Shown here piece after piece: positions 1-64,000 of a stretch of DNA of 64,000 nt. The stretch covers positions 727,001 to 791,000 of the forward strand of contig NZ_JAGKTL010000001.1 in the NCBI RefSeq assembly GCF_017908595.1, in the 5' to 3' direction. Position 1 is the first letter of the stretch, and each line of letters begins with the position of its first letter. The position numbers and the translations under genes were made by a program. Source of the DNA: Rhodothermus bifroesti (GTDB lineage Bacteria; Bacteroidota; Rhodothermia; Rhodothermales; Rhodothermaceae). The notes beneath the pieces were generated by a model. The model saw only the letters and a list, made by a program, of their open reading frames with translations. It searched no databases and had not been told where the DNA came from.

Positions 1-808
1 ATACCAGCGGATCGCCACTTTGACCAGCCCAGTCAGGTAGCTCCTGAATAATGATAGGGTAGATAATGAGAAAAGCGAGTGCGGTAAGTATTAAGGCTCC
101 TAGGATGCGGAGCGCACGTTGTGCAGGGCTCCACGCTGGACGATCAAATTCGGTAAAAAAGATCAATAGGCCTACAAAGAAAATAGCCAATAGACTCAGC
201 AGGTGTACGCCGATAGCCAGGCCAAATAGGTAGGCAATCAGCACCAGATAGCGATTGGCCGAGAGGGCCGAAAGCGTGCCGCCGCGGCGCAGGGTAGCGA
301 TTTCACGCGAGGCCTGTTCGCTCCACCGCAAGCCTAGCCATACCACCAGAGCGGTAAAGAGCATCGACATGGCATAAACTTCGGCTTCGACCGCATTAAA
401 CCAGAACGAGTCGGTTACAGCAAACGTGCAGGCACCGACGACGCCGCCAGTCAAAGCCGTTAGATCGTCCATCCAGGTTCGCTGATCAGCGGCTGGTTGC
501 CAGAGGCGGATAAGGCGTACAATGATCAGATAGGTTAAAAGCACAGTAACTGCACTGGAGAGCGCCGAAACCCAGTTGACCGCCAGCGCGACCAGCTCGC
601 GCGAAGGAGCGAGCATCGAAAACAGGCGGGCAATCAGCACGTAAAACGGCGCTCCCGGTGGATGCATGACTTGCAGTCCAAAGACGCTCGCGATGAACTC
701 TCCTCCGTCCCAGAAAGGTACCGTAGGCGCAATGGTCAGCCCATAAAGTATGAGCGCATACAAAAAAACAGCTGTGGCGACCAGGCGCTCGAGCAGCGAA
801 CGATTCAT
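1..808 (-). CDS. DUF2723 membrane protein (partial, C-terminus off the edge)
   Basis: The minus strand is open from an ATG at 806-808 to the window edge, about 269 codons. The N-terminus has a membrane segment and then WDGGEFIAS and MHPPGAPFYVLIARLF, the conserved luminal/periplasmic region of the DUF2723 family, multi-TM proteins common in Bacteroidota and related to GT-C fold protein O-mannosyltransferases. Several further hydrophobic helices follow (around residues 75-95, 120-150, 185-215 and 235-255). A conserved acidic residue in the DGGEF stretch fits a GT-C active site, but neither donor nor acceptor can be told from sequence. The family usually has a long C-terminal part, often with TPR repeats, which is not visible here. 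The gene lies 65 bp downstream of rtcA on the same strand. Confidence 0.8.
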   Translation of the reverse strand, partial: MNRSLLERLVATAVFLYALILYGLTIAPTVPFWDGGEFIASVFGLQVMHPPGAPFYVLIARLFSMLAPSRELVALAVNWVSALSSAVTVLLTYLIIVRLIRLWQPAADQRTWMDDLTALTGGVVGACTFAVTDSFWFNAVEAEVYAMSMLFTALVVWLGLRWSEQASREIATLRRGGTLSALSANRYLVLIAYLFGLAIGVHLLSLLAIFFVGLLIFFTEFDRPAWSPAQRALRILGALILTALAFLIIYPIIIQELPDWAGQSGDPLV

Positions 809-873
809 GGGTATGCGGTTTGATCTTTTAGCAAACGCCTCTCTAACGCGTTGCGGGCAGGGGGGTGCCCTCT

Positions 874-1962
874 CTAGGTCAGTTTTGCTGGCTTGCGTAT
901 AGGATAGGGAGCTTGGCCGATGCCATCGACGCCAAGACGATGATCCTCAAGGTGCACAACCGCGCCGGTAAGATAGGCCACAAGCCACTGGCTGGAAGCT
1001 ACGTGGTCGGTAACCGCCGGTATGTAGTACGCAGAGTTTCCTTGGGCCAAGGCAACATAGGGCAAAAGCTGATCGGCCAGGAAGCGATCGACCGTAGCGC
1101 CTCGCTGCAGGTCTTCAAGCAGCTGATAAGCCACGTCGTCGGCGATAGCCTCGGAAGGACGGCCGGGAGCGCCAGCACGGTCGGCGCCCAGGCGCGCTCC
1201 GGTATTGGTTTCAATAAAAACAGCTAAAGCAGCGCCAGGTTGGTAAGCGCTGGTATCTTCGAGGATTTCAAGTTCAGGTTCGGGTAGACCAGCTGCCCTG
1301 AGGTGTTGGCGACAACGTTCGGCCATACGTTGTGCAACGCGGCGGGCTTTTAGATGAGATGCCAGTGCGTATCCAAACACACGTACTGGTCGGCCCTGTG
1401 CAGTTAGCTGCAGCGGTTGGAGCGGTTTGCGTAAGGGCGTTACATGCAGTAGCACCTCGCCTCCGCCACGGGGAACATAGCCCGGACGCATCATTTCCAA
1501 GTGGGCTTCTATGCCCATGCGGGCCAGTAGGGGCAAGAGGGCATGGCGTAGATGAAAAAAGGTTGGGGCAAAGTCTTGAAACAATCCACCGCAAACACGT
1601 GCCTGTGTAGGTGCATCGGCAAAAGCTAGCACCGGCAGAACCGTCCCAATCAGCAGCGTGGCTGAGCCAGCAGTCCCGATATCCCAATGATACGTACCGC
1701 CGCGAGGGGGGCGGCGTGGTACGAACCAAAGTTGGCTGCTGTCCACCCGTGCGCCCTGCACGTCGGCGTCGACCAGTTCAGCAACAGCTTCTACGGCTTT
1801 AAGGTGTTGCGGCCGCAGCCCTGGGGGTTGGCGACGCACGCGGATATTGTAAAGCTGCAGTGGTCGACCTAGTATAGCGGCTAGTGCGATTGCTTGGCGC
1901 ACTAGGGTGCCACTTCCAGAATGCTGGCTGCCGTCTAGCGCGATTGGAGCTAAGTGGCTCAT
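874..1962 (-). CDS. rtcA: RNA 3'-terminal phosphate cyclase RtcA
   Basis: RtcA converts an RNA 3'-phosphate to a 2',3'-cyclic phosphate using ATP through a covalent histidine-AMP intermediate. The protein (362 aa from the chosen start) opens with IALDGSQHSGSGTLVRQAIALA, the EGG-type N-terminal motif region. The family signature GTAGSATLLIGTVLPVL lies near residue 95, PRGGGEV near 160, and TDHVASSQWLVAYL near 320 supplies the likely nucleotidylated His. Length fits the family (about 340-360). An in-frame start 14 codons upstream exists, but the ATG at 1960-1962 overlaps the rsmI TGA as ATGA, which argues for translational coupling. There is no rtcB or rtcR in the window, so this is not the usual rtcBA operon. 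Confidence 0.9.
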   Translation of the reverse strand: MSHLAPIALDGSQHSGSGTLVRQAIALAAILGRPLQLYNIRVRRQPPGLRPQHLKAVEAVAELVDADVQGARVDSSQLWFVPRRPPRGGTYHWDIGTAGSATLLIGTVLPVLAFADAPTQARVCGGLFQDFAPTFFHLRHALLPLLARMGIEAHLEMMRPGYVPRGGGEVLLHVTPLRKPLQPLQLTAQGRPVRVFGYALASHLKARRVAQRMAERCRQHLRAAGLPEPELEILEDTSAYQPGAALAVFIETNTGARLGADRAGAPGRPSEAIADDVAYQLLEDLQRGATVDRFLADQLLPYVALAQGNSAYYIPAVTDHVASSQWLVAYLTGAVVHLEDHRLGVDGIGQAPYPIRKPAKLT

Positions 1963-2693
1963 GGGGTTGGTGGAAACGCAGCGGTTACCTGCACGCGGTC
2001 GCATGGCCAGTGGGGGTCACTTTTGTAGTCGGTTCCGGCTACGACAAGCACAAGCTCTCCGCGAATGCGGGGTTGCGCTGCATAGTAGGTGTGCAGGGTG
2101 CGGAGCGTGCCTCGGGCCAGCTCTTCAAACGTTTTGGTCAATTCGCGTGCAACGACAGCCGCGCGGCTGTCGCCGAACGCCTGGGCCAGATCGTCAAGGG
2201 TCTTAACCAGGCGGTGTGGCGCTTCGTAGAACACCAGCGTTCGCGGCTCCTCAGCTAGGGCCATCAGACGCTTTTGACGTCCTTTCTTTGAGGGCAGAAA
2301 ACCTTCAAAGACGAACCGATCGGTTGGTAGACCACTGGCAGCTAAGGCAGGAACAAAAGCGGTAGGGCCAGGCAGCGCCACCACGGGTAGGCCTTGCTGG
2401 ATACAAGCCCGAACCAAAAAAAAGCCTGGATCGCTGATTCCTGGCGTTCCGGCATCGGTGATGAGGGCTATGCGCGAGCCTGCTTTTAGGCGGCCGATTA
2501 GCTCAAGCGCTTTGCGGGCCTCATTGTGGGCATGATAGCTTGTTGTCGGTGTGGTGATGCCATAATGCTTGAGAAGCCGTGCCGAAACGCGCGTGTCCTC
2601 GCAAGCGATAAGGTCAACTTCGCGTAGCACGCGCAGGGCACGGAGCGTGATGTCTTCCAAATTACCGATGGGCGTGGGAACGAGATATAGCAT
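1959..2693 (-). CDS. rsmI: 16S rRNA (cytidine(1402)-2'-O)-methyltransferase RsmI
   Basis: RsmI methylates the 2'-OH of C1402 in the 16S rRNA decoding centre using SAM. LYLVPTPIGNLEDITLRAL, CEDTRVSARLLKHYGI, ALITDAGTPGISDPG, VALPGPTAFVPALAASGLPTD and EGFLPSKKGRQ are all RsmI hallmarks of the tetrapyrrole-methylase fold. The protein is about 244 aa and lacks the small C-terminal extension of the E. coli enzyme, as is common in Bacteroidota. I chose the ATG at 2691-2693, directly before LYLVPTP; an ATG eight codons earlier is also possible. Either start lies inside the 3' end of the LptF/G-like gene. The stop overlaps the rtcA start. Confidence 0.92.
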   Translation of the reverse strand: MLYLVPTPIGNLEDITLRALRVLREVDLIACEDTRVSARLLKHYGITTPTTSYHAHNEARKALELIGRLKAGSRIALITDAGTPGISDPGFFLVRACIQQGLPVVALPGPTAFVPALAASGLPTDRFVFEGFLPSKKGRQKRLMALAEEPRTLVFYEAPHRLVKTLDDLAQAFGDSRAAVVARELTKTFEELARGTLRTLHTYYAAQPRIRGELVLVVAGTDYKSDPHWPCDRVQVTAAFPPTP

Positions 2694-4107
2694 AGGAAAG
2701 CTGCCTAAGGGTTTCACAAAGCCATGCTATGGGTCGTGTAGCGTGCAGGTCCAACGCTACGTAAGTTACCAGGCCTATGCCCACTAAGCCCATAACGATG
2801 TTTGGCAGCCACATCCCGATCCAGGGTGCCAGAAACCCGCGATCGGCTAGTTTTTCGCCTTGTACTAGTGTAACCCAGTAGAACAAAAAAATCCCCAAGG
2901 CTAAACCGGCAGCCAGGCCTAACCCGCCCCGCCGAACGCTTAGGCCTAAGGGAATGCCCACAAACACAAAAATCAAGCAGGCTACAGCAATAGAAAACTT
3001 TTTGTGGATTTCTACGCGGTAGCGGTCGGCGCGCTGCTGGGTCCAAGTGATCATGCGCTGCAAATCTTCAATCTCGGTCTGACGCCGTTGCACTTCTTGT
3101 AAGGCCAAACTGTAGACCTGGGCTTGCTGTGCTGCCGAAAGGCCTTGTAGGGCCAAACGTCGAGGTGGTTGCAGGCTGTCGATAAGTGTCGGTAGCGTAA
3201 AGCTGCTCGCAGCGGTCTGCACTGAAACCGAATCGTAGTGCAAGAGAAGCTGTCGGATGCGCTCTTGGCTGCGCTGCACGTCTTGCATCAGCGAATCGAC
3301 CAAGGCGATCATCTCTGGGGTAGGCGTCGTACGGTCGGTGCGGTAGCCTTCTTCCTGGCTGCGGGTAAAAATGAAGTCCGACAAATCCAGGCGCATGCGG
3401 TACTGTCCAAAGGCTAACCGTTCATAGTGCTCGCGCCCTTCCAGGCGTCGCAGGCGATGAAACTCGCCTGCTTCTAGAACCAAGTCGATAAAACGACCGC
3501 CAGCGATTGGACGCAATGCGCCGCGTTGTGCCTTCAGAACGCGCTGCTCGCCACTGTAGCGGTAATCGTAGATTGTGATGCCATAAAGCGAATCGGTTCC
3601 CGGAAGCCTGCGTTCTACAAGGATACTATAGCCATCGATACCATCGTAAAAAACCCCAGCCTGAAGCTGAAAACCTGGCTTTTTGCGCTGGATATCGATC
3701 CACAGGTTGCGGGCGCGGTAGTTGGCTTCTGGCAAAATGAAGTTGTTGAAGTACATCATGCCGCCGGTCAGCAGCAAGCCCACCACCGCCACAGGCCAGG
3801 CCAGCTGCCAGAAAGAAATGCCAGCACTTTTAATCACCGCATAGGCATTAGACTCCGCCAGCCGACCAAAGGTCATGAGTGTGGTTACCAGGGTGGCCAT
3901 GGGTACGGCCAGCACCACCATGTAAGCCAAATTGTAGGCAACCAGCTCGACCAGGATGTTTAAGGGTAACCCCTTGCCCACCAGTTCGGGCAGGTATCGG
4001 ATCAGGAATTGCATGAGCAAAAGAAACATCAGCATGCTCAACCAGCCTAGAAACGGGCCAGGTAGCATGCTGAGCGTCATACAATGGAGGCGTTTTAGGC
4101 CGATCAT
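2662..4107 (-). CDS. LptF/LptG-family permease (LPS export, YjgP/YjgQ)
   Basis: This is an inner-membrane half-permease of the Lpt machine, which extracts lipopolysaccharide for transport to the outer membrane. The N-terminal helix around residues 16-37 is followed by YLPELVGKGLP, typical of the family, with more helices near 55-80 and 100-122. A soluble periplasmic region spans about 125-365 (GRFIDLVLEAGEFHRL), and three helices follow from about 365. At 481 aa it is longer than E. coli LptF/G (about 360) because of an insertion rich in Gln, Arg and Glu (roughly 255-360) that looks helical or coiled-coil. The start overlaps the upstream phosphoesterase stop as ATGA. I cannot decide between LptF and LptG. 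Confidence 0.87.
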   Translation of the reverse strand: MIGLKRLHCMTLSMLPGPFLGWLSMLMFLLLMQFLIRYLPELVGKGLPLNILVELVAYNLAYMVVLAVPMATLVTTLMTFGRLAESNAYAVIKSAGISFWQLAWPVAVVGLLLTGGMMYFNNFILPEANYRARNLWIDIQRKKPGFQLQAGVFYDGIDGYSILVERRLPGTDSLYGITIYDYRYSGEQRVLKAQRGALRPIAGGRFIDLVLEAGEFHRLRRLEGREHYERLAFGQYRMRLDLSDFIFTRSQEEGYRTDRTTPTPEMIALVDSLMQDVQRSQERIRQLLLHYDSVSVQTAASSFTLPTLIDSLQPPRRLALQGLSAAQQAQVYSLALQEVQRRQTEIEDLQRMITWTQQRADRYRVEIHKKFSIAVACLIFVFVGIPLGLSVRRGGLGLAAGLALGIFLFYWVTLVQGEKLADRGFLAPWIGMWLPNIVMGLVGIGLVTYVALDLHATRPIAWLCETLRQLSYAISRSHAHR

Positions 4108-5357
4108 GCGCGGCGCAAGGTGATCAGGGTGATTTCAGGTCGAATGCCCAAGCGCAGTGGAGGCCCGACGGTACCTAGGCCGCGGTTGACGTAAAGGTGC
4201 TGGCGTCCTCGAGGCGCAACAGCAGGTTCAGTGTACAAGCCTGCCCAGCGCGGATAAACCAAGCTGGCCAGGCCCCAGCGTAGTGGTCCCAGCTCGATGC
4301 CAATTTGGCCGCCGTGCGTGTGGCCGCAAAGCATAAGGTCAATGTCAGGGTAGCGAGGCCGCACCTCTAGGTCCCAAAACGTCGGATCGTGGGCCAACAG
4401 GAGCCGAAATTCGTCGCCGTTGGGGTCGGTATCGAGTCCGTGCAAGGCTTTGGGTAGGTCGGCAAAACGCTGGCGAAAGCCGGTGTTATCAGTGCCAATG
4501 AGATGCAAGCGGGCCCCGTCGATGTAAAAAGTATGATGGGCATTAATTAGCAGTCGAAGCGGTGTTTGGGCATGCAGCCGGCCTACCACATCGGGCGTGT
4601 GTGCATAGTGTTCGTGGTTGCCCAAGCAGCCCCATACGCCCAGCTCAGCCCGCAACTGCTGAAGGGCAGGAATGATGATCGGTAACTCGTCAGCATCGTG
4701 GTTGACGTAGTCGCCAGTCAGGACGATCAGGTCAGGTTTTTGTGCCAACAAAAGCGTGATGGCTTCCAAGACCGGTTGGGGGCTGAATAGTGAACCTGCG
4801 TGCAGGTCTGAAAGTTGGCCAATGGTTAGCCCGTCGAGGGCTGGGGGCAGATTGGGGATGGGTAGCGTGACGCGGTAGAGCACAAAGTCGTAGAGTGTGC
4901 GGAGCACGCCGTGAGCTACAGCCACAAAAGGAAGTGCTGCGGCGGCCCACCCTAACTTCTGCAGAAATGCCGCGCGGCTCATGCTATGTGACGGTTGCGT
5001 TGAAAGGGCTGTCGAAGCGGCTTGGGGTCGAAGCCGTTGAAATACGTAGCGGAATACGCGGATACCGTCCTTAACGGCCAGTGCTAAGGCAATGGGCACC
5101 TTCGGCACATAATACACTGCCCAGAATCCAAAAAACAGCGCCCGGGCCAACTTGGGCTCTACTTCCCACCAGCGAAACAGCAGAAAGTAGACCGGTAAGG
5201 CCAGCGGCATAAGAACGAGCAAAATGCGATAGACTGTAAGCGTCCATCGCAAGGCAGGCCGCACTTGAGCAAAGCGACGCCAGTTCAGGTATACGTAGCC
5301 ATCAATCGTCAGCGTTAGCAGAGCCAAAGCCACTGAAAACAATACAAACCGCCCCAT
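4104..5357 (-). CDS. membrane-anchored calcineurin-like metallophosphoesterase
   Basis: This 417-aa protein has several N-terminal membrane helices (about 5-25, 40-62, 70-95) and a C-terminal metallophosphoesterase domain. The metal-binding motifs are complete: SDLHAG (183-188), LTGDYVNHD, LGNHEHY, a late His in AHDPTFWD, and GHTHGG near 346. The arrangement resembles the YkuE/YaeI group, whose members act on phosphates or pyrophosphates at the membrane, some on UDP-diacylglucosamine-type lipids. The substrate here cannot be read. Before the domain, SRAAFLQKLGWAAAALPF looks like a decayed twin-arginine segment, since many YkuE relatives start with SRRxFL. The gene heads the coupled series with LptF/G, rsmI and rtcA, so an envelope-lipid role is plausible but inferred. 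Confidence 0.85.
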   Translation of the reverse strand: MGRFVLFSVALALLTLTIDGYVYLNWRRFAQVRPALRWTLTVYRILLVLMPLALPVYFLLFRWWEVEPKLARALFFGFWAVYYVPKVPIALALAVKDGIRVFRYVFQRLRPQAASTALSTQPSHSMSRAAFLQKLGWAAAALPFVAVAHGVLRTLYDFVLYRVTLPIPNLPPALDGLTIGQLSDLHAGSLFSPQPVLEAITLLLAQKPDLIVLTGDYVNHDADELPIIIPALQQLRAELGVWGCLGNHEHYAHTPDVVGRLHAQTPLRLLINAHHTFYIDGARLHLIGTDNTGFRQRFADLPKALHGLDTDPNGDEFRLLLAHDPTFWDLEVRPRYPDIDLMLCGHTHGGQIGIELGPLRWGLASLVYPRWAGLYTEPAVAPRGRQHLYVNRGLGTVGPPLRLGIRPEITLITLRRA

Positions 5358-5463
5358 CGCTTGCTTCGGCTAAGTATTTAGGCTTGGGTAAGCAGCACGG
5401 AATCCGTGCAAAGATGTTCCAGAGGCGCCCCCTGGAAGATTCCAGTGAAAAAAAACTGCCGCC

Positions 5464-5494
5464 TTTTTGAAATCCCAAGGATGTGCTAAGTTTT
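5464..5494 (+). promoter_or_regulatory. candidate Bacteroidota-type promoter before the MBL hydrolase
   Basis: TTTTTG (5464-5469) stands 17 bp before TAAGTTTT (5487-5494). This matches the TTTG/TAnnTTTG pattern of Bacteroidota housekeeping promoters at seven of eight -7 positions. Transcription would start near 5500, about 27 bases before the ATG. This is a visual match only. Confidence 0.35.
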
Positions 5495-5526
5495 TTTGGG
5501 GAAAGTGCCAACCCAAAGCATAAACG

Positions 5527-6174
5527 ATGACCGTTCAGCGCTTTACGTTCAATCCTTTTCAGACGAACTGCTACGTATGTCACGATGCGGGTGAGGCCGT
5601 GCTCGTCGATCCTTCATGCCATACGCCTGCTGAGTGCCAGGCTGTGGTCGATTATCTAGAGCGTAACGGGCTGCGCTTACGGCATCTTTTACTGACCCAC
5701 GGGCATATCGACCACATTTTTGGCTGCCGCTTTTTTAGCACGTATGCGGGGATGGGTTTTGGGATGCATCGGGCAGATGTTCCTTTTTTAGAGGAAGCGG
5801 AAGCCCAGGGCCGCTTTTTTGGTGTGCCGATAGAGCCGCCACCCCTGCCCGCGTATTACTTGGACGAAGGCGATTCGATTTCGTTTGGTCATACCACCTG
5901 GCAGGTGTTGCATACGCCGGGGCACTCGCCGGGATCGCTGAGCTTTTACGATGCAGCGCATGGTCTAGTGATTGTAGGTGATGTATTGTTTTTGGACTCC
6001 ATTGGCCGCACCGATTTGCCAGGGGGGAGCCTGCCAGAGCTTATGCAGTCGATTTTCCAGAAGCTGTTGCCTTTAGAGGATACCACCCGGGTGTATCCGG
6101 GGCATGGGCCGGATACCACAATTGGCCGGGAGCGTCGGCACAATCCATTTCTAACCGGTGCTTTTCCGTTGTAA
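5527..6174 (+). CDS. MBL-fold hydrolase, glyoxalase II-like
   Basis: This 215-aa cytosolic metallo-beta-lactamase-fold hydrolase has the binuclear metal motif LTHGHIDHIFG (around residues 57-67), then HTPGHSPGSLSFYD, VGDVLFLDSIGRTDLPGG and VYPGHGPDTTIGRERRHNPFL. It matches the short YcbL/glyoxalase II-like group. Members hydrolyse thioesters such as hydroxyacyl-thiols; substrate identity within the group is poorly predicted. A bacillithiol gene (bshA) lies nearby on the other strand, so a bacillithiol thioester is an attractive but unproven substrate. The N-terminus TVQRFTFNPFQTNCYV is typical and supports the ATG. The gene runs tail-to-tail toward the kinase-like gene with a 6-bp gap. Confidence 0.9.
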   Translation: MTVQRFTFNPFQTNCYVCHDAGEAVLVDPSCHTPAECQAVVDYLERNGLRLRHLLLTHGHIDHIFGCRFFSTYAGMGFGMHRADVPFLEEAEAQGRFFGVPIEPPPLPAYYLDEGDSISFGHTTWQVLHTPGHSPGSLSFYDAAHGLVIVGDVLFLDSIGRTDLPGGSLPELMQSIFQKLLPLEDTTRVYPGHGPDTTIGRERRHNPFLTGAFPL

Positions 6175-6180
6175 GCAGCC

Positions 6181-7254
6181 TTAAAGCCCTGTTGCCGCGC
6201 GCAGGTAAAAGGCGATAGCGGCTGGGCGGCTGCGTTCATATACGACTTGCGTGGAGCAGGCCACCAGTTCTCCCATGGTGAGACAGCGCTCAAAGCGCAT
6301 GTCGCCGTAGTGCGCTGCCAGTTGCGCGCCAAGCTGGCGCACGTGCGTTTCGGGCGCGATGAGATCCTCTTGCATCACTTCCATTAATGCCTGAAAGCGG
6401 CCGTGTGAAACCCGCATACGGTTGGCAATCAGCGCCCGCTCTTCTTTTTGATACTGCAGGACCGTTTCGTCTGGCAGGTATTCTGCCACCAGGGCTACAA
6501 AGGGTTGATTTTGGGGATAACATTCGGGCAGGTAGACTTCTTTGCGCCAATGATGGCTTTGCTGATCAAAGTCGATAGGCCGCATGCGGTAGTGCCATTT
6601 TTCGAGGTCGGGTGTAGCATCGATCACAAAGTTCCCCGCATGCATGTCGCCTAAGAGGCGCACAAAGCAGCGTTCGTTAAATTTGACGAACTCCTTAGCC
6701 AGGCGCACGCGGTCAAAGCGGTTGTCGGGCATGTAGTCCTTGAGGAAATGGTCGCCTGGGATGCCGATGATGTGCTCTTCGATGATCGTGTCGCCCCAGA
6801 CGAAGTAATTGATGCGGTTAGGGGAGAGAATATGCTCTAGCTCCAGGCCGTAGATGCGGTTGGCGTCGACGCGTTTGACGTAGAAGTAGTCGAAGTTATC
6901 GTTCAGGGCGTTGACAATGCGTACGCGAAAGGGTGAAGTATTGCCGTAGAGGCATAAATCAATGCGGTCGATATAGAGGTGATCTGCAATCGACAGGTCT
7001 CCTTCGGCTTTGAGCAGGGCATAGGTTAGGCGTAGACGGTCGTGGATTTCGCGCTGCTCTAATTGCGGATAGAAGACCGTAGCCCAAAGTGTGTCGTTGC
7101 CGCGCTCGTCGTATAGCGTGATTGCGTTGTCGTAGCGCAGCAGGTCGTCGTAACGGATGCCGCCATCGTAGATGCGGCCGTAGCGTTCGAGGTACGCGCG
7201 CAAAATATCGCTGATCGGATAGGCGGGCTTTTTGCGGCTGATCAGGTGGGGCAT
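6181..7254 (-). CDS. uncharacterised protein with kinase-like (PKL) motifs
   Basis: I do not recognise this 357-aa soluble protein as a named family. Residues 202-208 read GDMHAGN and 226-230 read PIDFD. These resemble the catalytic loop (GDxHxxN) and metal-binding D of APH- and ABC1/UbiB-type protein-kinase-like folds, in which the His-containing loop replaces HRD. K127 (YVKRVD) and the acidic pair near 138-140 or 159-160 could be the beta3 Lys and its partner. No glycine-rich loop is obvious. There is no signal peptide or membrane segment. The gene starts 6 bp after the bshA stop on the same strand, so the two are probably co-transcribed. The kinase reading is an inference from short motifs. 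Confidence 0.55.
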   Translation of the reverse strand: MPHLISRKKPAYPISDILRAYLERYGRIYDGGIRYDDLLRYDNAITLYDERGNDTLWATVFYPQLEQREIHDRLRLTYALLKAEGDLSIADHLYIDRIDLCLYGNTSPFRVRIVNALNDNFDYFYVKRVDANRIYGLELEHILSPNRINYFVWGDTIIEEHIIGIPGDHFLKDYMPDNRFDRVRLAKEFVKFNERCFVRLLGDMHAGNFVIDATPDLEKWHYRMRPIDFDQQSHHWRKEVYLPECYPQNQPFVALVAEYLPDETVLQYQKEERALIANRMRVSHGRFQALMEVMQEDLIAPETHVRQLGAQLAAHYGDMRFERCLTMGELVACSTQVVYERSRPAAIAFYLRAATGL

Positions 7255-7260
7255 AACCGC

Positions 7261-8406
7261 TTAAAGCATGCGTGGTGCGGCTTGGGCAAGCACCTGTTCG
7301 TAATAGGCCTCGTAGCGTGGAACGATGCGGCTGGTATCGAATTCTTCGGCGCGGCGACGCGCGGCTTCGCTCATGTGTTGCTGCAGCGCTTCATCGGTCA
7401 GGATGCGCCAAGCGCGATCGGTAAAGGCCTCTACATCTCCCAACGGACACAAGTAGCCTGTTTCGCCCTCTACAATCAGTTCGGGAAGGCCGCCGATATT
7501 GCTGGCTACAACGGGCACACCGCAAGCCATGGCCTCAAGGGCTGCTAAGCCAAAAGTTTCCGAGCCACTGGGCATGAGGAAAAGATCGGCAATGGAGAGG
7601 ATTTCTTCGACCGGTTCTTGCTTGCCCAAAAAGCGCACGTCTTCATAGACGCCCAGCTCACGGGCTAGATGCTCGGCAGGGACGCGGTCGGGGCCGTCGC
7701 CAACAAGCAGTAGCTTTACGGCCAAGCCTGCGGTACGCAGCCGGTGAAACACCCGGACTACATCGGGCGCGCGTTTGACCGGTCGAAAGTTGGATACGTG
7801 TACAATGACCTTTTCCCCATGGGGACACAGCGCCTGCTTGAAGTGGGATTTATTCTGGCGACGGAAACGCCGGGTGTCGACAAAGTTAGGAATGACGGCA
7901 ATGGGGTTCGTAATTTCAAAATGTGCCAGCGTTTCGCGACGTAGGTACTCCGAGACAGCCGTTACCCCGTCGGATTCGTTAATCGAGTAGGTGACCACCG
8001 GGCTAAACGACGGGTCTTGTCCCACAATGGTGATGTCGGTCCCGTGCAGCGTAGTAATCACCGGCACGTAAAGCCCTTGCTTTTCCAAAATCTGGCGGGC
8101 TAGTACGGCACTGGTAGCATGCGGAATGGCATAGTGGACGTGCAGCAAGTCCAGTTTTTCGTACTTTACCACGTCCACCATAGTGCTCGTTAGGGCAAGG
8201 TCGTAGGGCGGATATTCAAACAAGGGATAAGTGTTGACGTGCACTTCATGGAAATAAATGCGCTCAGTAATGTGGCTCAGGCGAAATGGCATGGAATATG
8301 CGATAAAATGGATCTGGTGTCCGCGTGCGGCTAGCGCTTTGCCCAGTTCGGTTGCTACCACGCCGCTGCCGCCATAGACCGGGTAGCACGTGATACCGAT
8401 TTTCAT
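7261..8406 (-). CDS. bshA: N-acetyl-alpha-D-glucosaminyl L-malate synthase BshA
   Basis: BshA joins GlcNAc from UDP-GlcNAc to L-malate, the first step of bacillithiol synthesis. The 381-aa GT-B protein begins MKIGITCYPVYGGSGVVATELG and continues with HFIAYSMPFR, HVHYAIPHATSA and ITTLHGTDITIVGQDPSF, all diagnostic of BshA rather than a generic GT4. The C-terminal donor site has the E-x7-E pattern in GSETFGLAALEAM. Length equals that of the family (about 380). bshB and bshC are not in the window. The next gene downstream, 6 bp away, is the kinase-like protein. Confidence 0.95.
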   Translation of the reverse strand: MKIGITCYPVYGGSGVVATELGKALAARGHQIHFIAYSMPFRLSHITERIYFHEVHVNTYPLFEYPPYDLALTSTMVDVVKYEKLDLLHVHYAIPHATSAVLARQILEKQGLYVPVITTLHGTDITIVGQDPSFSPVVTYSINESDGVTAVSEYLRRETLAHFEITNPIAVIPNFVDTRRFRRQNKSHFKQALCPHGEKVIVHVSNFRPVKRAPDVVRVFHRLRTAGLAVKLLLVGDGPDRVPAEHLARELGVYEDVRFLGKQEPVEEILSIADLFLMPSGSETFGLAALEAMACGVPVVASNIGGLPELIVEGETGYLCPLGDVEAFTDRAWRILTDEALQQHMSEAARRRAEEFDTSRIVPRYEAYYEQVLAQAAPRML

Positions 8407-8508
8407 GGAGGTAGCGGATTAACATTCGGGAAAAAACCCGTCATTGCATGAACCCGAAAGCTGGGCCGAGGTTGCACGCGGTAAGTGTCACCAAACGAAA
8501 GGAGCGTT

Positions 8509-9126
8509 ATGCCTCGATTACTGCTGCAACTTGGATACCTCGGCGTGCTGCTTTGCTTTGTGGGTTCTGCTCAGGCTCAGCTTGGCGCCTCGGTGGGGCT
8601 CAACTTTAATCGCCTAAGTGATATTCATACCGGCGATACGCGGGCCACGTTCGAAAACAGCCAGGGTTGGCATATTGCGCTTTGGCTCGATATTCCCTTA
8701 GGGCCTGTAGCTGTTCGTCCCGGACTTCGCTATATGGATGCAGGTGCGCTCTATCAAGGCGCTTCGGATGAGGTGCCGGGTATTTGGGACAACTTCAACG
8801 TGTCGCTGCTGGAAATTCCAGTTGACCTTCGCTATCGCCTAACCTTTCCTTTGCTTACGCCTTATGTGATGGCTGGTCCTGTGCTGCGCTTTCCTACAGG
8901 AGCAGACCCAGAAATTAAGGATAATTTAGAGCGGCTCAGTTTGGCTGGTAGTCTGGGGGTAGGCGTTGAGGTTAATCTGTTAGGTTTACGTCTGTATCCG
9001 GAATTGCAATACACGTTTGGCGTTTCGCGCTTTACAAAAGGTTTTGCTGTAGGTGATGTGACCATCGAGCCCGATGCGCGTCAGCACTTGAATGTGGTCA
9101 TGCTGCGGTTAGGGATTGGGCTATAA
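8509..9126 (+). CDS. outer-membrane beta-barrel protein (PorT-like)
   Basis: This exported protein of about 205 aa starts at the ATG at 8509, preceded by a good ribosome site (AAAGGAG at 8498-8504). A signal peptide (GYLGVLLCFVGSAQA) ends near residue 23. The rest shows alternating aromatic/polar strands (GASVGLNFNRL, VRPGLRYMDAG, VDLRYRLTFPLLTPYVMAG, LYPELQYTFGVSRF) ending in VVMLRLGIGL, which suits an eight-stranded barrel of the PorT/OMP_b-brl_2 type. Function is unknown. It overlaps the convergent nuclease-like gene by 6 bp at the 3' end. Confidence 0.75.
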   Translation: MPRLLLQLGYLGVLLCFVGSAQAQLGASVGLNFNRLSDIHTGDTRATFENSQGWHIALWLDIPLGPVAVRPGLRYMDAGALYQGASDEVPGIWDNFNVSLLEIPVDLRYRLTFPLLTPYVMAGPVLRFPTGADPEIKDNLERLSLAGSLGVGVEVNLLGLRLYPELQYTFGVSRFTKGFAVGDVTIEPDARQHLNVVMLRLGIGL

Positions 9127-10164
9127 TCCACGGGGGGCTAGGGTCACGATCACAGGAAAGTGGTCGGAGACAGTGCGGGGGTCATGGGCCTGCACGTAGT
9201 GTACCTCTTGCAGTCGTGCTTTAAGCTGAGGAGAAAGCAGAATGTGGTCGATGGCCGAAAGCTCTGGCCATGCTACTTGTCCATCTTCGTCGCGGTCGTC
9301 GAATGCCGTATAGCGGTCAGTTTGGGGTACGGCAGCAAGCACATTGTACAGGTCGTCGGTGGGTCCTGGACCAGCGGCTTTGATGATCGCCAGAACACGG
9401 CTAATTGGCCGATTGCCGTTTAAATCGGGCACGGTTTCGTCAAAGTCATTCAAGTCGCCTAGTACAGCTACGGCACGTCCTGCTTCTAGTTCACGGACTA
9501 CCAGGCGGCGGATCACTTCAGCCTGAGCTTCTCGCCTGGGCCGGCGGCTGGGGTCGTTAGGTCCTGCCAAAAAATGCACGCCGATAAGTGTCACGGGCAG
9601 GTCGCCAAGATACATGCGGACCCAGATGTTTTTGCTCACGCCATAGGTTTCGCTACTGCCTTCAACCGGTACGCGTTCTTCGGTACGGCCAATTTTTTCC
9701 ACTGGCAGGCGTGACAGCACGGCTACATCCTGCCCGGTAAACGTGTCGTTTCCTTGTACAAAATAGACCTCGTAGCCCAAATCAGCCAGGTCTTCCTTGA
9801 CCATGCGGCGCAGCACTGCCTCGTGTTCCACTTCCTGGAGTACGACAACGTCTGCCTGCAGCATGCGTAGTACCTGGGCAATGCGCGCGCGGTGCTGGCG
9901 TGCAGCTTCTGGATTGCCTTTATGGGGAAAGGTTGCCTGCCCTTCGTCGCCGTAGCCGTCAAAGAGGAAGAACGTGTTGAAGGTAGCAATGCGGATGCCT
10001 TCAGCCCGGAACTGCGGGGGCGACTCCGGTACAAAAAATCCGGTAGTTGGGTATTCCAGGCGGTCCGGCTCTGGTCCGGTTTGCCGGCATGCTGGAAGCA
10101 AAAACAGGCAAAGGAGCAGGCTCTTAAGCAGACGCGTTCGCATAGGCCTGGATAAGCTCCTCAT
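9121..10164 (-). CDS. endonuclease/exonuclease/phosphatase-family lipoprotein
   Basis: The N-terminus has basic residues, a hydrophobic stretch and the lipobox LLPAC, so this is a lipoprotein of about 347 aa. The body is a complete EEP domain: IRIATFNTFFLF, VVLQEVEHEAVL, DVAVLSRLPV, GVHFLAG, AVLGDLNDFDET, SAIDHILLSPQL and VSDHFPVIV. The family cleaves nucleic-acid or small-molecule phosphodiester bonds using Mg2+; an extracytoplasmic location suggests scavenging of external DNA/RNA or lipid headgroups. Between the GDLND and DH motifs lies DRDEDGQVAWPE, a canonical 12-residue EF-hand loop. The start at 10164 overlaps the upstream SleB-like stop as ATGA; a second Met seven codons later is possible. 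Confidence 0.85.
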   Translation of the reverse strand: MRSLSRPMRTRLLKSLLLCLFLLPACRQTGPEPDRLEYPTTGFFVPESPPQFRAEGIRIATFNTFFLFDGYGDEGQATFPHKGNPEAARQHRARIAQVLRMLQADVVVLQEVEHEAVLRRMVKEDLADLGYEVYFVQGNDTFTGQDVAVLSRLPVEKIGRTEERVPVEGSSETYGVSKNIWVRMYLGDLPVTLIGVHFLAGPNDPSRRPRREAQAEVIRRLVVRELEAGRAVAVLGDLNDFDETVPDLNGNRPISRVLAIIKAAGPGPTDDLYNVLAAVPQTDRYTAFDDRDEDGQVAWPELSAIDHILLSPQLKARLQEVHYVQAHDPRTVSDHFPVIVTLAPRGL

Positions 10165-10820
10165 GAGATGTCTTCGTAAAAGCGAAAGCGCCGCTCGTCA
10201 ATTCGGTAGCGTGCTGGACGCACAGGATGAACGCCCTCAGCCCAGATGGGAAATAGCTGATCGGTCATGGACTGTTCACTATAAAAATGGCGTGTGCGGA
10301 TCGAAAACGGCCGGTATTGGGGATCCGCAAACCGCACGTAATAGGCGATGCTGAGTGCCTGCTGCCAACCTGGAGCCTTGCTGTGTGGCGTAAGACGCAT
10401 GTAGTAAAACCGGCGAGGATTGTAGGGTAGAAATGCGCTGAACTGGTAAGGATCCAGAATAACTTCTCGGTAGGTGGCCTTCCCCCGATAGCGAGTTTCT
10501 ACACGATTGCGCACCACCCAAGCGATCAGCTCCATCTCCTCAGGGCGCTTGGTCTCTGAATAAATAGCCCGAGCCAGCCAGAGCGTTTCGGTATCGATAG
10601 CCTCCGGAGGTAGCGGTGGAAGACGATGCACCCCTAGACGGATGAGGTGGGCACGGACCTGATCCAGCGAATCTAAAGTGGGAGATGGCGCAAAAGAGGC
10701 TTCAAAGGCTATAGGTTCATCAGAGACGCCTAACCATCGATCGGCTTTAAATGCCAAGATCCCGGTGAACATGAGCAGCGTCAGCAGCAAAACTGCCGTT
10801 CGTCTGCGTTGCATAGGCAT
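10161..10820 (-). CDS. SleB-like cell-wall hydrolase domain protein, membrane-anchored
   Basis: The protein of about 219 aa has a single N-terminal membrane anchor or uncleaved signal (RTAVLLLTLLMFTGILAF) and a domain with LARAIYSETKRPEEMELIAWVVRNRVETRY followed by DPYQFSAF. This is the SleB/Hydrolase_2 pattern: a catalytic Glu in an A-R-x-I-Y-x-E helix, VxNRV, and QFS. Such enzymes cut peptidoglycan glycan strands. The start is uncertain: ATG at 10820 or 10814, or a GTG at 10898 that would place 26 unlikely residues before the anchor. Downstream it is coupled by ATGA to the EEP lipoprotein. Confidence 0.72.
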   Translation of the reverse strand: MPMQRRRTAVLLLTLLMFTGILAFKADRWLGVSDEPIAFEASFAPSPTLDSLDQVRAHLIRLGVHRLPPLPPEAIDTETLWLARAIYSETKRPEEMELIAWVVRNRVETRYRGKATYREVILDPYQFSAFLPYNPRRFYYMRLTPHSKAPGWQQALSIAYYVRFADPQYRPFSIRTRHFYSEQSMTDQLFPIWAEGVHPVRPARYRIDERRFRFYEDIS

Positions 10821-11100
10821 GCCGGGTTGGTTTATAAAACACACCGGGTCGTGGGCAGCCAGATCGTTTATGATAAAGACCGCCTGCGACCCGGTCACTC
10901 GACGGGCAGTTCAACAGCCTGTTTTTAATGCAGTTTCGCTTTTTATGAACAAGTTATGCACATCTGGTGAAGCTTAGGCGAACAAGTCATATGCTTTTCC
11001 CCAAAAGCCATAGCGGCTGCCATTTCGGATGGCTTGTTTTCTGATCAAAAGCACCGTAAGCTATAAGCAGTAACGTGTAGGTTTTCTGCAAGCAGAGTCT

Positions 11101-12609
11101 ATGATCAAAAGTGGATTGCTTTTATGTGCTTTGGGGTTAACCACCTCAGGGCTTGCGATTGCCCAAATTGGGCCTTTGGGAATATTTGTGGGGCATGGCG
11201 ATGTGGGCGAGGTGCAGCAGGCCGGATCGGTCCACTATGACCCAGAAGCTCAGGTGTATTTCTTGGAAGGTAGTGGGGCGAACGTTTGGGGGCGTCAGGA
11301 TGCGTTTCACTTTGTTTGGCGTCGTTTGCAAGGAGCGTTTGCATTGCATGCGCGGGGGCAGTTTTTAGGTCCAGGTGTAGATCCGCATCGCAAGATGGGA
11401 TGGATGGTGCGGGCCAGTCTGGAGCCGGATGCGCCTTATGTCGACGTTGTGGTTCATGGTGACGGGTTAGCCGCACTGCAGTTTCGCCGTGTAGCGGGTG
11501 GTCCCACCGAGGAAATGCGGTTTGCGCTTTCGGGGCCGGACGTGTTGCAGCTTGAGCGTCGCGGAGACACCTACATTGCTGCGGTAGCCCGTTTTGGTGA
11601 GCCGTTGATCTCGCAAACGCTTACCGGCCTTGCGTTGGGCGATACGGTCTACGTGGGGTTGTTTATTTGTGCGCATAACGATACGGTGCTTGAGCGAGCC
11701 GTATTTGACAACGTGCGCATTGTTGTGCCTGCTCCGGAAGGGTGGGTCCCCTACAGAGACTATCTGGGTAGTTTGCTTGAAGTGCTTGATGTCCAAACTG
11801 GCCGGCGCAAAATTCTGCACGTCAGTTCAGGCTCTCTACAAGCCCCTAATTGGACGCCTGACGGCCAGGCGTTGATTTACAACCAAGACGGGTTGCTTTA
11901 TCGCTTTGAGCTGGCCACGCAAGCCGCTACGGTCATTCCCACGGGATTTGCGAATCAGAACAACAATGATCATGTGCTTTCGTTTGACGGACGCTGGCTA
12001 GGCCTCAGCCATCATGCTGCAGAGCATGGCGGCCAGTCGATCATTTATGTGGTGCCTACTGAAGGCGGAGTGCCCCGGCAGGTTACGCCTACCGGCCCTT
12101 CATACTTGCACGGCTGGTCGCCCGATGGCCGCTATCTGGTTTACACTGCTCTGCGCCAAGGTGATTACGACATCTACCGCATTCCTGTAGAAGGGGGTCC
12201 AGAAGAGCGGTTGACCGATGCACCAGGGCTTGATGATGGACCGGAGTATTCGCCTGACGGGCAATACATTTACTTTAACTCAGTGCGGAGCGGTACCATG
12301 CAGATCTGGCGCATGCGGCCTGATGGAAGTGGGTTGGAGCAACTCACCGAGGATGCTTTTAACAACTGGTTTCCGCATCTTTCACCCGACGGTCGCTGGG
12401 TGCTGTTTTTGTCCTATTTACCTGATGTAGATCCCAGCGATCATCCTTTTTACCGTCCGGTTTACTTGCGCATGATGCCTGCCGAAGGGGGCAAGCCGCG
12501 TGTGGTAGCCTATCTCTATGGAGGTCAGGGTACCCTTAATGTAAACAGCTGGGCGCCCGACAGCCGCCATGCGGCTTTTGTGAGCAACACAGACGTATAC
12601 AAACCTTAA
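11101..12609 (+). CDS. secreted TolB-like propeller with N-terminal DUF1349-like domain
   Basis: This 502-aa exported protein has a cleavable signal (LLLCALGLTTSGLAIAQ). Residues of about 25-210 resemble a concanavalin-like DUF1349 domain (MGWMVRASLEPDAPYVDVVV, then LQFRRVAGG). From about 225 onward it carries six or so PD40/TolB-type propeller blades: APNWTPDGQALIYN, LSFDGRWLGLSH, HGWSPDGRYLVYTA, PEYSPDGQYIYFNS, PHLSPDGRWVLFLS and NSWAPDSRHAAFVS. There is no peptidase or transmembrane domain, so this is probably a periplasmic or surface binding protein. A TAGGTTTT element at 11078-11085 could be a weak -7 promoter box. The next gene, pdxB, follows 23 bp later. Confidence 0.82.
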   Translation: MIKSGLLLCALGLTTSGLAIAQIGPLGIFVGHGDVGEVQQAGSVHYDPEAQVYFLEGSGANVWGRQDAFHFVWRRLQGAFALHARGQFLGPGVDPHRKMGWMVRASLEPDAPYVDVVVHGDGLAALQFRRVAGGPTEEMRFALSGPDVLQLERRGDTYIAAVARFGEPLISQTLTGLALGDTVYVGLFICAHNDTVLERAVFDNVRIVVPAPEGWVPYRDYLGSLLEVLDVQTGRRKILHVSSGSLQAPNWTPDGQALIYNQDGLLYRFELATQAATVIPTGFANQNNNDHVLSFDGRWLGLSHHAAEHGGQSIIYVVPTEGGVPRQVTPTGPSYLHGWSPDGRYLVYTALRQGDYDIYRIPVEGGPEERLTDAPGLDDGPEYSPDGQYIYFNSVRSGTMQIWRMRPDGSGLEQLTEDAFNNWFPHLSPDGRWVLFLSYLPDVDPSDHPFYRPVYLRMMPAEGGKPRVVAYLYGGQGTLNVNSWAPDSRHAAFVSNTDVYKP

Positions 12610-12632
12610 GTCGGACCAACAGGACAACGCTT

Positions 12633-13832
12633 ATGCACTTGCTTCCGGGCATTCCCCGTCCGCTGCGCATTTTGGCCGATGAAAATATTCCATTTGTGGC
12701 TGAAGTCTTTAAGGGCTTTGGGGTTGTGCGGCCACTGCCAGCCAGTCAGATTACGCCGGAAGCTGTGCGGAACTGCGATGTGCTGCTTGTGCGCAGTGTA
12801 ACACGGGTGGATGCTGCGCTGCTGGACGGCAGCCGCGTGCAGTTTGTCGGGTCTGCTACGGGAGGTATTGACCATGTCGATCTCGAGTATTTACGTCAGC
12901 GAGGTATTGCTTTTGCCTATGCCCCAGGGTCTAATGCTGACTCGGTCGTAGAATACGTGCTGGCGGCACTTTTTGAGTTGGCGGTGCGCCGGGGGATTTC
13001 GCTGCGTGGACGGGTGGCAGGCATTGTCGGTTGTGGGCATATTGGCGGTCGGCTAGCTCGTCGGTTGCCGGCATTTGGGCTCGAAGTGCTTTGCTGCGAT
13101 CCTCCGCTGGCAGAGCAACGCGGGTTTGCGGATTTTGTCTCGCTGGAACGGTTGTTGCAAGAAGCCGACGTGATCACGCTGCATGTGCCCTTAACGCAAA
13201 CAGGGCCCTATCCGACCTATCACCTGATCGACGCCGCTGCTTTGGCGCATATGCGTGCTGCGGCTTGGTTGCTTAACACCGCACGTGGAGCGGTGGTGGA
13301 TAGCCAGGCCCTGCTAACAGCCCGTCGTCAAGGCCGGCCAGCTGCTGTGGTTTTAGATGTCTGGGAAAACGAGCCTGCGCCTGATCCAGAGCTGATCGCC
13401 TATGTTGATCTGGCTACCCCACACATTGCCGGTCACTCTTTTGAAGGGAAGCTCCAAGGTACCCTTATGCTGGCGGAGGCCTTGGCGCATCAGCTTGAGC
13501 TTCAGCTTGAGTTAAACAGCTGGGCTTTTCTACAAGAAGATGCCCAAACGTGCTGGGAGCTTATTCCGCCTGATCCAGGCCTTTCAGAAACCGAATGGTT
13601 AGCTAACCTGGTGCGGCAAATGTATGATATTGCTGCCGACGATGCCCGCTTTCGCACCCTAATGCATCAGGCTTCTACTACGCAGCGGGCTGAACGTTTT
13701 CTCCTGCTACGGCGCAATTATCCACGCCGTCGCAGTTTTTCCCGATACCGTATCGAGCGCGCCCGCGTTCCTGAAGCACTCCGTGAGGCAGTGGCCCAGG
13801 GTTTGGGCGTTCAGCTCATCGACGCTCAGTAG
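12633..13832 (+). CDS. pdxB: 4-phosphoerythronate dehydrogenase PdxB
   Basis: PdxB oxidises 4-phosphoerythronate in the DXP-dependent route to pyridoxal phosphate. LRILADENIPFVAEVFKGFG at the N-terminus is specific to PdxB among D-2-hydroxyacid dehydrogenases. The Rossmann motif GCGHIG lies at 133-138. The catalytic Arg (NTARGAVVD, about 218), Glu (WENEP, about 247) and His (TPHIAGHS, about 264) are all present, and a C-terminal extension typical of PdxB brings it to 399 aa. pdxJ, which acts later in the same pathway, lies 900 bp away on the other strand. The stop overlaps the convergent era stop by 7 bp. Confidence 0.94.
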   Translation: MHLLPGIPRPLRILADENIPFVAEVFKGFGVVRPLPASQITPEAVRNCDVLLVRSVTRVDAALLDGSRVQFVGSATGGIDHVDLEYLRQRGIAFAYAPGSNADSVVEYVLAALFELAVRRGISLRGRVAGIVGCGHIGGRLARRLPAFGLEVLCCDPPLAEQRGFADFVSLERLLQEADVITLHVPLTQTGPYPTYHLIDAAALAHMRAAAWLLNTARGAVVDSQALLTARRQGRPAAVVLDVWENEPAPDPELIAYVDLATPHIAGHSFEGKLQGTLMLAEALAHQLELQLELNSWAFLQEDAQTCWELIPPDPGLSETEWLANLVRQMYDIAADDARFRTLMHQASTTQRAERFLLLRRNYPRRRSFSRYRIERARVPEALREAVAQGLGVQLIDAQ

Positions 13833-14743
13833 CCATAAGCACGCAGCAGCGCATCTCGATTGCGCCAGTCTTCTCGTACTTTGACGTGCAGCTGTAAATA
13901 GACCGGGCGGCCCAGAAAAGCTTCAATGTCCTGACGTGCTGCCATGCCTAGACGTTTGAGCGCTTGTCCCCCTTTGCCAATGAGGATAGCCTTTTGCGTG
14001 GGGCGCTCCACGATGATTTCGGCGTCGATGAAGTCTTTCCCTTCTGGCCGCTCTTTGTAGTCCACAATGTTTACCTGGGTTGCATAGGGAATTTCCTCGC
14101 GGAATTGCTCGAAAATTTTTTCTCGGATGATTTCGGCTACAAAGAACCGTTCTGGATGTTCGCTGAGCTGATCTTTCGGATAAAAAGGAGGGCCGGCTGG
14201 CAAGTGCTGAATGATTTCCTGCAGCAGCACGTCTAGGTTATACCCTGTCAAAGCCGAGATGGGCACCACTGCTGCAAAGGGATGCAGCTGGGTGTACGTT
14301 TGCACCAGCGGTAGCGCTTGCTCTGTGCGGACGAGGTCCATTTTGTTGAGGGCTAAAATGGCTGGTCGCTCGCCTAAATAGCCGAGGCTAAACGTATCTG
14401 GCGCTTCCTGCGTAGCATCGGCCATAAAAACCACCAGATCGGCGTCGGCTATGGCTTGGCTTACCGTACGCATCATGTGCTCATGCAGCTTATAGCGCGT
14501 TTTTTTGAGCACACCGGGCGTGTCGAGGAAGACGATCTGATACGTGTCGCCTGAGAGGATGCCCAGTACGCGATGACGGGTTGTTTGCGGCTTAGGGGTG
14601 ACGATAGAGAGCTTATGGCCTAAGAGCGCGTTCATGAGCGTGCTTTTGCCCACGTTGGGCTTGCCCACAATGGCCACATAGCCGCTCCGGTGCTCGGGAG
14701 GCAGTTGGGAGGGATCGATGAGTAAAGGAGAGGGACTGGTCAT
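13826..14743 (-). CDS. era: GTPase Era
   Basis: Era is an essential GTPase that binds the 3' end of 16S rRNA during 30S maturation. At 305 aa it has G1 GKPNVGKST (27-35), the Era-specific switch PQTTRHRVLGI, G3 DTPG (74-77), G4 NKMD (133-136), and the C-terminal KH domain with ILIGKGGQALKRLG near 258-272. The ATG at 14743 gives a normal N-terminal extension before SGYVAIVGKPN. It lies 11 bp downstream of pdxJ on the same strand, so the two are likely co-transcribed. Confidence 0.95.
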   Translation of the reverse strand: MTSPSPLLIDPSQLPPEHRSGYVAIVGKPNVGKSTLMNALLGHKLSIVTPKPQTTRHRVLGILSGDTYQIVFLDTPGVLKKTRYKLHEHMMRTVSQAIADADLVVFMADATQEAPDTFSLGYLGERPAILALNKMDLVRTEQALPLVQTYTQLHPFAAVVPISALTGYNLDVLLQEIIQHLPAGPPFYPKDQLSEHPERFFVAEIIREKIFEQFREEIPYATQVNIVDYKERPEGKDFIDAEIIVERPTQKAILIGKGGQALKRLGMAARQDIEAFLGRPVYLQLHVKVREDWRNRDALLRAYGY

Positions 14744-14754
14744 TTACGTGTCGC

Positions 14755-15480
14755 TCAAAAGCCTTTTACCAGCCGACGCATTTCACGCACAGCAGTTTCC
14801 AGTCCAACAAGCACTGCACGGGCAATGATGGCAAAGCCGATTGATACTTCATGGACATGGGGTACGATTTCCCGGAAGAGCAAATAGTTATGGTAATTTA
14901 GGCCATGCCCTGCGTGAACCTGGAGCCCCAGCTCGTGTGCCAGCTGTGCTGCATGGGCGAGTCGCTCTGCTTCAGCACGCTGTGCTGCTTCAGTGGGCGC
15001 ATTGGCAAAGTCACCGGTGTGCAGTTCAACGGCATTAGCACCTAAAGCATGTGCTGCTTCAATTTGTTTCGGATCTGGATCGACAAAAAGGGCTACTTCC
15101 TCAATGCCTGCCTCAAAAAGTCGCGGGATTACCGTTTGCAGACGGGCGCGGTTGGCCACTACGTCTAGGCCTCCCTCGGTAGTAATCTCTTCACGCCGCT
15201 CTGGCACCAACGTGGCCAAATGCGGCCGCACCTGGCAGCAGATCGAGACAATTTCTTCGTTGGTGGACAGCTCAAAGTCCAACTTTCCCTGAACGACTTC
15301 TTTGAGGCGAAAAGCATCCCGATCGGTAATATGTCGCCGGTCTTCTCGTAGGTGGAAGACAACGCCATCTGCTCCGGCCAGCTCGCAGAGCACGGCGGCT
15401 TGGACGGGGTCAGGGACGGTCTCGCGCCGCGCATTCCGTAGGGTAGCTACGTGGTCGATATTCACCAATAGGCGCGTCAT
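14755..15480 (-). CDS. pdxJ: pyridoxine 5'-phosphate synthase PdxJ
   Basis: PdxJ condenses 1-deoxy-D-xylulose 5-phosphate with 3-amino-2-oxopropyl phosphate to form pyridoxine 5'-phosphate. The TIM-barrel protein has LLVNIDHVATLRNARR (the invariant start), GADGVVFHLREDRRHI, FELSTNEEIV, TLVPERREEITTEGGLDV, VSLFVDPDP-like ALFVDPDPKQIE, GANAVELHTGDFA and HAGHGLNYHNY with HEVSIGFAIIARAV. Length (241-243 aa) is normal. I prefer the ATG at 15478-15480 because it directly precedes TRLLVNIDH; an ATG two codons earlier is equally possible. Together with pdxB it points to the DXP-dependent vitamin B6 pathway. Confidence 0.95.
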   Translation of the reverse strand: MTRLLVNIDHVATLRNARRETVPDPVQAAVLCELAGADGVVFHLREDRRHITDRDAFRLKEVVQGKLDFELSTNEEIVSICCQVRPHLATLVPERREEITTEGGLDVVANRARLQTVIPRLFEAGIEEVALFVDPDPKQIEAAHALGANAVELHTGDFANAPTEAAQRAEAERLAHAAQLAHELGLQVHAGHGLNYHNYLLFREIVPHVHEVSIGFAIIARAVLVGLETAVREMRRLVKGF

Positions 15481-15672
15481 GCACATGCTTTGTTTGGAGA
15501 AACCAGCTTGCTTTAACCGAAGGGCTTATGTAGAGGTTGCGGCGTGACGAAAGGATGATGGAAAGCAAAAGACATGTTGCATTTCCACGAGGCGTCCTGT
15601 ATTTTCGCGCTCGGCGGGACAAGTTGCTCGCTGCGTTTTCACAGGTAAGTTTTCATCAGGAGCACGACACGC

Positions 15673-16131
15673 ATGGCTGACCGTCGTCACACCACACGCC
15701 TACTGTTGCAGCTGGTTTTGGGCTTGGTGATTGTGGTATTGGCGTATTATCTGTACGTATCGATTACAGAACCCTACCAAGCGGTACGGCGTGAGCAGGC
15801 GCTTACGCGCCTGACGCGTGATCGCATGATTGATGTGCGTACAGCGCTGATTCGGTACCAGTCGCTTTATGAGCGTTTCCCTTCGACCCTAGATTCTTTA
15901 GTGCTTTGGGTCCGAGCGGATTCGTTTATGATGGCTAAGGCCGATAGCCTTTTTGGGCCTGGCTTTATTGTGGATTCTATGATTTTTTCGCCACGTGGGG
16001 GAAAGTTTGAATACGTTGTGAACGATACGGGTCGGGTAGATATCTATTACCTGAAAGATCCGCATTCTGACGATCACATTGGCGCATTGGAGCCGGATGT
16101 AACGAAACTTAACGCCGCCAGCTGGGAATAA
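15673..16131 (+). CDS. single-pass membrane protein of unknown function
   Basis: I do not recognise this 152-aa protein. It has a basic N-terminus (MADRRHTTRLL) and one strong membrane helix (about residues 10-30). A helical stretch rich in Arg and Leu follows, with RTALIRYQSLYERFPSTLDSLV, and a C-terminal part with strand-like segments (FEYVVNDTGRVDIYYLKDP). The layout (short cytosolic N-terminus, TM helix, amphipathic helix, then 'YERFPSTLDSLV') is reminiscent of GspG-like pseudopilins, but no prepilin peptidase site is evident. The ribosome site AGGAG at 15658-15662 supports the ATG at 15673. The next gene, 33 bp downstream, is a DUF3822/PilM-like protein, so the pair may act together. Confidence 0.6.
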   Translation: MADRRHTTRLLLQLVLGLVIVVLAYYLYVSITEPYQAVRREQALTRLTRDRMIDVRTALIRYQSLYERFPSTLDSLVLWVRADSFMMAKADSLFGPGFIVDSMIFSPRGGKFEYVVNDTGRVDIYYLKDPHSDDHIGALEPDVTKLNAASWE

Positions 16132-16164
16132 GCGGTTGTGCGGTTGCAGGTCTAGAGGGGCACT

Positions 16165-17070
16165 ATGGAACGGCCTCGGGCGGGTATTGAACTGCAGGGT
16201 AGCGTGCTGCGCTATGCCGAACTAGAACGGCAGGAGGCTAGGTATCATTTGCTACGGCTAGGAAGTTGTGATTTTGACTTTGATGTCGTAGCCGAGTTGC
16301 AGTCTCAAGCACCGCGTTACCTGGATGTTGTGGCCGAGGCGTTGTGTGATGTGCTGAGCGGCACGCGCGCTTCGGAGATCGAAGTGGCGCTCCATCCTCT
16401 CCAGGTGCTGACGTTTGGCAGTCTTCAGCCCGAACCGATCGATCCAGGGGTTCTTCACCAGCGTCTAATAGCAGAAAGTGTTTGGCTCAGTGGGCAGGAA
16501 GCCACTGTTTTTCGCCTGTACTTTGAGTCCGGTTGGGTGCAAACGCTGCCCGAAGGGGAACGTCTGCGTTGGTATCAGGTGCTGGTGCTACCGGCGCATG
16601 TGGAACAAAACTTAGCGCAGGTGTTGCGTCGGGCTCCCTGCTCGGCTTTTCGCATCCGGTTGAGCACGGCTGGTGTAGCGAAAACGCTTAGCCGCATGCC
16701 TGGTCCAGAGCCTGGGCTTCCGCCAGAGGTGGGCTTGGCTATTGGGTGCTATGAAACGCACACCGAGTACACGCTTTGCCGCCGTGGCTCCTGGATGCTG
16801 AGCCATTACATGCAGGGCCCTGCTGCCAATGCGTCTTATTTTAGCCTAGCGCTTTTGCATAAGCTAGGGTTAGCAGCGGGAATGGTAGAGCAGCTGATGC
16901 TCTATGGGACGCACGTGACCGATACGTTGATGGAGGCGCTGCGTCCACTTTTTCCCGTTGAACCTGTGCGCTTAAACCCACTTGTGCTCACAACGCTGGA
17001 TCCACGCAGCCTGGCGAGCTCCTTTGAGGTTGAGGCCTACGTCCCCTGCATTGGCGTAGCCCTGAGCTAA
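16165..17070 (+). CDS. DUF3822-like protein (possible actin/PilM-like fold)
   Basis: This 301-aa soluble protein has no signal or membrane segment. Its place immediately before rsmD and coaD is the conserved Bacteroidota position of DUF3822 proteins, and its size fits. The start AGIELQGSVLRYAELE resembles the first strand of a PilM/actin-like domain. The middle GLAIGCYETHTEYTLCRRGSWMLSHYMQG resembles the repeated strand-turn-strand of the second subdomain, and LMLYGTHV is like the LxGGG region near the C-terminus of PilM, but without its glycines. Phosphate-binding motifs are weak, so ATP binding is doubtful. It is probably not an enzyme. The assignment rests on context plus fold-like pattern. 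Confidence 0.55.
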   Translation: MERPRAGIELQGSVLRYAELERQEARYHLLRLGSCDFDFDVVAELQSQAPRYLDVVAEALCDVLSGTRASEIEVALHPLQVLTFGSLQPEPIDPGVLHQRLIAESVWLSGQEATVFRLYFESGWVQTLPEGERLRWYQVLVLPAHVEQNLAQVLRRAPCSAFRIRLSTAGVAKTLSRMPGPEPGLPPEVGLAIGCYETHTEYTLCRRGSWMLSHYMQGPAANASYFSLALLHKLGLAAGMVEQLMLYGTHVTDTLMEALRPLFPVEPVRLNPLVLTTLDPRSLASSFEVEAYVPCIGVALS

Positions 17071-17080
17071 GGGTTGACCT

Positions 17081-17629
17081 ATGCGGATCATTGCCGGACG
17101 CTTCCGCCGCAAAAGTCTGCGGGCGCCTAAAGGGCACCTGACGCGCCCTACGACCGATCGTACGCGCGAGTCGCTTTTTCATTTGGTGGAAAGCCGCATG
17201 GAGCTCGAGGGTGCCGACGTGCTGGATTTGTTTGCTGGCACAGGAGCTCTGGGCTTAGAGGCCATCAGCCGAGGTGCTGTTGCGGTAACGTTTGTGGAGT
17301 TGCAAGGGCCGGTGCTAGCCTACGCTCGGGAAAATGCCCGTGCTCTAGGCGTGGAGGATCACTGCGTTTTTCTCAGGGCGGATGCTGTAGCGTACTTGCG
17401 TCGCTATAGCGGCCCGCCTTTTGACCTGATTTTGGCTGACCCTCCCTACGATCTGCCTGAGCTGCCGCAACTACCTGAGCTGGCTTTGCCCCATGTAAAA
17501 CCTCATGGGTTGTTTGTCTTAGAGCATGACAAAAGGCATCGCTTTGAGGGGCATCCTTATTTAGATACCAGCAGAGCTTATGGCCGCACGATCGTTTCGG
17601 TGTTTCGTCCGCAAGCCATCCCACGTTGA
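17081..17629 (+). CDS. rsmD: 16S rRNA (guanine(966)-N2)-methyltransferase RsmD
   Basis: RsmD methylates G966 in helix 31 of 16S rRNA. The 182-aa protein starts MRIIAGRFRRKSLRAP and has RPTTDRTRESLFH, the SAM motif LDLFAGTGALGLEAISRGA and the N6/N2-methylase motif ILADPPYDLP. All match the family, and length is normal. It lies 11 bp after the DUF3822-like gene. The coaD ATG follows its stop by a few bases. Confidence 0.94.
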   Translation: MRIIAGRFRRKSLRAPKGHLTRPTTDRTRESLFHLVESRMELEGADVLDLFAGTGALGLEAISRGAVAVTFVELQGPVLAYARENARALGVEDHCVFLRADAVAYLRRYSGPPFDLILADPPYDLPELPQLPELALPHVKPHGLFVLEHDKRHRFEGHPYLDTSRAYGRTIVSVFRPQAIPR

Positions 17630-17634
17630 CTTCC

Positions 17635-18123
17635 ATGTCTACCCGATTGGCCCTCTATCCCGGGACGTTTGATCCGTTCACCTATGGTCACCTAGACATT
17701 GTAGAGCGAGCGCTGCGCATTTTTGACCGGGTTGAGGTAACCGTGGCGGTCAACGTGGGCAAGTCGCCCCTGTTTACCATAGAGGAGCGCTGTGAACTCA
17801 TCCGTCAGTGCACAGCTCACCTGGAGCGTGTCGAGGTGGTTGCCTTTGAAGGGCTGCTGGTAGATCATGCACGTGCCCGGGGGGCAACAGCACTGGTTCG
17901 GGGCTTGCGGCAGGTCAGTGACTTCGAGTACGAATTTCGCATGGCTTTTGCTAACCGTCGTCTTTATCCTGAACTGGAGACGGTTTTTTTAATGACCTCA
18001 GAAGCCTATGCAATGATTAGCTCTTCGATTGTGCGCGAGGTGCACCGTTGGGGTGGGGACGTAAGCCTGTTTGTGCCGCCGCCTGTTGTTGAAGCGCTCC
18101 GGAAGAAACGCCTAGCCCATTGA
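17635..18123 (+). CDS. coaD: phosphopantetheine adenylyltransferase CoaD
   Basis: CoaD transfers AMP from ATP to 4'-phosphopantetheine, the penultimate step of coenzyme A synthesis. The sequence shows ALYPGTFDPFTYGHLDIVERA (nucleotidyl-transferase TxGH motif), LVRGLRQVSDFEYEFRMAFANRRL and AMISSSIVREVHRWGGDVS (the ISSxxVR motif). The chosen ATG at 17635 gives 162 aa, the family norm. A TTG three codons upstream overlaps the rsmD stop and is less likely. rsmD-coaD adjacency is common across bacteria. Confidence 0.94.
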   Translation: MSTRLALYPGTFDPFTYGHLDIVERALRIFDRVEVTVAVNVGKSPLFTIEERCELIRQCTAHLERVEVVAFEGLLVDHARARGATALVRGLRQVSDFEYEFRMAFANRRLYPELETVFLMTSEAYAMISSSIVREVHRWGGDVSLFVPPPVVEALRKKRLAH

Positions 18124-18150
18124 AGCCGAAGCGCTGGTGATCTAACTTTC

Positions 18151-18180
18151 TTTTGTGTCGTTAAAGCGGGCAATCCTTTG
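18151..18180 (+). promoter_or_regulatory. weak candidate promoter before the aminotransferase
   Basis: TTTTG (18151-18155) and ATCCTTTG (18173-18180), spaced 17 bp, partly resemble the Bacteroidota promoter pattern. The ATG follows 17 bases later. The -7 box matches only the TTTG half well. Confidence 0.25.
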
Positions 18181-18197
18181 TTTCATCTGAGTAAGCT

Positions 18198-19406
18198 ATG
18201 GCTGTGCAGGTCGAAGTTTTTAATCCCCGGGTAATGGCCATGCAGCCTTCGGCGACGCTGGCCATGAGTGCCCGAGCCAAACAGTTGCGCCGGGAAGGCA
18301 AGCCGGTGATCAGTTTGAGTGCGGGAGAGCCAGACTTCCGTACGCCGGCACCGATTGCCGAGGCTGCTATTGCAGCTATCCGCGAAGGGTTTACGCGTTA
18401 CACGGAAAATGCCGGCATGCTGGAGCTGCGGCAAGCCATCAGCCGCAAGCTTGCCGAAGAGAACGGTCTAGAGTACGCTCCAGAGCAAATTCTGTGCACC
18501 AATGGCGCCAAGCAGGCCGTGGCCATGGCCATCGAGGTGCTTTGCCGTCCGGGCGACGAAGTACTCATCCCAGCCCCTTACTGGGTGAGCTATCCTGAAA
18601 TGGTACGTTTAGCGGGCGCAGAACCGGTAATCCTGTCCACCTCGGTGGAAACCGGTTATCGAATCACGCCGGAAGCGCTCGAAGCAGCCATTACGGAACG
18701 CACGCGTCTGCTTATTTTGTGCTCGCCTTCGAATCCGACCGGCACGGTCTACACCCCTGAGGAACTGGAAGCCTTAGCGGAGGTGCTGCGGCGGCACGAA
18801 CATGTTTACGTGCTTTCGGACGAAATTTACGAGTACATTGTGTTTGATGCTGAGCATGTATCGTTTGCCCGCTTGCCTGGCATGAAGGAGCGGACGATCA
18901 CGGTGAATGGCTTTTCTAAGAGCTTTGCCATGACCGGATGGCGTTTGGGCTATTTGGCTGCCGAGTTGCCGATTGTCAAGGCTGCTGCTAAAGTACAGAG
19001 CCAGTTTACTTCGGCGCCGTGCAGCATCTCTCAGAAAGCTGGTCTGGCGGCACTCCAAATGGACAAAGGCCCGATTCAGGAAATGGTAGCCGCTTTTCGC
19101 CAGCGCCGTGATTTTCTGCTGCAGCAGCTGGGCAGTATGGAGGGTATTACATGCCCTAAGCCTGAAGGGGCTTTCTACCTGTTCCCACAAGTTTCGGCCT
19201 TCTATGGACGGCGCACGCCTGAAGGTCAGGCCATTACCGATAGCGAGTCGCTATGCATGTATCTGCTGGAGCAGTGCCACGTGGCCTTAGTGCCTGGCCA
19301 GGCGTTTGGCGACCCGAACGGAGTGCGCATTTCCTACGCCGCTTCGATGGAAGACTTGGCCGAAGCCATGCGCCGCATCGAAGCTGGCCTGAAGGCCCTG
19401 CACTAA
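18198..19406 (+). CDS. aspartate aminotransferase, class I (subgroup Ib)
   Basis: This PLP-dependent enzyme of 402 aa interconverts aspartate/2-oxoglutarate and oxaloacetate/glutamate. It shows LSAGEPDFRTPAPIAEAA and FTRYTENAGMLELRQAI at the N-terminus, CTNGAKQAVAMA (phosphate contact), APYWVSYPEM, LCSPSNPTGTVY (Asn binding the cofactor), LSDEIYEYIVF (Asp and Tyr) and NGFSKSFAMTGWRLGY with the Schiff-base lysine near 239. The pattern is that of thermophile-type subgroup Ib enzymes, which sometimes also accept prephenate. It follows coaD after a 74-bp gap and is probably its own unit. Confidence 0.92.
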   Translation: MAVQVEVFNPRVMAMQPSATLAMSARAKQLRREGKPVISLSAGEPDFRTPAPIAEAAIAAIREGFTRYTENAGMLELRQAISRKLAEENGLEYAPEQILCTNGAKQAVAMAIEVLCRPGDEVLIPAPYWVSYPEMVRLAGAEPVILSTSVETGYRITPEALEAAITERTRLLILCSPSNPTGTVYTPEELEALAEVLRRHEHVYVLSDEIYEYIVFDAEHVSFARLPGMKERTITVNGFSKSFAMTGWRLGYLAAELPIVKAAAKVQSQFTSAPCSISQKAGLAALQMDKGPIQEMVAAFRQRRDFLLQQLGSMEGITCPKPEGAFYLFPQVSAFYGRRTPEGQAITDSESLCMYLLEQCHVALVPGQAFGDPNGVRISYAASMEDLAEAMRRIEAGLKALH

Positions 19407-19421
19407 GCCTGCACGTAACCG

Positions 19422-20615
19422 TTGGAATCCAAACCCCTTACGCAGCAGAGCGAAGCCTTTACCCCTCAGCCGCACCGACCCCAACGGCTGTGGCTGCATC
19501 TGTTGCTCTTTTTTTTAACCCTTCTTTCGACGACCCTGACGTGGCCCGAGTGGGCGGGGCGGTGGCTCCTTTACGAACACGTAGGCTATAGCGCGCTCCT
19601 AAGCGATGGCCTGCGTTTTAGCGTGCCGCTGCTTTTAATTCTAACGGTGCACGAACTGGGTCACTACCTAGCGGCGCGTCGTCACCAGATCGATGCCACC
19701 TTGCCTTACTACATTCCTTTCCCCTTCAACGGGATCGGCACCTTTGGAGCTGTAATTCGCATCCGGGAACCGATTCCTGATACCCGTACGCTGTTTGACA
19801 TTGGTGTGGCTGGTCCACTCGCCGGCTTTGTGGTAGCCGTACTGGTGCTGCTTTATGCATTGATCACGCTGCCACCGCCTACGTATTTGCTCGATGTACC
19901 AGGCCACGAAGCCTTAAAGGCTTATATTCAAGCACATGGACGTTTCCCCGTGGCTCCTTTACCCTCTGACGATCCCACCAGTACCACGCTGGTGCTAGGC
20001 CCTACGCTGCTTTTCGACACGCTGGCACGCTTGTTCCCCAATGTGCCTCCCATGTACGAGCTGTACCACTATCCCACGCTGTTTGCTGCCTGGCTGGGGT
20101 TGTTCTTTACCGCACTTAATTTGCTGCCGGTCGGTCAGCTCGACGGTGGCCATGTGCTTTATGCTCTTTTTGGATCCCTTTGGCATCGACGTCTTGCGCG
20201 AGCCTTTATGGTGCTTCTGCTCGCTTCAGCTACCATCGGCTTTGCCCTGGAAATGCTGCCCGCACTGTTGGCCGAGGGTATCTGGTGGCTAGAGCCAGCT
20301 GCCTGGTTTGGCTTAGCCTTCACGCTTTACCTGTATCTTCATCGGCTTTTTGCAGGAGATCATCGCTGGATTGCACCGCTGTTGCTAGGACTAATGATTT
20401 TGGCGGCTTTAGCACCGCGTTGGGCAGAGCTTATTGGCTGGCTAGGACACAGCGGCTGGTTTCTCTGGGGCTTACTCATTTTATACCTGATCCGCGTGGA
20501 TCATCCCCCGGTTTGGTTTGTGCAGCCCCTTACGCGCGCGCGACGCGTGCTAGGTTGGATAGCTATTGCTATTTTTGTACTTTGCTTTAGCATTCGACCG
20601 CTGCATCTACTTTAA
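19422..20615 (+). CDS. site-2 protease-family (M50) membrane metallopeptidase
   Basis: This 397-aa integral membrane protein has about eight helices. The zinc site is VHELGHYLAARR near residue 75, and the second site motif LNLLPVGQLDGGHVLYALFG lies near 235-254; both are typical of bacterial M50/S2P peptidases of the thermophile type (PYYIPFPFNGIGTFGAVIRI). Such proteases cut membrane-embedded substrates, often anti-sigma factors. No ATG precedes the first helix: the frame opens with TTG at 19422 just after an in-frame stop, so a TTG start is the most likely reading. A weak hairpin (GTGCG/CGCAC, 20620-20635) follows the stop. Confidence 0.88.
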   Translation: MESKPLTQQSEAFTPQPHRPQRLWLHLLLFFLTLLSTTLTWPEWAGRWLLYEHVGYSALLSDGLRFSVPLLLILTVHELGHYLAARRHQIDATLPYYIPFPFNGIGTFGAVIRIREPIPDTRTLFDIGVAGPLAGFVVAVLVLLYALITLPPPTYLLDVPGHEALKAYIQAHGRFPVAPLPSDDPTSTTLVLGPTLLFDTLARLFPNVPPMYELYHYPTLFAAWLGLFFTALNLLPVGQLDGGHVLYALFGSLWHRRLARAFMVLLLASATIGFALEMLPALLAEGIWWLEPAAWFGLAFTLYLYLHRLFAGDHRWIAPLLLGLMILAALAPRWAELIGWLGHSGWFLWGLLILYLIRVDHPPVWFVQPLTRARRVLGWIAIAIFVLCFSIRPLHLL

Positions 20616-20718
20616 AAGGGTGCGGTAAAGCGCACGATTTACTATTAATTTCTGCTAGTGCCCATGCGATAGTGATACAAAACGCGCACAATTACGCAAA
20701 TGAATCGTTATGGGGTGC

Positions 20719-21528
20719 ATGGGGCGCCTAGTGTGGATCATGGGCCTAGCAGGCAGCTTGCTTTGGGGTTGCGATACGCTGCCGGGAGCTCCCTCGCTTG
20801 AGGGAAGGCCGCCGGTGGTTTCCAATTTGAGCTTTTCGCCCGATTCGGTGGATGTGGCCGCGTTGCCGCCCGATCAGGTCCAGGGAGAGGTCGCCTTGGT
20901 GCCACTTTCGATAGCCGTTACGGCGCGCGATCCCGATGGCTCTGTTGAACAGGTCGCGTTTGTGGTACGGGCTCCCTTGCAAGCGACGGAGCCGGTGGCT
21001 ACAGGGACGTTGCGGGCTATAGGCGAGGATCGCTACGCCGGAGAAATAACCCTACAGCTTCAGCGGGCCCACGTTGGCCCCTATACCGTGCTCGTCTATG
21101 CTGTAGACAACGAGCAGCGCCTAAGCAACCAAGTTCGTGGAATTTTGTGGTTTTGGGCAGCAGGAGGGCCCCCGGTGATCGAAGAAGTCCTGGTACCTGA
21201 CACGTTACGTCGTCCCCCGCATGGAGCTCCTCCCGTTACCTTCCGCGTTGTGGCGCGGGTGTCTGACCCCGACGGCCTGGCAAACATCTTGCGCGTGGAG
21301 CTGCGTGTTGCCGGTGGAGCGCCTATTTTGCTCTGTGACGATGGAGGAAAAAGCAGTTGCGGCGGGGTTCCGAGCAGTGGCGACGAGGTGGCCGGCGACG
21401 GACGCTTCACCATAACGCTTGCTTTGTCCAGCGACAACGCACCGGGCGTTTATCCCTTCGTCTTTCAAGCCATAGACCGAACTGGACTGACCAGCGAGGA
21501 GGTGCGTCGTGATGTGGTGGTGGAATAA
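20719..21528 (+). CDS. lipoprotein with two Ig/FN3-like domains
   Basis: This is an exported lipoprotein with lipobox LLWGC (Cys about residue 18-21 depending on the start). The mature part of about 250 aa holds two similar beta domains, each centred on a DPDG turn: ITARDPDG-like AVTARDPDGSVEQVAFVV and VVARVSDPDGLANILRVEL. The ends FQAIDRTGLTSEEV and VYAVDNEQRLSNQV are equivalent Ig/cadherin-like strands. No enzyme motif is seen. ATG codons at 20710 and 20719 are both possible. The 3' end overlaps the next gene by about 17-20 bp and carries its ribosome site, so the two are translationally coupled. It resembles the partial lipoprotein at 63319. Confidence 0.72.
   Translation: MGRLVWIMGLAGSLLWGCDTLPGAPSLEGRPPVVSNLSFSPDSVDVAALPPDQVQGEVALVPLSIAVTARDPDGSVEQVAFVVRAPLQATEPVATGTLRAIGEDRYAGEITLQLQRAHVGPYTVLVYAVDNEQRLSNQVRGILWFWAAGGPPVIEEVLVPDTLRRPPHGAPPVTFRVVARVSDPDGLANILRVELRVAGGAPILLCDDGGKSSCGGVPSSGDEVAGDGRFTITLALSSDNAPGVYPFVFQAIDRTGLTSEEVRRDVVVE
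21496..21504 (+). promoter_or_regulatory. strong ribosome site inside the upstream gene
   Basis: GAGGAGGTG is a near-perfect Shine-Dalgarno site 7-8 bases before the ATG at 21512. It lies within the last codons of the lipoprotein gene, in a genome where many starts lack such sites. It favours ATG 21512 (or GTG 21509) as the start of the propeller protein. Confidence 0.6.
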
Positions 21529-23095
21529 ACAAATCTGCTGGGCCGCCTTGCTTAGTCTGCTGCCGCTGCTTCCGCTCTGGGCCCAACCCAAAACCGACTG
21601 GATGCACCGCGTTGCCACGCTGCTTCCCGTTCCGGGTATCGCCGACAACTTTGTCAGCAACTTGGCTGCCCGGGGAGATTCGCTCTGGATTGGTCCGCGT
21701 TTGGACCTTACCTTTGATGGCGGCCAGACCTGGTACCGCGCCAATGTCGACTCCATTACGCAGGGGCGCGGCCGTGTTTATGCGTTGCTGGTCATTGGCG
21801 ACACGGTTTGGGCAAGCCTAGGCACACGCTATTTGGCCGACTTAAATGGCGATGGCATCGACGATGACGTCTTTGAGGCCGTCGGCCTGGTCGTCTCGAC
21901 CGATGGTGGTCAAAGCTGGAGCTTCCGCTTTCCGCCCCTGGATGCGCCTGCCGACACTGTGATCCTCTATGGCAGCTCCCGCCTTCCCGCTATACCCATC
22001 GTTTCTCCACAGCTGACAACAACTTTTGATTTGGCTTATGATCGGCTTAGGCATCGACTTTGGGTAGCTAGCTGGTATGGAGGGTTGCGCTATTCCGACG
22101 ACTGGGGTCGCAGCTGGCATCGTGCCGTCTTGCCTCCCGATACGCTTGATGCTCTGCGCCCCGAACGGTCTTACTTTTTCCGCGTTGGGCCGCCTACCAG
22201 TGCACAAGATCGCTATGACAACTATTTCGCTTTTGCTGTGCACGTGGATGGTGCAGGAGCGGTCTGGGCTGGGACAGCTGGGGGCATTAACCGCTCTGAA
22301 GATGGAGGTCTGAGCTGGGACCGGTTTGCCAACGAAGGCTATCCGAACGCCCCAACGGGCAATTGGATTGTGGCGATTGCAGAACAAGTGCGGCCAAACG
22401 GTCAGCACGTGTTGTGGTTTGCCACGCGTCCGGCAGGACGCACGCCGGGCGAGACGTTTGGTATCACGCGTACGGCCGATGGCGGTCGCACTTTTGAGCA
22501 AGTGCTGCTTGGGGAGCGGATCAACGACTTTGCTTTTCGGGGCGATACGGTTTACGCCGCCGGTGACAACGGCCTGTTTGTCTCAACCGACCAGGGCCGC
22601 ACGTGGCAGACGATCCGGGATTTCTACGATCCTACTTCACGTCGCGTGCTGCGGCCCGACGTGCGTGTTCTTGCTGTGGCCACTACGCGCAGGCATCTGT
22701 GGATTGGAACGTCTGACGGGCTGCTGCGCAGCGACGATGGCGGCCGCACTTGGCGCCTGTTCCGGGCTGAGGTTCCTGTGAAGCCTACAACCCCCTCACC
22801 CCAAGTTCCCCGTGTGGATACCTATGCCTATCCCAATCCATTTTCGCCTATGCTGGATGCATTTGTGCGCATCCGTTACGATCTGGCGCAGCCTGCCTCG
22901 GTACGCGTGCACGTGTTTGACTTTGGCCTGCAGCGCGTGCGTACCCTCTTTGAAGGGATGCAAGAAGCCGGGGCACACGAGGTGATTTGGGACGGGCTTG
23001 ACGCGCGTGGCGTGCGCGTGGCCAACGGGGTCTATTTCTATGCCGTAGAGACAGATGCAGCCACCTATTGGGGTAAAATTCTGGTGATCGAATGA
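21512..23095 (+). CDS. secreted BNR-type propeller with C-terminal FlgD-like/T9SS-type tail
   Basis: This exported protein of about 527 aa has a signal peptide (LLSLLPLLPLWAQ). Several sialidase/BNR-type Asp-box repeats form a beta-propeller: LTFDGGQTWYR, VSTDGGQSWSF, YSDDWGRSWHR, RSEDGGLSWDR, RTADGGRTFEQ, VSTDQGRTWQT and RSDDGGRTWRL. The last 85 residues are a FlgD-like Ig/T9SS-type tail: YPNPFSPMLDAFVRIRYDL, VRVHVFDFGLQRVRTL, HEVIWDGLDARGVRVANGVYFY. Catalytic sialidase residues are not apparent, so a binding or structural role is likely. It is coupled at both ends: overlap with the lipoprotein, and ATGA with the PorV-like gene. Confidence 0.82.
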   Translation: MWWWNKQICWAALLSLLPLLPLWAQPKTDWMHRVATLLPVPGIADNFVSNLAARGDSLWIGPRLDLTFDGGQTWYRANVDSITQGRGRVYALLVIGDTVWASLGTRYLADLNGDGIDDDVFEAVGLVVSTDGGQSWSFRFPPLDAPADTVILYGSSRLPAIPIVSPQLTTTFDLAYDRLRHRLWVASWYGGLRYSDDWGRSWHRAVLPPDTLDALRPERSYFFRVGPPTSAQDRYDNYFAFAVHVDGAGAVWAGTAGGINRSEDGGLSWDRFANEGYPNAPTGNWIVAIAEQVRPNGQHVLWFATRPAGRTPGETFGITRTADGGRTFEQVLLGERINDFAFRGDTVYAAGDNGLFVSTDQGRTWQTIRDFYDPTSRRVLRPDVRVLAVATTRRHLWIGTSDGLLRSDDGGRTWRLFRAEVPVKPTTPSPQVPRVDTYAYPNPFSPMLDAFVRIRYDLAQPASVRVHVFDFGLQRVRTLFEGMQEAGAHEVIWDGLDARGVRVANGVYFYAVETDAATYWGKILVIE

Positions 23096-24111
23096 AACAC
23101 CTCGTCATTGGGGTAATGCTGGGGCTTAGCGCTGGCGCGCTTCAGGCGCAAGAAGCCGGTATGTTTGCTCGGCTTGCGCTGGATGCGCGTGCCCTGGCGC
23201 TTGGGCAAGCCCTAGTGGCCGACGTTGAAGGTGCCTCGGCCTACTACAATCCTGCCCTTGCGGCCTTTACTAGGCGGCCTACGCTGGGGTTGAGTGCGGC
23301 GCTTATGGCGCTCGATCGGGAGCTGCAAAGCGTGCACCTGGCTGCAAAGATGCCGCCACAGGCCGGTATTGCCGCTATCCTGCGCCATGGAGGGGTGCGC
23401 AATATCGACGGCCGCGATGCCAGTGGCTACCATACACAAACCTACAGCACCGACGAATACACCCTGCTTGTCGCGTTCGGAACGCAGGTGCATGAACATT
23501 GGCTAATGGGTATCGGATTGCAGTTCTATCGCACCGATTTGTTCGAAGGACTAAAGCCAGTTCAAAGCATTGGCCTGGATTTGGGGATAATCTACCGTGC
23601 TACGGAAACGCTGCATCTGGGGCTGGTTATCGATGATCTATTGGCCCGCTATACCTGGAATTCGTCCACGCTTTACGGGCCTCAGCAAGGCAGCACTACG
23701 TCGGATCGTTTCCCAGTGCGCCTACGGCTAGGGGCCTCTTGGTTAGGGATGGCAGGTCGGCTTCGGGTGCTTGCGGAGTACGAAACAGCCTTTGCCTCAG
23801 TCGAAGTGCGGCAGCGGGCGGTTCGCCTTGTGGGGGATGTGCCGCGAGAAGGGCTGGTTTCCGAGCGCCGATGGGCGCGTAGCGGGCAACTCCGTACAGG
23901 TGCGACGTACCGGCTGACCGAAGCCTTTCAGGTGCAAGGGGGGCTTGACCGCATCGGTCGGTTGCCAGAGGCCGGGGGGTGGCAACCCGCTTTGGGCTTC
24001 GCACTGAGCTCTCAGTTGGGCAACTTGCCTTTTCAGGCTAGCTATGCCGTGCAACTTGAGCGCTACGGCCTGCCTCCGCTGCATATGCTTTCGATGCAGG
24101 TGTTTTTTTAA
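23092..24111 (+). CDS. PorV/PorQ-like outer-membrane barrel protein
   Basis: The 339-aa protein has a signal peptide (VMLGLSAGALQAQ). It then has ARLALDARALALGQALVADVEGASAYYNPALAAF, the hallmark N-terminus of the PorV/PorQ and UPF0164 family: a 14-stranded FadL-like barrel with an 'A-x-YYNPA' motif. The rest alternates strand-like segments and ends in MLSMQVFF, an aromatic C-terminus. In T9SS organisms PorV shuttles cargo from the translocon to the attachment complex, whereas paralogues have unknown roles. Its ATG overlaps the stop of the FlgD-tail propeller gene, which suggests it serves that cargo. That last point is inference. Confidence 0.78.
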   Translation: MKHLVIGVMLGLSAGALQAQEAGMFARLALDARALALGQALVADVEGASAYYNPALAAFTRRPTLGLSAALMALDRELQSVHLAAKMPPQAGIAAILRHGGVRNIDGRDASGYHTQTYSTDEYTLLVAFGTQVHEHWLMGIGLQFYRTDLFEGLKPVQSIGLDLGIIYRATETLHLGLVIDDLLARYTWNSSTLYGPQQGSTTSDRFPVRLRLGASWLGMAGRLRVLAEYETAFASVEVRQRAVRLVGDVPREGLVSERRWARSGQLRTGATYRLTEAFQVQGGLDRIGRLPEAGGWQPALGFALSSQLGNLPFQASYAVQLERYGLPPLHMLSMQVFF

Positions 24112-24148
24112 GCTGCTCGTCAACTGTGCTTACAACCGAGCACCCCAA

Positions 24149-26434
24149 CTACTCTGAGGCCATCGGGGCTTGAGGCGTCAGGTAGCGCATAAAAAACTCA
24201 TAGATGCGCAAGATGCGATCCATGCGCCGTTTGGGATCGCCAGAACGCGACAGCTCGTGCCCCTCGTTAGGGTAGCGGACGTATTCGACAGGGCGGCCTA
24301 GAATTTTTAGGCTTTTGTAGAGCATTTCACTTTGCGAAACTCCCGTGCGCAAATCCTGGTCACTGTGCAGAATCAGCAGCGGCGTGCGGATCTGGTGTAC
24401 CCATGTAATGGGGGAGTTATGCAAGATGAGGTCGCGTACAGCAACCGTATCGCCGTGGAGCAGGGCCAGCGTTTGGGTATCCCAAGGATAGCCGCCGAAG
24501 TGCCAAGGCACCAAGCGCCAGGCATTCCCTTCGCCGAGGAAAGTTTGCAGGTCATAGACGCCCCGCTGGGCTACAGCAGCTTTGAAACGGTGATCATGCG
24601 CTACGATCCAAGCGGTTAAATAGCCTGCATAGGAGCCGCCGGTAACCACCTGGCGTTCTGGATCGATCCAGGGCAACCGGGCAGCCGCGCTGGCTGCGGC
24701 CAGTACATCCCCTGCTGGTCCCTCTCCCCAATCTTGGTAATTGGCCCGGCGAAAAGCGTAGCCATAGCCCTCGGAACCTCGCGGGTTTGAGAAAACGACC
24801 GCAAAGCCCTGGCTGGCAAAAAATTGAAACTCATGCCACATGGTGGCTTCGCCGGGTCCCCACATGGCGGCAGGTCCACCATGGATCTGCAACAGCAGTG
24901 GATAGCGTTTCCCTCGCTCAAAGAAGGCCGGTCGCATAACCCAGTACTGAATGGTTAGCGTATCTCGGCGCACGGTAAAGGCTTCGGGTCGGCTTAGCCG
25001 CTTATGGCGTAGCCAGGAGGCGTTGTGTTCAGTAAGGCGTTGCGGTCGTCTAAAGGCCAAATCGGCCGCATAGAGTTCGTAGGGGTTGGTCGCTTCGGTG
25101 AGGATGTAGTAGACGGTAGCGGCGCTCAAGTCGTATTCTCGCACGCCTTTATCAAAGTCCAATAGACGTTCAATCTTAGGCTCTAGACGTACGATTTCGT
25201 TGGCTGAAAAGCGAGCCCGCGAGACTGCGGTGGTGTCGGGCAGCCCTTGCCCAGGCTGAGGAGGATGCAAATCGAAAAACGAAATGCGGTAAAGCGGGAA
25301 CCCACCGTTTGAGGGCGCCACAAAGTACAGGTAGCGCATATCGGGCGCCCATTTCAGAAGGCCTGCTGTGCGGTCAAAGTGTAGCGTAAGGAACTCTGGG
25401 GGATGGCGGCCGTCGAGCCGGAACAGGCCAATTTCGGTTTGGGCGTAACCGGAATCAGCCAGCGGTGAAGCCAGAAAGGCAACCCATTGGCCGTCGGGCG
25501 AAGGCCGAGGTGAAAAAAGGGCATAGCCGTCGATATGCAGCAGCAGATGCAGCCGTGTTGAGTCGACATCGATCAGGTAAAGATCACTCCCGCGCGCACG
25601 ATCCGGGTGGCGTGTAGAGTCCAGCAGCGCTGCAGCGATAACCTGCCGGCCGTGCGGCAACCATTCTGCATCTGTAAACGAAAAGAACCCTTTCGTTAGG
25701 GCTCGAGGTTGCGCATGGGGATGCGGCGCTACGACGTACAAATGCTGGAAACGGAGCCGGGGTTCAAGGACTTGTTCTCCTTGCAGGTTAAGCCGATAAA
25801 AGACGCGCGGGTTATCCTCTGCTTCATTTTGGGCCAACCAGGCGCGCATTTCTGCTAGCGAGCCATCCGGATGTGGACGGGCTCCGGCCGTGTCGGTTGC
25901 CGCGCGCGCTGGGCGTTCCTCGGGCCAAGGCGGCGAGCCTTCTGAGCGACGCACTTCGTTTTCAGTAAGCGAGGCCGAAAAAAGTAGCAACGAGCCATCG
26001 GGGCTCCAGCGAGGCCGCGAAGCGCCATGGCGAAAGTCGGTGAGCTGATAGGCTTCCCCACCAAAGACCGAGATTAAAAAAATCTGAGATTTACCATTGA
26101 TCGGTCGAACGAAGGCAATTCGGTCGCTGTCGGGGTGCCAAGCCGGCTGGCTGGCGGTTCGATCGCCATAGGTATAGGCACGTGCAGGACTGCTGCCATC
26201 GGTAGGCAGCACGTAGAGATGCGTGTGGTAGACGTAGCGAACGGAGGGTTCGGTCGCCGCTGTATCGATCTGCCGTACGATGTAGGCCACAAAGCGACCG
26301 TCTGGTGAAACGGTCAGGTCTTCAAGCTGACGAATGCGAAGCAAATCGGTAACGCGGATGGGCTCATGGCCTTCTTGCGCATAGGCTGCAAGCCCAATCA
26401 GCCATAAAGCAACCAACAGCCAACGTCTACGCAT
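24149..26434 (-). CDS. secreted S9 family peptidase (prolyl oligopeptidase/DPP IV-like)
   Basis: This 761-aa exported serine peptidase has a signal peptide (LLVALWLIGLAAYAQ). An N-terminal propeller of PD40-type repeats follows (LTVSPDGRFVAYIV, PRWSPDGSLLLFSA, PRPSPDGQWVAFLA). The alpha/beta-hydrolase domain has LLQIHGGPAAMWG (oxyanion region), TGGSYAGYLTAW (nucleophile Ser), LHSDQDLRTGVSQSEM (Asp) and YPNEGHELSRSG (His). It matches acylaminoacyl-peptidase/DPP-type enzymes, which trim peptides in the periplasm. It is monocistronic: a convergent PorV-like gene lies at its 3' end and feoB is upstream in the same direction, 76 bp away, with a promoter-like box between. Confidence 0.92.
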   Translation of the reverse strand: MRRRWLLVALWLIGLAAYAQEGHEPIRVTDLLRIRQLEDLTVSPDGRFVAYIVRQIDTAATEPSVRYVYHTHLYVLPTDGSSPARAYTYGDRTASQPAWHPDSDRIAFVRPINGKSQIFLISVFGGEAYQLTDFRHGASRPRWSPDGSLLLFSASLTENEVRRSEGSPPWPEERPARAATDTAGARPHPDGSLAEMRAWLAQNEAEDNPRVFYRLNLQGEQVLEPRLRFQHLYVVAPHPHAQPRALTKGFFSFTDAEWLPHGRQVIAAALLDSTRHPDRARGSDLYLIDVDSTRLHLLLHIDGYALFSPRPSPDGQWVAFLASPLADSGYAQTEIGLFRLDGRHPPEFLTLHFDRTAGLLKWAPDMRYLYFVAPSNGGFPLYRISFFDLHPPQPGQGLPDTTAVSRARFSANEIVRLEPKIERLLDFDKGVREYDLSAATVYYILTEATNPYELYAADLAFRRPQRLTEHNASWLRHKRLSRPEAFTVRRDTLTIQYWVMRPAFFERGKRYPLLLQIHGGPAAMWGPGEATMWHEFQFFASQGFAVVFSNPRGSEGYGYAFRRANYQDWGEGPAGDVLAAASAAARLPWIDPERQVVTGGSYAGYLTAWIVAHDHRFKAAVAQRGVYDLQTFLGEGNAWRLVPWHFGGYPWDTQTLALLHGDTVAVRDLILHNSPITWVHQIRTPLLILHSDQDLRTGVSQSEMLYKSLKILGRPVEYVRYPNEGHELSRSGDPKRRMDRILRIYEFFMRYLTPQAPMASE

Positions 26435-26469
26435 GGTGGCTTATCCCTCTTGAGTACACCTTGGAAGGG

Positions 26470-26477
26470 CAAAGATA
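26470..26477 (-). promoter_or_regulatory. candidate -7 box of a Bacteroidota promoter (TATCTTTG)
   Basis: On the minus strand TATCTTTG matches TAnnTTTG exactly. A TTG about 23 bp upstream could be the -33 box. It would give a leader of roughly 30 bases before the S9 peptidase ATG. Visual match only. Confidence 0.4.
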
Positions 26478-26510
26478 CGATCTATAAGTTAAAAAAGGGG
26501 CAATGGCGGC

Positions 26511-28778
26511 TTAGGCAAGTCCTAGCAGACGGCCGCCTTGGTAGACCAGTAGCGAGAACAGATAGGCCAGTGCAAACATGTAGCCCCACATGACCGCTGG
26601 CCACTTCCAGGTGTCCAGCTCACGTCGGGCTACCGCAAGCGTGCTCATGCATTGCAGGGCGAACACGTAGAAGACCATCAGACTGACAGCTACCAGAGGC
26701 GAAAAAGCCGGATCAGCTCGCAGGGCATCGCGCAGGATGATTTCATTTTCCCCTGCGTGGGCAACGCCATAGATTGCAGCCATCGTGCCCACGATGACTT
26801 CTCGGGCTGGGAAGGAAGAGATGATGCCGGCGGTGATTTTCCAGTCGAAGCCCAGTGGTCGCATAAGGGGCTCTAGCGTATGGCCAAGACGCCCAATAAA
26901 GCTTTGGCGAATTTGCTGTGCAGCTTCAGCATCGATAATGGGAAAAAGCTGCTTTTGGTAGGCAGCCTCCAGCGCTTCGAAAGCTTCCGCAGGAGCACCT
27001 GTGGCGCGGAGGCTATCCTGAGCCTGTAGGTACCAGGCTTCTAGGGCTTGGCGTTGGGCTAAGAGCTCAGGATCTAAAGTTGCCTTGGGGAAGCTCGCTA
27101 AAAACCAGATTACAATGCTCAGGCCAAAGATGATTTTGCCTGCACGGGTGACGAACGCTTTGGCGCGTTCGAGCATTCGGTAGAAGATTTGCTTGAGCTG
27201 AGGGGCGCGGTAGGGGGGCAGCTCCATGACAAAATAAGCACTTTCCCCTTTGAACACGAACGTTTTGAGCACCCAAGCGGCAACGAAAGCCATGCTGGTA
27301 CCCAGCAGATACAGGCTAAGCAAGGCCAGTCCCTGAGCATTCAGTGGGCCAAGTACCGGTATATTGGGGATAAAGGCTGCAATGAAAAGCGTGTAGACAG
27401 GCAAGCGCGCTGAACAGCTCATGAGCGGCGTGACCATGATCGTAATGATTCGGTCACGTTCGTTATCAAGCGTGCGGGCAGCCATGATCGCTGGGACGGC
27501 ACAGGCGTAGCCGCTGAGTAGCGGCAGGACCGAAGCGCCACTTAAGCCCAGCCGCCGCATAAGCCGATCCATGATAAATGCCGTACGGGCCAGGTAGCCG
27601 GTGTCTTCCATAAGGCCCAGGAAGAAGAACAAAAGCAGAATCTGAGGCAAAAAGACGAGCACGTTCCCCACACCGGTAATGGCTCCGTCGACGACCAGAT
27701 CCTCTAAGAAGCCGTCGGGCAGTAGCACGCGCGCTTGCTCTCCAGTCCAGGCTACGGCGCTTTCGATGGCTTCCATAAAGGGCACAGCCCAGCTAAAGAT
27801 GGCCTGGAAGATAAGCAGTAGGATGCCTAGAAAGATGAGCGGACCGGCAATGCGATGCGTGAGTACGGCATCTATGCGGTCTGAGAGTGTGCGCTCTCGG
27901 GCATCGGGCCGTTTGCGCAGCACTTCGGCCACCAGCGGGCTCAGCCAGGCGTAGCGGCCGATCATTTCGGCTTGGCGATAGGGGACTTTGCGGGCTTCAA
28001 GCGTTTGGCGGGCAGCCAGCACAGCCTTGTAGAAACGCGGCGCACGCAGGCGCCATTCGTCCAAAAGGGTATCGCTGGTAAGCGCACTCAGGGCTTCGAA
28101 AAAGCGCTGGCGTTCGGGTACATCGGGTGCTTCTTCCCCCAAGTGTTGGGCTAGCGTCTCAACGACCGAAGCCACTGCCGGCATTAGCGTCCAGCGTCGC
28201 TCAGGCGAAGGTAAAGGCACGCCGCGCAGCAGAGCTTCCTTGAGCTGATCAATGCCTTGGCCTTTGCGGGCCACCATAGGGACGATGGGGACCCCCAGGC
28301 GTTTGGCCAGCGCGTCAACATTAAGTTCTAGGCCATTTTCAGCCAAGGCGTCCATCATGTTGAGCGCGATCACAACCGGCCGCCCCAGGTCCATAATCTG
28401 CGTGACCAGGTAAAGATTGCGCTCCAGGTTCGTGGCGTCAACCACGCAAACAACCACATCAGGGGCCGGCTCACCCCGCATGCGGCCTACAAGCACGTCG
28501 TAGGCTACGCGTTCGTCGATCGAGCGTGGGTTGAGGCTGTAGGTGCCCGGCAGATCAACGATCTCAACAGCTTCGTGCCCTACTAGGCGGCCGCTTTTGC
28601 GTTCAACGGTTACGCCAGGATAATTGGCAACCTTCTGGCGCAGGCCAGTAAGCAAGTTGAAGACAGTGGTTTTGCCAACATTCGGGTTTCCAGCCAACGC
28701 AACGCGGCGTACAATAGCTGGGGCCTGGCCATCTAGGGCAGAAACAGTGGTAACGGGCTCGTGACAGCTGCCGCTCAT
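26511..28778 (-). CDS. feoB: ferrous iron transporter FeoB
   Basis: FeoB imports Fe2+ across the inner membrane; its GTPase domain gates the channel. In 755 aa: G1 GNPNVGKTTVFNLLTG (about 31-46), G2/switch region YPGVTVERK, G3 DLPGTYSLNP and G4 ALNMMD, then the helical spacer. The membrane part carries both Gate motifs, FLPQILLLFFFLGLMEDTGYLAR with LLSGYACAVPAIMAARTL, and FPAREVIVGTMAAIYG. MSCSARLPVYTLF is also diagnostic. The ATG overlaps the feoA stop as ATGA, so the two are coupled. Confidence 0.96.
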   Translation of the reverse strand: MSGSCHEPVTTVSALDGQAPAIVRRVALAGNPNVGKTTVFNLLTGLRQKVANYPGVTVERKSGRLVGHEAVEIVDLPGTYSLNPRSIDERVAYDVLVGRMRGEPAPDVVVCVVDATNLERNLYLVTQIMDLGRPVVIALNMMDALAENGLELNVDALAKRLGVPIVPMVARKGQGIDQLKEALLRGVPLPSPERRWTLMPAVASVVETLAQHLGEEAPDVPERQRFFEALSALTSDTLLDEWRLRAPRFYKAVLAARQTLEARKVPYRQAEMIGRYAWLSPLVAEVLRKRPDARERTLSDRIDAVLTHRIAGPLIFLGILLLIFQAIFSWAVPFMEAIESAVAWTGEQARVLLPDGFLEDLVVDGAITGVGNVLVFLPQILLLFFFLGLMEDTGYLARTAFIMDRLMRRLGLSGASVLPLLSGYACAVPAIMAARTLDNERDRIITIMVTPLMSCSARLPVYTLFIAAFIPNIPVLGPLNAQGLALLSLYLLGTSMAFVAAWVLKTFVFKGESAYFVMELPPYRAPQLKQIFYRMLERAKAFVTRAGKIIFGLSIVIWFLASFPKATLDPELLAQRQALEAWYLQAQDSLRATGAPAEAFEALEAAYQKQLFPIIDAEAAQQIRQSFIGRLGHTLEPLMRPLGFDWKITAGIISSFPAREVIVGTMAAIYGVAHAGENEIILRDALRADPAFSPLVAVSLMVFYVFALQCMSTLAVARRELDTWKWPAVMWGYMFALAYLFSLLVYQGGRLLGLA

Positions 28779-28999
28779 AAGCGCTCGACCAGGATCAGCT
28801 CAGCCTCGTGTTTGCGGATGGAGAGGTGAAAGCCTCGGACTTTAAGATCAATCGGGTCGCCTAAGGGGGCTAGTCGAACCAGCTCCACAACGGTGTCGGG
28901 CAAAAGCCCCATCTCAAGAATGCGGGAGGGCAGGTGATCTGTCACATAGCCCACGACACGACCCCGCTCACCTGGCTGGAGATCTCGAAGCGTGGCCAT
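28775..28999 (-). CDS. feoA: FeoA-domain protein (proximal to feoB)
   Basis: This 74-aa SH3-like cytosolic protein of the FeoA family is needed for or modulates FeoB. It has LRDLQPGERGRVVGYV, SRILEMGLLPDTVVELV, APLGDPIDLKVRGFHLSIRKHEAELILV, the full FeoA pattern of a short barrel with the conserved G-L-x-P-G-like turn and the D-P-hydrophobic segment. The stop overlaps the feoB start. It is preceded by a second FeoA-like gene after a 9-bp gap. Confidence 0.93.
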   Translation of the reverse strand: MATLRDLQPGERGRVVGYVTDHLPSRILEMGLLPDTVVELVRLAPLGDPIDLKVRGFHLSIRKHEAELILVERL

Positions 29000-29008
29000 C
29001 GTTATTGT

Positions 29009-29239
29009 TTAGGCGGGTACAGCAAAAAGCCGCATGGCAATTTCTCGTTGAAGAGCTAACCGGCAGGCACCAACGCCCAAAATGCACTTGTCAGTATTGA
29101 GCATCACGCATGCTCGGCAGCCTTCACGCACACCCAGTTCGCGCAGCCGCTGCGCCTGCGCATCGTCAAGGGCCAACCAGGCAATTTCTACGTATTGCCC
29201 CTGTTGAAAACACGTCAGCGGGACGGCCTCACGCACCAT
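29009..29239 (-). CDS. second, divergent FeoA-domain protein
   Basis: This 76-aa protein is the first gene of the feo operon. Its pattern is FeoA-like (GQYVEIAWLALDDAQAQRLRELGVREGCRACVML followed by CILGVGACRLALQREIAMRLF). The L-R-E-L-G-V-R-E-G turn equals the 'LxxLGLxPG' of FeoA, and GACRLALQREIA equals the 'G...LALRxxxA' strand. It carries three Cys residues (CRACVMLNTDKC) absent from the second FeoA, so it may bind metal or sense redox; that is inference. The ATG at 29237-29239 is 23 bp downstream of a perfect palindrome. Confidence 0.85.
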   Translation of the reverse strand: MVREAVPLTCFQQGQYVEIAWLALDDAQAQRLRELGVREGCRACVMLNTDKCILGVGACRLALQREIAMRLFAVPA

Positions 29240-29262
29240 GACGCTGCTCCAGCCAGTCTCTT

Positions 29263-29279
29263 TTTAGACAAAGTCTAAA
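29263..29279. promoter_or_regulatory. perfect 7-3-7 palindrome upstream of feoA-feoA-feoB (likely metal-regulator operator)
   Basis: TTTAGAC-AAA-GTCTAAA is a perfect inverted repeat of 17 bp, 23 bp before the first feo start codon. Feo operons are commonly repressed by Fur or DtxR/IdeR/MntR-type iron or manganese regulators, which bind AT-rich palindromes of this size. The site does not match the classic Fur 19-mer; the TTTAG/CTAAA arms are closer to DtxR-family boxes. On the minus strand the centre reads ACTTTG, so it may overlap a -7 promoter box. No regulator gene is in the window. Confidence 0.6.
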
Positions 29280-29326
29280 TGATCATGCGTAAAGATGCAA
29301 CGCTCGGATAGGGCGGAGTTTCCTTT

Positions 29327-31093
29327 TCAAGAATTATTGACGGCGGCTTCGACAGGTTGCAGCTTGAGGTCGCGCAGGCGCAATTGCACGCGCGTTTGGC
29401 CCTGCCAATGGTTTTCGTGAATCGAGAACGCCAGGGCCAGGGGGTATCCTTTTCGGCGGCTGCGGGTCACAAGGGGTAGGAGTTTGCCTAGTCCGAAGCC
29501 GACCACTTCAAAGGGGGGATCCTCCGGATAGGCCCGCTGGCGTACGTAGAACTTTAGGTGTTTGTTTTCAGAACCGACCAGCTGGGGCTCGCCGACCACT
29601 TCTAGATCGCGCGCCATAAAAAGTGGCTCTTCGTTTTCTGGGCCGTAGGGTTCAAATTGCCGCAGAATGCGGTAGAAACGCTCGTCGAGCGCGTGCAGGT
29701 CGACCAAGGCATCGATTTCCAGTCGGGGGGTGAGTAGGTCTGGCGTTAGGCGTGCCCCAACAGCTTCGTTGAAGCGTTCGCGAAAGGTTTCTAGGTTTGC
29801 TTCTTCCAGGGCCAGTCCGGCAGCATAGGTGTGGCCTCCGAATTGGAGCAGCAGGTCTGCGCAATCGTGCAGTGCTTCGTAGATGTTGATGCCGGCTATA
29901 GAGCGTGCTGAGCCCTTTAGAATGGAATCAACAGCGCAGAGCAAAATGGTGGGACGGTAGAAGTGTTCGACAATGCGGCTGGCTACAATACCGATAACGC
30001 CCAAGTGCCACTCGGGCCGATAGAGCACCAGGGCGTGGCGATTTTCACATGCCGTAATTTGGCGTTCGGCCTGTGCAATCGCTTCACTGAGCGTCTGGCG
30101 GTCGAGTTGTTGCCGTTCGCGGTTAGCGGCATCCAGCTCAGTAGCTAAGGCTTCGGCCACTGCTTCATCGGTGCTTAGCAACAGGGCCACAGCCCGGTTG
30201 GCATCGCCCAGACGTCCAGCCGCATTAATGCGCGGGGCCAAGCCAAAGACCAGGCCATGCATGGTGAGCGTTTCTAGGGGCCAGCGAGCCTTTTGGGCCA
30301 AGTATTTTAGGCCTGGGCGTGTGCTTTGGCGCAGGTGGCGTAGCCCTTCCGCCATGAGGATGCGGTTTTCGCCGGTTAGCGGCACGATATCGGCTGCTGT
30401 CGAGAGGGCTACCAGATCGAGGTAGGCAAAGGCGGCTGCCTGAGATTGCCCCAGCACATGGAGTGTGGCCTGTACAAGTTTGAAGGCTACCGCACAGCCA
30501 GAAAGTTCAGGGAACGGATATGGGCAGTCGGGGCGTTTGGGGTCGAGTACAGCAACAGCTTCGGGCAGCTTGGCCCCAGCCGTATGGTGGTCGCAGATAA
30601 TGAGATCGACGCCTTGGGCGCGTGCATAGGCTGCCTCTTGGGCAGCGGTGATCCCGCAGTCCAATGCGATAAGGAGGCGGGTGCCTGCTTCCAAGGCTTC
30701 TTCAAGAGCTTTCTGGGTTAGGCCGTAGCCGTGCCTGAAGCGGTTGGGAACGAAGTAGCGGACAGGTACGCAGTGCTCTTGCAGAAATGCTGTCATCAGT
30801 GCGGTGGCTGTGGTGCCGTCTACGTCGTAATCGCCGTAGACGAGCACAGGCTCCCGGTCCGTAATAGCACGGGCCAGCCGATGAGCCGCAGCTTCCATAT
30901 CGGCCATCAGAAAAGGGTCGTGCAACGCCTCCAAACGGGGACGGAAAAAGCTGCGGGCCGCTTCAAAGCTCGTAATACCCCGTGCAACCAGCGCGCGTGT
31001 GAGCGGCTCTGGTAGCTGGTTGAGGGCTGCACTAAGGGCCGTAACAAGCTCTGGACTTGGACTGGCCTTTCGGACCCACCGGTATTTGTGCAT
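29327..31093 (-). CDS. recJ: single-stranded-DNA-specific exonuclease RecJ
   Basis: RecJ degrades single-stranded DNA 5' to 3' during recombination and mismatch repair. The DHH-family motifs are all visible: VYGDYDVDGTTATALM (about 83-98), IALDCGITAAQEA, LIICDHHTAGAKLP (DHH motif) and AVLDPKRPDCPYPFPELSGC. The DHHA1 part has LYRPEWHLGVIGIVASRI with LQFGGHTYAAGLAL, and a C-terminal OB-fold domain follows. The length, about 588 aa, is normal. The start is ATG 31093 or ATG 31099; the N-terminal HKYRWVRKA is typical either way. It sits 49 bp downstream of a glycosyltransferase gene on the same strand. Confidence 0.94.
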   Translation of the reverse strand: MHKYRWVRKASPSPELVTALSAALNQLPEPLTRALVARGITSFEAARSFFRPRLEALHDPFLMADMEAAAHRLARAITDREPVLVYGDYDVDGTTATALMTAFLQEHCVPVRYFVPNRFRHGYGLTQKALEEALEAGTRLLIALDCGITAAQEAAYARAQGVDLIICDHHTAGAKLPEAVAVLDPKRPDCPYPFPELSGCAVAFKLVQATLHVLGQSQAAAFAYLDLVALSTAADIVPLTGENRILMAEGLRHLRQSTRPGLKYLAQKARWPLETLTMHGLVFGLAPRINAAGRLGDANRAVALLLSTDEAVAEALATELDAANRERQQLDRQTLSEAIAQAERQITACENRHALVLYRPEWHLGVIGIVASRIVEHFYRPTILLCAVDSILKGSARSIAGINIYEALHDCADLLLQFGGHTYAAGLALEEANLETFRERFNEAVGARLTPDLLTPRLEIDALVDLHALDERFYRILRQFEPYGPENEEPLFMARDLEVVGEPQLVGSENKHLKFYVRQRAYPEDPPFEVVGFGLGKLLPLVTRSRRKGYPLALAFSIHENHWQGQTRVQLRLRDLKLQPVEAAVNNS

Positions 31094-31148
31094 GCGCATG
31101 CAGCAGGAATATCAAGGCTAACTCTCCCAAAGTTACCGGTAGGGCCCT

Positions 31149-32297
31149 TTACAGCGCAACGGGAAAATAAGGCTGTCGGGCAGCTTCGAGCAGGCGAGGT
31201 AGGATGCGTACGGGGGCTTGCTTTGCCCAGGCGCGGAAGCGGGCGGTAACTTCGGTGGTTTTGACAGGTACGTCCTGCGGTGGCAGCATCGCCAGCAAGG
31301 GATCTAGGTCAAACTTCGGGCTCCATAGGCCTCCACCCAGCGTGACCAGGTCATGCGCATTACAGCGCTGCTCAAAGTGTCCTTCAACTGGTACAACCAG
31401 CAGGGGCTTGCCCAAGTACAGCGCTTCGGAGACGGTTTCGAAGCCCGCCGTCGTCACAACCGCTCGGCAACGGGCCATGTGCTCTAGAAAGCGTTCCGCA
31501 TGCAGGTGATAGAAGACGATTCCGGCTTGAGGAGACCAGCCATCGGGTTGGTCTGTGTTGTCCCAGAAAACGTGCAGTTTAAGCTCAGGGTGCTGCTGCT
31601 GCCAGCGGAGGAGGTCTTCGGCGTAGCCGCGATTGAGCAAGTAAACCAGGATAAAAGGTTCTTCGAGCCCTAAGGGCTGTTGAAACAGCTCAGGACGCAG
31701 CAGAGGCGGTACCACGTAGAGCCGACGGTGGGGCAAGTCAGGCGTTTCGTAGAAAGAAAGCGCCAGATGCAACGCGCTGGGGGGCGCTGTAAGTCGCGTG
31801 TACGTGCGCAGCAGATAGCGTTGGAGCTTTAGCCCGGGTGGAAACGGGTAGGCCGAATGCAAAAAGAAATATTGATGCCCAATGCAAACCAGCGGGGGTA
31901 GGGACTGCCAAGATCGGTACAGCAGCCCCGTAAGCACTTCGTAAAAATTCACCACCAGATCAGGTCGATAGGCCGCCAGCGCCTCGCGTAGCTGCTGCAG
32001 GCTATGACGAAATGCAGATAGGCGACGCAGGTTGGTTGCCACGGTAGAGCCCATCCGAATGCCCCGAAAGCGATGGTCAAACGCAAAATTAGGAGAAGCA
32101 AACGGGTGAACTGGCTCTGTAATGGCGTTAAGAAAGAAGGACGGAAGGGCGCGCTCTGGACTATGACCCACCAGCACGGCAGCGACTTCGTGACCAGCTT
32201 CGCGGAGCAAATGCCGCAACGCTAAGGCTTGCGTGAGATGTCCCCGTCCTTCCCCTTGGACAACAAACAGCACCCGCAGCGGAGCTTCAAGCGTCAT
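31149..32297 (-). CDS. MurG-like GT-B glycosyltransferase
   Basis: This 382-aa protein has the GT-B layout of UDP-glucuronosyl/MurG-type enzymes: LRVLFVVQGEGRGHLTQALALRHLL at the N-terminus, a central hinge, and a C-terminal donor-binding region RCRAVVTTAGFETVSEALYLGKPLLVVPVEGHFEQRCNA. It fits the 'glycosyltransferase family 1-like' group found next to LpxH-like phosphoesterases in many Bacteroidota. Donor and acceptor are unknown; a glycolipid role is inferred from the neighbour. There is no signal peptide, and an amphipathic patch near 155-185 could associate with membrane. Upstream sits a 7-6-7 inverted repeat (32313-32332). Confidence 0.8.
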   Translation of the reverse strand: MTLEAPLRVLFVVQGEGRGHLTQALALRHLLREAGHEVAAVLVGHSPERALPSFFLNAITEPVHPFASPNFAFDHRFRGIRMGSTVATNLRRLSAFRHSLQQLREALAAYRPDLVVNFYEVLTGLLYRSWQSLPPLVCIGHQYFFLHSAYPFPPGLKLQRYLLRTYTRLTAPPSALHLALSFYETPDLPHRRLYVVPPLLRPELFQQPLGLEEPFILVYLLNRGYAEDLLRWQQQHPELKLHVFWDNTDQPDGWSPQAGIVFYHLHAERFLEHMARCRAVVTTAGFETVSEALYLGKPLLVVPVEGHFEQRCNAHDLVTLGGGLWSPKFDLDPLLAMLPPQDVPVKTTEVTARFRAWAKQAPVRILPRLLEAARQPYFPVAL

Positions 32298-32312
32298 GCT
32301 GACAACAGCTTA

Positions 32313-32332
32313 TTAGGCAAGATACTGCCTAA
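32313..32332. promoter_or_regulatory. 7-6-7 inverted repeat upstream of the glycosyltransferase
   Basis: TTAGGCA-AGATAC-TGCCTAA is a perfect inverted repeat located 15 bp before the glycosyltransferase ATG on the minus strand. There is no T-run on either side, so an operator is more likely than a terminator. The TTAGG/CCTAA arms recall DtxR-family boxes. Confidence 0.4.
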
Positions 32333-32388
32333 ACTTCAATAGGCATAGGGGGCTTGTCAAGGAATCCCAGCCAACAATAGCTACTTTA

Positions 32389-33225
32389 TTACCTTTGGGC
32401 GTAGTTAGAGTTGGAGTAGCGGGACACCTGTACAACAGGGATGCGATCTTGCCGTTGATGTCCGTCGCCTACAGGTTGTGCAGAGACCGATTCCGCTGCC
32501 CAATACACGATCTCCAGCCGACCATCAAAGTGCTCGACCAGGGCTGTGCAGCTTTCAACCCAATCCCCGGTGTTGGCGTACAGAATCCCGTCAATTTTGC
32601 GCAGCTCGGCATGATGGATATGGCCGCACACCACCCCTTCGACGTCATACTTCCGCGCCTCGTTCACAATAGCCTGCTCGAAGTCAGCGATGTACTGCAC
32701 GGCTTTTTTGGTGCGGTACTTCAGATAGGCTGAAAGCGACCAGTACGAAAGGCCCAGCCATCGGCGCACTTGATTATACCACCGGTTGAGCCCTAATACC
32801 AAGGCGTACACACCAGCCCCCAGGCGTGACAGCCAAGGCGCATACCGAATGATGCCATCAAATTCGTCCCCATGCAGGACCAAAAGCTGGCGACCGTCCG
32901 CCGTGGTGTGCAAAGCGCTGGGGCGTACAGTGATTTCGTCGAGCTTTAGGCCAAAATACTGCCGCGCAAATTCGTCGTGGTTGCCCGGGATGTAGATCAC
33001 ATGGGTACCTTTGCGCGCTTTTTGCAGAATTTGCTGCAAGACGTCGTTGTGATAGGAGTCCCAATACCAATGCCGCTTGAGCGCCCAGCCGTCAAAAATA
33101 TCTCCTACCAGGTACAAATAGTCGGCATTGTTTTGGCGAAGAAAATCACAGAGAAAATCGGCTCGGCAGGAACGCGTGCCTAGATGCACGTCGGAGATCC
33201 AGATCGTACGGTAATAACCACGCAT
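32389..33225 (-). CDS. LpxH-like UDP-2,3-diacylglucosamine diphosphatase-family phosphoesterase
   Basis: This 278-aa cytosolic metallophosphoesterase has WISDVHLGTRSCRADFL, LYLVGDIFDGWAL, IPGNHDEFAR, LHGDEFDGII and VVCGHIHHAELR, the complete di-metal site in the LpxH/YbbF arrangement. A helical insertion (about 125-185) with WYNQVRRWLGLSYWSLSAYLKYR is typical of the long LpxH-like Bacteroidota proteins. LpxH removes UMP from UDP-2,3-diacylglucosamine in lipid A synthesis, whereas close paralogues have unknown substrates. It lies upstream of the GT-B gene on the same strand. Upstream at 33250-33262 is a short palindrome, CCTAAA-G-TTTAGG. Confidence 0.82.
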   Translation of the reverse strand: MRGYYRTIWISDVHLGTRSCRADFLCDFLRQNNADYLYLVGDIFDGWALKRHWYWDSYHNDVLQQILQKARKGTHVIYIPGNHDEFARQYFGLKLDEITVRPSALHTTADGRQLLVLHGDEFDGIIRYAPWLSRLGAGVYALVLGLNRWYNQVRRWLGLSYWSLSAYLKYRTKKAVQYIADFEQAIVNEARKYDVEGVVCGHIHHAELRKIDGILYANTGDWVESCTALVEHFDGRLEIVYWAAESVSAQPVGDGHQRQDRIPVVQVSRYSNSNYAQR

Positions 33226-33326
33226 CGTATTTAGAGCGAAGCCTGTCGGCCTAAAGTTTAGGGGCGCAACGTTAGCAAATGATGATTAAAACATCAGTAA
33301 ATGGTTGTCTTTTAGGCATCTATGCT

Positions 33327-34334
33327 TTAGAGCCAGCCTTGGTGGCGGTACCAAGCGATGGTTTCTTGAATGCCTTCTTCAAGGGGGACTTGCTGTCGGT
33401 AGCCGAAGTCTCGACGGGCCTTGTCGACGGTGCACATCTTGCAAGCATATCGAATTTCACGGGCTTTTTCGCGATTGAGGGGGGGATAGGTGCCCGTAAG
33501 ATGTCCGGCAAATTCCACCAGTGCGCCAACAGGTTCAACCAGAAATGGGGGGATGTGGACTGTTAGCGCTCGGCGACCTAAGGCGTGTAGCGTAGCCTTG
33601 CGGATTTCGTGCCAGGAGTAGAACTGCTCGCTACTAATGAAATAGGTTTGGCCTGTGGTGACTTCCGACTCGGCAGCATCGACCATGCCGCGTACTAAGT
33701 CGCGCACATGCACCAGGCTTAGCTCGGGCTTTTGACCGCAGCCGATGATGGGGCAGATGCCCCGGCTGACCATCCGGAAAAAGGTGTAAATGTCAGCTTC
33801 GCGGGGGCCGTAGACGGCTGGTGGCCGCACCACCACGATGGGCAGGCGTTCGGCGTACACGATGCCATCGGTGCGTGGAGTCCACAGGGCCTGTTCCATG
33901 AGGGCTTTACTGCGGCCGTAAGCGCTGATAGGATGCAATGGGGTCTCTTCGGTAGCGATGCCTTTGGGGCAGTAGCCTACGGCAGCCAGGCTGCTGGTGA
34001 TGAGCACTTTGCGCACATGAGGGTTGGCTTCAAGTAGCGCGCCTAGGAGGTTCAAGGTTGCAGTGATGTTGCCTTGCTCAAACGTTGCCCAATCGCGGGC
34101 CCGGGTAACGCCAGCCACATGAAAGACGACGTCTACGTCCCGAAGCGCATGCCACAGCACCTCGATACGGGAAAAGTCTCCCCGGACGGGTACAATGTCG
34201 AGTCCTTCGAGCCAGCGCAGTTGGTTGCGAACCAGGCAGCGCACTTCGCGGTAACCGCGGCGCAGCAGTTCTTCCACCAGGTGACTTCCAATAAAGCCGG
34301 TTCCGCCTGTAACAAATGCGATACCTCGGTGCAT
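33327..34334 (-). CDS. NAD(P)-dependent epimerase/dehydratase (extended SDR)
   Basis: This extended short-chain dehydrogenase of about 335 aa has AFVTGGTGFIGSHLVEELL (nucleotide site), VVFHVAGVTRA, VLITSSLAAVG and the catalytic YGRSKALMEQ (Tyr/Lys). The specific substrate is not evident. It resembles the 'NAD-dependent epimerase' group near 3-beta-hydroxysteroid/dihydroflavonol reductases (VRPPAVYGPREADIYTFFRMV) used on sugar nucleotides, terpenoids or hopanoid precursors. The ATG at 34334 lies directly before HRGIAFVTGG and 8 bp after the rlmD stop; the frame extends 14 codons further upstream without support. Confidence 0.85.
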   Translation of the reverse strand: MHRGIAFVTGGTGFIGSHLVEELLRRGYREVRCLVRNQLRWLEGLDIVPVRGDFSRIEVLWHALRDVDVVFHVAGVTRARDWATFEQGNITATLNLLGALLEANPHVRKVLITSSLAAVGYCPKGIATEETPLHPISAYGRSKALMEQALWTPRTDGIVYAERLPIVVVRPPAVYGPREADIYTFFRMVSRGICPIIGCGQKPELSLVHVRDLVRGMVDAAESEVTTGQTYFISSEQFYSWHEIRKATLHALGRRALTVHIPPFLVEPVGALVEFAGHLTGTYPPLNREKAREIRYACKMCTVDKARRDFGYRQQVPLEEGIQETIAWYRHQGWL

Positions 34335-34342
34335 AGGGGGTG

Positions 34343-35749
34343 TTAGGCTTGGCAGGCGCGTAGCGCGACAACGCACTCAACGTGGTCGGTGTGTGGAAAC
34401 AGATCCACGGGCTGCACGGCCTCAATGCGATAGTGTTCACGAAGCAGCTTTAGGTCGCGCGCCTGCGTTTGGGGATTGCAGCTTACGTACACCAAGCGCT
34501 CAGGCCGAAGCTGAGCAATGCGGCGCACCACTTGAGGATGCATACCGCCCCGGGGCGGATCGACAATGATCACATCAGGGCGACCGTGCATGCGCACAAA
34601 CTCGGGCGTGAGCACCTGGAGCAGATCGCCAGCCACAAACGTGCAATTGGGGATATGGTTAGCCGCCGCATTGGCCCGGGCATTTTCTACTGCCGAAGCC
34701 ACCAGTTCAACACCTACCACATGACGCACGTGCGGCGCGATGAAGATCGAAATGGTCCCTGTGCCGCAGTATAGATCGTAGACCAGATCCTCCGGTTTGA
34801 CTTCGGCCAGCTCGCGCGTGACCTCATAGAGTCGCTCAGCCTGTTCGGTGTTGGTCTGGAAAAACGCCTCTGGCGCAATTTCAAACTGAAACGGGCCAAT
34901 CTTATCATGAATGACTCCTGGGCCAAAGAGGATGTGCGTAGCTTCGCCGTAAGCAACCTGCGCAGGGCTGGTGTTGATGGTATTCACCAGTGTGGTGACT
35001 TCGGGAAAGCGTTGCTGCACGAAAGCCTTCAATTCGGCCATGCGGACTGTGTCGTAGCGGCTGGTGATGAGGTTGACCATCACTTCGCCAGTTCGGGTGC
35101 CGGTGCGGACAACCAGATGGCGCAAGTAGCCCGTGTGGCGACGGATGTCCCAGGGCTCCCAATGTTGTTCTTTGAAAAAGGTCCGCAGGGCATTAAGCAG
35201 GCGGACGGTGATCGGTTCAGGTAAGTGGCACTCTTCCAGATCGATGACTTTGTAGAAGTTGTTGGGCACGTGCAATCCTACAGCGAAGTGGCGGTCGAGC
35301 GGTTGCTGGCTAGCGATTTCCTCAGGTGTGAGCCAGCGCTCGGTGCTAAAGGAAAACTCCATTTTATTGCGGTAGCCGTAAATGCGTGGTGAAGGTAGGG
35401 TTGGGCGCACCGCTACCCCATCGAAGCCGCCGTGATGCACAAGCGCTTCATAGACGCGCTGTCGCTTGGCTTCGAGCTGGGCCTCGTAGTGCACGTGCTG
35501 CCACTTGCAGCCGCCGCAGGTGCCAAAGTACCGGCAGCGGGGTGCTGTGCGCAGCGGGCTAGGCTCAAGCAGCTGGACGATACGCGCTTCAGCATAGCTG
35601 GCCTTGCGCTTGGTGACGCAAACGCGCACCCGGTCGCCCGGTACGCCGCTTTCGATAAAAAGCACATAGCCGTCTACGCGGGTGAGCGACTTCCCGCGGT
35701 CGGCAAACTTTTCGATGCGCAGCTCCAGTTCGTCGCCTTGATGCAGCAC
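34343..35749 (-). CDS. rlmD: 23S rRNA (uracil(1939)-C5)-methyltransferase RlmD/RumA family
   Basis: This SAM-dependent m5U methyltransferase of 23S rRNA is about 468 aa. It has an N-terminal TRAM domain (GDELELRIEKFADRGKSLTRVDGYVLFI) and Fe-S cluster cysteines (RCRYFGTCGGCKWQHV plus an earlier Cys). The SAM domain has YDLYCGTGTISIF, and the catalytic region is VDPPRGGMHPQVVRRI followed by YVSCNPQTQARDL (nucleophile Cys). No ATG starts the frame: GTG at 35749 or TTG at 35794 are the options, and I chose GTG because it directly precedes the TRAM domain. RlmCD-type dual specificity cannot be excluded. Confidence 0.88.
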   Translation of the reverse strand: MLHQGDELELRIEKFADRGKSLTRVDGYVLFIESGVPGDRVRVCVTKRKASYAEARIVQLLEPSPLRTAPRCRYFGTCGGCKWQHVHYEAQLEAKRQRVYEALVHHGGFDGVAVRPTLPSPRIYGYRNKMEFSFSTERWLTPEEIASQQPLDRHFAVGLHVPNNFYKVIDLEECHLPEPITVRLLNALRTFFKEQHWEPWDIRRHTGYLRHLVVRTGTRTGEVMVNLITSRYDTVRMAELKAFVQQRFPEVTTLVNTINTSPAQVAYGEATHILFGPGVIHDKIGPFQFEIAPEAFFQTNTEQAERLYEVTRELAEVKPEDLVYDLYCGTGTISIFIAPHVRHVVGVELVASAVENARANAAANHIPNCTFVAGDLLQVLTPEFVRMHGRPDVIIVDPPRGGMHPQVVRRIAQLRPERLVYVSCNPQTQARDLKLLREHYRIEAVQPVDLFPHTDHVECVVALRACQA

Positions 35750-35813
35750 GTCTCGTTCAAGGAAGCAGCAAAACAGGGCAACAGTACCCCGCAAGAGGGG
35801 TGCAAGTTCAGTC

Positions 35814-36410
35814 TTAATCGGTGAGGAGCGAGGGCAGCTGCCGTTCAGCTTGTCGACCGGCTTCCAGCCACCATCGCAAGGCCTGGGGACGGTCGGCGCA
35901 GGCAGCTAGAACGCGCACCAGTTCGACCTGGCGTGCAGCCACGTAGCGTGCCAGCGCTTGTAGAACGTTGGCGCCTTGAGCTGGATGGCGCTTAAGCAGC
36001 AGTTTAAGATCAGGGCGAAAGAATCCTAGTACTTGGACGTCGGTTACGGCCTGAGCTGTTTCCAAGCGTCGAAATGCTCCTAGTAGGGCAAGATGACCAC
36101 AGGTGTCGTATTCCCCTAGGCGGGCCAATTCGTGGGGTGTCCCCGCGGCGTCTATCAGCAGGCGGACGGTTCCTTGCAGGATGATGTACATGCCTAGCCC
36201 TGGATCGCCTTCGTAGTAGAGCACTTCTTGACAACGATAAGTGCGCTGATGCAAGAGCGGGATTAAGGTGCGCAGCGTGGCTTGCGGTAAGTATTGAAAA
36301 ACAGGAACGCGGCGCAGCACGTAGAGCAATGCTCGGGTGCGTTCTGCCTCTTGCGGACGCGCGACATGCTGGTAAACGCGTTGCAGGCTGTGCCAAAGAG
36401 GATGTAGCAT
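35814..36410 (-). CDS. stand-alone cyclic-nucleotide-binding-domain protein
   Basis: This protein of about 198 aa has one cNMP-binding domain (about residues 35-160: VPVFQYLPQATLRTLIPLLHQRTYRCQEVLYYEGDPGLGMYIILQGTVRLLI, then LGEYDTCGHLALLGAFRRLETAQA). The phosphate-binding cassette shows G-H-L-A-L in place of the consensus G-E-x-A, so cAMP binding is uncertain. After the domain only a helical tail follows, with no winged-helix DNA-binding region and no enzyme domain. The ATG at 36410 is 10 bp after the TamA-like stop. It may be an effector-binding adaptor for that operon, but its function is unknown. Confidence 0.75.
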   Translation of the reverse strand: MLHPLWHSLQRVYQHVARPQEAERTRALLYVLRRVPVFQYLPQATLRTLIPLLHQRTYRCQEVLYYEGDPGLGMYIILQGTVRLLIDAAGTPHELARLGEYDTCGHLALLGAFRRLETAQAVTDVQVLGFFRPDLKLLLKRHPAQGANVLQALARYVAARQVELVRVLAACADRPQALRWWLEAGRQAERQLPSLLTD

Positions 36411-36420
36411 GACAGTTCCG

Positions 36421-38937
36421 CTAAAACGTATGGCCGATGCCAAAGTGCAACATTGGTCGATGCAAGCCGTCAGGGAGCAGGACGGTTCCCGTGCGTGCAG
36501 GATCGTGGATGCGGTAAGCCAGGTCTAGACGCACAATAAGATATTCCCAAGCTAGGCGTAAGCCTAACCCGCCGCTCCAGGCCAGCTCGCGATAAAAACG
36601 GTTGAAGCGAAAACGCCCGGCATCAGGGCCTGGATTTCGGGGGCCTAGCCACACGTTGCCGACGTCGGTGAATACAGCACCGATCCAGTCAGCTGCTAAA
36701 ACGCGGTGCAGCATGCGTTGCCGTAGCTCTCCGCTGAGTTCAAGTTTGATTTCGCCGCCCAGCAGGTTAGCGCCGTCTACGTTATCCGCAAAGCGGACGC
36801 GCCCAGGGCCTAATCCGCGTAGCGACCAACCGCGGATGCTGGAGGCGCCCCCGCTGTAGAAGCGGCGGTCGAAAGGAATAACATCCGCTTGGCCTAAGGG
36901 CTGCGCCCATCCGGCCTGCAGTTTCCAGGCTAGGACCGTGCTTTGGTGTAAAGGACGGTATTGCCTTAAATCGACAGCCAGGCGCACATAAGGGCGGTAT
37001 AGCAGCCGGTTCCCTGATGCGGCTTGCCGAAAGAAGGGCAGCCCAGGTAGCGTACCTTCATGCATCCCCGGCGTAAAAACGTAGCGGTCTAGGAGCTCCG
37101 ACAGCAATGCTCCAGCCTCGAAGGTTAACTCGTAAATATAGCCTCGGTCCCGCAGCAGTGGGTTCAGCCGGGCAGCCTGGAGCGTATAGCGCAACGCGTC
37201 GTTAATCTGAGGTACAGTGTAGTCATCCAAAAGCTGGGCACGCTGGACGGGGTCCTCAATGGGACGCAGCACCTCATCGAGAAAAGCGGCGCGAAAACCG
37301 CTTAGCGTATCTGGGTTGCTCAGGCTAATGTCGATCAGGTCGATCAGGGAAGTAAGCGCGGCGGTGTGCTGGAGTTCAAGCCGAAAGCGGGCTGTACCCC
37401 GACCGCGAATTGCCAAGCGCAACGCATCTCGGCGAGCAGTAAGCCAGCTAAGCGAAAGCCGGGTACGGGCATCGTAAAGCCGTAGCCAGCGTTCAAGCCC
37501 GCCAAAAGGGGTTATGGCGTAGGGGTAAAGCAACGAGGCCGTGAGCTCAATCTGGGCTGAAGTGAGGAGCCCTTCTTCAAAGTTGCCTGCAATGGAGCCA
37601 GAGGTGCGTAGGCTGAACGTTTCGGCATTGCCCAACAGGTTGGCATTTTCGTAAGTCGCGGCTACACCGGTTCCGAGTTCATTTTCAGTGCCGGTTAGGG
37701 GGCCGCTGCGTTGCAGCATGAACGTCTCCAGGCGCAAGCGATGGCGGGGCCGCGTTGTTAGCGTGATCGCCAATGGCAGCCGTGGAGCAGCTTCGCCAAG
37801 AAGACGTGTTGTATCGGTCCATAGCGGAGCAAAGCGTACATAGGTAAACAGGCCTGTAGCCTCTAGCCGACGGCGCGCATTAAGCAGTTGCGCATAGCTG
37901 TACCACTGTCCAGGCTGTATGCGGAGCATGCGGATTAAGAACGCGGACTTGAGTCGACTTTCCTGGCGGCGGGTAATGATGGCGTGCCCTGCAGCAAGAC
38001 TGTCGGCTATAGGAGGAAGCGCAAGCGTATCTCGGTCGAGGTGCAGTTCAGGCTCTGGTCCATCGACTTCAATGTACAAATCCCCTAGGCGATAGCGGGG
38101 GCCTGTACTTGCTTGCAGGATAAGGTCAAACGAGTCTGGGCGAGCAGGTATCACAATAGCACGGATCGAATCGCGCGTTACCGCGGCAAAACCCGCGTTC
38201 CAGAGGAATTCCATTAGATGCCGACGTTCTTCCAATAGGGTCAGCTCTGAGTAGCGTTGCGCTTGAGCGCGTCGGTGCAGTAGCTGCTGAGGATCAACAG
38301 GGCGATGGCGCAGTGCCGAGCGCTGCATCAACGTGCGTTGCTCAATGGGCGTCAGGTGTTCTAGTCCAGCGTAGGTAATTTGCCGCAAGAACGTCGGGGG
38401 TCCTTCGTGGATGCGAAACGTAATGCGCAGCAAGCCTGGCCGTAGTGTATCATACTGGGCCTCGACGCGGGCTTGCGGAAAGCCTTCCTGGTGGTAAAAC
38501 AACGTGAGGCGCTCCAGGTCGGCAGCAACCAAGGCAGTGTCGTGATAGGCCGGGGGTTCACCGCTGGCCATCAGTGCCCGGCTGAGCGCACCACCCAGGC
38601 GGCCGGAGGCGCCCAGCTCATAAAGCCAAAGCCACCAAGTCAGGCCAGGGATGCCCAGAAACTCTCTGTTGGCCGTGGTGCGCACGTAAAGCCGTAGCGT
38701 TTCGTCAGAGAAAGCACGGTTACCTTCCAAGCGCACGTCATGGACCCGCCAGGGCAAAAAAATTTGCTGCTGGGTTTGTCCCCACGTGGGGAAGCTACCC
38801 AGCAGCCCCCAGCTAAATAACACAAGGACAAGCACGTAGCGTAGACAGGGAGAGGCCGGATGACCGACGGGCGTCGATGCGCCGTCTATTCTTCCTCGTA
38901 GTAGAAATCGTCGTCGGCCGTAGGATAATCCGGCCAT
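36421..38937 (-). CDS. BamA/TamA-like outer-membrane assembly protein (Omp85 family)
   Basis: This 838-aa Omp85 protein has a signal peptide around residues 33-53 (VLVLVLFSWGLLGSFPTWGQ). POTRA repeats follow (VHDVRLEGNRAFSDETLRLYV; LRQITYAGLEHLTPIEQRTLM; YRLGDLYIEVDG with a nearby ARRRLEATGLFTYV). The 16-strand barrel carries FYSGGASSIRGWSLRGLGPG (the lid-loop/strand-1 RGW motif) and ends in MLHFGIGHTF. It matches the Bacteroidota TamA/TamL group, but it has no lipobox Cys. Omp85 proteins insert barrels into the outer membrane. The start at 38937 overlaps the DUF2795 gene by 52 bp; no better start exists before the signal. Confidence 0.86.
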   Translation of the reverse strand: MAGLSYGRRRFLLRGRIDGASTPVGHPASPCLRYVLVLVLFSWGLLGSFPTWGQTQQQIFLPWRVHDVRLEGNRAFSDETLRLYVRTTANREFLGIPGLTWWLWLYELGASGRLGGALSRALMASGEPPAYHDTALVAADLERLTLFYHQEGFPQARVEAQYDTLRPGLLRITFRIHEGPPTFLRQITYAGLEHLTPIEQRTLMQRSALRHRPVDPQQLLHRRAQAQRYSELTLLEERRHLMEFLWNAGFAAVTRDSIRAIVIPARPDSFDLILQASTGPRYRLGDLYIEVDGPEPELHLDRDTLALPPIADSLAAGHAIITRRQESRLKSAFLIRMLRIQPGQWYSYAQLLNARRRLEATGLFTYVRFAPLWTDTTRLLGEAAPRLPLAITLTTRPRHRLRLETFMLQRSGPLTGTENELGTGVAATYENANLLGNAETFSLRTSGSIAGNFEEGLLTSAQIELTASLLYPYAITPFGGLERWLRLYDARTRLSLSWLTARRDALRLAIRGRGTARFRLELQHTAALTSLIDLIDISLSNPDTLSGFRAAFLDEVLRPIEDPVQRAQLLDDYTVPQINDALRYTLQAARLNPLLRDRGYIYELTFEAGALLSELLDRYVFTPGMHEGTLPGLPFFRQAASGNRLLYRPYVRLAVDLRQYRPLHQSTVLAWKLQAGWAQPLGQADVIPFDRRFYSGGASSIRGWSLRGLGPGRVRFADNVDGANLLGGEIKLELSGELRQRMLHRVLAADWIGAVFTDVGNVWLGPRNPGPDAGRFRFNRFYRELAWSGGLGLRLAWEYLIVRLDLAYRIHDPARTGTVLLPDGLHRPMLHFGIGHTF

Positions 38938-39107
38938 ATTTCTTCAATGCTCTCGTAAGGCTCCCCGTCGTCCTCCAGTTCCTTGAGGTTTTCGATTACC
39001 TCGATGGGTGCACCCGTACGCTCGGCGTAGTCAATGAGTTCATCGCGGGTGGCCGGCCAGGGTGCATCCTCCAGGTAGGAGGCCAACTCCAGTGTCCAGT
39101 ACCCCAT
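38886..39107 (-). CDS. DUF2795 family acidic protein
   Basis: This short, strongly acidic protein of 73 aa reads YWTLELASYLEDAPWPATRDELIDYAERTGAPIEVIENLKELEDD and ends in EIWPDYPTADDDFYYEEE. This is the DUF2795 pattern (W-T-x-x-L-A-x-Y-L-x-D-x-x-W-P-A-T-x-x-E-L-I-D-Y-A-x-x-x-G-A-P-x-x-V-x-x-x-L). Function is unknown; the fold is a small helical bundle. I set the start at the ATG at 39107, directly before GYWTLEL; the frame extends upstream without support. Its 3' end overlaps the TamA-like gene, so it likely heads that operon. Confidence 0.88.
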   Translation of the reverse strand: MGYWTLELASYLEDAPWPATRDELIDYAERTGAPIEVIENLKELEDDGEPYESIEEIWPDYPTADDDFYYEEE

Positions 39108-39278
39108 CGTCGGCACACAGGTTTGGTTAATAATATTCACACACTCCCTTGGGGCCAGCACAATAGCATACCGACCCGAAAAAAGCAAGAGGCTAATGGG
39201 CTGCCTTGGCCTTTTTCCCTATCGGCGAAAAAGGAAACGGGTTCCCAAAATGACACCGCAACAGAGAAATTTTTTTGT

Positions 39279-40250
39279 TCAGTCTAGCGAAATCGTAGAC
39301 CGTTCAGCAGCCTCCAGCAAACGCTGGTATTCATGGGGTGTCATGCTGGGGGCCACAAACTGCAGTGGATTTAATGGCCGTCCTTGACGATCGCGAACTT
39401 CGTAGTGCAGATGAGGACCCGTAGAATAGCCCGAGTTTCCACTCAAAGCAATTTGATCGCCACGTTGCACTTTTTGTCCAGGACGCACGAGGATTCTGGA
39501 AAGGTGCCCGTAGAGCGTTTGGTATCCCGTAGCCGGATGATCCACGATGATGTAGTTGCCGTAGCCGCTGTTACGGCCAGTTTCGCGGACAACGCCATCG
39601 CCTGGGGCATAAACAGGAGATCCGTAAGGCAGAAGGATATCAATCCCCTCGTGGACCTTGCGGACGCGTAAAATGGGATGCAGACGCATGCCAAAGCCCG
39701 AAACCACAGGGCCATCTGCCGGCAGAAGCGCGGGCATCTGGCGGCGCCAAACTTCACGCCGTTCAGCCAACGTTAGCAATTCGCGGAAGCTAGCATTCTG
39801 CAGTGCAAGCTGGCGTTCCAAGGCGTCCAGTTTTTGCGAGGTTTCCCGCAGTAGGGTGGCAGTAGGTTTGCTAAAACGGTCAAAAGCCGCATAGGCATCG
39901 CTTCCGCCTATACCGACCTGGCGTACGTCTTCTGAGATTGGCTCTGCCTGGAGCAACGTGCGATAGAGCGATTGGTCGTGCGCCGCTAGCTCGTTGAGCC
40001 TGTCGGCAAACTGATCCAGTTTTTGCGTCATGCGGCGAAGCTGAGCCCGAAGGGCTTCGTTTTCAGCTTCTAAGGCCAGCTCACGGGGTGTAGCCAGCCG
40101 ACCCCCGATCTGCCAAACGATCACGCCACCTATCCCTAGGATAAGCACCAAACCGATCAAGATCCAAAGCATGCGCCGGGACGAAGGCGGACGCACCTCG
40201 ACAAACGAGCACGTGGCGTGATCGAAGTAATAGTAGCGATTTTTAGACAT
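39279..40250 (-). CDS. M23 family metallopeptidase (MepM-like) with coiled coil
   Basis: This 323-aa peptidoglycan endopeptidase has one N-terminal membrane helix (about 28-48, LWILIGLVLILGIGGVIVWQ) and a long coiled coil (about 58-175, with LRAQLRRMTQKLDQFADRLNEL). The C-terminal LytM/M23 domain has GFGMRLHPILRVRKVHEGIDI (H-x3-D), GYQTLYGHLSRILV and STGPHLHYEVR (H-x-H), so the zinc site is intact. Such enzymes cut D-Ala-mDAP crosslinks or act as amidase activators. It lies in the same direction as hprK, 208 bp downstream, and has no close partner. Confidence 0.92.
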   Translation of the reverse strand: MSKNRYYYFDHATCSFVEVRPPSSRRMLWILIGLVLILGIGGVIVWQIGGRLATPRELALEAENEALRAQLRRMTQKLDQFADRLNELAAHDQSLYRTLLQAEPISEDVRQVGIGGSDAYAAFDRFSKPTATLLRETSQKLDALERQLALQNASFRELLTLAERREVWRRQMPALLPADGPVVSGFGMRLHPILRVRKVHEGIDILLPYGSPVYAPGDGVVRETGRNSGYGNYIIVDHPATGYQTLYGHLSRILVRPGQKVQRGDQIALSGNSGYSTGPHLHYEVRDRQGRPLNPLQFVAPSMTPHEYQRLLEAAERSTISLD

Positions 40251-40458
40251 AACAACAGCCTACTTACACCACGGCATCGCACTGGCCTTCTTTGCCAAAA
40301 AAATCGTACCCGAAAAGCGCTATCTCTGGGGTCACCCGGCGGGGCTATGCCTTAGAAGGCCAAAACGTTCAGGAAAATACAGGCCTGATCCTTTTCTGTC
40401 AACAGGGGTTAAGTGGACAATGCGATAACTTTGGTTTCTTTTTTACGCATCGGTAAGT

Positions 40459-41487
40459 TTATTCGTAATCTTGCTCAAAGTACTCCGTTCCACGAAGCGG
40501 CACTGAAGAGGCCTTTTGACGGATGCGTTCACTCAAGCGACGGGCAAACACCTCAGCCGGGTCGTAGCCGTAATGGCGCAACAGGTGGTTCATGGCGATT
40601 ACCTCGCAAAGTACAGTGATGTTTTTGCCCGGGGTAATTGGAACTTTGACCATAGGCAGCTCCACGTCCAACAGGCGATAGGTCTCTTCCACCATGTCGA
40701 GCCGGGTGTATTCTGCGGTAGGATCCCAAAGCTCCATTTTCACAACAATTTCAATGCGCTTCTGAAAGCGAATGGCCCTTACGCCAAACATGGCACGCAC
40801 GTCAATAAGCCCTAGCCCCCGTACCTCCATAAAGTGCTGGACCAGGTCGGTGCCGGTGCCCATCAGTACGGTTTCTTCCTTTCGGGTGACAATCACAACG
40901 TCGTCAGCGACTAACCGGTGGCCGCGTTCGACCAAGTCGAGGGCTACCTCACTTTTGCCAATGCCCGGTTTACCGATAAGCAGCAGGCCAATGCCGTAGA
41001 CGTCGACAAGCGATCCGTGGACAGCCGTCTGCGGTGCAAACTGATCATTCAGAAAGTCGCGGAGCAGGGCCATAAAGCGCGTTGAGGGTACCGGCGTGCG
41101 ATAAATTGGCACTCCGGCTTCGGTGGCCATCTGCACCAGTTCGGGATCCAGTTCGTTGTTATCGGTAAGGAAAATGCATGGAATGGGGAACTGGAGCAAA
41201 TTTTGGAAGGCCTTGCGTCGCTGTGCTGGGGACAAGTGGCGCAAATAGCGGTTTTCAGTGTTGCCCAGAATCTGAACGCGCTGGTAGGTAAACAGCTCTG
41301 TATAGCCTGCCAGGACTAGTCCAGGGCGGTTTAGTTCGCTTTCGACGACCAGGCGCAGCGTGTCGTCGGCTGCGTTAACCCGCTCGATAGGAAGGCCTAC
41401 GGTCTTTTGGAGATGTTCGACCATGAAGGCCACCGTGATGGAGTCTTTGCGGTAGACTTTAAAGGGCTGGTAGGGCATGGCCGGCAA
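40459..41487 (-). CDS. hprK: HPr kinase/phosphorylase HprK
   Basis: HprK phosphorylates and dephosphorylates HPr (or a homologue) on serine in response to ATP, phosphate and glycolytic intermediates. The 342-aa protein has the N-terminal receiver-like domain (LVLAGYTELFTYQRVQILG) and the C-terminal kinase domain. The latter carries VHGSLVDVYGIGLLL, the P-loop GKPGIGKSEVALDLVERGHRLVADD, and MEVRGLGLIDVRAMFG followed by the K-x-loop. Length is slightly above the family norm (about 310). The start may be ATG 41487 or 41478. No ptsH or PTS gene is in the window. It is preceded, 11 bp apart, by moxR, and before that by the pseudo-galactokinase. Confidence 0.93.
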   Translation of the reverse strand: MPAMPYQPFKVYRKDSITVAFMVEHLQKTVGLPIERVNAADDTLRLVVESELNRPGLVLAGYTELFTYQRVQILGNTENRYLRHLSPAQRRKAFQNLLQFPIPCIFLTDNNELDPELVQMATEAGVPIYRTPVPSTRFMALLRDFLNDQFAPQTAVHGSLVDVYGIGLLLIGKPGIGKSEVALDLVERGHRLVADDVVIVTRKEETVLMGTGTDLVQHFMEVRGLGLIDVRAMFGVRAIRFQKRIEIVVKMELWDPTAEYTRLDMVEETYRLLDVELPMVKVPITPGKNITVLCEVIAMNHLLRHYGYDPAEVFARRLSERIRQKASSVPLRGTEYFEQDYE

Positions 41488-41498
41488 AAGGCTGGTGG

Positions 41499-42494
41499 TT
41501 AAGGCACCGGAATGTGGGCTAAGAGCTGTTGAACGATGTGATCGCTGGTGATGGACTCAGCTTCGGCTTCGTAAGTGAGCACCAGGCGATGGCGCAGCAC
41601 GTCGGGGGCTACGGCGCGCACGTCTTCGGGGGTTACAAAGGCGCGGTGTTGAAGAAAGGCATGGGCACGTGCCGCTAGGTTTAAATAGATTGTAGCTCGG
41701 GGGGAAGCACCAAATTCCAGATAGGGGCGCAGCATGCTCAGCCCGTAGGCCTCTGGGTCACGTGTAGCTACGATGAGATCCACCATGTAGTGTTCCAGGC
41801 GTTCATCTACATAAAGCATGTTGAGTGCTTCTCGGGCGCGCAAAATGTCGTCTCCAGAGGCTATCGGCTGTACGACGGGTAGACCATTGGTACGGGCCAT
41901 GCGGCGCATAATAGCCAGTTCTTCTTCGCGGCTAGGGTAGGGTACGTGAAGCTTGAGCATGAAACGATCCAGTTGTGCCTCGGGCAAGGGATAGGTCCCT
42001 TCTTGCTCAATGGGGTTTTGCGTGGCCAAAACTAAAAACGGTTCAGGCAGGCGAAAAGTGGTATCTCCCAAAGTGACCTGCCGTTCCTGCATGCTTTCCA
42101 GTAAGGCACTTTGCACTTTAGCCGGCGCGCGATTGATTTCATCGGCCAAAATTAAGTTGGCAAAAATTGGGCCTTTACGGATCGAAAAGGTTCCTTCCTT
42201 TTGATTGAAGTAAAGGGTGCCCAGCAGATCTGCTGGGAGTAAGTCGGGAGTGAACTGGATGCGCTGGAACGATAGTTTTAGCGCGCGGGCTAGGGTGCTG
42301 ACGGTTAGGGTTTTGGCCAAGCCGGGTACGCCTTCCAAAAGCACATGGCCACCGCAAAGCAAACCGATAAGTAGGCGGTCAATGAGATAGTGTTGGCCCA
42401 CAATGACGCGCCCGATCTCTGTGCGTAGCGCATCAAGGAAAGCGCTGGTGTGTTCAATGTGGGTGTGAACGCGAGCCAGGTCAAAAGCGGACAT
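41499..42494 (-). CDS. MoxR-family AAA+ ATPase
   Basis: This AAA+ protein of 331 aa has Walker A LLEGVPGLAKTLTVSTLA, RIQFTPDLLPADLLGTLYF, Walker B LILADEINRAPAKVQSALLESMQERQVTLG, sensor 1 VLATQNPIEQEGTYPLPEAQLDRFMLKL, and the C-terminal helical lid with SPRATIYLNLAARAHAFL and VRAVAPDVLRHRLVLTYEAEAE. MoxR ATPases act as chaperones for metal insertion or complex assembly, usually next to DUF58 and VWA-domain genes; none of those is here. I chose the ATG at 42494; 58 extra codons upstream lack any domain. It lies between the pseudo-galactokinase (64 bp) and hprK (11 bp). Confidence 0.9.
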   Translation of the reverse strand: MSAFDLARVHTHIEHTSAFLDALRTEIGRVIVGQHYLIDRLLIGLLCGGHVLLEGVPGLAKTLTVSTLARALKLSFQRIQFTPDLLPADLLGTLYFNQKEGTFSIRKGPIFANLILADEINRAPAKVQSALLESMQERQVTLGDTTFRLPEPFLVLATQNPIEQEGTYPLPEAQLDRFMLKLHVPYPSREEELAIMRRMARTNGLPVVQPIASGDDILRAREALNMLYVDERLEHYMVDLIVATRDPEAYGLSMLRPYLEFGASPRATIYLNLAARAHAFLQHRAFVTPEDVRAVAPDVLRHRLVLTYEAEAESITSDHIVQQLLAHIPVP

Positions 42495-42558
42495 TGAGCA
42501 CAGCGTATAAACGTTTTGCGTCGTGTCTACCAAGTCTTGGGGTGCAGTTGGGTTCCCT

Positions 42559-43785
42559 TTAGAACAGTAGGGTTGCCGGGCAGCGTCCGAAATGGGTTTC
42601 GCAGCTTTGCTGCATGCGTTCAAGAAAGAGGGGTAACTGAAAAGGACGGCCGGCCACCAGCACACCATGACCGTAGCCGTTCATTGAAGCCCCAAAGATA
42701 CCTTCCAGGCTCATAGATTCGGCCACGGAAACAATTAGATCGGCTTCAGCGCATGAAGCTTGCCAGTCGTGCCGTAAAGCGGCATGCGACATGAGCAGCA
42801 GCGTGCCTAGCATTTGCCAGTCTTGGTTCCGAATAGCAACCACCATGCGTTGCACCCGCTGGTTTTCAGTGACCAAATAGCGTACTACAGGACGAAGGCG
42901 ATGAGGTAAGAGTGCTTGGGCCCGGGGCAGGTCGCGGTGGGCCAATTCTCGCAAGGAAGTGAGCTCCCGGAAGCCGCGGCGTCGCAGGATTTCAACCACG
43001 CGCTGGGCTAGTTCTTGTTGTTGAAGATGGAAGGCTGGGGGAGGCAGCAAGGTGCATCCTGCATCCACCATGAGCCACCGAAGGACCTCAGGAGCTGGGC
43101 CCTCTAGGGTGAGCAGTTCAAGCGTCTCAGTATCGATCAAGAGAAACATTCCTGGCTGGGCTGCAGGTGCGGCAGCACCCAAGAGATAAGCTACGCTAAA
43201 CGGAGCGCCTAAGCAGGAAGACACCATCGAGGCTAAATGCCGCGGCTGGACGCTAAGCATAGGCTCCGCTGCCTGCAAGCAACGCAGCAATGCTATGCTC
43301 AGTGTGCTTAAATAAAGCTCTTGGCTGAACGCTGGTGCGCTGCTGTAGACCGCAATGTCCAGGGGCTGCTTCTGCGGGGTCAGTTGACGCAGGAGGGAAA
43401 AGATCAACACCACGTGAAGCGGCCAGTCGGGTGGGATGGGCTGGTCGACCCTGAGCGTCCATAGGGTTTGTTCTTGATGGAAAAGGAGGCGACTTTCGGG
43501 ACCCGGGGCAGGGCATGCAGCTACGGCAACGCCTTGAGGGATAGAGAAAAGCAGTGCAAAACCGTTGAAGTAGTGCGTGTGGGCAGCTAAAAGTCCTGCA
43601 GCCCCATGGGCAAACCCTACGACAGCCTGATCGGTCTGCTCGGGTGCCAGATGGGCTAGCAATGTGCGGCTTTGTTGCTGGTGCGCTTCGGGCGTTGGTG
43701 GCACTTCATGCTGCCAACGCGTCATCGCTTCTCGATAGGCCCGCACAACAGGACTCTCCCCACCGTTCCACGTAAACGGTTCCAT
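42559..43785 (-). CDS. galactokinase-like GHMP protein with degenerate active site
   Basis: The 408-aa protein aligns along its length with galactokinases. The C-terminal signature is clear: RPVVRYLVTENQRVQRMVVAIRNQDWQMLGTLLLMSHAALRHDW (about 298-341), CAEADLIVSVAE and GASMNGYGHGVLVA (365-378). But motif 1, GRxNLxGEHTDYxxG in true enzymes, is GAAGLLAAHTHYFNG here (61-75): the GE is AA and the substrate-binding Asp is His. The ATP-binding GLSSSA motif is replaced by SSAPAFSQE (148-156). The G-I-M-D-Q segment with the catalytic Asp is PFSVA (195-199). Motif 3 keeps only part of its Gly pattern. Catalysis is therefore unlikely; sugar sensing or a scaffold role, as for yeast Gal3, is inferred. 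It heads the moxR-hprK group. Confidence 0.75.
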   Translation of the reverse strand: MEPFTWNGGESPVVRAYREAMTRWQHEVPPTPEAHQQQSRTLLAHLAPEQTDQAVVGFAHGAAGLLAAHTHYFNGFALLFSIPQGVAVAACPAPGPESRLLFHQEQTLWTLRVDQPIPPDWPLHVVLIFSLLRQLTPQKQPLDIAVYSSAPAFSQELYLSTLSIALLRCLQAAEPMLSVQPRHLASMVSSCLGAPFSVAYLLGAAAPAAQPGMFLLIDTETLELLTLEGPAPEVLRWLMVDAGCTLLPPPAFHLQQQELAQRVVEILRRRGFRELTSLRELAHRDLPRAQALLPHRLRPVVRYLVTENQRVQRMVVAIRNQDWQMLGTLLLMSHAALRHDWQASCAEADLIVSVAESMSLEGIFGASMNGYGHGVLVAGRPFQLPLFLERMQQSCETHFGRCPATLLF

Positions 43786-43885
43786 ACCGCGTTCGTTCAG
43801 ATCATCTGCTCAACATGCCCGTATAGAAGTAGCAACGGAGGGTTGCTTTGATAGGAATACGTTTAGTTTGGCATGGGGGTTCGGT

Positions 43886-44824
43886 TTAGCACAGCCGATC
43901 GCCTGGATGCAGCGTATATCCTCTTAAAAAAGCGTCGGCAGGTAGGGTGCGACGACCTTCCTGTTGGAGCTCCAAAATCTCTACGGCACCCTCGCCGCAA
44001 GCCACAATGAGCTGTCGATCTGCTTTGAGGACAGTGCCTGGAGCACCACTGCCTTCGGTTGGACGAGAGCGATACAGCTTAAGGAGCCGGCCCTCGTGCA
44101 GTGTCCAGGCACCAGGGTTAGGAGAAAGGCCTCGGATGTGGTTGTGGACCATAAGCGCCGGGCGGTCCCAAGGAATGCGGGCCTCTTCGCGCGTGAGCTT
44201 AGGGGCTAGTGTGGCTTGGGCCTCGTCTTGCGGCTGCGGATGCGCCTGGCCGTGTTCGATCAAACGTAAGGTTTCGACAACCGCCTCAGCGCCCAACAGC
44301 ATCAGCCGATCATGGAGCTCCCCCGCTGTTTCTTCAGGACCAATAGGAGTGCGTTTTTGCAGGAGGATTTCGCCTGTATCGACCTGGGGCTTGAGGAAAA
44401 ACGTGGTCACCCCTGTTTCCGTTTCTCCTGCCATAATTGCCCGGTGAATCGGTGCTGCCCCCCGATAGCGGGGAAGAAGCGACGCATGCAGGTTAAAGGC
44501 GCCCAAGCGGGCTTGGGTGTAGACTTCCGGTGGCAGGATTTTGAAGGCGACCACCACAATCACGTCCGGCGCTAGCCTTTTGATCGCTTCAGCAAAGGCT
44601 GGATCGCGCACGGATTCGGGTTGTAAAATGGGCTGCAGTCCTAAGCGCTGGGCTGCGATTTTTACGGGGGGCGGCGCTACGTGCAGGCCTCGGCCACGCG
44701 GACGATCGGGACCTGTGACTACGGCTACAGGTCGGTAGCCGGCTTCGACCATCCGTTCCAGTGAGGGCACGGCAAATTCCGGTGTGCCCATAAAAATGAT
44801 GCGCAGCGTCGCGCTATCCTTCAT
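43886..44824 (-). CDS. fmt: methionyl-tRNA formyltransferase
   Basis: Fmt formylates Met-tRNAfMet using 10-formyl-THF for translation initiation. The 312-aa protein shows LRIIFMGTPEFAVPSLERM, VVTGPDRPRGRGL, VVVAFKILPPEVY, FNLHASLLPRYRGAAPIHRAIMAGE (formate site, with the catalytic N-H-D triad residues), DTGEILLQ, and the C-terminal OB-like domain IRGLSPNPGAWTL. The start ATG 44824 overlaps the fabF stop by 11 bp. No def gene is adjacent, unlike the common def-fmt pair. Confidence 0.95.
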   Translation of the reverse strand: MKDSATLRIIFMGTPEFAVPSLERMVEAGYRPVAVVTGPDRPRGRGLHVAPPPVKIAAQRLGLQPILQPESVRDPAFAEAIKRLAPDVIVVVAFKILPPEVYTQARLGAFNLHASLLPRYRGAAPIHRAIMAGETETGVTTFFLKPQVDTGEILLQKRTPIGPEETAGELHDRLMLLGAEAVVETLRLIEHGQAHPQPQDEAQATLAPKLTREEARIPWDRPALMVHNHIRGLSPNPGAWTLHEGRLLKLYRSRPTEGSGAPGTVLKADRQLIVACGEGAVEILELQQEGRRTLPADAFLRGYTLHPGDRLC

Positions 44825-46085
44825 AGCGCCGGAAGGCTATGGTTGCATTGTGTCCGCCAAAACCAAAAGCATTAGACAGTGCTACGCGGATTTCGCGCCG
44901 GCGCGGCACGTGGAGCGTGTAATCTAAATCGCAAGCAGGATCCAAGGTTTGGACGTTGATCGTAGGGGGTACGGTTTGGTGCCAAACGGCCAGCACCGTA
45001 GCCACGGCTTCTACAGCACCTGCCGCTCCCAGGAGGTGGCCTGTCATGCTTTTGGTGGCCGAGCAGCTTAGGCGATAGGCATGTGCTCCAAAGACAGCCT
45101 TGATGGCCTCCGATTCGATTGGGTCGCCCAGAGGGGTCGAAGTGGCGTGCATGTTAATATAGTCCACTTCTTCGGGCGCAATGCCGGCATCTTGCAAGGC
45201 ATGCAGCATCGATTGGCGAGCACCGCGCCCGCTCGGCTCTGGTGCAGCAAAGTGATAGGCATCGTCCGACATGCCAAAGCCAATAAGCTCGGCATAAATA
45301 CGTGCTCCTCGGTCTAAAGCATGTTCGAGGGTTTCCAGAACCAGTGCGCCAGCGCCCTCGCCGGCCACAAAGCCATCCCGGTCTTTATCGAAGGGGCGAC
45401 TGGCCGTTTGCGGATCGTCGTTACGCGTTGAGAGTGCCTTCATTGCGTTAAAACCTCCAATGCCGAGCGGCGTGATCGGCGCTTCGCTGCCGCCGCACAG
45501 TACGACGTCGGCATGTCCGTGCCGCAGCAGCATGGTCGCATCGATCAGGGCATGGTTGCTCGTGGCGCAAGCTGAAACAACAGCATAATTGGGTCCACGC
45601 AGGTCGTGTTCAATCGCAATCAAGCCAGCGGCCATGTTTGAAATCATCATGGGCACAAAAAATGGCGACAGTCGCTGCGGTCCTTCTTTTAGATAGAGGG
45701 CAGTTTGCTCCTCAAATAACCGCAGGCCTCCAATACCAGAGCCAAACACCACGCCAAAACGTTCCCGCGCCTCATTCGACAAGGTGCTGGTATCGATACC
45801 GGCATCCTGAAGTGCTTGGCGAGCAGCTGCCAAGGCATACTGTGCATAAGGATCTAGCCGCCGTGCCAGCTTGCGATCCATGTAGTTAAGCGGGTCAAAC
45901 CCCTTAAGCTCGCAGGCAAACCGCGTGTCGAAGCAGGAAGCATCGAATCGGGTAATGGGGCCAGCACCGCTTTCGCCACGCATCATCGCTTCCCAGAAAG
46001 CCTGCGCAGAAAGCCCAATAGGGGTTACCGCACCTAAGCCGGTAATGACAACACGCCGTGGCGTAATTTTATGGGTAGGAACCAT
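44814..46085 (-). CDS. fabF: beta-ketoacyl-ACP synthase II (FabF)
   Basis: FabF condenses malonyl-ACP with an acyl-ACP in fatty-acid elongation. The 423-aa thiolase-fold protein has RRVVITGLGAVTPIG, the active-site Cys in VVSACATSNHALIDA, NMHATSTPLGDPIESEAI (His), SATKSMTGHLLGAAGAVEAVAT (His) and SNAFGFGGHNATIAF, all normal. Length fits type II KAS. No acpP, fabG or fabD is next to it; the gene is followed by fmt with an 11-bp overlap, and the divergent macro-domain gene is upstream. A paralogue with another chain-length role cannot be excluded. Confidence 0.93.
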   Translation of the reverse strand: MVPTHKITPRRVVITGLGAVTPIGLSAQAFWEAMMRGESGAGPITRFDASCFDTRFACELKGFDPLNYMDRKLARRLDPYAQYALAAARQALQDAGIDTSTLSNEARERFGVVFGSGIGGLRLFEEQTALYLKEGPQRLSPFFVPMMISNMAAGLIAIEHDLRGPNYAVVSACATSNHALIDATMLLRHGHADVVLCGGSEAPITPLGIGGFNAMKALSTRNDDPQTASRPFDKDRDGFVAGEGAGALVLETLEHALDRGARIYAELIGFGMSDDAYHFAAPEPSGRGARQSMLHALQDAGIAPEEVDYINMHATSTPLGDPIESEAIKAVFGAHAYRLSCSATKSMTGHLLGAAGAVEAVATVLAVWHQTVPPTINVQTLDPACDLDYTLHVPRRREIRVALSNAFGFGGHNATIAFRRYEG

Positions 46086-46233
46086 AACCTTTGAATCGTT
46101 CGTTCGAATAATTGGCTCATTTGTACGTTATGCAGCTTGCCGGGCTTCCATCGCTTCAAGCCAGGCCGCTGTAAAAAACAAAAAAGTCACCTAAAAGTCA
46201 GCATGTAGTTTATTGTGTCTTGGGACAAACACG

Positions 46234-46770
46234 ATGCGCATGCAGCAAGGACCGCTCCGTCTTGAGCTCGTTCAAGGCGATATTACGGCGCAGGCCGACG
46301 TAGACGCCATTGTCAATGCCGCTAATGCTCAGCTTATGCCTGGAGGTGGTGTAGCTGGTGCCATCCATCGTGCGGCTGGACCCGAGCTGGCAGAAGCCTG
46401 CCGACCGCTGGCCCCGATTCACCCCGGCCAGGCGGTAATTACACCAGCTTTCCGATTGCCCAACCGCTACGTGATCCACGCGCTGGGACCGGTTTATGGT
46501 CGTGATGAACCCTCGGATGCCCTATTGGCTGCTGCCTACCGCAATGCCTTGCATCTGGCCGATGCGCATGGTTTGCATAGCGTAGCATTTCCAGCCATCT
46601 CTACGGGAGCTTTTGGTTTTCCTTTGGAAGCTGCTGCACGAATTGCCCTAAAGACGGTTCTGGAAGAAGGCCCGAAGTTGCAGCATCTACGCCTGGTACG
46701 GTTTGTACTTTTTGATGCGCCAGCGCTTGAGGTGCATGTGCGTGTGCTTAAGGAGCTTATGGCAGCATGA
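46234..46770 (+). CDS. macro-domain ADP-ribose hydrolase (MacroD-type)
   Basis: This macro-domain protein of 178 aa has LELVQGDITAQADVDAIVNAANAQLMPGGGVAGAIHRAAGPEL, the MacroD/YmdB signature with the catalytic Asn-Ala-Asn and GGGV loop. VIHALGPVYG and VAFPAISTGAFGFPLEAAARIAL follow. Such enzymes remove ADP-ribose from O-acetyl-ADP-ribose or from mono-ADP-ribosylated Asp/Glu. The ATG at 46234 begins right before the domain; a GTG seven codons earlier is possible. Its stop overlaps the next start as ATGA. There is no ADP-ribosyltransferase or sirtuin in the window. Confidence 0.9.
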   Translation: MRMQQGPLRLELVQGDITAQADVDAIVNAANAQLMPGGGVAGAIHRAAGPELAEACRPLAPIHPGQAVITPAFRLPNRYVIHALGPVYGRDEPSDALLAAAYRNALHLADAHGLHSVAFPAISTGAFGFPLEAAARIALKTVLEEGPKLQHLRLVRFVLFDAPALEVHVRVLKELMAA

Positions 46771-47573
46771 AAAACGTATTACGCATTGGGCTGATTGGAA
46801 ACGGGCGTGAAGCGCAGCGACGCCTAGCTACGGTGCGGGCAGTTTGGCCTCAGGCTCGGGTGACGCGTCTGGCACAAAACACGCTGGACTTTCCCGAAGC
46901 AATGCTGGTCGACTGGCTACGGGCGCACGATGTGGTTTTGGTGGCTGTGCCCCCGGCCGAACGTTACCGCGTGTTGGAGCTGGCTATTCGCGAAGGCGTG
47001 CACTGTTTTGTAGACGGACTGCCAGCCCCCTCGTTGAAAGACTTGGAACGGCTGGGGCGGCTGGCCGAAGAAGCCCACGTGGAGGTTGGCGTTAGCCGTC
47101 CCTGGCGATTCCATCCCAAGCTGCACGCAAGCACGAGAGGCGTTCCTCCATTGCTGCTCGTGCAGCAGCGCATTGGGGGTGGAGGGGTTGTTCCTTGGCA
47201 TGCGCGGCTGGCAGAAGCGATTGATTTATGCTGTGCGCTGGCGCGTTCCTCCAGCGTGCTTCAGATCGATGGAGAGGCGGTGCGTGGCAAATCTTGGATA
47301 GAAGCTGTGGCGTGCAACGTGCGTTTTCACAGTGGTACCTACGCCCAGATCCTGTTGTGGCAAGAAGCAGGCCCATCGCTTTTGGAGTTGTACTTAGGCT
47401 GCACTGGTGCGCCTTGCCGCCTGGTGCTAGAACCTGCAGCAGCAGCTTCTGAACAAGCTGAGATGCAAGCCTTTCTAACTGCCTTAGCGATGCAGCAGCC
47501 CGTTCCCGTCTCTTTGTTGGAAGCCTTGCAGGTGTTGCATATCGTTGAACGTTTGATGCCCCGCCTGCGTTAA
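46767..47573 (+). CDS. short Gfo/Idh/MocA-like NAD(P)-binding protein
   Basis: This 268-aa protein has a Rossmann start LRIGLIGNGREAQRRLATV and the Gfo/Idh frame, HDVVLVAVPPAERYRVLELAIREGVHCFVDG, then EEAHVEVGVSRPWRFHPKL. The usual E-K-P motif, whose Lys is catalytic, is G-L-P here, and the C-terminal domain is short (family about 330-360 aa). An ordinary oxidoreductase role is therefore doubtful; it may bind NAD(H) or ADP-ribose derivatives. The coupling by ATGA to the macro-domain gene is the main clue to its job. A 7-bp hairpin (47562-47580) spans the stop codon. Confidence 0.65.
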   Translation: MKNVLRIGLIGNGREAQRRLATVRAVWPQARVTRLAQNTLDFPEAMLVDWLRAHDVVLVAVPPAERYRVLELAIREGVHCFVDGLPAPSLKDLERLGRLAEEAHVEVGVSRPWRFHPKLHASTRGVPPLLLVQQRIGGGGVVPWHARLAEAIDLCCALARSSSVLQIDGEAVRGKSWIEAVACNVRFHSGTYAQILLWQEAGPSLLELYLGCTGAPCRLVLEPAAAASEQAEMQAFLTALAMQQPVPVSLLEALQVLHIVERLMPRLR

Positions 47574-47609
47574 GCAGGCGACAAGGAGTTGGACGTTCCT
47601 TTTTGACCT

Positions 47610-49292
47610 ATGACAACGTTGCCCAAGCGTGTACAAGACCGGCTGGCCCAGCGCCCTTTTGCCACACTGCTGGCACAAATTGGCCAATTAGGCGCTCAGG
47701 TGGGCATTGAAGTGTATGCCGTGGGAGGGGTCGTACGCGACTTGTTTCTGGATCGCCCGACAACCGATATCGATTTAGTGACGATAGGTGCCGGAAGTGG
47801 CATTCGGCTAGCGCGCCTGGTGGCGCAGGCGCTAGGAGGCTATACGGTGCACGTTTACGAGAATTTCGGCACGGCAGCGATTCGCATTCCAGCGCCCGAC
47901 AAGCAGCGCACATTTGTACTGGAATTCGTTGCAGCCCGCCGGGAAAGCTATCGCAAAAACTCCCGCAAGCCCATCGTCGAAGATGGCACGCTCGAAGACG
48001 ACCTGCAGCGCCGCGACTTTACAATTAACGCGATGGCCTTCGACCTGTGGCCGGAGCGTTTCGGGAGACTCATCGATCCCTTCTGCGGTCGACAAGATTT
48101 GCGCCGACGGTTGCTGCGCACGCCACTGGACCCACTGCAGACCTTTGAAGATGACCCCTTGCGCATGATTCGGGCAGCCCGTTTTGCAGCCCAGCTCAGG
48201 TTTCATGTGGCTCCTGAGGTCTTTGCAGCCATGCATGAAAAAGCCCACCGGGTCGATATCCTTAGCCAGGAGCGTATCACCGATGAACTCCAGAAGATGC
48301 TCTGCGCACCGCAGCCTTCTGTAGGCTTTAAAATTCTGGAGGCAACGGGTATTTTAGAGCGCATCTTGCCAGAGCTGGTCGCCTTAAAAGGGGTGGAGAC
48401 GATCGAGGGCCACCGGCATAAAGACAACTTCTATCATACCCTGCAGGTGGTCGATAACCTTGCTACACTGGATGCCAGCCGTGCTTGCGAAGAAGACGGC
48501 GTTTGGCTGCGTTGGGCAGCGTTGTTCCATGACATTGCCAAGCCTGTCGTCAAACGTTTTGTCCCTGGCACAGGATGGACCTTTCATGGGCATGAAGAGC
48601 TGGGAGCGCGGATGGTTGCCCGCATTTTCCGGCGGCTTAAGTTACCTGTAGACCATCGGATGGAATACGTCCAAAAGCTTGTTCGCCTGCATCACCGTCC
48701 AGTGGCCTTGGTCGACGAACAGGTTACCGATTCGGCCATCCGCCGACTGCTCTTTGAAGCAGGCGATGCGTTGGAAGACCTTATGCTGCTTGTGCGGGCC
48801 GACGTTACCTCCAAAAACCCGCGCCGCGTACGGCGTTATCTGGAAGCGTTCGATCGGCTAGAGCAGCGCATGGCAGAGGTCGAAGAAAAAGATCGCATCC
48901 GCAACTTTCAACCGCCGGTGGATGGGGAAGAGATCATGCGCGTGTTGGGTTTAGCGGAAGGGGTGGCTGTAGGCCTGATCAAAGAGGCCATCAAGGAAGC
49001 AGTGCTCGAAGGACGCATTCCGAACGAGCATGACGCGGCTTTTGAATACATGATGGCGATCAAGGATGAAGCGCTTCGGCGGGCTGCCTTGTTTGAAGAG
49101 ATGGTGGCAACGCTGCAGGGTCCGGAGCGAAAGGCACTGGGCGCAATTAAGGAGGTACTTTTTCGAGGCGATCTGCCGACCGACCATGAAGCGGCTTTGG
49201 CTAAGTTGCATCAGATTAAGGAAACCGTGCTGGCAGCATCGGCTGAAGCAACGCCTTTTAGCCCGGCCAAAGGGCCCGAAGCCGTTCGTTGA
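47610..49292 (+). CDS. cca: tRNA nucleotidyltransferase (CCA-adding type) with HD domain
   Basis: The 560-aa class II nucleotidyltransferase has VYAVGGVVRDLFLDRPTTDIDLV (GG and DxD catalytic core), RRDFTINAMAF (motif B region), DPLRMIRAARFAAQLRF (motif C/D), QERITDEL, and an HD domain with LRWAALFHDIAKPVVK. The tail of about 120 residues is longer than in E. coli. It adds or repairs the 3' CCA of tRNAs; the two tRNA genes in this window lack encoded CCA, so full CCA addition is needed here. The last 35 bp overlap the convergent GatZ-like gene. Confidence 0.9.
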   Translation: MTTLPKRVQDRLAQRPFATLLAQIGQLGAQVGIEVYAVGGVVRDLFLDRPTTDIDLVTIGAGSGIRLARLVAQALGGYTVHVYENFGTAAIRIPAPDKQRTFVLEFVAARRESYRKNSRKPIVEDGTLEDDLQRRDFTINAMAFDLWPERFGRLIDPFCGRQDLRRRLLRTPLDPLQTFEDDPLRMIRAARFAAQLRFHVAPEVFAAMHEKAHRVDILSQERITDELQKMLCAPQPSVGFKILEATGILERILPELVALKGVETIEGHRHKDNFYHTLQVVDNLATLDASRACEEDGVWLRWAALFHDIAKPVVKRFVPGTGWTFHGHEELGARMVARIFRRLKLPVDHRMEYVQKLVRLHHRPVALVDEQVTDSAIRRLLFEAGDALEDLMLLVRADVTSKNPRRVRRYLEAFDRLEQRMAEVEEKDRIRNFQPPVDGEEIMRVLGLAEGVAVGLIKEAIKEAVLEGRIPNEHDAAFEYMMAIKDEALRRAALFEEMVATLQGPERKALGAIKEVLFRGDLPTDHEAALAKLHQIKETVLAASAEATPFSPAKGPEAVR

Positions 49293-50523
49293 AGCCGATC
49301 AGGTTGAAAGCGTGGAAATACTTTTGCAAATAAGCCTTCAGTCGATCCCGCACATAGGCCTGAGCATCAATCCACGGAGCCAGCATCGCGTAAAGCTGGC
49401 GCCGTGCGGCTTGGACCGCGGGGTGCGTCCATACGTACCGACTACCCGTAGCAACAAGCCAGCGCTGTCGTTCTGGAGAGAGAGCCTCGAAGGGAAGATC
49501 TTTTTCTTCCGGCTGAAGCCATTTTTTCCAGCGGCCACTTTCGACAACGGCTTGCTTGAGTGCAATATCTAGCGTGACCGGCAAACCTCGGTGGCGGGCT
49601 TCGTGTATGAGGGTTTCTAAAGCCTCAAATTCTACCGCAGCCAGACCCGGACCTACGTTAGCTCCACCAATGCCAGCCTTGGGGTAAAGCTCAAGTCGGG
49701 TTACACCATCGGTATAGTGCCCTTTAATCAGGGCTCCATAGCGACGCACCAGGGCATCCAGCCGTTGGGCACGCTTAAAATCGAAATCCGAGGTATCGAG
49801 TTGCGTTCCGATGTCCCCTACGACAAAGACAGGATGGGGCAAGCCTTCCCGATCTAAAGCCTTCCAGAGTTGGTCTAAAAAGGCAGCCATCCGGGTTTCC
49901 GCCTCTAGGCCGCCGCCCACTTCCTCCGTGCCCACTTCATAGGCAACGGGAGGCAGTTTACGTGCTTGGCGATAGGATTCCGCATGCTGTAAAAGCGCGA
50001 CCGTACGTTCAACAATGCGGTCAATCGGTATGGGAGATCCGGGCGACGCTTCCAGATCGACCGTAGGGTCTAGGTGCAGCAAACCGTAGCCGGCATCCAG
50101 GCAAGCCTCGATGGTGCGTAGCACCGAGCGAAAGGTTTCTTGAAAGGAAAGCCGATCGCGCGCATGTACGTCTTTTTTCCAGGGACCACCATGATCTAGC
50201 CCCAAAACCACGGGCAAATCCAGGGCAAGATGCTGGCGCTTTTGGGCTACAAATTGCGCTAACGTGTGGGGCGTCCAGCCGGTATAACCCCCATCTAAGT
50301 CTACCTGGTTCAGCGTAGCAGCAAAAAGCAGCGGCGCGTTGGCCTCGGCTGCAGCTTCAAGCGCAGCTTCAACAACAGCTACCGAGTTGGGACAGACGGC
50401 CAATAGCGTGTGCGCATAGGCCAGCGGACCGCGTAGCAGCTCAACTACCCAGTCAACAAAACTGCGATGACGCGCCCTCAAAGCGCGGACCAGCGCCTCA
50501 CCATGTGGCACCTGTTCTCCCAT
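49258..50523 (-). CDS. GatZ/KbaZ-like (tagatose-bisphosphate aldolase non-catalytic subunit family)
   Basis: This 421-aa TIM-barrel-like protein matches the GatZ/KbaZ (PF08013) pattern: VVEAALEAAAEANAPLLFAATLNQVDLDGGYTGWTP, LGLDHGGPWKKD, LLHLDPTVD, VGTEEVGGG, LIKGHYTDGV and GGANVGPGLAAVEFEAL. In tagatose catabolism this subunit accompanies the catalytic GatY/KbaY; related proteins act as epimerases on sugar acids or tagatose phosphates. No gatY or other sugar-pathway gene is adjacent, so it may have independent activity. A promoter-like sequence at 50543-50576 lies just upstream. The 3' end overlaps cca by 35 bp. Confidence 0.8.
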   Translation of the reverse strand: MGEQVPHGEALVRALRARHRSFVDWVVELLRGPLAYAHTLLAVCPNSVAVVEAALEAAAEANAPLLFAATLNQVDLDGGYTGWTPHTLAQFVAQKRQHLALDLPVVLGLDHGGPWKKDVHARDRLSFQETFRSVLRTIEACLDAGYGLLHLDPTVDLEASPGSPIPIDRIVERTVALLQHAESYRQARKLPPVAYEVGTEEVGGGLEAETRMAAFLDQLWKALDREGLPHPVFVVGDIGTQLDTSDFDFKRAQRLDALVRRYGALIKGHYTDGVTRLELYPKAGIGGANVGPGLAAVEFEALETLIHEARHRGLPVTLDIALKQAVVESGRWKKWLQPEEKDLPFEALSPERQRWLVATGSRYVWTHPAVQAARRQLYAMLAPWIDAQAYVRDRLKAYLQKYFHAFNLIGFNERLRALWPG

Positions 50524-50542
50524 AAGGCCGCTAGGGTTGCTG

Positions 50543-50576
50543 CTAATTTAATGTAAAATATTGAACTTGCAAAAAA
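50543..50576 (-). promoter_or_regulatory. candidate promoter for the GatZ-like gene
   Basis: On the minus strand TTTTTTG (50570-50576), 19 bp, then TAAATTAG (50543-50550) fits TTTG-N19-TAnnTTTG except for one base. The -33 box coincides with the T-run of the upstream terminator. The predicted leader is about 14 bases. Confidence 0.4.
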
Positions 50577-50603
50577 GAAGGCGTCCGAAGCCCAGACGCC
50601 TTC
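50571..50603 (-). terminator. intrinsic terminator of the small unknown gene
   Basis: A perfect 9-bp stem (GAAGGCGTC at 50577-50585 with GACGCCTTC at 50595-50603), a 9-base loop, and six T residues on the minus strand (50571-50576). It ends the gene at 50630-51025. Confidence 0.85.
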
Positions 50604-50629
50604 AACCAAAAGAAGCAAAAACCATCAAG

Positions 50630-51025
50630 TCACTCTTCTGGCATAGCTGGTCGAATGTCCCACATCAACATTTGCTCGATGGTAGCATAGTCTTCTTCCC
50701 CATCTGGGCTGATAAAAACATAATCGCCCAGTTCTTGCTGGGATGGAGGCAGGCGACGCCAACGCGTGCCTTCCTGATCGACGAATTCGTCGGGATAAGG
50801 GTTTTCGACCCGGTAAGAAGGATGGTAAGAGCGATAGGTGAGCGCTGCCCGGTATAAGGCAACGCGGCGCGCCCCCGCTTTGGTGCGGCTTTCCCCCTCC
50901 ACTTTGAAAGGGGTGATTTCTATGGTTGCCCGGTAGTAGCCATCTTCGAGCTCCGTGTATTCCGGACGCATGACCTTAAACTCGTCCGGGTGGGGGTAGG
51001 CGCTGCTATCGGTGTCGTACATCAT
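50630..51025 (-). CDS. small hypothetical protein
   Basis: I do not recognise this protein of about 131 aa. It is hydrophilic and rich in Tyr, Glu, Asp and Pro, with no signal peptide or membrane helix (SSAYPHPDEFKVMRPEYTELEDGYYRATIEITPFKVEGESRTKAGARRVALYRAALTYRSYHP). Strand-like segments with aromatic residues and VFISPDGEEDYATIEQML suggest a small alpha/beta fold. The double ATG at 51025/51022 is the likely start; the frame reaches further upstream to 51079 without support. It is divergent from the membrane-protein gene and closed by a perfect intrinsic terminator, which supports it as a real transcription unit. Confidence 0.65.
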   Translation of the reverse strand: MMYDTDSSAYPHPDEFKVMRPEYTELEDGYYRATIEITPFKVEGESRTKAGARRVALYRAALTYRSYHPSYRVENPYPDEFVDQEGTRWRRLPPSQQELGDYVFISPDGEEDYATIEQMLMWDIRPAMPEE

Positions 51026-51182
51026 GGCATTCGCTTTTGTTTGCAGCGTGTTGAAAGACATATCACGTGTACTCTGCAAGGAGCATAGGGGTTCAGGAAG
51101 GCAACAAAAAAGCCCGCGGCATTTTAGAGGGAACTTTTGTGGAATTCGAAGTTGCGTTTTTAGCTCGTGGCAGCCTCAATCT

Positions 51183-51734
51183 ATGAAAATGGATGTTTCA
51201 AGACGCAGCCGCCGTCGTGTCTGGGCCGGTTTGACCTTAGTGCTGCTGCTGCCTTGGCTTGCAATGCAGTTCACAGATGCGGTATCCTGGAGCTTAATCG
51301 ATTTTGGCGCAGCTGCCTTTTTATTGGCAGGACTTGGGCTTACCTATGAGGTAGCAGTCCGATTTGGAAGATCATTGGCTTATCGCATAGCTGTTGGTCT
51401 TGCAGGGGCAGCTGCAGTGCTGCTTGTTTGGCTAAGCCTTGGCGTTGGCATTATTGGAAAGGACGGCGATCCGGCTAATCTGATGTACTTTGGGGTGCTC
51501 GCGATTGGCGCAATTGGGATTGTGAAGGCACGTTTTCGGTCGCGAGGGATGGCCTGGGCGCTATGGGCTATGGCGCTTGCTCAAGGCCTGGTGACCGCAA
51601 TTGCATGCATCGCGCGCCTAGGCTATCCATGGAGCGGACCAGCAGAATTGCTGATGCTGAACGGCTTTTTTGTTGGACTTTTTGCCCTTTCTGCATGGCT
51701 GTTTCAGCAGGAGGCGCAACATGAGCTTAATTGA
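51183..51734 (+). CDS. six-helix membrane protein of unknown function
   Basis: This 183-aa protein has a basic start (KMDVSRRSRRRV) and about six membrane helices (roughly residues 12-30, 38-60, 65-90, 100-115, 124-145, 150-172). No catalytic motif is seen. The conserved-looking short loops are FTDAVSWSLIDFG and GKDGDPANLMYFG. Proteins of this size and shape are widespread in Bacteroidota, without a known role. The start at 51183 gives a complete first helix with positive residues inside; the frame opens further upstream without support. It ends just before a bidirectional terminator shared with the tRNA genes. Confidence 0.7.
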   Translation: MKMDVSRRSRRRVWAGLTLVLLLPWLAMQFTDAVSWSLIDFGAAAFLLAGLGLTYEVAVRFGRSLAYRIAVGLAGAAAVLLVWLSLGVGIIGKDGDPANLMYFGVLAIGAIGIVKARFRSRGMAWALWAMALAQGLVTAIACIARLGYPWSGPAELLMLNGFFVGLFALSAWLFQQEAQHELN

Positions 51735-51735
51735 A

Positions 51736-51773
51736 ATAAAACACCCGCCACCCTCTGGTGACGGGTGTTTTAT
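51736..51773. terminator. bidirectional terminator between membrane-protein gene and tRNA genes
   Basis: The 10-12-bp stem ATAAAACACCCG (51736-51747) pairs with CGGGTGTTTTAT (51762-51773), with an inner CACC/GGTG pairing and a CTCT loop. A/T-rich ends on both sides give a U-run in either direction, so it serves the plus-strand gene and the minus-strand tRNAs. Confidence 0.85.
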
Positions 51774-51786
51774 GCATGACCAGGCG

Positions 51787-51870
51787 TGCCCGGGACTGGA
51801 CTCGAACCAGCACGCCCTTACGGGCACCGCCCCCTCAAGACGGCGCGTCTACCAATTCCGCCACCCGGGC
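51787..51870 (-). tRNA. tRNA-Leu (anticodon GAG)
   Basis: The minus strand folds as a class II tRNA of 84 nt. Acceptor GCCCGGG pairs with CCCGGGC plus discriminator A. The D-arm GCGG-AATTGGTAGA-CGC is typical of Leu. The anticodon arm is CCGTC-TTGAGGG-GGCGG, and the long variable arm TGCCCGTAAGGGC is typical of Leu. The T-arm is CTGGTTCGAGTCCAG. CCA is not encoded. It decodes CUC and CUU. It lies 8 bp downstream of tRNA-Lys, so the pair is co-transcribed. Confidence 0.95.
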
Positions 51871-51878
51871 TTGTGCAG

Positions 51879-51951
51879 TGACCCCGGCAGGACTCGAACC
51901 TGCGACCCTCTGATTAAAAGTCAGATGCTCTACCACCTGAGCTACGGGGTC
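51879..51951 (-). tRNA. tRNA-Lys (anticodon TTT)
   Basis: A 73-nt minus-strand tRNA. Acceptor GACCCCG pairs with CGGGGTC plus discriminator A. The D-arm is GCTC-AGGTGGTA-GAGC. The anticodon arm TCTGA-CTTTTAA-TCAGA has the TTT anticodon, and the T-arm is GCAGGTTCGAGTCCTGC. CCA is not encoded. It is first of the two tRNA genes. Confidence 0.96.
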
Positions 51952-51970
51952 AGGTGGGTAGAGGCGTGTA

Positions 51971-51999
51971 AAAATACACTAACCCCTACCCTAAGGCAA
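51971..51999 (-). promoter_or_regulatory. candidate promoter for the tRNA-Lys/tRNA-Leu pair
   Basis: On the minus strand TTGCCT (51994-51999), a 17-bp spacer and TATTTT (51971-51976) resemble a sigma70-type promoter. Transcription would begin about 13 bases before tRNA-Lys. The remaining stretch from 52000 to 52084 shows nothing I can identify. Confidence 0.45.
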
Positions 52000-52084
52000 G
52001 AGCGCTAAACGCCCAAGGCTACCTAAAGGATTCGATCCCCTCAAGGCGGAGGAGCAATTAGGCAAAAATGCAAACAGCGTGCGC

Positions 52085-52924
52085 TTAGGGCTTATCCGGA
52101 GTAGCTTGGGCCAGCAATCGGCGTAGGAGCCGAACGTACGCCTGGCGATCTGGCGGTGTTGCGGGTGGGCGTATGCGATACAGCACCAGTCCTGCAAGCC
52201 CTAAAATCCGGGCTTTGGTTTGGTCGCGTGCTTGGCGCTCAGGAGCCGCGTGTAGTGGACTGTCCAGTTCAAAACAAAAACAGGGTCGGTAGTCTTGGTC
52301 TGGATCGAACACAACACAGTCGACCTGGGCTCGAAAGACATAGCTGCGTTCGGCCTCGGTCAGCGCATCGGCAAGCTGTTCATAGTCCAGCAAACAGCTC
52401 AAGGCTACGTTTGGATAAACCAGATAGGTTAGAAACACCTCGCGCACGGCCTGAAAAAACACAGCCTCCTGACGCGAGCGAAACAGTGAAGGCGGCGTAA
52501 GGCAGCGTGTCGGTACGTAGCGTTTCACAGCAAAACCGTCCCACGCTTCCCAAACGGGTTCCGTGTGCATTGGGGTCATGTAAGGAGCGCACAGCGGATG
52601 TTCGGGAAGCCAACGGGCATAAGCTTGGGCAACTTCGGGGCGGTCTGCGTGGCGCTCGACCAGGGCCACGACCACGTCGGCAAAGAAATCTTCCGGAAGC
52701 CTAAAAAGCTGCCCGGTATGCAGCAGAAACAACTTTTCGAGCACTTCCTTGGGCACACTGTTGACGTACGCGCGAAGCGCGTTAAGCAGCACTTGCGTTG
52801 CTTGTTGCAGGAGGGGGTCAATAGCCAGCGACATCCGGTTCTGATACAGCACCTCAAGCGCAGGCTCCCAGGCCTGCGCCTGCAGATAGCGGTAGAGCGC
52901 TTCAACGTCTGCAGGCGGTGGCAT
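52085..52924 (-). CDS. DUF2726-domain protein (PD-(D/E)XK-like)
   Basis: This 279-aa protein has a helical N-terminal half (about 1-130, no motif recognised) and a C-terminal DUF2726 domain. The domain runs FRSRQEAVFFQAVREVFLTYLVYPNVALSCLLDYEQL, QVDCVVFDPDQDYRPCFCFELDSPLH, RDQTKARILGLAGLVLYRIRP. The pattern hVDhVhhD...hELD...RDxxKxxhhxxxGhxLhRhR is that of a restriction-endonuclease-like fold, here with E-L-D at the place of E-x-K. Such domains are linked to topoisomerase/nuclease-associated proteins but have no proven activity. It is divergent from the S9 peptidase, sharing a 69-bp intergenic region with an inverted repeat. Confidence 0.75.
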   Translation of the reverse strand: MPPPADVEALYRYLQAQAWEPALEVLYQNRMSLAIDPLLQQATQVLLNALRAYVNSVPKEVLEKLFLLHTGQLFRLPEDFFADVVVALVERHADRPEVAQAYARWLPEHPLCAPYMTPMHTEPVWEAWDGFAVKRYVPTRCLTPPSLFRSRQEAVFFQAVREVFLTYLVYPNVALSCLLDYEQLADALTEAERSYVFRAQVDCVVFDPDQDYRPCFCFELDSPLHAAPERQARDQTKARILGLAGLVLYRIRPPATPPDRQAYVRLLRRLLAQATPDKP

Positions 52925-52938
52925 TGGCTTTTCCTTTT

Positions 52939-52970
52939 ACAGGTTGTCAATTATTTTGGCCCCAACCTGT
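52939..52970. promoter_or_regulatory. 8-16-8 inverted repeat in a divergent promoter region
   Basis: ACAGGTTG (52939-52946) and CAACCTGT (52963-52970) form a perfect inverted repeat with a 16-bp spacer. It sits between the DUF2726 gene and the S9 peptidase gene. The spacer contains TATTTTGG, similar to a -7 box. A dimeric regulator site is plausible. Confidence 0.4.
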
Positions 52971-52993
52971 TTGGCATTCAGCCTGCTGTAACC

Positions 52994-55399
52994 ATGAAAC
53001 GCTTGATTGCTGTAGGGATCCTGCTTGGGGTTTGCGTGGCCCAAAGCTTGGGGCAGCCACGCCTTAGGATCGAGCAAATTATGCAAGACCCCAAGACGTG
53101 GATTGGGGCTTGGCCCTCCGACCCCTTTTGGTCAGAAGATGGGCAGTTTCTTTATTTTTGGTGGAATCCCAAAGGACAGTTTCCTTCAGATTCGCTTTTT
53201 AAGGTTGCGCGTAGTGGAGGTGTACCGGAAAAAGTCTCGCCAGAGGAGCGGCGCCATCTGCCACCCGCTTTCGACGGTTGGCATCACGGCATGTGGGTGT
53301 ACGATGCGGACTTTCGGCGGAAAGTCTTTGTCCGTGAGGGCGATCTGTACCTGTACGATCGGCAAACACGTCGGCTTACGCGCTTGACGCGCACCGTTGA
53401 GGTTGAAAGTACCCCGCGCTTTACGCCCGATGGCCAAGCCGTTGTGTTTGTCAAAAACAACAACCTATTTCAATTGGACTTGCGCACGGGTGGGCTTGTG
53501 CAGCTTACCGACCTGCGACGTGGCAGCGAACCCCGTGAACGCAAACCAGACGGTCAAGATGCCTTTCTCCAAGCGCAGCAGCGGGCGCTCTTTGAGGTGA
53601 TTCGTAAGCACGCGGAAGCACGCGAAGCTCGGGAAAAAGCCCAAGAGCAGGATCGGAAGGCTGAAAATCTCCCTCCTACGTTTTACTACGGCGAAAAAGA
53701 AGTTACCCAGCTCCAGCTTGATCCTACGGGACGTTTCGTCACGTTTGCACTGACAACCAACCCACCCCAGGAAAAGTCTACGGCCGTTATGGACTACGTA
53801 ACGGAGTCGGGTTATGCGCAGTCCAGGCAAGCTCGGCCTAAGGTAGGGGTGCCGCCTGGAAGCTTTGAGCTCTACGTGCAGGATCTGCTGCGCGACACGA
53901 CCTACCTGGTCAACCTGCATCAGGTGCCCGGTGCTTACGATGTTCCGGAATATCTTCAACAGCAGGGCATCAAACCCGACACGCAAAAAACCAAGCGCTT
54001 TCTCTATGCTTATGGTCCTTATTGGAGCGGGGATGGGCACTACGCGGTGCTAGAGATTCGCGCGCGAGACAACAAAGATCGCTGGATTGCTCGACTGGAC
54101 CCCCAAACAGGCCAGCTGACTGTACTCGACCGCCAGCATGACGAAGCGTGGATTGCTGGACCAGGCATTTCTTGGTTTGGCGGGCGCAGCACCATGGGCT
54201 GGCTTCCCGACAATCGGCACTTCTACTTCCAAAGCGAACGTACCGGCTACAGCCATCTGTACGTGGTCGATGTCGAAACGGGCCAGGTCCGACAGCTGAC
54301 TGATGGTCCTTTTGAAGTATTCGACCCTTTTATCTCTCGCGACGGCCGCTACTGGTACTTTACAAGTAGCGAAGGCTCGCCTTTTGAACGCCACTTTTAC
54401 CGCATGCCTATCGACGGTGGGCCGCGAGAGCGCCTAACGACGCTGCCCGGCCGCAACGATGTGGTGCTCAGCCCTGACGAACAGACGATGGGTATACTTT
54501 ATTCTTACAGTAACCGACCCCCAGAGATTTACCTGCAGCCACTACGGCGCGGGCGGCCTGCTGAGCCGCAGCGGCTTACGCATTCGCCTACTGAGGAATG
54601 GCTGGCCTATCCCTGGCGTGATCCGGAAATCCGTTTGATCGAAGCTTCCGACGGGGCACGCGTACCGGCCCGCGTCTATGAACCCGACGTGCTCAACGGG
54701 GCGGCTGTCTTTTTTGTGCATGGTGCCGGATACCTGCAAAATGTACATCGCTGGTGGAGCAGCTACTTCCGCGAATACATGTTCCACAATCTACTGGCTG
54801 ACCTGGGCTACTTAGTACTCGACCTCGACTATCGGGGCTCGGCCGGCTATGGGCGCAACTGGCGGACAGCTATCTACCGGCACATGGGCGGTCGTGATTT
54901 GCAAGACTATGTGGATGCTTCGCGCTATGTCCAAGAGCATTATGGCATCCCGCCCGAGCGCGTGTTCATCTACGGCGGCTCTTACGGAGGTTTTTTGACG
55001 CTCATGGCGCTGTTTACAGCAAGCGAACATTTTGGTGGTGGGGCTGCACTGCGGGCGGTAACCGACTGGGCCCACTACAATCACCCCTATACGTCAAATA
55101 TTTTGAATACACCGGAAACCGATTCGCTCGCATATGTGCGTTCCTCACCTATTTACCACGCTGAGGGGTTGCAAGACCCCTTGCTGATGTGCCATGGACT
55201 GGTAGACACCAATGTGCAGCCGCAGGATATCTTTCGGCTGGTGCAGCGCCTCATTGAGCTAGGCAAAGAAAACTGGGAGCTCGCTGTCTATCCGGTCGAG
55301 GGCCACGGTTTTGAAGAGCCTTCGAGCTGGACGGACCAGTACAAACGCATTTTGAAGCTCATCGAAGTTTCTGTGGGACCCAATCGGCAAAAGCCCTAA
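52994..55399 (+). CDS. secreted S9 family peptidase (DPP IV-like)
   Basis: This exported serine peptidase of 801 aa has a signal peptide (LIAVGILLGVCVAQSLGQ). Its N-terminal propeller has repeats PFWSEDGQFLYFWW, PRFTPDGQAVVFVK and DPFISRDGRYWYFTS. The catalytic domain has FFVHGAGYLQNVHRWW, YRGSAGYGRNW, IYGGSYGGFLTLMA (Ser), CHGLVDTNVQPQD (Asp) and YPVEGHGFEEPSSW (His). An insertion rich in Glu and Lys (about 200-240, AREAREKAQEQDRKAE) looks helical. I chose the ATG at 52994 because the signal peptide starts there; the frame is open 143 codons upstream without homology. It differs from the S9 peptidase at 24149-26434. Confidence 0.9.
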   Translation: MKRLIAVGILLGVCVAQSLGQPRLRIEQIMQDPKTWIGAWPSDPFWSEDGQFLYFWWNPKGQFPSDSLFKVARSGGVPEKVSPEERRHLPPAFDGWHHGMWVYDADFRRKVFVREGDLYLYDRQTRRLTRLTRTVEVESTPRFTPDGQAVVFVKNNNLFQLDLRTGGLVQLTDLRRGSEPRERKPDGQDAFLQAQQRALFEVIRKHAEAREAREKAQEQDRKAENLPPTFYYGEKEVTQLQLDPTGRFVTFALTTNPPQEKSTAVMDYVTESGYAQSRQARPKVGVPPGSFELYVQDLLRDTTYLVNLHQVPGAYDVPEYLQQQGIKPDTQKTKRFLYAYGPYWSGDGHYAVLEIRARDNKDRWIARLDPQTGQLTVLDRQHDEAWIAGPGISWFGGRSTMGWLPDNRHFYFQSERTGYSHLYVVDVETGQVRQLTDGPFEVFDPFISRDGRYWYFTSSEGSPFERHFYRMPIDGGPRERLTTLPGRNDVVLSPDEQTMGILYSYSNRPPEIYLQPLRRGRPAEPQRLTHSPTEEWLAYPWRDPEIRLIEASDGARVPARVYEPDVLNGAAVFFVHGAGYLQNVHRWWSSYFREYMFHNLLADLGYLVLDLDYRGSAGYGRNWRTAIYRHMGGRDLQDYVDASRYVQEHYGIPPERVFIYGGSYGGFLTLMALFTASEHFGGGAALRAVTDWAHYNHPYTSNILNTPETDSLAYVRSSPIYHAEGLQDPLLMCHGLVDTNVQPQDIFRLVQRLIELGKENWELAVYPVEGHGFEEPSSWTDQYKRILKLIEVSVGPNRQKP

Positions 55400-55400
55400 A

Positions 55401-55435
55401 ATAAAAAGGCCCTGCCTCTGTGCAGGCAGGGCCTT
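55401..55435 (-). terminator. strong intrinsic terminator of the Oar-like gene
   Basis: A perfect 12-bp stem (AAGGCCCTGCCT at 55406-55417 with AGGCAGGGCCTT at 55424-55435) and a 6-base loop. The minus strand continues TTTATTTT, a good U-run, so it ends the TonB-dependent gene; it may also stop the S9 transcript, although no T-run follows on the plus strand. Confidence 0.85.
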
Positions 55436-55455
55436 CGAAGCTGCAGCGAGGGCTA

Positions 55456-58400
55456 TTAAAACACGTAACGCACGCCAAGCTGAAGCTGCCAACGCGAAGC
55501 CAGGTTGTCGGTGACGAGTAGGTCGTCCCGGTCACTGATCGGCCTAAAGCGCACAATGGCGCGGCCCTGGGCATCATAGCCCTGGAAGTCGAGCAGCGGA
55601 ACGGTTTCAAACGAGGCGTAGCGGACGTTGCCCCAGTCGCTGTTGAGAAGGTTCAGCACGTTCAGTAGCGTGGCCGTGATTTCCAGGCGCTGGTTGCGGA
55701 GGGTTTGGATTTCCTGCACCACGTTCAGGTCCAGCAGGTTGCGCCAAGGTGTGCGGGCCGAATTGCGCGGCACAATCTGACCGCGATATTTCCGAAGGCT
55801 GGGTTCGCTTTCGATGAAGGCATTGAGTTCGTTCCAGCCTCCAGGCGAGTCGGCTGTAAAGACGATCTCGTTGGCGTTGGCGGGTACGTAGATTGGATCG
55901 TTGTCGCGGCGCGTGTCGGCGTTTGCGTTGCCGTTATAGATCCAGGTGAAGGGGCTGCCCGAGCGCCCTTCATAGACTAGCATAACCGTTGTGGCAAAGC
56001 GGCGCTGGTAGCGCACACGGTAAGACAGGTGGGCTAAAATGCGATGGCGCACTTCAAAGTCGGCTGTGGCCAGCTCAGGGTTATTCACGTCGCGGGCTTC
56101 GTTAAACTGCCAGTTCGAAATAGCCCGGCTTGAAGTGGCATTGTTAACATTTTCAGCACGGTTCCAGGTGTAGAAAAGTGCACCTCCTAGCCCCTCGGAT
56201 TGGGTTTCGCGCTGCACCCCAAGGGTTAGGCTTGTGCTGTAGCCTTTGTCGGTGTTTTTAAGCAGGATGGCGTTTGTAAAGCGCGGGTCTTTGCGCTCGG
56301 TTCGGCCGTTGAAGCTCGGCTGTCCGTAGAGCACCCGGCCCCCCTGCGCTGTGCCTGTCCGCACGATGTTCAGGTTCTCAAAGACAACGTCGTTCAAGGT
56401 TTTCGAATAGAGGAACTCTACGGTGCCGATTAGTCCATAGGGCAATCGCTGATCGAGGGCCAAATCGGTACGCCAGACCTGTGGAAACTTGAAGTCTGCT
56501 TCGATCAGGTTAACCTCGGTGGTGGTGATGGGTGCCAGGCCGCAGGTAGTACCCAAGGCCGTTCCAGGACGCGGCTGAGCGCTTGGATCCGGTGTAGGCA
56601 CAAAGCATCCCGCAGGCAGATTGCGGGCATCAACGCGTCCAAAATCTACCCCGGTATTGCTGTACTGGTTGGAGATCCACACAAACGGGGTGCGGCCAGA
56701 GAAAATGCCTGTGCCCCCACGGAGCTGTGTGGTGCGGTCGCCTTTGGAAAGATCCCAGTTGAAGCCCAGGCGCGGCGACCAGAGCAGGTTACCACTGGCC
56801 GTGGTAGAGGTTCGGTAGCCAGGGAAAGCTTCAGGCACAGCGGGGTTGTCCAGTGGTTTATCCGGATACAGGGGTACGTCCACGCGCAGGCCTAAGGTTA
56901 CACTAAGGTATGGTGTGGCCTGATACTGGTCTTGCACGTAGAAACCGAGCTGGTAGGCGGTAAACTCAGCTCGTGGTTGAGGATTGTTCAGGAGCGAATA
57001 GCTAAAGTAGTAGCGCGACGGCCGTCCTGCCTCAAAGTCGGCAATGCTGTTAAATTCATACGCGCCGTAGTAATCCTGGATAAACAGGTTGCTGAAACGG
57101 TAGATTTGATTGCTGGTCCCGAGGGTGAAGGTGTGTTTCCCCCGGAAGTAGGTCAGGTTGTTGGTCAACTCCCATAGGTCTTGGTCTAAGGCGTTGGCTT
57201 GGGAGAAGCGGTCGATGCCCAGATTGACTGTATAGCGGCCGTTGACCAGGATGCTGACCTGAGGAAACGGCTCGGCTTGGACGGTTCGTTTATCGCGAAT
57301 GCGCGTGTAGACCAGCCGGGCTTCGTTGAACAAGTTGGTACCAAAGGTGCTTTTGAGCTCCAGCACACTCGAGTGCTGCACGCTCTCAAAAATCCAGCGC
57401 CGGTTGGACAGGTCGAAGCTAAAGGCGCCGCGGTTAATGCCTTCGTCTTTATTGGCGTTGACGTAATTATGGCGCAGCGTTAGCCGATGGCCAGCGGCCA
57501 GATTCCAGTCGATTTTGGCCAGTAGCTTTAAGTTATCCGTACCGTTCGAAAGCGGATCATAGCTGCCTGGATCATAGCCGTAGCGCGTGCGGGCAAGGTT
57601 AATGATGCGGTTTAGAGAATCGGCTGTCACGTTAAAGATGGTTGCGGCCCGGCTGCCCACAATGCCCACGTCGAGGGGTGTTTTTCGGCGCTGATATTCC
57701 GCATTGACGAAGAAGAACGCACGGTTGGGTTGGATAGGGCCACCGATGTTGCCGACCAGCGTATACTCCGAGAAGTCGCCGAAGGGGACGGTTTCGCCAG
57801 CAGGCGTTTTAAGATCACCCACAAAGTTCTGGTTTCGACCCAGGTAACGTACCGATCCACTTAGGCGGTTGGAGCCGCTTTTGGTGATCGCATTAATCGC
57901 GCCGCCAGTAAAGCCGTTGTAGCGGACGTCAAAGGGTGCAATGTCGATATTGAATTCTTGGATTGCATCCAGCGAGATGGGTTGCGCGTCGGCCTGTCCG
58001 CCAGGCATACCCGTTCCGGAGAGGCCAAAGACGTCGTTTAACGTAGCCCCATCGATCTGGATGTTGTTGTAGCGATTGTTACGGCCCGCCAGTGAAAAGC
58101 CTCCGCTCGCTTGAGGCGTTAGGCGCGTGAAGTCGGCCAGGCTGCGTGTAATGGTAGGTAAGCGCTCGATAGTTTGGGCGTCGATGTTCGTGCTAGCACC
58201 GGTGCGGTCGGAATTGAGAACCGAGCTACGAACGCCCACTACCTCGAGGGCCTCGAGCTGGACCGTAGCCTCGGCCAAGGCAAAGTCCAACACGCGCGCT
58301 TGACCCAAAGGCAGCATCAGGTCGGTTTCTCGACGCGTTTGGTACCCCACAAAGGACACAGTTACCGTGTAAGGCCCGCCTGGCCTGAGGTTTAAAAGGG

Positions 58401-58599
58401 CATAACGCCCGTCTGCTTGCGTAATGGTGCCGTACGTGCTACCGGTAGGTTCATGAATAGCCACCACGTTGGCTCCAGGTAGCGGATCGCCCCGCTCGTC
58501 GGTAACCGTTCCGGTTAAGGCAGCAGTGGTGACACCTTGGCCGTAGGCCACTACGGAAAGTCCTGCCCAAAGGAGCCAAAAGCTCAGTAAGCGTCGCAT
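55456..58599 (-). CDS. Oar-like TonB-dependent outer-membrane protein
   Basis: This 1047-aa outer-membrane protein has a signal peptide (LLSFWLLWAGLSVVAYGQ). A carboxypeptidase-regulatory-like Ig domain follows (LTGTVTDERGDPLPGANVVA ... YTVTVSFVGYQTRR), then a plug domain (LNSDRTGASTNIDAQTIERLPTI, NNIQIDGATLNDVFGL, IQEFNIDIAPFDVRYNGFTGGAINAITKSGSN) and a 22-strand barrel ending in WQLQLGVRYVF. The plug matches the Myxococcus Oar/Bacteroidota Oar-like group rather than SusC, and no SusD gene is adjacent. Oar-like proteins are implicated in export or adhesion of surface proteins. A TAGTTTTA box at 58652-58659 may be its promoter. Confidence 0.9.
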   Translation of the reverse strand: MRRLLSFWLLWAGLSVVAYGQGVTTAALTGTVTDERGDPLPGANVVAIHEPTGSTYGTITQADGRYALLNLRPGGPYTVTVSFVGYQTRRETDLMLPLGQARVLDFALAEATVQLEALEVVGVRSSVLNSDRTGASTNIDAQTIERLPTITRSLADFTRLTPQASGGFSLAGRNNRYNNIQIDGATLNDVFGLSGTGMPGGQADAQPISLDAIQEFNIDIAPFDVRYNGFTGGAINAITKSGSNRLSGSVRYLGRNQNFVGDLKTPAGETVPFGDFSEYTLVGNIGGPIQPNRAFFFVNAEYQRRKTPLDVGIVGSRAATIFNVTADSLNRIINLARTRYGYDPGSYDPLSNGTDNLKLLAKIDWNLAAGHRLTLRHNYVNANKDEGINRGAFSFDLSNRRWIFESVQHSSVLELKSTFGTNLFNEARLVYTRIRDKRTVQAEPFPQVSILVNGRYTVNLGIDRFSQANALDQDLWELTNNLTYFRGKHTFTLGTSNQIYRFSNLFIQDYYGAYEFNSIADFEAGRPSRYYFSYSLLNNPQPRAEFTAYQLGFYVQDQYQATPYLSVTLGLRVDVPLYPDKPLDNPAVPEAFPGYRTSTTASGNLLWSPRLGFNWDLSKGDRTTQLRGGTGIFSGRTPFVWISNQYSNTGVDFGRVDARNLPAGCFVPTPDPSAQPRPGTALGTTCGLAPITTTEVNLIEADFKFPQVWRTDLALDQRLPYGLIGTVEFLYSKTLNDVVFENLNIVRTGTAQGGRVLYGQPSFNGRTERKDPRFTNAILLKNTDKGYSTSLTLGVQRETQSEGLGGALFYTWNRAENVNNATSSRAISNWQFNEARDVNNPELATADFEVRHRILAHLSYRVRYQRRFATTVMLVYEGRSGSPFTWIYNGNANADTRRDNDPIYVPANANEIVFTADSPGGWNELNAFIESEPSLRKYRGQIVPRNSARTPWRNLLDLNVVQEIQTLRNQRLEITATLLNVLNLLNSDWGNVRYASFETVPLLDFQGYDAQGRAIVRFRPISDRDDLLVTDNLASRWQLQLGVRYVF

Positions 58600-58812
58600 A
58601 GGAAAACTTTAGGTTAGGTTCACAAGTGGGTTGCGTGGAAAGCACACGGGCTAAAACTACAGTGCCTGTCCCATTAAAGGTGTGAAGTATCGCGGCATTA
58701 CGGTTTGTTAAAATGCTTTTTGGCGAATGATGCTGTCTGCGGACTTGTATCCTTCGCGGAATCCGTGTAGCTTTTAGCAGTGTTCTTCGCGGCAGTTTTG
58801 CAGCTTCAAGCT

Positions 58813-61041
58813 ATGGGTTTGCCGTGTTGTCCTAGGTCTACTTTTTGGAAGCGCTTTTTAATTGGCGTTTTCTGTATAGGCTGTGTAGAAGTGGGGTGGG
58901 CCCAGGGATTTGAGGAAGCAGTGGTGAACATTGGCAACGTAGGGCTGACCATTACCAACGCCGGCTTTGTGGGCCGGGCTAACGTCCGCAATAACCCTGC
59001 AGGACCACCTTCGTTTGAATACCCCCTGGATTCCGGTGTAGAGCACTTGTTTGAAGCTGGCCTGTGGATTGGGGCAGTGCGTCGCGACGGTCTCATTACG
59101 GTGCGTACGGGAGCCATCACCTCTTCGGGCGGCTATCGCCCAGGGGCAGAAGGGTACGAGCTAGCTCCCTTGGAGCCCATCGTTGAGCGCTCTACGCTGC
59201 CTACCTCGCCGGTTTTTACCCGCATCGCTACGAGTCATCAGGATTTTCTGACGGCTTATACCGACACTGCACGTTTTCTTCCGGGCACCCGTATTCCGAT
59301 GCCAGATCCTGCTGGGCAGCTAGGGGTTAAGATCCTGCAAACCAGCTATGCCTGGAATTTCGCTTTTACCGAAAGCTTTGTCATCCTCAACTTTGACCTC
59401 ATCAACCTTAGCAATCAGCCTTGGGATAGCGTCTACGTAGGCCTCTTCCACGACTTGGTCGTGCGCAATGTTAACACGACCCAAGATCAAGGCAGCGCCT
59501 TTTTCAACAAGAATGGTGTAGGATTTATTGACACGCTGCATGCTACCTATGCCTTTAATGCGGGAGGGACAGAAGAATCCATTAATACCTATGGAGCCAT
59601 TGCCTTTTTAGGGGCGGAGTGGCGTGATCCGCGCAGTGGGCAGTACCGCTTCTTTCACCCGAACGTCGCTGAAGAATACGTGCGCGATGGCTACACGCCA
59701 CCCGTGGTTAATCCGCGCTGGTGGCTGTTCAGTGGGGGCACCGACGAGCGTTCGCGACCTACCGACGACCGCACACGTTACCAGCGCATGGGCACGCCCT
59801 ATCCTAACCCGGCAGACTATGGAGGATGTCGAGGGGTGCATGATTTGGCTTGCCAGGATCCAGCCTATCTTGAAGCGCTTAGGGTCTGGCGTGAAGAGCT
59901 GCGTACCGCCGGCCAACGGGCCCAAGGTAACTGGATTGGCCTGACCTCGGTTGGCCCCTTTGGGCAGGTACTGCCAGGAGATACGCTCCGGGTGACCTTT
60001 GCCTTTGTTGGAGCGCTTAAGCCGGAAGCCTATCAAGGGCTTGCAGCACGTCCTATCGACAACGACGAAAGCCGCCGCTTGCTTTACACCAACCTGTTCT
60101 GGGCTCGGCGTACCTATGCGGGAGAAGACCAGAACTATAACGGTCGCTTGGATCCTGGCGAAGACGTAAACGGCAACGGTCGCCTAGATCGGTATTTGAT
60201 TCCCGAGCCACCACCGGCGCCACGCGTGCGGGCAGAATTTACCACAGAACCTGATCCCCAGACTGGCCAATTGCACACCGGCGTAGTGCTCTACTGGGAT
60301 CGCAGTGCTGAGGCAGCGATCGATCCGGTCACGGGACGCCGCGACTTTGAAGGCTACCGCATCTATCGCTCCAACCCGGGCGACGACCTGCGTGGCAACT
60401 TGCTCGACCGTGCTGTCTTGATTGCGCAATATGACAAACCGGGCAATCGCATAGGCTTTAACACCGGCTTTGAAGCAATCCGGCTGCCGGAGCCCATCAC
60501 CTTCCCAGGGGATACCACCCAATATTGGTATCGCTTTGAAATGCCCAACCTGCGGGCGGGCTGGCAGTATCTGTTTATTGTAACTGCTTTCGACGAAGGC
60601 GACCCAGAAGCTGGCTTAGCCCCACTGGAGTCTTCTCGCGTCGCTAGCGCTTTGCGCCTCTTCCCAGGGACTACCCCCACCCCACGCGGTTCCGTAGGTG
60701 TTTATCCTAACCCTTATCGCGCTGGAGCAGCCTGGGACGGCGGGACCAGCCGCACCCGCAAGCTCTATTTCTACAACTTGCCCGCGCGTTGCGAAATCCG
60801 CATTTACACACTGGCTGGGGAAATTGTCAAAACCCTCTATCACGATGCGGCCACCTACCAGGGTGATATCCGCTGGTTTAATGACTTCAGTGCTCCCGGC
60901 CGGCAGCTTAGTGGGGGCGAGCACGCTTGGGATTTGCTTTCGGAAAACGGCCTTGAACTGGCTGCCGGACTTTATCTCTTCACCGTGAAGGACCTTGAAA
61001 CCGGCGAGGTCCAACGCGGAAAGTTCGTGATTCTCAAATAA
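58813..61041 (+). CDS. large secreted protein with EF-hand-like repeats and FlgD/T9SS-type tail
   Basis: The predicted 742-aa exported protein has a signal peptide (FLIGVFCIGCVEVGWAQ). The first 450 residues are beta-rich (VVNIGNVGLTITNAGFVGRAN; IGAVRRDGLITVRTGAI; FNAGGTEESINTYGAIAFLGAEWRDP) with no known enzyme motif. Near residues 436-456 lies a tandem Ca-binding pattern DQNYNGRLDPGE then DVNGNGRLD, like EF-hand/dockerin loops. The C-terminus is a FlgD-like/T9SS-type tail: VGVYPNPYRAGAAW, RKLYFYNLPARCEIRIYTLAGEIVKTL, HAWDLLSENGLELAAGLYLFTV. The start is ATG 58813; a GTG at 58780 lacks a reason. Related proteins are abundant in Rhodothermota; function is unknown. Confidence 0.75.
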   Translation: MGLPCCPRSTFWKRFLIGVFCIGCVEVGWAQGFEEAVVNIGNVGLTITNAGFVGRANVRNNPAGPPSFEYPLDSGVEHLFEAGLWIGAVRRDGLITVRTGAITSSGGYRPGAEGYELAPLEPIVERSTLPTSPVFTRIATSHQDFLTAYTDTARFLPGTRIPMPDPAGQLGVKILQTSYAWNFAFTESFVILNFDLINLSNQPWDSVYVGLFHDLVVRNVNTTQDQGSAFFNKNGVGFIDTLHATYAFNAGGTEESINTYGAIAFLGAEWRDPRSGQYRFFHPNVAEEYVRDGYTPPVVNPRWWLFSGGTDERSRPTDDRTRYQRMGTPYPNPADYGGCRGVHDLACQDPAYLEALRVWREELRTAGQRAQGNWIGLTSVGPFGQVLPGDTLRVTFAFVGALKPEAYQGLAARPIDNDESRRLLYTNLFWARRTYAGEDQNYNGRLDPGEDVNGNGRLDRYLIPEPPPAPRVRAEFTTEPDPQTGQLHTGVVLYWDRSAEAAIDPVTGRRDFEGYRIYRSNPGDDLRGNLLDRAVLIAQYDKPGNRIGFNTGFEAIRLPEPITFPGDTTQYWYRFEMPNLRAGWQYLFIVTAFDEGDPEAGLAPLESSRVASALRLFPGTTPTPRGSVGVYPNPYRAGAAWDGGTSRTRKLYFYNLPARCEIRIYTLAGEIVKTLYHDAATYQGDIRWFNDFSAPGRQLSGGEHAWDLLSENGLELAAGLYLFTVKDLETGEVQRGKFVILK

Positions 61042-61058
61042 CCAAACCTACTACTGCC

Positions 61059-63251
61059 ATGCGACGCATTGCTACCATACTGTGGGTACTGAGCCTCTTG
61101 CTGGCTATGCCTACAAAGGCTCAGATTAAAGAGGTGACGGTGCGCGAAATTAACCAGCTTCATCCAGATAGCCTAGCACTGCTCAAACAGCTGGGCACGT
61201 CGCTGACCGCCGCCCGCATTAACCAGCTCATCCGATCCCCCTTAACCGGCGATACCGTACGGTTTACAGCAGTTGTGATGAGTGACCCATTAAACTCCGG
61301 ACTCGCTGGGCTCACTTCAGATGGGGTTCCTGCGCGTCTGCACGTCTTTGTGCGCGACACCGCAGCGGTTTCCCAAGGCCCAGAGGGCATGACCATTCAA
61401 GTTGTCGACGGCGCTTACGAGACAACCGGACTAAAAAATCTGGCAAAAGGGGATGTAGCCACGTTTACAGCTGTGGTCACCTATTTCGATAATACAATTC
61501 AGATTGTTCCATTAAATATCGAATTTTTGGGATCTTATGCTAATCTAGGTCTGCCTGATTCGCTGCTTGATCCCGTGGTGGTTACGACAGCCGATCTCAA
61601 CATGAACGTGGCTGAGGGAAAGGTACAAGTGAACTGGGACAATTTCGCCCGGCTCAATAACCAGTACGTCCGGATTGAACAGGCCACAATGCTGCGCAGT
61701 ACGCTGGCGGATCAGGGACGGCCAAACTGGCTTTTTTCTTCGGATGGAGGACAGACGTTTGTGCAGGCCGACGACATTTCGCTGCGTTTCCGAAACGATC
61801 GCGCCAATTATCCTGCTGAATACAACAAACGTCCAACGAACAGTCCCTTCCAGCCCCCGCCCCCTGGTGCGCTCATCAATGTGCAAGGATTTGTTGTTTT
61901 CCGGGGGTACTTTGAGGCCTTTGACTTAGGGGCACTGCCCCCGGGCGCCATGTTGCGGCTGGCACCTTTTGAGGATAGTGATCTGGAATTGGTGGAATCA
62001 CCCCCAGTGATTTCCAGTGTGGGACGGCCTACCTCTGTCCCGGGTAACGAACCAGTAACGGTTACCATTGAAGTGGCTCCCGATCCCAACCGACAGCTTG
62101 CGCGCGTAGAGGTGCACTACTACACCAGCTCGAATCCCGATACCCAAGTGGTGCAGGCTACGGCTGCGGGGGGTAAGGCCATGGGCCCAGGTGTGCAGGC
62201 CGTCTACCAAGCGCAAATTCCTGCAGCGCCCGATGGTGACTTTGTAATCTACTGGGTCGAAGCCGAAGACAACACCGGTGCGCGCACGCGCTCGCCTAAT
62301 CAGAACTACCGTGTGCTTTATGGCGGTATTACACAGGTAGCTCATATTCAAGAGACCGCCACAGGTGGACCGGGTGGCAGTCCTTTTGCTGGGATCACGA
62401 CCAACATGGATTTGCACGTCGTCGTCCAAAGCCAGCCGTCGGTTTCAGGTTTGGTTGCTGTACAGGACGATCCTAACCTGGGACCGTGGTCAGGCATCTT
62501 ACTCAACCTGCCAAGCGGCGTGCGCGACACGCTCCAACGGGGCGACCGCTTGCATATCACGCGGGCAGAGATCCGCGAAAACTTTGATGTAACCGAACTG
62601 CGCAATGTGACCCTTACCCGTGAGGGCAGAGGCGACTTCTACGGCTATAAAACGGTCACCACCAACGCCATGCGGGACTTAGCCATTGCCGAAGCCCATG
62701 AAGGCATGCTCGTGCGCTTTGAGAATGTGACAATCATCAGTCCTGATGAAGGCTTTGGAGAATGGTCTTTCTCATCAGATGGCACGGCTGCAAACAAAGT
62801 CAAAGCCGATGATCGATCGAATGCGGTGGCTTCAGACTTTGCTGTAAACACGTTCCGCGCAGGTGACCAGGTGAGCTTTATTCAGGGCATCTGGTGGTAT
62901 TCGTTCGGCGAGTACAAGCTGGTGCCTGAAGATCCAGCTACCGACATCGGCACCATTACCGATGTAGAGCTACGGGAACATCTGCCAGCCACGTTTGGGC
63001 TCTTGCCAAACTACCCGAACCCATTTGCTGAGTTGACTACGCTGCGCTATGCGCTGCCCCAAACAGGGCCAGTACGACTTGAGGTGTTTGACCTGCTAGG
63101 GCGCCGAGTCGCTGTGCTCGTTGAAGGCGTGCAGCCAGCCGGTATCCATGAAATGAAGCTGGATGGCCGGAATCTCTCCAATGGGCTTTATGTCGTGCGC
63201 TTAACTACCGAATCCGGAACAGCCACGCGCACCATTGTGCGCATGAAGTAA
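61059..63251 (+). CDS. secreted multidomain protein with T9SS type A sorting tail
   Basis: This 730-aa exported protein has a signal peptide (IATILWVLSLLLAMPTKAQ). The first 300 residues hold two similar OB-like segments (DTVRFTAVVMSDPLNSGLAGL; LINVQGFVVFRGYFEAFD) and Ig-like strands with VISSVGRPTSVPGNEPVTVTIEV and YWVEAEDNTGARTRSPNQNY. A second OB-fold-like pattern lies near 455-590 (SGLVAVQDDPNLGPWSGILL ... LQRGDRLHITRAEIRENFDVTEL). The last 85 residues form a standard T9SS type A tail: LLPNYPNPFAELTTLRYALP, VRLEVFDLLGRRVAVL, LDGRNLSNGLYVVRL. It follows the previous gene by 17 bp; the two are likely co-transcribed. Role unknown. Confidence 0.8.
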   Translation: MRRIATILWVLSLLLAMPTKAQIKEVTVREINQLHPDSLALLKQLGTSLTAARINQLIRSPLTGDTVRFTAVVMSDPLNSGLAGLTSDGVPARLHVFVRDTAAVSQGPEGMTIQVVDGAYETTGLKNLAKGDVATFTAVVTYFDNTIQIVPLNIEFLGSYANLGLPDSLLDPVVVTTADLNMNVAEGKVQVNWDNFARLNNQYVRIEQATMLRSTLADQGRPNWLFSSDGGQTFVQADDISLRFRNDRANYPAEYNKRPTNSPFQPPPPGALINVQGFVVFRGYFEAFDLGALPPGAMLRLAPFEDSDLELVESPPVISSVGRPTSVPGNEPVTVTIEVAPDPNRQLARVEVHYYTSSNPDTQVVQATAAGGKAMGPGVQAVYQAQIPAAPDGDFVIYWVEAEDNTGARTRSPNQNYRVLYGGITQVAHIQETATGGPGGSPFAGITTNMDLHVVVQSQPSVSGLVAVQDDPNLGPWSGILLNLPSGVRDTLQRGDRLHITRAEIRENFDVTELRNVTLTREGRGDFYGYKTVTTNAMRDLAIAEAHEGMLVRFENVTIISPDEGFGEWSFSSDGTAANKVKADDRSNAVASDFAVNTFRAGDQVSFIQGIWWYSFGEYKLVPEDPATDIGTITDVELREHLPATFGLLPNYPNPFAELTTLRYALPQTGPVRLEVFDLLGRRVAVLVEGVQPAGIHEMKLDGRNLSNGLYVVRLTTESGTATRTIVRMK

Positions 63252-63261
63252 TCGGCCTATG

Positions 63262-63301
63262 TTGCGTGGGCGGCAGCCTTCTAGGCTTGCCGCCCACGCA
63301 A
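63262..63301. other. strong hairpin between the T9SS-tail gene and the lipoprotein gene
   Basis: TTGCGTGGGCGGCA (63262-63275) pairs perfectly with TGCCGCCCACGCAA (63288-63301), with an inner GCC/GGC pair, 11 bp after the stop codon. There is no T-run on the plus strand, so it is not a classic intrinsic terminator; mRNA 3'-end protection or attenuation between the two genes is possible. Confidence 0.6.
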
Positions 63302-63318
63302 ATGCAAAACCGCATCCC

Positions 63319-64000
63319 ATGCGCACGCTGCTAAAAATAGGCTTCCTAAGCGGATTGATGCTGGGCGGCTGCGATACCGGTTTTATGGGGACGCCCCTAC
63401 CGAACCAGCCTCCCGAGACGTACCTGAGCGTACGCGACAGCTCGCTGGTCGACAAGCTTCCCGAGCGCCTCGTCAGCACAGTGTATGTAGCTTGGACAGG
63501 CGACGACCCGGATGGCTATGTCGTGGCTTATGAGCTGCGTTATTACGCGCTGGGCTTAAGTCCCCCTGGCTGGATTCGGACTACGCGAAACGACACGCTA
63601 ATCGTACTGCCTATAGAAGCAGGGAGTCAGACCGCCGACGTGGTTTTCGAAGTGCGCGCGATTGACAATGAAGCTCTGGCCGATCCCACACCGGCGCGCA
63701 CGGTCTTCCCCATTCGCAACTCACCTCCTGAAATCCGTTTGGTGGGTTTTGAGCTGCCTCCAGATACCACGTTCCCGGTCTTTTCTTTTAGCTGGCAGGT
63801 TTCCGATCCCGACGGCGCTATAAACCTAGCCCGCATTGAGGTGAGCTTCAACGACTCGAGCCAGTTTGTTGCGTTGCCGCCCGAAGTTGACTTTGTGACG
63901 TTTGTGGGCAACGTTGACCGGGACGACCCCCTGCAGCTTGAGACCAGCGCTCGGGTATACACGGGGCGTGCATTCCGCTCTACAACCATCGAAGTGCCTG
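63319..64000 (+). CDS. lipoprotein with Ig-like domains (partial, C-terminus off the edge)
   Basis: The frame is open from ATG 63319 to the edge, 227 codons. The start MRTLLKIGFLSGLMLGGCD carries a lipobox LGGC. The mature part has Ig/FN3-like strands with a DDPDG turn (VYVAWTGDDPDGYVVAYELRYY) and, after PIRNSPPEIRLVG, a second domain with the same turn (SFSWQVSDPDGAINLARIEVSF). The two-domain layout and DPDG turns match the lipoprotein at 20719. It follows the T9SS-tail gene by 67 bp. Function is unknown. Confidence 0.78.
   Translation, partial: MRTLLKIGFLSGLMLGGCDTGFMGTPLPNQPPETYLSVRDSSLVDKLPERLVSTVYVAWTGDDPDGYVVAYELRYYALGLSPPGWIRTTRNDTLIVLPIEAGSQTADVVFEVRAIDNEALADPTPARTVFPIRNSPPEIRLVGFELPPDTTFPVFSFSWQVSDPDGAINLARIEVSFNDSSQFVALPPEVDFVTFVGNVDRDDPLQLETSARVYTGRAFRSTTIEVP

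Follow-up and report, generated by a model that had tools for sequence, protein, structure and literature searches.

What does the gene directly behind bshA in Rhodothermus bifroesti encode, and is its product part of bacillithiol synthesis? An earlier note, made from the letters of the sequence, had described a kinase-like protein with APH/UbiB-type motifs and had raised a possible tie to bacillithiol. We analyzed the window, that is, the whole stretch of 64,000 nucleotides that contains the gene, together with the relatives of its product in other genomes. The protein is best read as a member of a new orphan family within the protein-kinase-like (PKL) superfamily, with a core of the PI3K type.

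A conserved gene downstream of bshA

The genes considered here are as follows.

6181..7254, minus strand: kinase-like family protein (P0001), 357 aa, intact 357-codon reading frame with an ATG start
7261..8406, minus strand: bshA (TIGR03999, 577 bits), directly upstream of the kinase-like gene
5527..6174, plus strand: metallo-beta-lactamase-fold (MBL) hydrolase (PF00753), convergent and outside the transcription unit of the kinase-like gene

The earlier note had placed an open reading frame at 6181-7254 without giving a strand; it is intact on the minus strand, and the plus-strand frame of the same interval is interrupted by stops. The upstream gene is bshA beyond doubt, given that the cut-off of TIGR03999 is 273.7 bits. 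As had been noted, the kinase-like gene starts 6 bp after the bshA stop codon (spacer GCGGTT), and the two genes are probably co-transcribed.

Orthologues from the same genus share 89-90% identity with the window protein, those from the wider order 60-71%, and dN/dS of the gene, calculated against same-genus orthologues, is ~0.04, like that of bshA itself. Thus, the gene is real and under strong purifying selection. The same values, together with the invariance of D203, N208 and the DFD motif in 87 sequences, show that the reading frame did not arise by chance.

An orphan family with kinase-like motifs

Neither single-sequence nor profile searches returned a significant match for the protein in Pfam, NCBIfam, PHROGs, PADLOC or PDB sequences, and 39 diverse family members yielded no consistent significant match to any curated family or PDB sequence. 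The impression that the protein matches no family was therefore borne out for these five collections. Open-access literature searches on the kinase-like family, a bshA-linked kinase and bacterial PI3Ks gave no description of the family either. With the PI3_PI4_kinase profile PF00454 there was no match to the window protein (up to E 10) or to the 39 members (up to E 1), and none in genome G000. The sole PF00454 match among 148 related genomes was at L168 (G014:C5:95753-95938), elsewhere than the copy of the kinase-like family in that genome.

The only kinase match in Pfam was ABC1 (PF03109, the UbiB/ABC1/COQ8 family), far under the gathering cut-off (10.9 vs 22.9 bits). Profile-profile comparison with PI3K (a set of only four sequences), UbiB, HipA and APH gave the best score for UbiB (30.7 across 104 columns, with the hinge, the catalytic loop and the metal motif in register), slightly above that for PI3K (23.7); both scores are motif-sized and non-significant, the one for UbiB having an E value of 0.007 in a one-target comparison and a probability of 5.6%. 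HipA scored 17 over only 13 columns and APH 13.9 in the wrong register. The comparison operates at the level of motifs only and does not discriminate between the four groups. APH (PF01636) and HipA_C (PF07804) share generic kinase-like motifs with the family, but had no Pfam match to the window protein or the 39 members.

The predicted fold is closest to PI3K, PI4K and PIKK catalytic domains

AlphaFold modelled the window protein with high confidence (pLDDT 91.5, pTM 0.89, 48 aligned sequences), and the model of an orthologue with 49% identity reached a pLDDT of 89.3; the two have most of their alignment in common and are thus not fully independent. In Foldseek searches the top matches were kinases, with VPS34 among the first (E 8e-5); the TM-scores were low (best 0.38) and the ranking mixed PI3Ks with ordinary protein kinases. 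VIA-align, which re-aligns only the best 1000 Foldseek matches, listed 50 matches for the window protein, all of them PI3K, PI4K or PIKK catalytic domains: VPS34 (7rsj) was the best (Z 14.3, 281 residues, 4.2 A), and PI4KIIIb and ATM had Z 13.2 and Z 13.0. For the orthologue, all 50 matches listed again belonged to these three groups, with VPS34 at Z 13.6 (284 residues, 4.5 A). The rmsd of the structural matches was 4-5 A. UbiB, APH and HipA entries were absent among the 50 matches listed; since PI3K entries are numerous and only the best 1000 were re-aligned, a comparable fit of other kinase-like families is conceivable.

Thus, the models have the two-lobe kinase fold of the PKL superfamily, and within Foldseek's top 1000 the nearest folds for both are those of the PI3K/PI4K/PIKK branch. 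The earlier designation as kinase-like is supported by these models, by their best structural matches being kinases and by the conserved catalytic and metal motifs. Of the two findings that the note had named as speaking against it, neither was made: the predicted fold is protein-kinase-like, and the catalytic and metal motifs are conserved in orthologues (D203, N208 and DFD in 87/87). The more specific likeness to APH and UbiB holds for the short motifs, and a closest kinship with them found no support. An APH- or UbiB-type protein, acting as a small-molecule kinase or ATPase, would fit the pattern GD.H..N...IDFD that is common to those families, the ABC1 match and the leading UbiB score, but with UbiB scores below significance, no APH segment in register and PI3K/PI4K/PIKK domains as the only structural matches listed by VIA-align, we regard this identity as improbable.

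The resemblance to VPS34, PI4KIIIb and ATM (PF00454) comprises a two-lobe fold that aligns along about 280 residues (Z 14.3 for one model and 13.6 for the other), the placement of helix C right behind the lysine strand, a D-x-[HR]-x2-N catalytic loop and an IDF metal motif. In VPS34 and PI4KB (sequences from PDB searches) the K-x2-D-x2-R spacing after beta-3 is identical, whereas mTOR has K-x2-E-x2-R. Unlike these enzymes, the family is bacterial and consists of stand-alone proteins of about 357 aa without C2, helical, FAT or FATC parts; identity is about 10%, the PF00454 profile does not match, and the aligned members have DM[HR]xxN and DFD instead of DRHxxN and DFG.

A precedent for an unrecognised lipid-kinase fold in bacteria is the lanthipeptide dehydratase CylM/LanM: its kinase core is similar to PI3K in structure but not in sequence (PMC4550811). 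The present family differs from LanM in its length of about 357 aa without a cyclase domain, in the lack of a DUF4135 match among the 39 members, and in that no peptide-modification genes occur among the recurrent neighbours typed around the gene.

In a microbial kinome survey, the PI3K/PIKK branch was listed as eukaryotic-specific and as having no sequence similarity to other kinases beyond the key motifs (PMC1821047). A bacterial PI3K-type core, if true, would be informative about how the lipid kinases and PIKKs of eukaryotes arose. Tentatively, the family may even be a true ancient relative of this branch, with a conserved metabolite or lipid headgroup of bacteria as its substrate, although we hold this rather unlikely.

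Invariant residues of the putative active site

Conservation was counted over an alignment of 87 sequences. Twelve residues are invariant (K127, D130, R133, E140, E159, H161, D203, N208, D228, F229, D230 and Q231), and most of them lie in the following elements, all on the minus strand.

6856..6876, minus strand: beta-3 lysine K127 with D130 and R133 (K-x2-D-x2-R)
6772..6780, minus strand: hinge E159-E160-H161, consensus TLIEEHI.GIPGD
6631..6651, minus strand: catalytic loop GDMHAGN, residues 202-208
6559..6576, minus strand: metal motif IDFDQQ, residues 227-232, the DFG equivalent, where the putative activation loop starts

The two motifs of the earlier note are present as described, with PIDFD at residues 226-230. 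Helix C starts at about residue 131 of the model, directly after the K127 strand, and conservation is highest in this helix (129-145), in the catalytic loop and in the metal/activation loop. High conservation continues into the segment after IDFDQQ, as expected for a loop that would, judging by its position, bind a fixed substrate.

The key residues of PKL kinases are K, D, N and D (K72, D166, N171 and D184; PMC1821047). Their counterparts K127, D203, N208 and D228, matched to the PKA positions through the order of the motifs and the secondary structure of the model and not by residue-level superposition, occur in 87/87 sequences. Position 205 is H in 53 of the sequences and R in 34; the equivalent DxH histidine has been proposed to be catalytic in PIKKs and LanM (PMC4550811). 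The two variants at this position are apparently split by lineage.

Taken with the models, this suggests that the protein is likely a soluble, catalytically active phosphotransferase of the PKL superfamily that resides in the cytosol, depends on ATP and has a PI3K/PI4K/PIKK-type core; we infer ATP use, phosphotransfer, the roles of the residues and the cytosolic location. ATP would sit between the two lobes, its alpha and beta phosphates held by K127, which would pair with an acidic helix C residue (E138 or E140). N208 and D228, with D230, would bind Mg2+, and D203 would orient the substrate hydroxyl. The loop after IDFDQQ may then bind one specific substrate, be it a small molecule, a lipid headgroup or a protein.

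Several kinase-fold families have changed chemistry, and the protein might likewise be an ATP-binding pseudokinase or, as SelO-type proteins do, transfer AMP or another group. The Asp in place of the DFG glycine and the Arg in place of the DxH histidine in 34/87 sequences would be compatible with such a non-phosphorylating role. However, the K, D, N and D required for phosphotransfer are all invariant, and pseudokinases normally do not retain these residues, so that we consider this explanation very improbable.

A patchy, probably repeatedly lost accessory gene of Bacteroidota

The family had a match in 61 of 99 related genomes and in 80 of the 296 phylum genomes sampled, 78 of the latter at full length and two as fragments with stops (G323 and G169). 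Searching these 296 genomes with a profile revealed no further clear member. Among GTDB contigs, at least 583 stretches code for a relative. The best 80 of these belong to Rhodothermales, Cytophagales, Saprospiraceae and other Bacteroidota and, outside the phylum, to Plesiocystis and one Nannocystaceae genome (Myxococcota), whose two sequences branch beside the Rhodothermales group. Thus, hundreds of Bacteroidota loci carry a strongly conserved kinase-like enzyme that is unnamed in the curated family libraries searched. Some tractable Bacteroidota are among the carriers, so that the substrate question is directly testable there.

Presence is patchy even within genera (e.g., g3, g67 and g103). 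Broken remnants with in-frame stops (G323:C1:3158094-3158413, G069:C1:2540559-2540969 and G079:C102:11961-12474) suggest recent independent losses. The gene is best read as an accessory gene, mostly present as a single copy, that many Bacteroidota lineages carry in a patchy pattern with repeated losses, and not as a dedicated bacillithiol enzyme. At L086 (G181:C3:105245-106207), a second, divergent copy with 35-37% identity and intact catalytic motifs accompanies the normal one of the same genome. No match to the family was found in viral contigs, phages or plasmids, and nothing therefore marks the gene as mobile.

Adjacency to bshA looks mostly like local synteny

Could the protein nonetheless be a kinase that acts in the bacillithiol pathway or depends on bacillithiol, is transcribed together with bshA and phosphorylates a pathway intermediate, bacillithiol or BshA? 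Besides the 6-bp spacing in the window, this idea draws on the 40 order-level (Rhodothermales) loci sampled for synteny: bshA lies upstream on the same strand in 31 of them, over 8 families and often with a 4 bp overlap. Furthermore, BshA occurs in each of the 78 phylum genomes sampled that carry a full-length copy. However, the MBL-fold gene, which served as a control and cannot share a transcript with the kinase-like gene, lies downstream on the opposite strand in 29 of the same 40 loci, and in family f15 it is still adjacent although bshA is not. Outside Rhodothermales, bshA was adjacent in no locus examined.

BshA is present in 288 of the 296 genomes of the phylum, and co-occurrence with the kinase-like gene (Fisher p 0.12) therefore says little; most bshA carriers lack the kinase-like gene. 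Nor does the family occur only with BshA: in Plesiocystis and the Nannocystaceae genome (2.5 Mb, probably incomplete), no BshA match exceeded the cut-off. Genomic linkage to bsh genes that goes further than local synteny was not found. Because a gene that cannot be co-transcribed is about equally persistent, adjacency is confined to part of one order, BshA is near-universal and two Myxococcota carriers, one of them probably incomplete, lack a BshA above the cut-off, we conclude that the adjacency to bshA is mostly local synteny. The proposed tie to bacillithiol thus stands as an adjacency within part of Rhodothermales, but weakens as a link, and a survey of neighbours elsewhere shows other genes. 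We give a bacillithiol-dedicated kinase a low probability; a role of the gene in the bacillithiol chemistry of Rhodothermales is possible but unsupported.

A link to inositol lipids was looked for and not found: myo-inositol-phosphate synthase was found in 13 of 78 carriers vs 35 of 218 non-carriers, i.e., without association.

No universal operon partner emerged among the loci, and the neighbours are lineage-specific. The kinase-like gene follows PBP2 and RodA in some Cytophagales and a glycosyltransferase in Flammeovirgaceae-type loci. In Cyclobacteriaceae it comes after genes for PCMT, a 4HBT thioesterase, a 196-aa protein without a Pfam match and a DUF3817 protein. This run, whole or in part, was seen in the Cyclobacteriaceae loci L053, L054, L099, L100, L104-L107, L110, L116, L118, L120, L121, L124, L125 and L129, which are mostly of the Algoriphagus type.

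Follow-up and report, generated by a model that had tools for sequence, protein, structure and literature searches.

Within the window, a 64,000-nucleotide stretch of the Rhodothermus bifroesti genome, we analyzed three genes that follow one another on the minus strand. The first (42559..43785) encodes a galactokinase-fold protein of 408 residues that appears catalytically dead, as judged from its reading frame, predicted fold, lost residues and selection, and which we call pGalK. It is followed by a MoxR-type AAA+ ATPase of 331 residues (41499..42494; AAA_3 domain PF07726, 220 bits; AAA lid PF17863, 82 bits) and by the HPr kinase/phosphorylase HprK (40459..41487), which contains both the PF02603 and PF07475 domains and scores 361 bits against TIGR00679, over the equivalog cut-off of 240. 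The first-pass annotation had placed a galactokinase relative, an AAA+ MoxR ATPase and HprK here in one direction with gaps of 64 and 11 bp, and all of this was recovered. These gaps refer to the MoxR ATG at 42494 and the HprK TTG at 41487; an alternative in-frame HprK ATG at 41478 would widen the second gap to 20 bp. A 389-residue MoxR reading frame starting at 42668 was set aside as over-extended, since it overlaps pGalK, and the 42494 start is preferred because the orthologue alignments begin at or near its first residue. The upstream methionyl-tRNA formyltransferase gene (Fmt, 43886..44824, minus strand, PF00551/PF02911) and the downstream M23 peptidase gene (39279..40250, minus strand, PF01551) served as synteny controls. 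It is probable that the three genes form one transcription unit, with pGalK as its first gene. At two loci, L040 and L063, Fmt does not adjoin pGalK and the gene upstream is transporter-like and points the other way, which leaves pGalK first in a unit of its own. A promoter and terminator scan of the locus was uninformative, with counts inside the range of shuffled sequences.

pGalK scores below the galactokinase family cut-offs (PF10509, 18.4 bits vs 23.1; NF003006, 75.6 bits vs 443), and PDB galactokinases match it at an E value of 1.7e-11. At the level of sequence, pGalK is a remote galactokinase homologue. Its AlphaFold model (pLDDT 92) is predicted to have the full galactokinase fold and superimposes on human GALK1 (1wuu_B) over 366 residues with a Z score of 41, an RMSD of 2.8 and 21% identity. 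The first-pass annotation, which had described a full-length galactokinase homologue and suggested such a superposition as a check, was borne out in this respect.

We compared the active-site residues by aligning 52 pGalKs and 21 true GalKs. All 21 true GalKs carry the PGR Arg, both the Gly and the Asp of G-(E/D/N)-HTD, the SSS loop and the GIMDQ Asp; the same positions in the window pGalK are A62, A67, H71, L157-Y158-L159 and Y200. The catalytic Arg and Asp correspond to R37 and D186 of the human enzyme. Not one of the 52 pGalKs keeps the catalytic Arg, the HTD Asp, the base Asp, or more than one Ser of the SSS loop. Thus, the loss of the GEHTD motif, the GLSSSA motif and the GIMDQ Asp, first noted in this single protein, extends across its orthologues. 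The C-terminal galactokinase signature, which had been described as kept, retains its helical part (of the ENxRV ... SHxSLRxDY type), and its GGGFGG glycine loop is eroded. Within the N-terminal loop, H69 is kept in 44/52 pGalKs, together with T70 and Y72; His at position 71 is new and common (42/52), and the base Asp is replaced by Tyr or Phe in 45/52. No alternative P-loop was apparent on inspection by eye. pGalK is most likely a pseudoenzyme, a galactokinase relative devoid of the residues that handle ATP and galactose.

The pGalK gene is under purifying selection and is not decaying. Its dN/dS is 0.10–0.14 within Rhodothermus (five pairs with finite dS) and 0.20–0.22 in three pairs from family f14, and internal stops are absent from all 57 orthologue-level matches, likewise from 34 in a 60-genome sample; a pseudogene or artefact is thereby ruled out. 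Of five elements compared, the most conserved comprises residues 304–341 (42763..42876, minus strand), a C-terminal, helical element with a turn formed by D322, W323 and Q324 (DWQ). Its mean column entropy is 1.27 vs a background of 2.16, and 0/5000 random sets were as low. The ATP/phosphate-binding loop of the pGalKs is unconstrained (permutation P 0.76), and their galactose-contact positions are conserved no better than average (permutation P 0.18), which does not support the sugar binding or sensing proposed in the first-pass annotation. On alignment evidence, constraint in pGalK is shifted to residues 304–341, which may present a surface.

pGalK is found in 57/98 genomes of its order, Rhodothermales, and 97 other genomes of the class gave no orthologue-level match. 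In a phylogenetic tree the pGalKs form a single clade apart from the 21 true GalKs (support 0.94), and the gene would have arisen once, before most Rhodothermales families diverged. pGalK and moxR are adjacent in 50/51 loci and moxR and hprK in 48/49, while the flanking pairs are adjacent less often, Fmt–pGalK in 40/52 and hprK–M23 in 23/43. Breaks are thus far rarer in the core pairs than in the flanking ones, which rules out a chance neighborhood; in genome G049, pGalK lies apart from moxR–hprK. The residues stay lost and the neighborhood is conserved, the reverse of what had been named as grounds for abandoning the first proposal.

Comparison of the genomes points to five or more events in which pGalK disappeared and moxR–hprK stayed intact. 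A profile search found no hidden divergent pGalK in any of 18 loci (L099–L116, where L114 is the moxR–hprK locus of G049). The gap between Fmt and MoxR in G007 holds a divergent gene, transporter-like by eye, and no pGalK; in G015 pGalK, the close MoxR and HprK are all missing, and HPr is kept. Family f15, which branches beside the pGalK-bearing f14, has a pGalK match in 0/15 genomes, and genome-wide searches of six of its members found neither HprK (0/6) nor HPr (0/6). f15 retains MoxR in 15/15 genomes at 68–71% identity, the gene that elsewhere lies between pGalK and hprK, and in none of the 15 is HprK present at that locus. This co-loss of pGalK, HprK and HPr is one event, where about 0.07 losses would be expected on this branch by chance. 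MoxR orthologues are also kept in 17 further genomes that lack pGalK, and occur at 63–67% identity, away from hprK, in 6/6 sister-order genomes tested. Given the solitary losses, and the f15 loss that took HprK and HPr and spared MoxR, pGalK is more likely to be linked with HprK than with MoxR, though as an accessory. The common role envisaged for the three genes gains from the kept order, the lost residues and purifying selection; MoxR kept where pGalK is missing, and pGalK lost alone, count against its three-part form.

HprK has its substrate in this genome, since an HPr carrying the motifs LHTRPAS (His15) and NGKSIIGVM (Ser46) is encoded at L118, 6911–7198. Both motifs are kept in 30/30 loci read. 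HprK is over the cut-off in 33/34 pGalK-bearing genomes of the 60-genome sample, with a partial match in G027, and accompanies pGalK in 20/20 further loci; two genomes, G003 (99% complete) and G056 (87%), have pGalK and HprK and gave no HPr match. In the sister order HprK occurs without pGalK and without adjacent moxR, and the moxR–hprK pair was seen in 0/30 loci, 28 of which had room for it.

No acceleration of HprK after pGalK loss was seen in f9, f8, f2 or f13. HprK distances in the loss lineages vs their pGalK-bearing relatives were 0.48 vs 0.46 (f9), 0.59 vs 0.56 (f8) and 0.76 vs 0.73 (f2), and lower in f13 (0.64 vs 0.78). In f12, where all genomes lack pGalK, the HprK distance is high (0.96) and so is that of MoxR (0.78), giving an HprK/MoxR ratio of 1.25 vs 0.80–0.81 in the sister family f9; f3, with an HprK distance of 0.70, has no pGalK-bearing sister for comparison. 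Columns of HprK and MoxR that changed in parallel in the pGalK-minus lineages were nowhere shared by more than three of six groups, and nothing convincing emerged. The partial rho of pGalK rates was 0.48 with HprK, 0.50 with the control Fmt and 0.36 with MoxR; since Fmt reaches the value of HprK, rate covariation does not discriminate.

These data suggest that a galactokinase-shaped enzyme was reused as a non-catalytic accessory in relatives of Rhodothermus. We tentatively propose, at somewhat short of an even chance, that pGalK is a selected, non-catalytic pseudoenzyme that would have an accessory, protein-binding role in the HprK–HPr branch. Fold prediction, residue losses, orthology, selection, adjacency and loss pattern are the observed part of this account. 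The helical 304–341 element with its DWQ turn may make contact with a protein partner, for which HprK and HPr are the first candidates. The old cleft, with the new residues H71, S197 and Y/F200 beside the kept H69, may bind a small ligand, which may in turn set the contact with the partner, and phosphorylation of HPr Ser46 could be affected. A bolder version, which we hold to be unlikely, would have pGalK converge in bacteria on the role of Gal3p: no longer active as a galactokinase, it would be a regulatory subunit that tunes HprK, and hence HPr Ser46 phosphorylation, via the C-terminal DWQ element. The regulatory PTS concerned would lack a PF02378-type EIIC, and the ligand in the remodelled cleft would be something other than galactose plus ATP.

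pGalK might instead be an operon passenger, functional and non-catalytic but serving neither HprK nor MoxR, and held in place by a stable locus and shared promoter. Many genomes do share the synteny of the wider locus (Fmt, pGalK, MoxR, HprK, M23, a small ORF and a BamA-like gene), whose genes differ in function, and this explanation is also suited by the solitary losses, by the unspecific rate covariation and by an HprK rate that shows no clear change once pGalK is lost, except in f12. It accounts less well for flanking pairs that break far more often than core pairs and for f15, which misses the genes on both sides of its retained MoxR, and we judge it rather unlikely. MoxR ATPases often have a von Willebrand A partner, and no such domain was matched among the five proteins scanned (the three gene products, Fmt and the M23 peptidase), so that pGalK could replace it as substrate or adaptor of this MoxR. 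The pGalK–moxR pair is as tight as moxR–hprK, but MoxR persists without pGalK throughout f15, in the 17 further genomes and in the sister order, and such a role is distinctly doubtful. Phosphorylation of some substrate by a rebuilt active site, with which H69, T70, Y72, the new H71 and the Tyr/Phe would be compatible, is highly improbable given an unconstrained phosphate-binding loop and the absence of the Arg and both Asp from 52/52 pGalKs. Just as improbable is a galactose sensor for HprK, with galactose and ATP bound but not turned over. Gal3p of yeast has the same fold (3v2u_D, Z score of 30.7) and is the known precedent for a galactokinase-like co-inducer (PMC3048525), but pGalK has lost most of the positions that contact sugar or ATP, and G002, G003 and G006, of the genus Rhodothermus, carry pGalK with no true GalK match found.

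Relative to GalK and GALK1, pGalK shares the whole fold but lacks the catalytic Arg, HTD Asp, SSS loop and base Asp. Regulatory pseudoenzymes are well known among protein kinases. Gal80 is the yeast partner of Gal3p and is not known to have a bacterial counterpart. The classical regulatory case within the galactokinases is Gal1/Gal3 of yeast (PMC3048525), and pGalK resembles Gal3p if it too places this fold in a regulatory role; the Gal3p structure 3v2u, however, contains galactose and ATP according to its title, and those sites are not conserved in pGalK. The window HprK is like known HprKs in being full-length, over the cut-off and accompanied by an HPr with the Ser46 motif, but is paired with moxR. 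This MoxR has the AAA_3 and lid domains of RavA and its kin, but its neighbors here are pGalK and hprK, and the five proteins scanned gave no von Willebrand A match. In the open-licence literature, we found nothing that joins hprK, MoxR and galactokinase or a MoxR AAA protein with HPr kinase, and nothing on pseudokinase, galactokinase and GHMP together.

If the proposed accessory role in the HprK–HPr branch is correct, pGalK would be a second, independent case beside Gal1/Gal3, a conserved bacterial pseudo-galactokinase tied to HprK by gene order and one co-loss, and carbon regulation outside Firmicutes might gain a new input. The lineages that lost pGalK provide natural controls. Several of these genomes are filed under the name Bacteroidetes, a group from which the PTS was called absent in a 2008 survey (PMC2405797).

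The 408-residue galactokinase-fold protein (pGalK) is a selected, catalytically disarmed galactokinase that heads a conserved gene set. On the minus strand, fmt (44824–43886) is followed in the 3' direction by pGalK (43785–42559), the AAA+ ATPase gene moxR (42494–41499), the HPr kinase/phosphorylase gene hprK (ending at 40459, with candidate starts at 41487 and 41478) and the gene of an M23 peptidase (40250–39279), in an assembly of 2.88 Mb that is 98.7% complete.

By sequence, the family models recognize pGalK only faintly. PF10509 scored 18.4 bits, below cut-off, and NF003006 scored 75.6 bits against 443; among 31 orthologues, PF10509 matched 20, GHMP_kinases_C four and GHMP_kinases_N three (E up to 0.01). 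The AlphaFold2 model (31-row alignment A1, pLDDT 92.2, pTM 0.90) corresponds to galactokinases along its entire length. Foldseek returned 6gr2 as the top match (TM 0.76/0.81), and VIA-align superimposed the model on 1wuu_B (366 residues, Z 41.0, rmsd of 2.8, 21% identity) and on yeast Gal3p (3v2u_D, Z 30.7).

We compared 21 true galactokinases (GalKs) of the class, including that of the window genome, with 32 and then 52 pGalKs, taking the roles and residue numbers of the motif positions to be those of human GALK1. In the alignment, the PGR Arg, the HTD Asp and the GIMDQ Asp are present in 21/21 GalKs and 0/52 pGalKs, while the three Ser of GLSSSA are kept in 21/21 GalKs and no pGalK of the 52 has two or more of them. 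The Arg column instead holds S, A, V, T or other residues, the HTD Asp is His in 42/52, the base Asp is Tyr or Phe in 45/52 and the Ser loop columns are mixed. Thus, the galactokinase homologue with lost motifs described in the first-pass annotation is borne out, in predicted fold and across all 52 sequences.

Constraint now sits elsewhere, as judged by weighted column entropy over the 52 pGalKs against 5000 random sets (background 2.16). The phosphate loop (2.41, P 0.76) and the GGGFGG loop (2.18, P 0.51) are unconstrained, whereas the catalytic loops are highly conserved in true GalKs. The N-terminal loop 60–72 is constrained (1.52, P 0.008), as are the C-terminal helices 304–341 (1.27, with 0/5000 random sets as low), a stretch which is ordinary in true GalKs (1.60 vs 1.67, P 0.31). 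Within it, D322 and Q324 are invariant and W323 is Trp in 47/52 pGalKs, compared with D in 15/21, W in 2/21 and Q in 0/21 true GalKs. Thus, pGalK is constrained for something besides galactokinase catalysis. The sugar sensor proposed earlier is possible only through a new ligand site, since the seven old sugar-contact positions are not specially conserved (1.83 vs 2.16, P 0.18).

We searched 195 genomes of the class by profile, 97 outside the order Rhodothermales and 98 within it (window genome included), a count which assumes that 57 match-less genomes fall outside the order. pGalK matched in 57/98 (E 1.4e-53 or better), with a fragment in one more (G179). The best match outside the order reached E 9.6e-32, and the four inspected there (L189, L190, L197, L198) belong to the set of 21 true GalKs. 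Within the order, true GalKs scored up to E 1.6e-48 (G012, L180). Judged by these scores, pGalKs divide clearly from other matches, and they form a single clade (support 0.94). A scan of named contigs yielded 31 loci; some of their records bear the names Rhodothermus, Roseithermus, Salinivenus, Rhodothermales/Rhodothermaceae/Rhodothermia or Salinibacteraceae, the remainder only Bacteroidetes/Bacteroidota or 'uncultured bacterium'. Three of the six Rhodothermus genomes searched besides the window genome (G002, G003, G006) carry pGalK without a match to a true GalK at E 0.001, which suggests that pGalK can do without a Leloir galactokinase.

The neighbourhood described in the first-pass annotation is conserved. 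Counting only same-direction genes with gaps of −60 to 500 bp, and only loci long enough to assess, we find pGalK next to moxR in 50/51 and moxR next to hprK in 48/49, against 40/52 for Fmt-pGalK and 23/43 for hprK-M23; these counts include related genomes and are hence non-independent. In the single pGalK-moxR break (G049, loci L050 and L114) pGalK lies ~0.45 Mb from moxR-hprK, with Fmt ~0.65 kb upstream and, named by eye, a convergent Gfo/Idh-like oxidoreductase ORF at its 3' end. In 17 genomes without pGalK but with hprK over cut-off, moxR-hprK are adjacent in 17/17, and Fmt is within 250 bp of moxR in 10/17. In L040 and L063 the neighbour of pGalK is a large transporter gene in divergent orientation (RND/MMPL-like by eye); in L099, where pGalK is lost, such a gene adjoins moxR. 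In the sister order, hprK is over cut-off in 55/59 genomes, and in none of the 30 loci inspected (28 long enough to include such a neighbour) is it next to a MoxR gene; MoxR is encoded elsewhere in 6/6 genomes tested, in G098 beside ORFs resembling NADH dehydrogenase subunits (by eye). An M23-type match lies downstream of hprK in 23/30 of these loci (L227–L256), which suggests that hprK and M23 became neighbours before moxR and hprK did.

Losses were placed on a MoxR, HprK, Fmt and M23 tree (90 genomes, five as outgroup; several deep supports are low, 0.5–0.8). pGalK is absent from 2/3 f9, 6/6 f12, three f13 (presumably Salinibacter-like), one f8 and two f2 genomes. Assuming no regain, this amounts to at least five losses of pGalK, with hprK retained each time. 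pGalK is also absent from the three basal f3 genomes. Family f15 groups with pGalK-bearing f14 (support 0.80 one node up). The profile search gave no pGalK-level match in 15/15 f15 genomes, two of the GalK matches there (L187, L193) reading as true GalK; neither HprK nor HPr was found in the 6/6 searched genome-wide, nor HprK within 1.5 kb on either side of MoxR in 15/15. MoxR is retained, between Fmt and M23 at the two loci with both flanks read (L300, L302), so that separate deletions of pGalK and hprK are needed. As ~0.07 chance pGalK losses are expected on this branch, the co-loss is suggestive only. G015 (f10) lacks pGalK, HprK and a close MoxR (best 52%) and keeps HPr. In a 60-genome sample, HprK is over cut-off in 33 of 34 pGalK-bearing genomes (partial in G027) and in 17 of 26 others; among the nine with neither pGalK nor HprK over cut-off, G021 and G052 are only 85% and 72% complete. 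The raw association stems from two or three evolutionary events.

We propose that pGalK, aided by a ligand or unaided, binds HprK or HPr through the 304–341 element and that this binding would tune Ser46 phosphorylation of HPr; pGalK would be a dispensable accessory, which lineages can lose. Two results speak against this model: HprK showed no rate change after pGalK loss in four loss lineages (f12 was ambiguous), and no rate covariation specific to pGalK-HprK was found. A passenger, adjacent to moxR-hprK without a shared role, stays close to the accessory model in likelihood, though somewhat below it. A pseudogene is ruled out by dN/dS of 0.10–0.14 in Rhodothermus (five pairs with finite dS; dS was saturated in a sixth, involving the window sequence) and 0.20–0.22 in f14 (three pairs). 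Values are tighter for MoxR (0–0.06) and HprK (0.01–0.14), and among the four proteins whose tree lengths were compared pGalK evolves fastest (25.5, followed by Fmt 14.4, HprK 9.0 and MoxR 6.7).

The HprK substrate, HPr, was found in 52/60 genomes; the eight without it are six of f15, G003 and G056, the last two having pGalK and HprK. G003 (a Rhodothermus, 99% complete) represents either a real loss or an assembly gap. The HTRPAS and KS(I/V)IGVM motifs are kept in 30/30 HPr loci read (54 places listed), and at L118 HPr (6911–7198) precedes a 632-residue ORF, read by eye as enzyme I. The window genome has two PTS_EIIA_2 matches and none to PF02378, the sole EIIC family searched; the PTS in which HprK acts is thus probably a regulatory one, not a transport system. 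Between the M23 and BamA-like genes, a small acidic minus-strand ORF (38886..39188, at most 100 residues), which may be DUF2795-like, keeps this position in many loci, with 61–98% identity where matched.
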